Positions 1-9,518 of a stretch of 9,518 nucleotides of DNA are shown piece by piece (position 1 is the stretch's first letter; the number at the start of each line of letters is the position of its first letter). This DNA is from Ruminococcus sp. UNK.MGS-30. Its GTDB lineage: Bacteria; Bacillota; Clostridia; Oscillospirales; Ruminococcaceae. The stretch is taken from the NCBI GenBank assembly GCA_000980705.1, contig LBCK01000012.1:1-9518 (forward strand), read 5' to 3'. Position numbers and translations under genes: made by a program. The notes under the pieces were generated by a model, which ran no database searches, had not been told where the DNA came from, and saw only the letters and a list, made by a program, of their open reading frames with translations.

Positions 1-10
1 TGTTTGTCAT
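1..10 (-). CDS. 5' end of a divergent gene leaving the window
   Basis: Read on the minus strand, an ATG at 10-8 begins Met-Thr-Asn and runs off the window edge. A perfect GGAGG ribosome site lies at 20-16, five bases before the ATG, and a strong minus-strand promoter sits at 78-50. Together these make a genuine translation start likely, although only three codons are visible. Nothing can be said about the product. Confidence 0.5.
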
Positions 11-49
11 TTTTTCCTCCTTGGTTTTTCTTCTTTCGTGTTTTCTTTT

Positions 50-78
50 ATTATACTACTTTTCTTTTCCCTTGTCTA
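50..78 (-). promoter_or_regulatory. Sigma-A type promoter for the divergent left-edge gene
   Basis: On the minus strand TAGACA (78-73, five of six matches to TTGACA) is followed after exactly 17 bases by a perfect TATAAT (55-50). The start of transcription would be near 43, giving a leader of about 33 bases before the ATG at 10. The promoter abuts the truncated front end of the leucine-rich-repeat remnant, so the hydrophobic-looking translation of 38-91 on the plus strand is probably promoter DNA rather than a signal peptide. Confidence 0.6.
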
Positions 79-91
79 CTTTTTTAGTATA

Positions 92-587
92 ACACCAATT
101 CCGAACAGCGTGACCAGCATTGAATATGAGGTATTCTCTGACTGTACAAGCCTGACCAGCATCACCATTCCGGATGGAGTGACCAGCATTGGAAATAGTG
201 CATTTCGCTGTTGTAGAAATCTGACTGCTCTCACACTTCCGAACAGTGTGACCAATATCGAAGAATACGCATTTCTTTATTGCGAAAGCTTGACCGACAT
301 CACAATTTCAAATTGTGTAACCCGGATTGGCAGGGAAGCATTTTCTAATTGTAAAAGTATTAAAATTGCTGTTTCTGATAAGAGGCATGAAAGCACTAAT
401 CGACAGCGGCAATCTGGAGCTGATTCAGGTGCTTCTGGAAAAGACCGACTTTGTTACCAAGAAGAACATTGATAAATTTATCCAGTACGCCATTGACACC
501 AAGCAGCAGGAGATCTATCTGACCTTGATTCACTATAAGGACGAGATCGGGGCGTATACAGATATTTCCAAGAAGTTCCGGCTGTAA
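92..587 (+). pseudogene. BspA-type leucine-rich-repeat protein remnant, truncated and frame-disrupted
   Basis: About 3.8 leucine-rich repeats of exactly 23 residues are encoded at 107-175, 176-244, 245-313 and 314 to about 372. They follow the LRR_5 pattern SVTSIx3AFxxCxxLTxITIPN. The repeat frame then reads into a polar tail that looks like out-of-frame sequence and stops at 472. Another frame, from about 385 to the stop at 587, encodes KALIDSGNLELIQVLLEKTD and ends ISKKFRL, an ankyrin-like helical tail of the sort I associate with such Ruminococcus proteins. I therefore read this as one gene with a frame change or deletion between about 360 and 390. The front end is also missing: upstream of 92 there is only T-rich DNA carrying the opposite-strand promoter. 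BspA repeats usually mediate surface or protein-protein binding, but no function is likely to remain. The stop lies 24 bases before the ATPase gene, so the two probably formed one operon. Confidence 0.6.
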
Positions 588-611
588 TAGAGCAGAAAGG
601 GAAGTATAACC

Positions 612-2107
612 ATGAATATTCATGAAGCGAAAGAGCAAATCAAAAACGCAGTGACTGCTTATCTGACAAAGGATGATCTGGGACGCTATGTGATTCCGCC
701 GCAGAAACAGCGTCCGATCTTTCTCATGGGGCCTCCCGGTGTGGGAAAAACTGCCATTATGGAACAGGTCGCCTCGGAATTGGGCATCGGTTTGCTGTCC
801 TATTCCATGACGCATCACACCAGACAGTCCGCATTGGGACTGCCGCTCATCAAGCATGTGAACTATCAGGGAGCGAGTACGATGTTTCCGAATATACCAT
901 GAGTGAGATCATCTCTTCCGTCTATGAACTGATGGAAAACACCGGCATTCAAAACGGTATTCTGTTTCTCGACGAGATCAACTGCGTTTCGGAGACACTG
1001 ACTCCGATCATGCTGCAATTCCTGCAGTATAAAGTGTTCGGCAGACACGAAGTCCCGGCTGGCTGGATCGTTGTCACTGCCGGAAATCCACCGGAATATA
1101 ACCGCTCTGTCCGGGAGTTTGACATTGCCACATGGGACAGACTGAAACGAGTAGATGTGGAACCGGATTTTGCGGTGTGGAAGGAGTTCGCATATCTGAA
1201 TGGGGTGCATTCCTCGATTCTGACCTATCTGGAAATCAAAAAGGGAAATTTCTATAAGGTGGAAACTACGGTGGACGGCAAGCGTTTTGTGACCGCCAGA
1301 GGTTGGGATGATTTGAGTCAGATGATCCACCTGTATGAACAGCACAAGATTCCCGTCGATCAGAAACTGGTGGAACAATACATTCAGAATCCGGAAATTG
1401 CACAGGATTTCGCCATTTACTATGACTTGTACAACAAGTACAAAAGCGACTATCAGATCAAAGACATTCTGGCAGGTACAGCAAGCACCGATATTCAGGA
1501 GCGTGCCAAAAGAGCAAAGTTTGATGAGCGTTTTTCTCTGGTGGGACTGCTGCTGGATGCTGTGATGGGTGCCATGCGGGAGTCTACGGAAGAAGAGGAC
1601 GTATTGGAAGAATTGGTCAAGACGCTGCGTGTGTTCAAGCGGGAATCCAAGACCGAGGACGGCGCAGCGCTGCTGAAAAAATACATCCGGAACAACCGAA
1701 AAGAACTGAACGCCGGCATTCGGGCCAAAAGTCTTTCTGAGGCACAGCAGAAACAAAAGCTGCAAGTGATGCGGATTCTGGAGGAGCAGAGCAAACTGGT
1801 GCAGTCTGATCCGGAGCAGGCAGCTTTTGCACTGGTGAAAAAGGATTTCGATAATCGGTTGAAGGCATTCCAAAAGCGAAGCGACACACTGTCGGAACAG
1901 GTGCGGCATATGTTTGCGTTTTGTGATACGGTCTTTCCCGATGGACAGGAGCAGCTGATCCTGGTGACAGAACTGACGGCGAACCCGTATAGCGCAAGAT
2001 TCCTGGGAGAACACAAGGTCGATGCATATTTTGTCCACGATAAGGAATTGATGTTCCATCAGAGACAGCTGGAACTGAACCAGGAAATTGCGAATCTGGA
2101 GCTTTAA
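612..2107 (+). pseudogene. MoxR-like AAA+ ATPase with a one-base frameshift
   Basis: Two frames together encode one AAA+ ATPase. The first (612-902) carries Walker A, GPPGVGKT, at residues 40-47 (729-752) and then the conserved SMTHHTRQSALGLPLIKH stretch. The second, open from 869 to 2107, resumes with GSEYDVSEYTMSEI, then Walker B ILFLDEIN, a sensor-1 TAGNPPEYN, a likely arginine-finger region DRLKR and a long helical C-terminal part. Restoring one G in the GGG run at 869-871 joins the frames into a protein of about 498 residues. The ATG at 899 is an internal Met codon, not a plausible independent start. The ribosome site AAAGGGA (596-602) sits nine bases before ATG 612. MoxR-type ATPases act as chaperone-like remodelers, usually with a VWA-domain partner, which is absent here. 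The break may be a real mutation or an assembly error; I see no canonical slippery heptamer at the junction. Confidence 0.75.
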
Positions 2108-2164
2108 GAGAATTTTCTGCATATGTTGTTTAAAATTGTAGTATACAAATCCAATCAAAACTAC

Positions 2165-2206
2165 AAAAGCACACAGGGCATTTCAAAATAGCTTTGTGTG
2201 CTTTTT
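2165..2206 (+). terminator. Rho-independent terminator after the ATPase gene
   Basis: A 15-base arm (2165-2179) pairs with 2191-2205 across an 11-base loop, using G-T wobble near the loop, and the right arm ends in five Ts. A-rich arm ends give it partly bidirectional character. The surrounding 53 bases (2154-2206) match 5049-5101 at 48 positions, and all five differences are transitions. Confidence 0.85.
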
Positions 2207-2352
2207 CTTGTAAATTTTTTTAGAACAGACAGACGTATGTCTTACAGTATGAGTATAATGAAGTCAAAGATAAAATGAGAAGTCTGACGAACTTAAATAA
2301 AATCATAAGATTTCTGCTTTCGGCGTTTTTTTATAAATATTATAATAAAAAA

Positions 2353-2381
2353 TTGACAAAAAAGAGATTGTGTGGTATACT
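2353..2381 (+). promoter_or_regulatory. Near-consensus extended -10 promoter of the middle cassette
   Basis: A perfect TTGACA at 2353-2358 is followed by 17 bases and TATACT at 2376-2381, which is preceded by TGG, an extended -10 (TGn) element. Transcription would begin near 2388, about 40 bases before the first gene. No operator-like palindrome overlaps the boxes, so the promoter looks constitutive and strong. Confidence 0.8.
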
Positions 2382-2426
2382 TATAGATACATAGTATTTA
2401 CCAAATGGTTGAATTCATAAGAGAGG

Positions 2427-3728
2427 ATGGGATATCTTTTGGAAGGACTGATAAACAAGCAAACAGACACCTCTGTTATAAGATATCGTGATAAATGCGA
2501 TAAATATGATTACTTAATTGCGATTGGAACAGGAGCAATTGCAGGAATCGTAGATATTATGTTTGTAGGTTCTCCGACGGACAGCAAGCTAGGAAAATGG
2601 ACTGATGCACAGGTAGATAACTGTGTAAAAGCATTTGCTAAAACAAGTGGCTGGAGTCCAAGAGCCGGAAAAGAAAATAGTACATCCAGTGCAATTGGAT
2701 TTCTTGAAAAAAAGTTTTCTGTAAATTATGATCAGCGGCACAGCGGCGATGTTGGCAGAGCTTTTTCCATGAGTGCCAAAAATCATCATATGAAATCTCT
2801 GGCACACTCTCCGGATGTTATAGGCTTGTTCTTCTCGATTCTTAGCCAATTCACGGGAATATCTGCTTTTCTGGCAAATGGCAAATTGATTACGATATCC
2901 TCGGAAACCATGGAACTGCAAGGCGGAAATTTTATCGCAAAAATTTTCTCTGGTGTAGTAAATTGGTTTGGACACCTTATGTCAGACATTGCAGGATCTT
3001 CTGGTGCAAGCGGTCGAGGAAGCGGAATTGTGATGCCGTTTTACGAGTTGTTCGGTTTGTGCCATTTTGGAAAATTCAATGCGAGCAGTAATCCACAAAA
3101 ACCAGTTTTGAATGATCTTGCCACAATCGCTACAAAAGCATTTGAATCTGGTTACGATGCTAGATTCGCTTTGACAATGGCAATTCCCGTTTTAATCAGC
3201 GATCTTTTAACACGTCTTGTTTGGGCGATTCGACACCACTTTCAATATCACAAGCCAATTCAAGAGTGCTTGCCAACAAAAAAACACGATGATCTGCGAG
3301 TGATGCTGATTGTCAGCAATGGTGTACTTTGCTTGTTCGATGGCGTAGATGCAGCGATTCGCTCTGGAGGAAACTGGGTTCTGTTCTTTACAAGACTAAA
3401 TTTGATTGCTTGGATACGTCTTATCATACTGGTTCTGAAAGAAGTCATGATTCGTTGTGGGATTGAAACACCGCTGGATGCTTTGAAACGAACCTATGAA
3501 GCAGTAACTGCATACATGCAAGAATTAGAAAAAATTGACATAGAAGCTTTCCGAAAAGAAACGGAACGGTATAATGCAATTGCAAGTGCGTTGAATCAAG
3601 CAAAATCGGAGACCGAATTAAATGCGGTGCTATATAAAACATTTGAGCAATTGAACATTCCGCTTCCTTGGAAAGGTGACTTTGACACTTTTATGAGCAA
3701 CAAAAAGAATCGTCTGGTGTTTGAATGA
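2427..3728 (+). CDS. Multi-pass membrane protein with YdjM-like His/Asp pattern
   Basis: The 433-residue product belongs to no family I can name with certainty. Hydrophobic stretches lie around residues 28-48, 129-150, 170-188, 246-268, 290-306 and 317-340, followed by a charged helical tail (350-410). Conserved-looking polar residues sit in or next to membrane segments: AGIVDIMFVG (39-48), NHHMKSLAHSPD (119-130), and GHLMSD (182-187) followed by a Gly/Ser-rich loop. This order (Asp; His...HS; GH...D) resembles YdjM/DUF457 membrane metal-dependent hydrolases, but this is my pattern reading, not a demonstrated homology. The start is uncertain. An in-frame stop at 2418-2420 bars anything earlier; ATG 2427 directly abuts GAGAGG (2421-2426), which is too close, so TTG 2439 with 12-base spacing is a real alternative. 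The gene overlaps the next by four bases (ATGA), which implies translational coupling. Confidence 0.8.
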   Translation: MGYLLEGLINKQTDTSVIRYRDKCDKYDYLIAIGTGAIAGIVDIMFVGSPTDSKLGKWTDAQVDNCVKAFAKTSGWSPRAGKENSTSSAIGFLEKKFSVNYDQRHSGDVGRAFSMSAKNHHMKSLAHSPDVIGLFFSILSQFTGISAFLANGKLITISSETMELQGGNFIAKIFSGVVNWFGHLMSDIAGSSGASGRGSGIVMPFYELFGLCHFGKFNASSNPQKPVLNDLATIATKAFESGYDARFALTMAIPVLISDLLTRLVWAIRHHFQYHKPIQECLPTKKHDDLRVMLIVSNGVLCLFDGVDAAIRSGGNWVLFFTRLNLIAWIRLIILVLKEVMIRCGIETPLDALKRTYEAVTAYMQELEKIDIEAFRKETERYNAIASALNQAKSETELNAVLYKTFEQLNIPLPWKGDFDTFMSNKKNRLVFE

Positions 3729-3982
3729 TGTTTCTATGTGATAAATGTGGTTTGTGCTGTCGAAATCTAAATCTGTCAGAAATTTACGCTGATCTTGACA
3801 GAGGAGATGGAACTTGTAAATATCTACAAGGAAATCTTTGCAGCATTTATGAAAAAAGGCCTCTAAAATGCAGGGTCGATGAAAGCTATCATGTCTACTT
3901 TCAGTCAATCATGACACGAGAAGAGTACGAGAAACTGAACAGAGATATGTGTAACTTATTAAAAAAACAAAAGGAGAAGTGA
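3725..3982 (+). CDS. Small YkgJ-type cysteine-cluster protein
   Basis: This 85-residue protein begins with C5-x2-C8-x2-C11-C12, followed by C31, C39 and the RPLKCR motif with C49. That is the pattern of the YkgJ/YcgN family, annotated as binding zinc or an iron-sulfur cluster. Most family members are longer; this one is close to a minimal version, with a charged C-terminal helix (residues 65-85). It has no membrane segment or signal peptide and should be cytosolic. The ATG overlaps the upstream stop by four bases, and a second ATG follows at 3728. Its position between two membrane-type proteins suggests a metal or cluster-handling accessory, perhaps acting on the metal-site-like upstream protein; that link is inference. 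Confidence 0.85.
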   Translation: MMFLCDKCGLCCRNLNLSEIYADLDRGDGTCKYLQGNLCSIYEKRPLKCRVDESYHVYFQSIMTREEYEKLNRDMCNLLKKQKEK

Positions 3983-3987
3983 TTTGC

Positions 3988-5007
3988 ATGCCATTACCAA
4001 TCATTTTAGCAGTTGGTGCTGCCATTGCAGGAGCTAGCGGAGTCGGAGCCGGCATCAGTGGCGGTGTAAAAATGAAGAAAGCCAATGACAAGGTGAAAGA
4101 AGCAACAGAACGAGACAAAAATAACGTTGCCAGAATGGAAAGAAAGCAAAATGAAGCCACTTCTACAATGGACAGAGTGGGACGCAAGGAGCTTGAAATC
4201 TTAAAGAGTTTCGAGAAATTTCAGGATCTGATTGAAAGAATCCAAAACAGACCGGATTTCAAACAAATTCACCGAAACAATGTTACCATTCCCCAATACA
4301 ATCCGGAGGATATCAAAAATGCACACGTTGGAGCAGCAGTTTTGTTAGGTGGTCTTGGTGGTGCGGCAGTTGGTACAGCCGGCGGGTTTGCCGCAGCAGG
4401 GGCAACAACAGCTGCCGTCATGGCGTTAGGAACAGCCTCTACCGGCACTGCAATCGCCTCTTTGTCTGGTGCAGCAGCTACCAACGCTACTTTGGCAGCT
4501 TTGGGCGGCGGAGCCGTTGCAGCCGGAGGTGGTGGCATGGCACTTGGTACGGCGGTACTTGGTGGGGCTACACTTGGAATTGGTCTTTTGGTTGGCGGTA
4601 TCATTTTTAATTTTACAGGCAGAAAACTTTCCAACAAAGCGGATAAGGCTTGGGAGCAAATGCAGGAAAATGAAAAAGAAATTAACAAGGTCGTTGATTA
4701 TCTTAACAAGCTTTCGAGTGCAGCAAACGGATTTTATTCGAGTCTAAAAAGCGTAGAACGGATTTATAGAAGTCACTTGGAAAAATTGGAAGAAATCGAA
4801 AAGCATAAGGTAAACTGGAATGATTTTACGCCAGAAGAAAAGTTGTGCGTTGAAAATCTTGTGCTTGCTGTGGGTGTCCTTTATCAAATGTGCAAGGTAC
4901 AGCTTGTTCTAAAAACTTCTGGCAAACAATTGAATCAAATCAATTATTCTGAAATCAATAAGGCAAAGAAGAACGCAAGCGAATTCGTTAACTCAGTCAA
5001 CGATTGA
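3988..5007 (+). CDS. Glycine-zipper coiled-coil protein, possibly membrane-inserting
   Basis: The product (339 residues from ATG 3988) has an unusual layout. A short Gly/Ala-rich hydrophobic N-terminus (4-26) is followed by a charged coiled coil (28-90), a long Gly/Ala/Thr-rich hydrophobic block with GxxxG-like spacing (112-208), a second coiled coil (210-275) and a helical C-terminus. Hydrophobic zipper hairpins between long helices occur in alpha-pore-forming toxins and some membrane-remodelling proteins, but I do not recognise the family. A GTG at 3979 would add three residues and overlap the upstream stop, but it lies only three bases from AAGGAG (3970-3975). ATG 3988, at 12 bases, gives a natural MPLPIILAVG start and I prefer it. 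It is the last gene of the three-gene cassette and is followed by a terminator at 5060. Confidence 0.8.
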   Translation: MPLPIILAVGAAIAGASGVGAGISGGVKMKKANDKVKEATERDKNNVARMERKQNEATSTMDRVGRKELEILKSFEKFQDLIERIQNRPDFKQIHRNNVTIPQYNPEDIKNAHVGAAVLLGGLGGAAVGTAGGFAAAGATTAAVMALGTASTGTAIASLSGAAATNATLAALGGGAVAAGGGGMALGTAVLGGATLGIGLLVGGIIFNFTGRKLSNKADKAWEQMQENEKEINKVVDYLNKLSSAANGFYSSLKSVERIYRSHLEKLEEIEKHKVNWNDFTPEEKLCVENLVLAVGVLYQMCKVQLVLKTSGKQLNQINYSEINKAKKNASEFVNSVND

Positions 5008-5059
5008 AATCCATGAAGGATTGCAAATGAAAAGAGATAAGAAATAATATCAAAGCTGC

Positions 5060-5102
5060 AAAAGCACACGAGGCATTTCAAAATAGCCTTGTGTGCTTTT
5101 TT
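5060..5102 (+). terminator. Rho-independent terminator after the middle cassette
   Basis: The arm at 5060-5074 pairs with 5086-5100 over the same 11-base loop sequence (ATTTCAAAATA) found in the terminator at 2165, and it runs into six Ts (5097-5102). The T-to-C change at 5087 relative to the other copy preserves pairing by replacing a G-T wobble with G-C. Confidence 0.85.
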
Positions 5103-5147
5103 GTATACTACACACATTTAACATGTGCAGACAAGCTACAAAATAAT

Positions 5148-5176
5148 TTGCATAAAATCGGAAAATGTGCTATAAT
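5148..5176 (+). promoter_or_regulatory. Extended -10 promoter of the TIR/RyR operon
   Basis: A perfect TATAAT at 5171-5176 is preceded by TGC, an extended -10 element. TTGCAT at 5148-5153 lies exactly 17 bases upstream as a weak -35 box. Transcription should start near 5183. The weak -35 and strong extended -10 suggest moderate basal expression. Confidence 0.6.
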
Positions 5177-5184
5177 AAAAAATA

Positions 5185-5290
5185 GAGCGACACAAAGCGA
5201 GCAAAGTGTTCTATGTGATAAGGGTAAAATTTGTTTTTCAAGATACAGAAGAAAAGGAAAGGGCAAATTTATAACTGTATTTTGTGTCTC
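5185..5290 (+). promoter_or_regulatory. Leader with nested inverted repeats upstream of the TIR operon
   Basis: At the predicted 5' end of the transcript, GAG(CG)ACACAAA (5185-5196) can pair with TTTGTGTCTC (5281-5290), leaving a two-base bulge. Inside it, AAATTTG (5227-5233) can pair with CAAATTT (5264-5270), and the T-run after it faces an A/G-rich stretch. The ribosome site AGGGAG (5310-5315) lies just outside the fold. This could be a regulatory leader or a stability element. I do not recognise a known riboswitch, and the pairing is only moderately above chance for AT-rich DNA. Confidence 0.3.
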
Positions 5291-5326
5291 ATAAATTCAT
5301 ATTTTATATAGGGAGAAAAAATAAGT

Positions 5327-6331
5327 ATGTTAACCCAGATGCAAAGTAATTATGTTAGGAAAATGGTTTTTAATGCAAATCATGTTACGGATACGTTGTT
5401 TTGTCAAGATAATCTAAAATTTTCGAAAAAGCTGCGAAAAGCACCTGTTTTGCCGAATAGAAATGATGACATTATTTTGATTTATGATTCCACCGTATTT
5501 GGTTCCGCAAAAGAGGGAGCTGTTTTTTATCCCGAACTTGTGGTGTCAAAAGATATTTTAGAGAGTCCGAAAAAAATAGAGTATCAAAATATCTCTGAGA
5601 TTAGCTTGAAAATAAACAAAGATTCTGTGAAACTAATTGCCAAAGATATATTTGATAATGAACATGAACTATGGGGTGAGGTGGGATTCAAAAATAAAAA
5701 TGCTATTTTGATATCAAATGGCATTATTGAGATGATAAATTTCTTTTCCGGTTGTGATTTCAGTACTTTAACTTTGGATATGTTGACATCAGTTAAAGGA
5801 GCAGTGCAAACAGCCAATTCATCTGCCAAAAATATGAGAATTGCGCCGCAATCGAACAATGTACAAGCTAATATTTCTGCATCTTCACAGAGACCGGTTG
5901 CACCTCCAGTACAAAAAACGCCAAGTTTTATTTTCCCTCGAAACGGGAAAAAGGTATTCCTCTGCTTTGAAGAAAAGAACAGGAATCTGGCGATTTTACT
6001 GGGAAATACACTTCGAATGCAGAATGTGATATGCTTTATAGAACCTATGGTTACACGAGGCAGTGAGGACCGAATTCTAAGGGAACTTTTTGGATGCAGT
6101 ACATTTGTCATCTTGTATTCTCCTGATATCACAGAGGATCGGCGATGTAATATTAAAATCAGAAAAACATTTGAAAAAGGGGTCGATACAGTCGTATTGT
6201 TAAATAAAAATGATGTACTTTCTGCAGAATTCAGAGCAAGACCATATCCAGTAATTACATATCAAAATAACATATTGGAATGTTGCTACCAGTTAATTCC
6301 TTATTTGCAAAGAAAAATTATGGAGGGTTAA
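5327..6331 (+). CDS. PH-like domain fused to a degenerate TIR domain
   Basis: This 334-residue soluble protein starts at ATG 5327, 11 bases after AGGGAG. Residues about 20-145 look like a bacterial PH-like domain: a DDIILIYDSTVFGSAKEG block (47-64), a series of beta strands and a final helix ILISNGIIEMINFF (127-140). A low-complexity Ser/Asn/Pro/Gln linker (about 155-205) leads to a TIR-like domain (208-330) with FLCF (211-214) in place of the FISY box, the helix NLAILLGNTLR (220-230) and the VILYSPDITEDRRCNIK segment (261-277). In active TIR domains a glutamate sits three residues after this cysteine; here it is Lys277, so NADase activity is doubtful. It may act as an adaptor or sensor that assembles with the active TIR encoded six bases downstream. 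The domain assignments come from recalled sequence patterns. Confidence 0.8.
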   Translation: MLTQMQSNYVRKMVFNANHVTDTLFCQDNLKFSKKLRKAPVLPNRNDDIILIYDSTVFGSAKEGAVFYPELVVSKDILESPKKIEYQNISEISLKINKDSVKLIAKDIFDNEHELWGEVGFKNKNAILISNGIIEMINFFSGCDFSTLTLDMLTSVKGAVQTANSSAKNMRIAPQSNNVQANISASSQRPVAPPVQKTPSFIFPRNGKKVFLCFEEKNRNLAILLGNTLRMQNVICFIEPMVTRGSEDRILRELFGCSTFVILYSPDITEDRRCNIKIRKTFEKGVDTVVLLNKNDVLSAEFRARPYPVITYQNNILECCYQLIPYLQRKIMEG

Positions 6332-6337
6332 AGCAGG

Positions 6338-7345
6338 ATGGGTAAAAGAATTTTTATTAGTCATAAAACAGAGGATATTGAGAAAACAAGAAAAATTTGC
6401 AAAATTCTGAAAAAACACAGAATAAACTATTGGATGAGCAACGAACATATTTCTCTTTCTCAGGACTATGATAAGAGCATTAGTAAAACCATTGGTAATT
6501 CTGCAGCGGTTTTATTTTTACTTTCTAAGAAATCGCAGGATTCAAACAATTGTATTGATGAGTTGAATCAGGCAATTAAGCTAAACAAAGATGTGATTAT
6601 TTGGAAAGTCGAAGATGTTGAACCTAATTCTTTTCTCCAACTTGAATTGGGAAATGTCAATGTCATAGATGTCATGCCATTTCTGCAAAAGAAAAAGCCG
6701 CCGCATTATAAAGAATTCTGGGACAGTCGAACAAAAGAACTGATTGAGAATTATCATGTTAATAAACCAATTTATCCGTATTTTATTGGCGGAGTGTTCA
6801 TTGTACTTTTTATCCTGTTTGGTGCATGGGGCATCACAACACTGTATGATTGGGTATATGAAATTTTCGATGATGGATATTCTCAGACACAGATCGAATC
6901 TGGAAGTTCGGATGATGTTATGTGTTGGTCTGATTATATAGAATTTAATGTTGATAATTTCTTTATGGTGGATACGCAGATTATAGGATTGACCTATGAT
7001 GAACTGGGGAAAAAACTGGATAAAGATCTGCCGCCGTTGGAAGACGCATCTGAGGTTGTGGAAGGTGCTACACAATCAGAGATAGATTTTGAAGATGGAT
7101 CTTCTCTTTACTTTGTATTTGTTCATGATAAATTGTACCTTGTAAATTATACAATAACAAATGACTATAGCTTTAATAGTATTAGAAATGCAGCGAGCAA
7201 TTCATATGGGGATTATACAGAATCTGACGGTTATACTATCTGGGAACTAAATGATTGTGATTTTTATTTAGTAGAAGGTAAGCACACTGACAGCAGCGAT
7301 TATGGACTGATGCAAATATATATTTCGGAAGGAATTTTGACATGA
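6338..7345 (+). CDS. Membrane-anchored TIR domain protein, likely active
   Basis: The 335-residue product opens with a TIR domain (about 3-115): IFISHK (5-10), TrpMet at 32-33 in the box-2 loop, and LLSKKSQDSNNCIDELNQA (61-79). The last contains Cys72 and Glu75 in the C-x2-E spacing of the catalytic glutamate of NAD-cleaving TIR enzymes. A single hydrophobic helix follows (about 147-169). The preceding segment is Lys/Arg-rich and the following one acidic, so the TIR domain should be cytoplasmic and the last 165 residues outside. The outer domain looks beta-rich, with a GLTYDELGKKL segment (217-227) reminiscent of BLIP/SmpA-like folds (weak). The start has GGAGGG (6322-6327) ten bases upstream. 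The stop overlaps the next ATG by four bases. It may convert NAD into a signal nucleotide, with the outer domain sensing or tethering; both are inferred. Confidence 0.85.
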   Translation: MGKRIFISHKTEDIEKTRKICKILKKHRINYWMSNEHISLSQDYDKSISKTIGNSAAVLFLLSKKSQDSNNCIDELNQAIKLNKDVIIWKVEDVEPNSFLQLELGNVNVIDVMPFLQKKKPPHYKEFWDSRTKELIENYHVNKPIYPYFIGGVFIVLFILFGAWGITTLYDWVYEIFDDGYSQTQIESGSSDDVMCWSDYIEFNVDNFFMVDTQIIGLTYDELGKKLDKDLPPLEDASEVVEGATQSEIDFEDGSSLYFVFVHDKLYLVNYTITNDYSFNSIRNAASNSYGDYTESDGYTIWELNDCDFYLVEGKHTDSSDYGLMQIYISEGILT

Positions 7346-9393
7346 TTATTTGGAGTACCTGCTTAATAATAGCTGTGATAATGTTGTTGCTGTCTTTTTA
7401 TTATATTGCAAATGCTCGGAAAACGATGATCGAGTTCACGTTTATGTTTCTGATGTTTGCAGGATTTTTTGCATACCTGCCGCATTATCTGCAAAATTAT
7501 TCGCCTATCAATGCTATCGTTTGCGATGTTGTAAATCTGTTTCAGATCGTAACGATAAATTCAAACTCATATGAATCGTATCAGCCTGAGGTTTCAAATA
7601 CTTTTTTGTTTAATATAGCGCTGATTGTGCGTGCATGTGTTCATATTTTTAGCCCGATTCTCGGTGTAACTGCAATATATCGGTTTTTGAAAATCAAGTT
7701 TGAGAAAATCAAATCTGGATTTGTTATTTTTAATAAAAGAAAGATTTTTATTTTCTCAACCTACAATGAAAGAGCAGAGAAAATTGTTGAGGATATCACA
7801 TGCCGGGATAACGATAGAATTACTGTCATTTTCTATGAGACAGATAAGATTAACAATGAACTTGATCGAAAACTTGGGTTTAATAAGATTTCTCACATAA
7901 GCCATAAAATGAAGTTGGATGTTGCAGAAAATAAACTTCCGAAGTTCAACAGCAGTAAATGTGAGGTTTTCTTCTTTATTTTGAATGACGGCAATGAGAA
8001 TACTGAACTTGGTTTGCGTTTGGAAAAATATTACAGCGACTTGTGCGAAAAGAAAAGCACACTGAACAAGAACAATATTCACATAACTGTGTTTTCCAAT
8101 TATGCACTGACCGACGAAAAACTTATTGATTCTATTGAAACGTCTATGGATTTGCGGGTTGTTTATCCTGAACGTTTGCAGGTTTATAAACTGCTGAATG
8201 ATAAGCCGCTTTTTTCTAATATAAAGCCGGATGAGAAGAATATTTCTCTTCTGATACTTGATTATAATAACATGGCAAAAGAACTTCTCAGTGCAGCATT
8301 ATGCTGCGGACAGCTTGTAAATCATAAAATCAAAATCAATATCATCACTGAAAATTGTGCAAATGCAAAAAGTGAAACGGATTTCTCATGCCCGGAGCTT
8401 TTGAACAGCGGTTACAGTATTCACTTTTTTGAAGCAAATATACATAGTTCTTCACTGTTTAAGGTGATACAAGAAAATTGCATGGACACCACGTATATCG
8501 CTCTGTGTGGTGAGGATGATATTTCTAATATTCAACTTTCCATTGAATTGAGAAAGTTTTTTCTTACTTATGAAAACAACTTTTGTAATATGCCCCACAT
8601 CGCAGTACGGATTCAAAAAGATGAGACTGCAAAAATACTGGAAAAATCAGATTATAAACTTAATCCGTTTGGCTATGACAGCCTCATTTATAATTATAAC
8701 GAGATGATTGATCCGGAAATTGAGGCAATTGCAAAACGTGTGCATTTTGTATACTGTGCTGCAGATTCTGCAGAGCAGGCGATGGATAATCTTTGTTCAT
8801 ACTACAAATTTGAACGTGACAGAAAATCGAATCTGTCGATGGCACTTAGTATAAAATATAAACTTTGGGATATGGGATTTGAGATTTCTGAGTATCATGG
8901 AGACGGGACGCCGGACAATTGTGCATTTGAAAAATACATCCAGGGACTTGTTTCAGACAGAGATTCTGCTGTAAATCTGAAAGAAACGGCGTTGTATGCG
9001 TATGATGTAGCAGAGCATGAACGATGGATGGCTTATCAGCGAAGTGAAGGTGTGTGCGCAATGTCTGTACAACAGGCAGATGTGATAGCAAGAAAGAATC
9101 CGACGCTTCTGGAGCAAAAGAATGTAAATGGCGTATTACTTCCAAGAACGGGGAAATCCATTACGATGATGCTGCATATGGATATTTGCGATTTTGATGA
9201 TATTACAGTTCGAACCAATCAAATCAATGATTTGATTTCTGATGTAGAAACAATTATTCCGAAGAGAGATACGACTTTTAATGATGAACTGATTATTGTA
9301 TCGTTAAATAAAATTTTGTCATCGCAGGAATATGTCATGGCATCAGGCGGTAAGCAGTATGTTATCACGAAAATTACAGATGATGAAAATTGA
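7342..9393 (+). CDS. Membrane protein with TrkA/RCK-like Rossmann repeats and a RyR-like domain
   Basis: This 683-residue protein has membrane helices at about 2-23, 30-50 and 86-114, with a semi-hydrophobic loop (55-75) between the last two that could be a pore or re-entrant segment; no K+ filter (TVGYG) is present. A first Rossmann-like unit (133-260) starts KIFIFSTYNERAEKIVEDI, and a second (300-425) has SLLILDYNNMAKELL and later TTYIALCGEDDISNIQLSIE (383-402). Both resemble TrkA-N/RCK domains that have lost the GxGxxG glycines. The C-terminal part (545-620) contains VAEHERWMAYQRSEG (556-570) and a later LHMDICDFDDI, matching bacterial RyR-type domains (EHxRW). RCK domains gate channels in response to nucleotides or ions, and RyR-TrkA fusions have been predicted as effectors in nucleotide-centred conflict systems. 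Here it is probably the ligand-gated effector. GGAAGGA (7328-7334) lies seven bases before the ATG. Confidence 0.85.
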   Translation: MIIWSTCLIIAVIMLLLSFYYIANARKTMIEFTFMFLMFAGFFAYLPHYLQNYSPINAIVCDVVNLFQIVTINSNSYESYQPEVSNTFLFNIALIVRACVHIFSPILGVTAIYRFLKIKFEKIKSGFVIFNKRKIFIFSTYNERAEKIVEDITCRDNDRITVIFYETDKINNELDRKLGFNKISHISHKMKLDVAENKLPKFNSSKCEVFFFILNDGNENTELGLRLEKYYSDLCEKKSTLNKNNIHITVFSNYALTDEKLIDSIETSMDLRVVYPERLQVYKLLNDKPLFSNIKPDEKNISLLILDYNNMAKELLSAALCCGQLVNHKIKINIITENCANAKSETDFSCPELLNSGYSIHFFEANIHSSSLFKVIQENCMDTTYIALCGEDDISNIQLSIELRKFFLTYENNFCNMPHIAVRIQKDETAKILEKSDYKLNPFGYDSLIYNYNEMIDPEIEAIAKRVHFVYCAADSAEQAMDNLCSYYKFERDRKSNLSMALSIKYKLWDMGFEISEYHGDGTPDNCAFEKYIQGLVSDRDSAVNLKETALYAYDVAEHERWMAYQRSEGVCAMSVQQADVIARKNPTLLEQKNVNGVLLPRTGKSITMMLHMDICDFDDITVRTNQINDLISDVETIIPKRDTTFNDELIIVSLNKILSSQEYVMASGGKQYVITKITDDEN

Positions 9394-9440
9394 TAAAGTT
9401 AACTATGAGATAATTCTAGGGAAACGCTGAACAAAAGCAC

Positions 9441-9512
9441 AGTTGAAAAAGCAAATCGATAATTACGACTAAAACAGCAGTATTTTGACTAAAATACTGC
9501 TGTTTTTCAACT
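9441..9512. repeat. Outer inverted repeat around the operon terminator
   Basis: AGTTGAAAAA (9441-9450) is the exact reverse complement of TTTTTCAACT (9503-9512). The two arms enclose the perfect terminator hairpin and share its last T-run, so outer and inner stems compete only for the final four pairs. The inner element also has a GACTAAAA direct repeat at 9467 and 9487. Confidence 0.5.
9471..9507 (+). terminator. Perfect 16-bp hairpin terminator of the TIR/RyR operon
   Basis: Arms 9471-9486 and 9491-9506 are perfectly complementary around a four-base GACT loop, and the right arm ends in five Ts (9503-9507). The left arm starts with four As, so it could terminate transcription from both directions. 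It lies 78 bases after the stop of the RyR-domain gene, with nothing recognisable in between. Confidence 0.85.
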
Positions 9513-9518
9513 TTTCAA

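Follow-up and report, generated by a model that had tools for sequence, protein, structure and literature searches.

A candidate Thoeris-like locus in Ruminococcus sp. UNK.MGS-30 with a predicted RyR-gated RCK channel as its effector

Three tightly coupled genes, here called A, B, and C, in a 9,518-nt stretch of the Ruminococcus sp. UNK.MGS-30 contig LBCK01000012.1 (the whole of this stretch being referred to as the window) may form a Thoeris-like defence system with an RyR-gated RCK channel as effector, a reading for which we judge the case evenly balanced. All three lie on the + strand, with a 6-base gap between A and B and a 4-base overlap between B and C, and each start is preceded by a purine-rich stretch; these coordinates confirm the close coupling proposed in an earlier sequence-only reading. 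The features discussed are as follows:

5147-5176, + strand: promoter-like site, TTTGCA-18-TATAAT, preceded by TG (10/12 consensus match)
5327-6331, + strand: gene A (334 aa), degenerate TIR preceded by a BnzA-like N-terminal stretch; predicted sensor partner
5459-5632, + strand: A residues 45-102, stretch common to A and BnzA of Bunzi (PADLOC PDLC03833, E 1.8e-10)
5954-6175, + strand: A residues 210-283, degenerate TIR in which Lys takes the place of the catalytic Glu (TIR_2, E 2.4e-4; alignment)
6338-7345, + strand: gene B (335 aa), TIR protein with a single membrane helix and a C-terminal domain predicted outside
6350-6673, + strand: B residues 5-112, TIR domain (TIR_2, E 9.9e-17; alignment), Glu75 codon at 6560-6562
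6782-6838, + strand: B residues 149-167, membrane helix (hydropathy 2.31; basic before, acidic after)
7342-9393, + strand: gene C (683 aa), tandem RCK between a membrane region and an RyR-like tail; predicted channel effector
7342-7677, + strand: C residues 1-112, hydropathy peaks at 1-19, 28-46, 54-72 (the weakest), and 94-112
7510-7590, + strand: C residues 57-83, its most conserved stretch, candidate pore loop
7741-8721, + strand: C residues 134-460, tandem RCK-like domains
8974-9321, + strand: C residues 545-660, RyR-like tail (solved RyR repeats matched by the family profile at E 1e-9; profile comparison)
9016-9018, 9025-9027, 9175-9177, and 9268-9270, + strand: ligand-type residues H559, W562, H612, and D643 of the tail
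9471-9506, + strand: terminator-like hairpin (-18.8 kcal/mol, z -7.9)

A single promoter ahead of the three genes had also been proposed, but the site at 5147-5176 does not rise above chance: the window has 28 such matches, and shuffles of it average 26.2. The terminator proposed after C stands, since none of 200 shuffles folds as well as the hairpin at 9471-9506, though a consensus terminator scan of the window does not include it. A search of Rfam gave no match.

The earlier claim of two TIR proteins holds clearly for B; the domain in A is degenerate, and its TIR_2 match (22 bits) is below the 28-bit Pfam cut-off. Among nine aligned TIR domains the catalytic column holds Glu in eight, and Lys only in A; Glu75 of B, as had been suggested, falls in this shared column. 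The A domain, its catalytic Glu replaced by Lys, is thus probably dead, and a pair of active TIR enzymes was rejected on this ground. With its Glu retained, B would likely make an NAD-derived signal, while the loss in A marks it as the probable sensor partner of a B synthase, sharpening what had been a general division into sensor and synthase.

This division is modelled on staphylococcal Thoeris, which needs the catalytic residues F6 and E81 of ThsB2 but not the corresponding residues of ThsB1 (PMC11312562). That system resembles the present one in having two TIR proteins with catalysis needed in one (ThsB1/ThsB2, with ThsA), and in that the third protein of the same gene cluster is the candidate effector (PMC11312562). 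There are differences as well: A has a stretch resembling BnzA, B is anchored in the membrane, and C has no ThsA-type domain and matches none of the curated Thoeris models. The other known Thoeris effector domains (Sir2, SLOG, macro, caspase-like) are likewise not found in C by Pfam, NCBIfam, or PADLOC. B has the catalytic Glu expected of a Thoeris TIR protein, but scores just 11 bits against the Thoeris III ThcB4 model (cut-off 220), 16 bits against the PADLOC ThsB models, and 19.4 against ThsB_TIR (cut-off 21.2).

C had been described as a membrane, RCK, and RyR protein. C alone matches neither RCK nor RyR in Pfam, and both kinships were recovered only through its relatives and by fold comparison; an RCK-like fold and an RyR-like family profile uphold the description to that extent. 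A low-confidence model of C matches tandem RCK gating rings (Foldseek, VIA-align), with the matches spanning chiefly residues 134-456; the structure models, one of them of the RyR region alone, are both poor (pLDDT 54.9 and, for the RyR region, 56.5). Between the membrane helices lie residues 57-83, by far the best conserved part of C, in the manner of a pore: 22 of 27 are invariant in four proteins (the next best non-overlapping stretch has 14). These residues may line the pore, although no known filter motif was recognised in them; the predicted topology and conservation, with charges counted alongside the pore-like conservation, fit an ion channel. RCK channels such as plant CASTOR/DMI1, GsuK, Slo1, and TrkA rings (PMC6697748) likewise have tandem RCK domains after a membrane region; C differs from them in its lack of a recognised filter in the pore candidate and in its added RyR-like tail.

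The tail was recognised by a profile of C and 19 relatives, and a profile of 10 relatives alone matches solved RyR sequences at E 2.5e-15. PF02026 is matched directly by 5 of the 20 family members (best E 5.5e-6), and comparison with a profile of free-standing RyR genes gives a score of 59.6, whereas 100 column shuffles never exceeded 18.2. The window protein itself has a divergent tail: neither it nor its three close relatives P0002, P0003, and L001 match PF02026, up to E 1 in one search or E 5 in another, a profile of these four proteins reaches an RyR probability of just 0.2, and the RyR region by itself retrieved no fold at E 0.001 or better.

Phage RyR repeats are reported to bind and cleave cyclic ADP-ribose isomers (PMC13232231, a 2026 preprint), and the ligand residues described there recur in the C tail. 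H612 and D643 are invariant in all 20 family members, the assignment of D643 depending on alignment across an insertion, and H559 and W562 are kept in at least 90%; the H100-like position is His in only one of six free-standing RyR genes. In the phage anti-Thoeris protein RyDEP, His, Trp, His, and Asp occur in the same order, but RyDEP is small and soluble and acts by cleaving or sequestering the signal (PMC13232231), whereas C is bacterial and membrane-bound and has RCK domains, its divergent tail carrying a long insertion after W562 and before H612. The tail may bind the NAD-derived signal.

As a mechanism, by analogy with the staphylococcal pair, A would sense the phage and recruit and switch on B, which, anchored in the membrane, would turn NAD into an ADP-ribose-type signal. 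Binding of this signal to the RyR-like tail would open the predicted RCK-gated channel of C, upsetting ion gradients, aborting the infection, and stopping the infected cell. The more specific proposal, that C is a cyclic-ADP-ribose-gated bacterial RCK channel with the RyR repeat as receptor for the TIR-made signal, is put forward tentatively, and we lean somewhat against it.

Searches of 388 genomes with A and B gave no second instance of the exact trio: A was matched in none, and B in three at E 1e-10, where the match took in only residues 5-114, its TIR domain. The earlier reading had named a lack of joint conservation as a ground for refuting it; this holds for the trio, but not for the pairing of a TIR gene with an RCK-RyR protein, which recurs in other genomes. 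Relatives of C occur in 34 of 394 genomes of the order sample, and in nine of these a TIR gene lies within 5 kb (0.76 expected), eight times on the same strand, with a further such pair in L089. The linked TIR proteins are of several architectures. The other 25 genomes have no TIR match within 5 kb of the C relative, some contigs being shorter than 5 kb. Other C relatives have a free-standing RyR gene beside them or a kinase-like domain fused to them, and in some loci two transport-like genes (by eye) lie beside them. Counts including G001 were 7 of 125 genomes in the genus sample and 6 of 148 in the family sample; a second C profile, at E 1e-8, found two genomes, G001 among them, out of 388 in the phylum sample. 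Apart from P0002 and P0003, protein searches returned nothing beyond the window proteins or near-identical copies of them, though some of these scored only the 7997 candidates sharing most words, so that relatives may have been missed. No relative of A, B, or C was found in viral contigs or plasmids, and none of C in phages.

C might instead be a membrane sensor or regulator rather than an effector, with B consuming NAD directly (or serving as a scaffold), the RCK domains reading nucleotides or ions, and the tail reading ADP-ribose, so tuning the TIR response. We consider this unlikely, if not negligibly so. Solved RCK rings do bind nucleotides or ions (the match titles name ATP, ADP, NAD, and Ca), B is itself membrane-bound, and an RyR repeat can be an enzyme: RyDEP cleaves the signal (PMC13232231), and as residues of C correspond to the RyDEP catalytic pair H75/D117, C might quench the signal rather than obey it. 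One argument against such a role is that the membrane helices, tandem RCK domains, and conserved residues 57-83 resemble an output channel; another is that the TIR proteins linked to C relatives are of several different kinds, as expected of a shared effector.

As a second possibility, C could be an ion-homeostasis or stress channel or regulator of Oscillospirales-type bacteria, with no dedicated immune pathway, sharing a transcription unit with the TIR genes by happenstance. The several kinds of neighbour in the wider family, the transport-like genes among them, and the many genomes with no TIR gene nearby would suit this. Its patchy occurrence in the order and phylum samples and the same-strand TIR linkage would not, nor would the defence-like genes upstream of A (BnzB-like at 2427-3728, CxxCxxCC, and LeoBC-like), which also support the earlier reading of the locus as a conflict system; we regard this explanation as decidedly improbable.

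The upstream genes raise the question of Bunzi (BnzA/BnzB), given the nearby BnzB-like gene and the short BnzA-like stretch in A. Bunzi has BnzA and BnzB in one unit; here the units are separate, with a terminator-like hairpin (5057-5105) between them, the BnzA match in A covers profile positions 43-95 (53 of 544), and outside this stretch A resembles TIR rather than BnzA. L095 and L099 have the BnzB and LeoBC-like pair, and L096 and L097 have it in fused form; these lie in genomes with no C relative (order sample) and no A match. A single Bunzi variant comprising A, B, C, and BnzB was rejected on account of the hairpin and of the pair occurring elsewhere without A or C, and on the same two counts a Bunzi-like system of the upstream genes and A, with B and C as add-ons, is very hard to credit despite the 58 residues common to A and BnzA.

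No TIR system with an RCK or RyR effector was found in the open-licence literature, though one TIR-system preprint may already contain it. TIR signalling is central in bacterial immunity, and each new TIR effector reveals another route from nucleotide signal to cell arrest. The coupling of cyclic ADP-ribose to RyR in animals is disputed, and a C gated by this nucleotide would be its bacterial immune counterpart, with an ion channel then joining the TIR effectors. Phage RyR repeats serve in counter-defence (PMC13232231), and the TIR-linked C would place such a receptor in the host, one that would make the gating of RyR-repeat channels by cyclic ADP-ribose isomers directly testable.

Genes A, B, and C, the last a predicted RCK channel with a RyR-like tail, lie between two hairpins:

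5057-5105, hairpin at the end of the upstream unit (-24.4, z -5.2)
5327-6331, + strand, gene A (gene call)
6338-7345, + strand, gene B (gene call)
7342-9393, + strand, gene C (gene call)
9471-9506, hairpin at the end of the A-B-C unit (-18.8 kcal/mol, z -7.9)

The sequence-only reading of three tightly coupled genes with one terminator is borne out: A and B are 6 bases apart, B and C overlap by 4, a purine-rich stretch lies 5′ of each start codon, and the second hairpin closes the unit. A promoter at 5147-5176 is plausible, but motif matches of this kind are no commoner in the window than chance predicts. A conserved trio was not recovered; the exact A-B-C set was not found again in the genomes sampled, with A matched in 0 of 388 genomes and B in 3 of 388, by its TIR domain only.

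Upstream of A, a compact unit (2427-5007) holds three genes: one like BnzB (E 2.4e-130), one of the CxxCxxCC kind (E 3.2e-6), and one like PDC-M09A/LeoBC (E 8.7e-34). The hairpins on either side of it, at about 2162-2212 and 5057-5105, are nearly identical, as if each module were set off by a copy of the same terminator. The BnzB and LeoBC-like pair also occurs at sampled loci L095 and L099, and fused at L096 and L097; an order-wide profile finds no C relative in these four genomes, and no A match is shown beside the pair. An AAA/MoxR-like P-loop frame (612-902) and the 402-aa frame after it (899-2107, in a different reading frame) may be a single interrupted gene (612-2107), while a frame at 38-472, possibly a fragment, resembles BspA-type leucine-rich repeats by eye.

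Gene B encodes a sound TIR protein (Pfam TIR_2, E 9.9e-17), while A joins a stretch shared with the Bunzi protein BnzA (E 1.8e-10) to a degenerate TIR (E 2.4e-4, below the cut-off). When A and B were aligned with seven more TIR domains, each taken from a different locus with a C relative, the catalytic column held Glu in 8 of 9 domains, and Lys in A. B has a single membrane helix, with three basic and two acidic residues directly before it and no basic and four acidic directly after; because of this charge pattern, the TIR domain is predicted to be cytosolic and the C-terminal domain (6839-7342) outside the cell. The latter has no significant Pfam match, and could be an envelope sensor. In staphylococcal Thoeris, ThsB1 recognises the capsid protein of the phage and then brings in ThsB2; immunity is lost when F6 and E81 of ThsB2 are mutated, but not when the matching ThsB1 residues are (PMC11312562). 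By resemblance, A and B may divide their roles in the same way.

No significant model match for C itself was found in Pfam, PADLOC, or NCBIfam. Its near relatives are P0002 (44%), P0003 (42%; source named Porcipelethomonas sp.), and the protein of locus L001 (45%; uncultured Ruminococcus), and of 394 genomes from the order to which G001, the L001 genome, belongs, 34 contain relatives by a three-row profile. When 20 aligned proteins (C, these three, and 16 others) are searched individually at E 0.01, 5 match PF02026 RyR and 1 matches TrkA_N. The profile of all 20 reaches solved RyR repeats at E 1e-9; that of 10 relatives, with the window left out, reaches them at 2.5e-15 and human RyR3 entries at 0.007-0.008. 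A 12-relative profile scored 59.6 (probability 97) against six free-standing RyR genes, where 100 column-shuffled versions scored at most 18.2. Compared directly with RyR, the window's close group of four gives almost no signal (probability 0.2), but it reaches 97.7 when compared with the relatives, so the RyR kinship of C rests on a chain through them.

RyR genes that stand alone and encode about 94 aa lie beside or a few genes from RCK-RyR genes at L041, L052, L053, L056, L059, L084, and L035. That of L041 (PF02026, 3.6e-38) has H30, W33, H55, and D72, with spacings identical to the H75, W78, H100, and D117 named for the phage anti-Thoeris protein RyDEP (PMC13232231). Six such genes were compared: all 6 have H30, W33, and D72, and 1 has His at 55. 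The counterparts in C are H559, W562, H612, and D643, the last placed across an insertion, with D648 as an alternative; among the 20 aligned proteins H612 and D643 are found in all 20, and H559 and W562 in at least 90%. In a loose motif scan that left out frames under 450 aa, 41 of 44 open frames had EHxxW and, after it, an element like H-x-x-L (L021 and L048 being copies of one gene).

The 34 genomes with C relatives hold 130 TIR_2 matches, spread over 32 of them. Nine, in nine genomes, lie less than 5 kb from a C relative (eight on the same strand), against 0.76 expected by even spread; the Poisson P of 1.2e-7 is optimistic, because this null ignores defence-gene clustering and genomes G314 and G350 share one spacing. 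Against the linkage, the other 25 genomes have no TIR match within 5 kb, though some of their contigs are shorter than that. The TIR partners carry LRR (L037, L040), BspA-type LRR (L062), an FHA domain (L035), or RHS or MORN-like repeats (L050, L054); that of L047 is long, and that of L001 adjoins a TPR frame. At L001 (603-2682) a stop-interrupted TIR frame and the TPR frame lie immediately upstream of an intact C relative. The family sample adds another TIR and C-relative pair (L089).

A TIR-made signal would act on the RyR-like receptor, which would then open the RCK channel. The component parts of this effector proposal are supported; the signal, its binding, gating, and phage defence are what we infer, and we would give the whole about an even chance. 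Also against the TIR linkage, other C relatives have a free-standing RyR gene as neighbour or are part of a fusion with kinase-like sequence. RCK-RyR relatives are embedded in proteins of 1360-1412 aa at L085, L086, L087, L088, and L048, with N-terminal parts that look kinase-like by eye; L085-L087 have an HRDIKP/HGDIKP-type motif. The TIR-linked form is one part of a wider family of C relatives.
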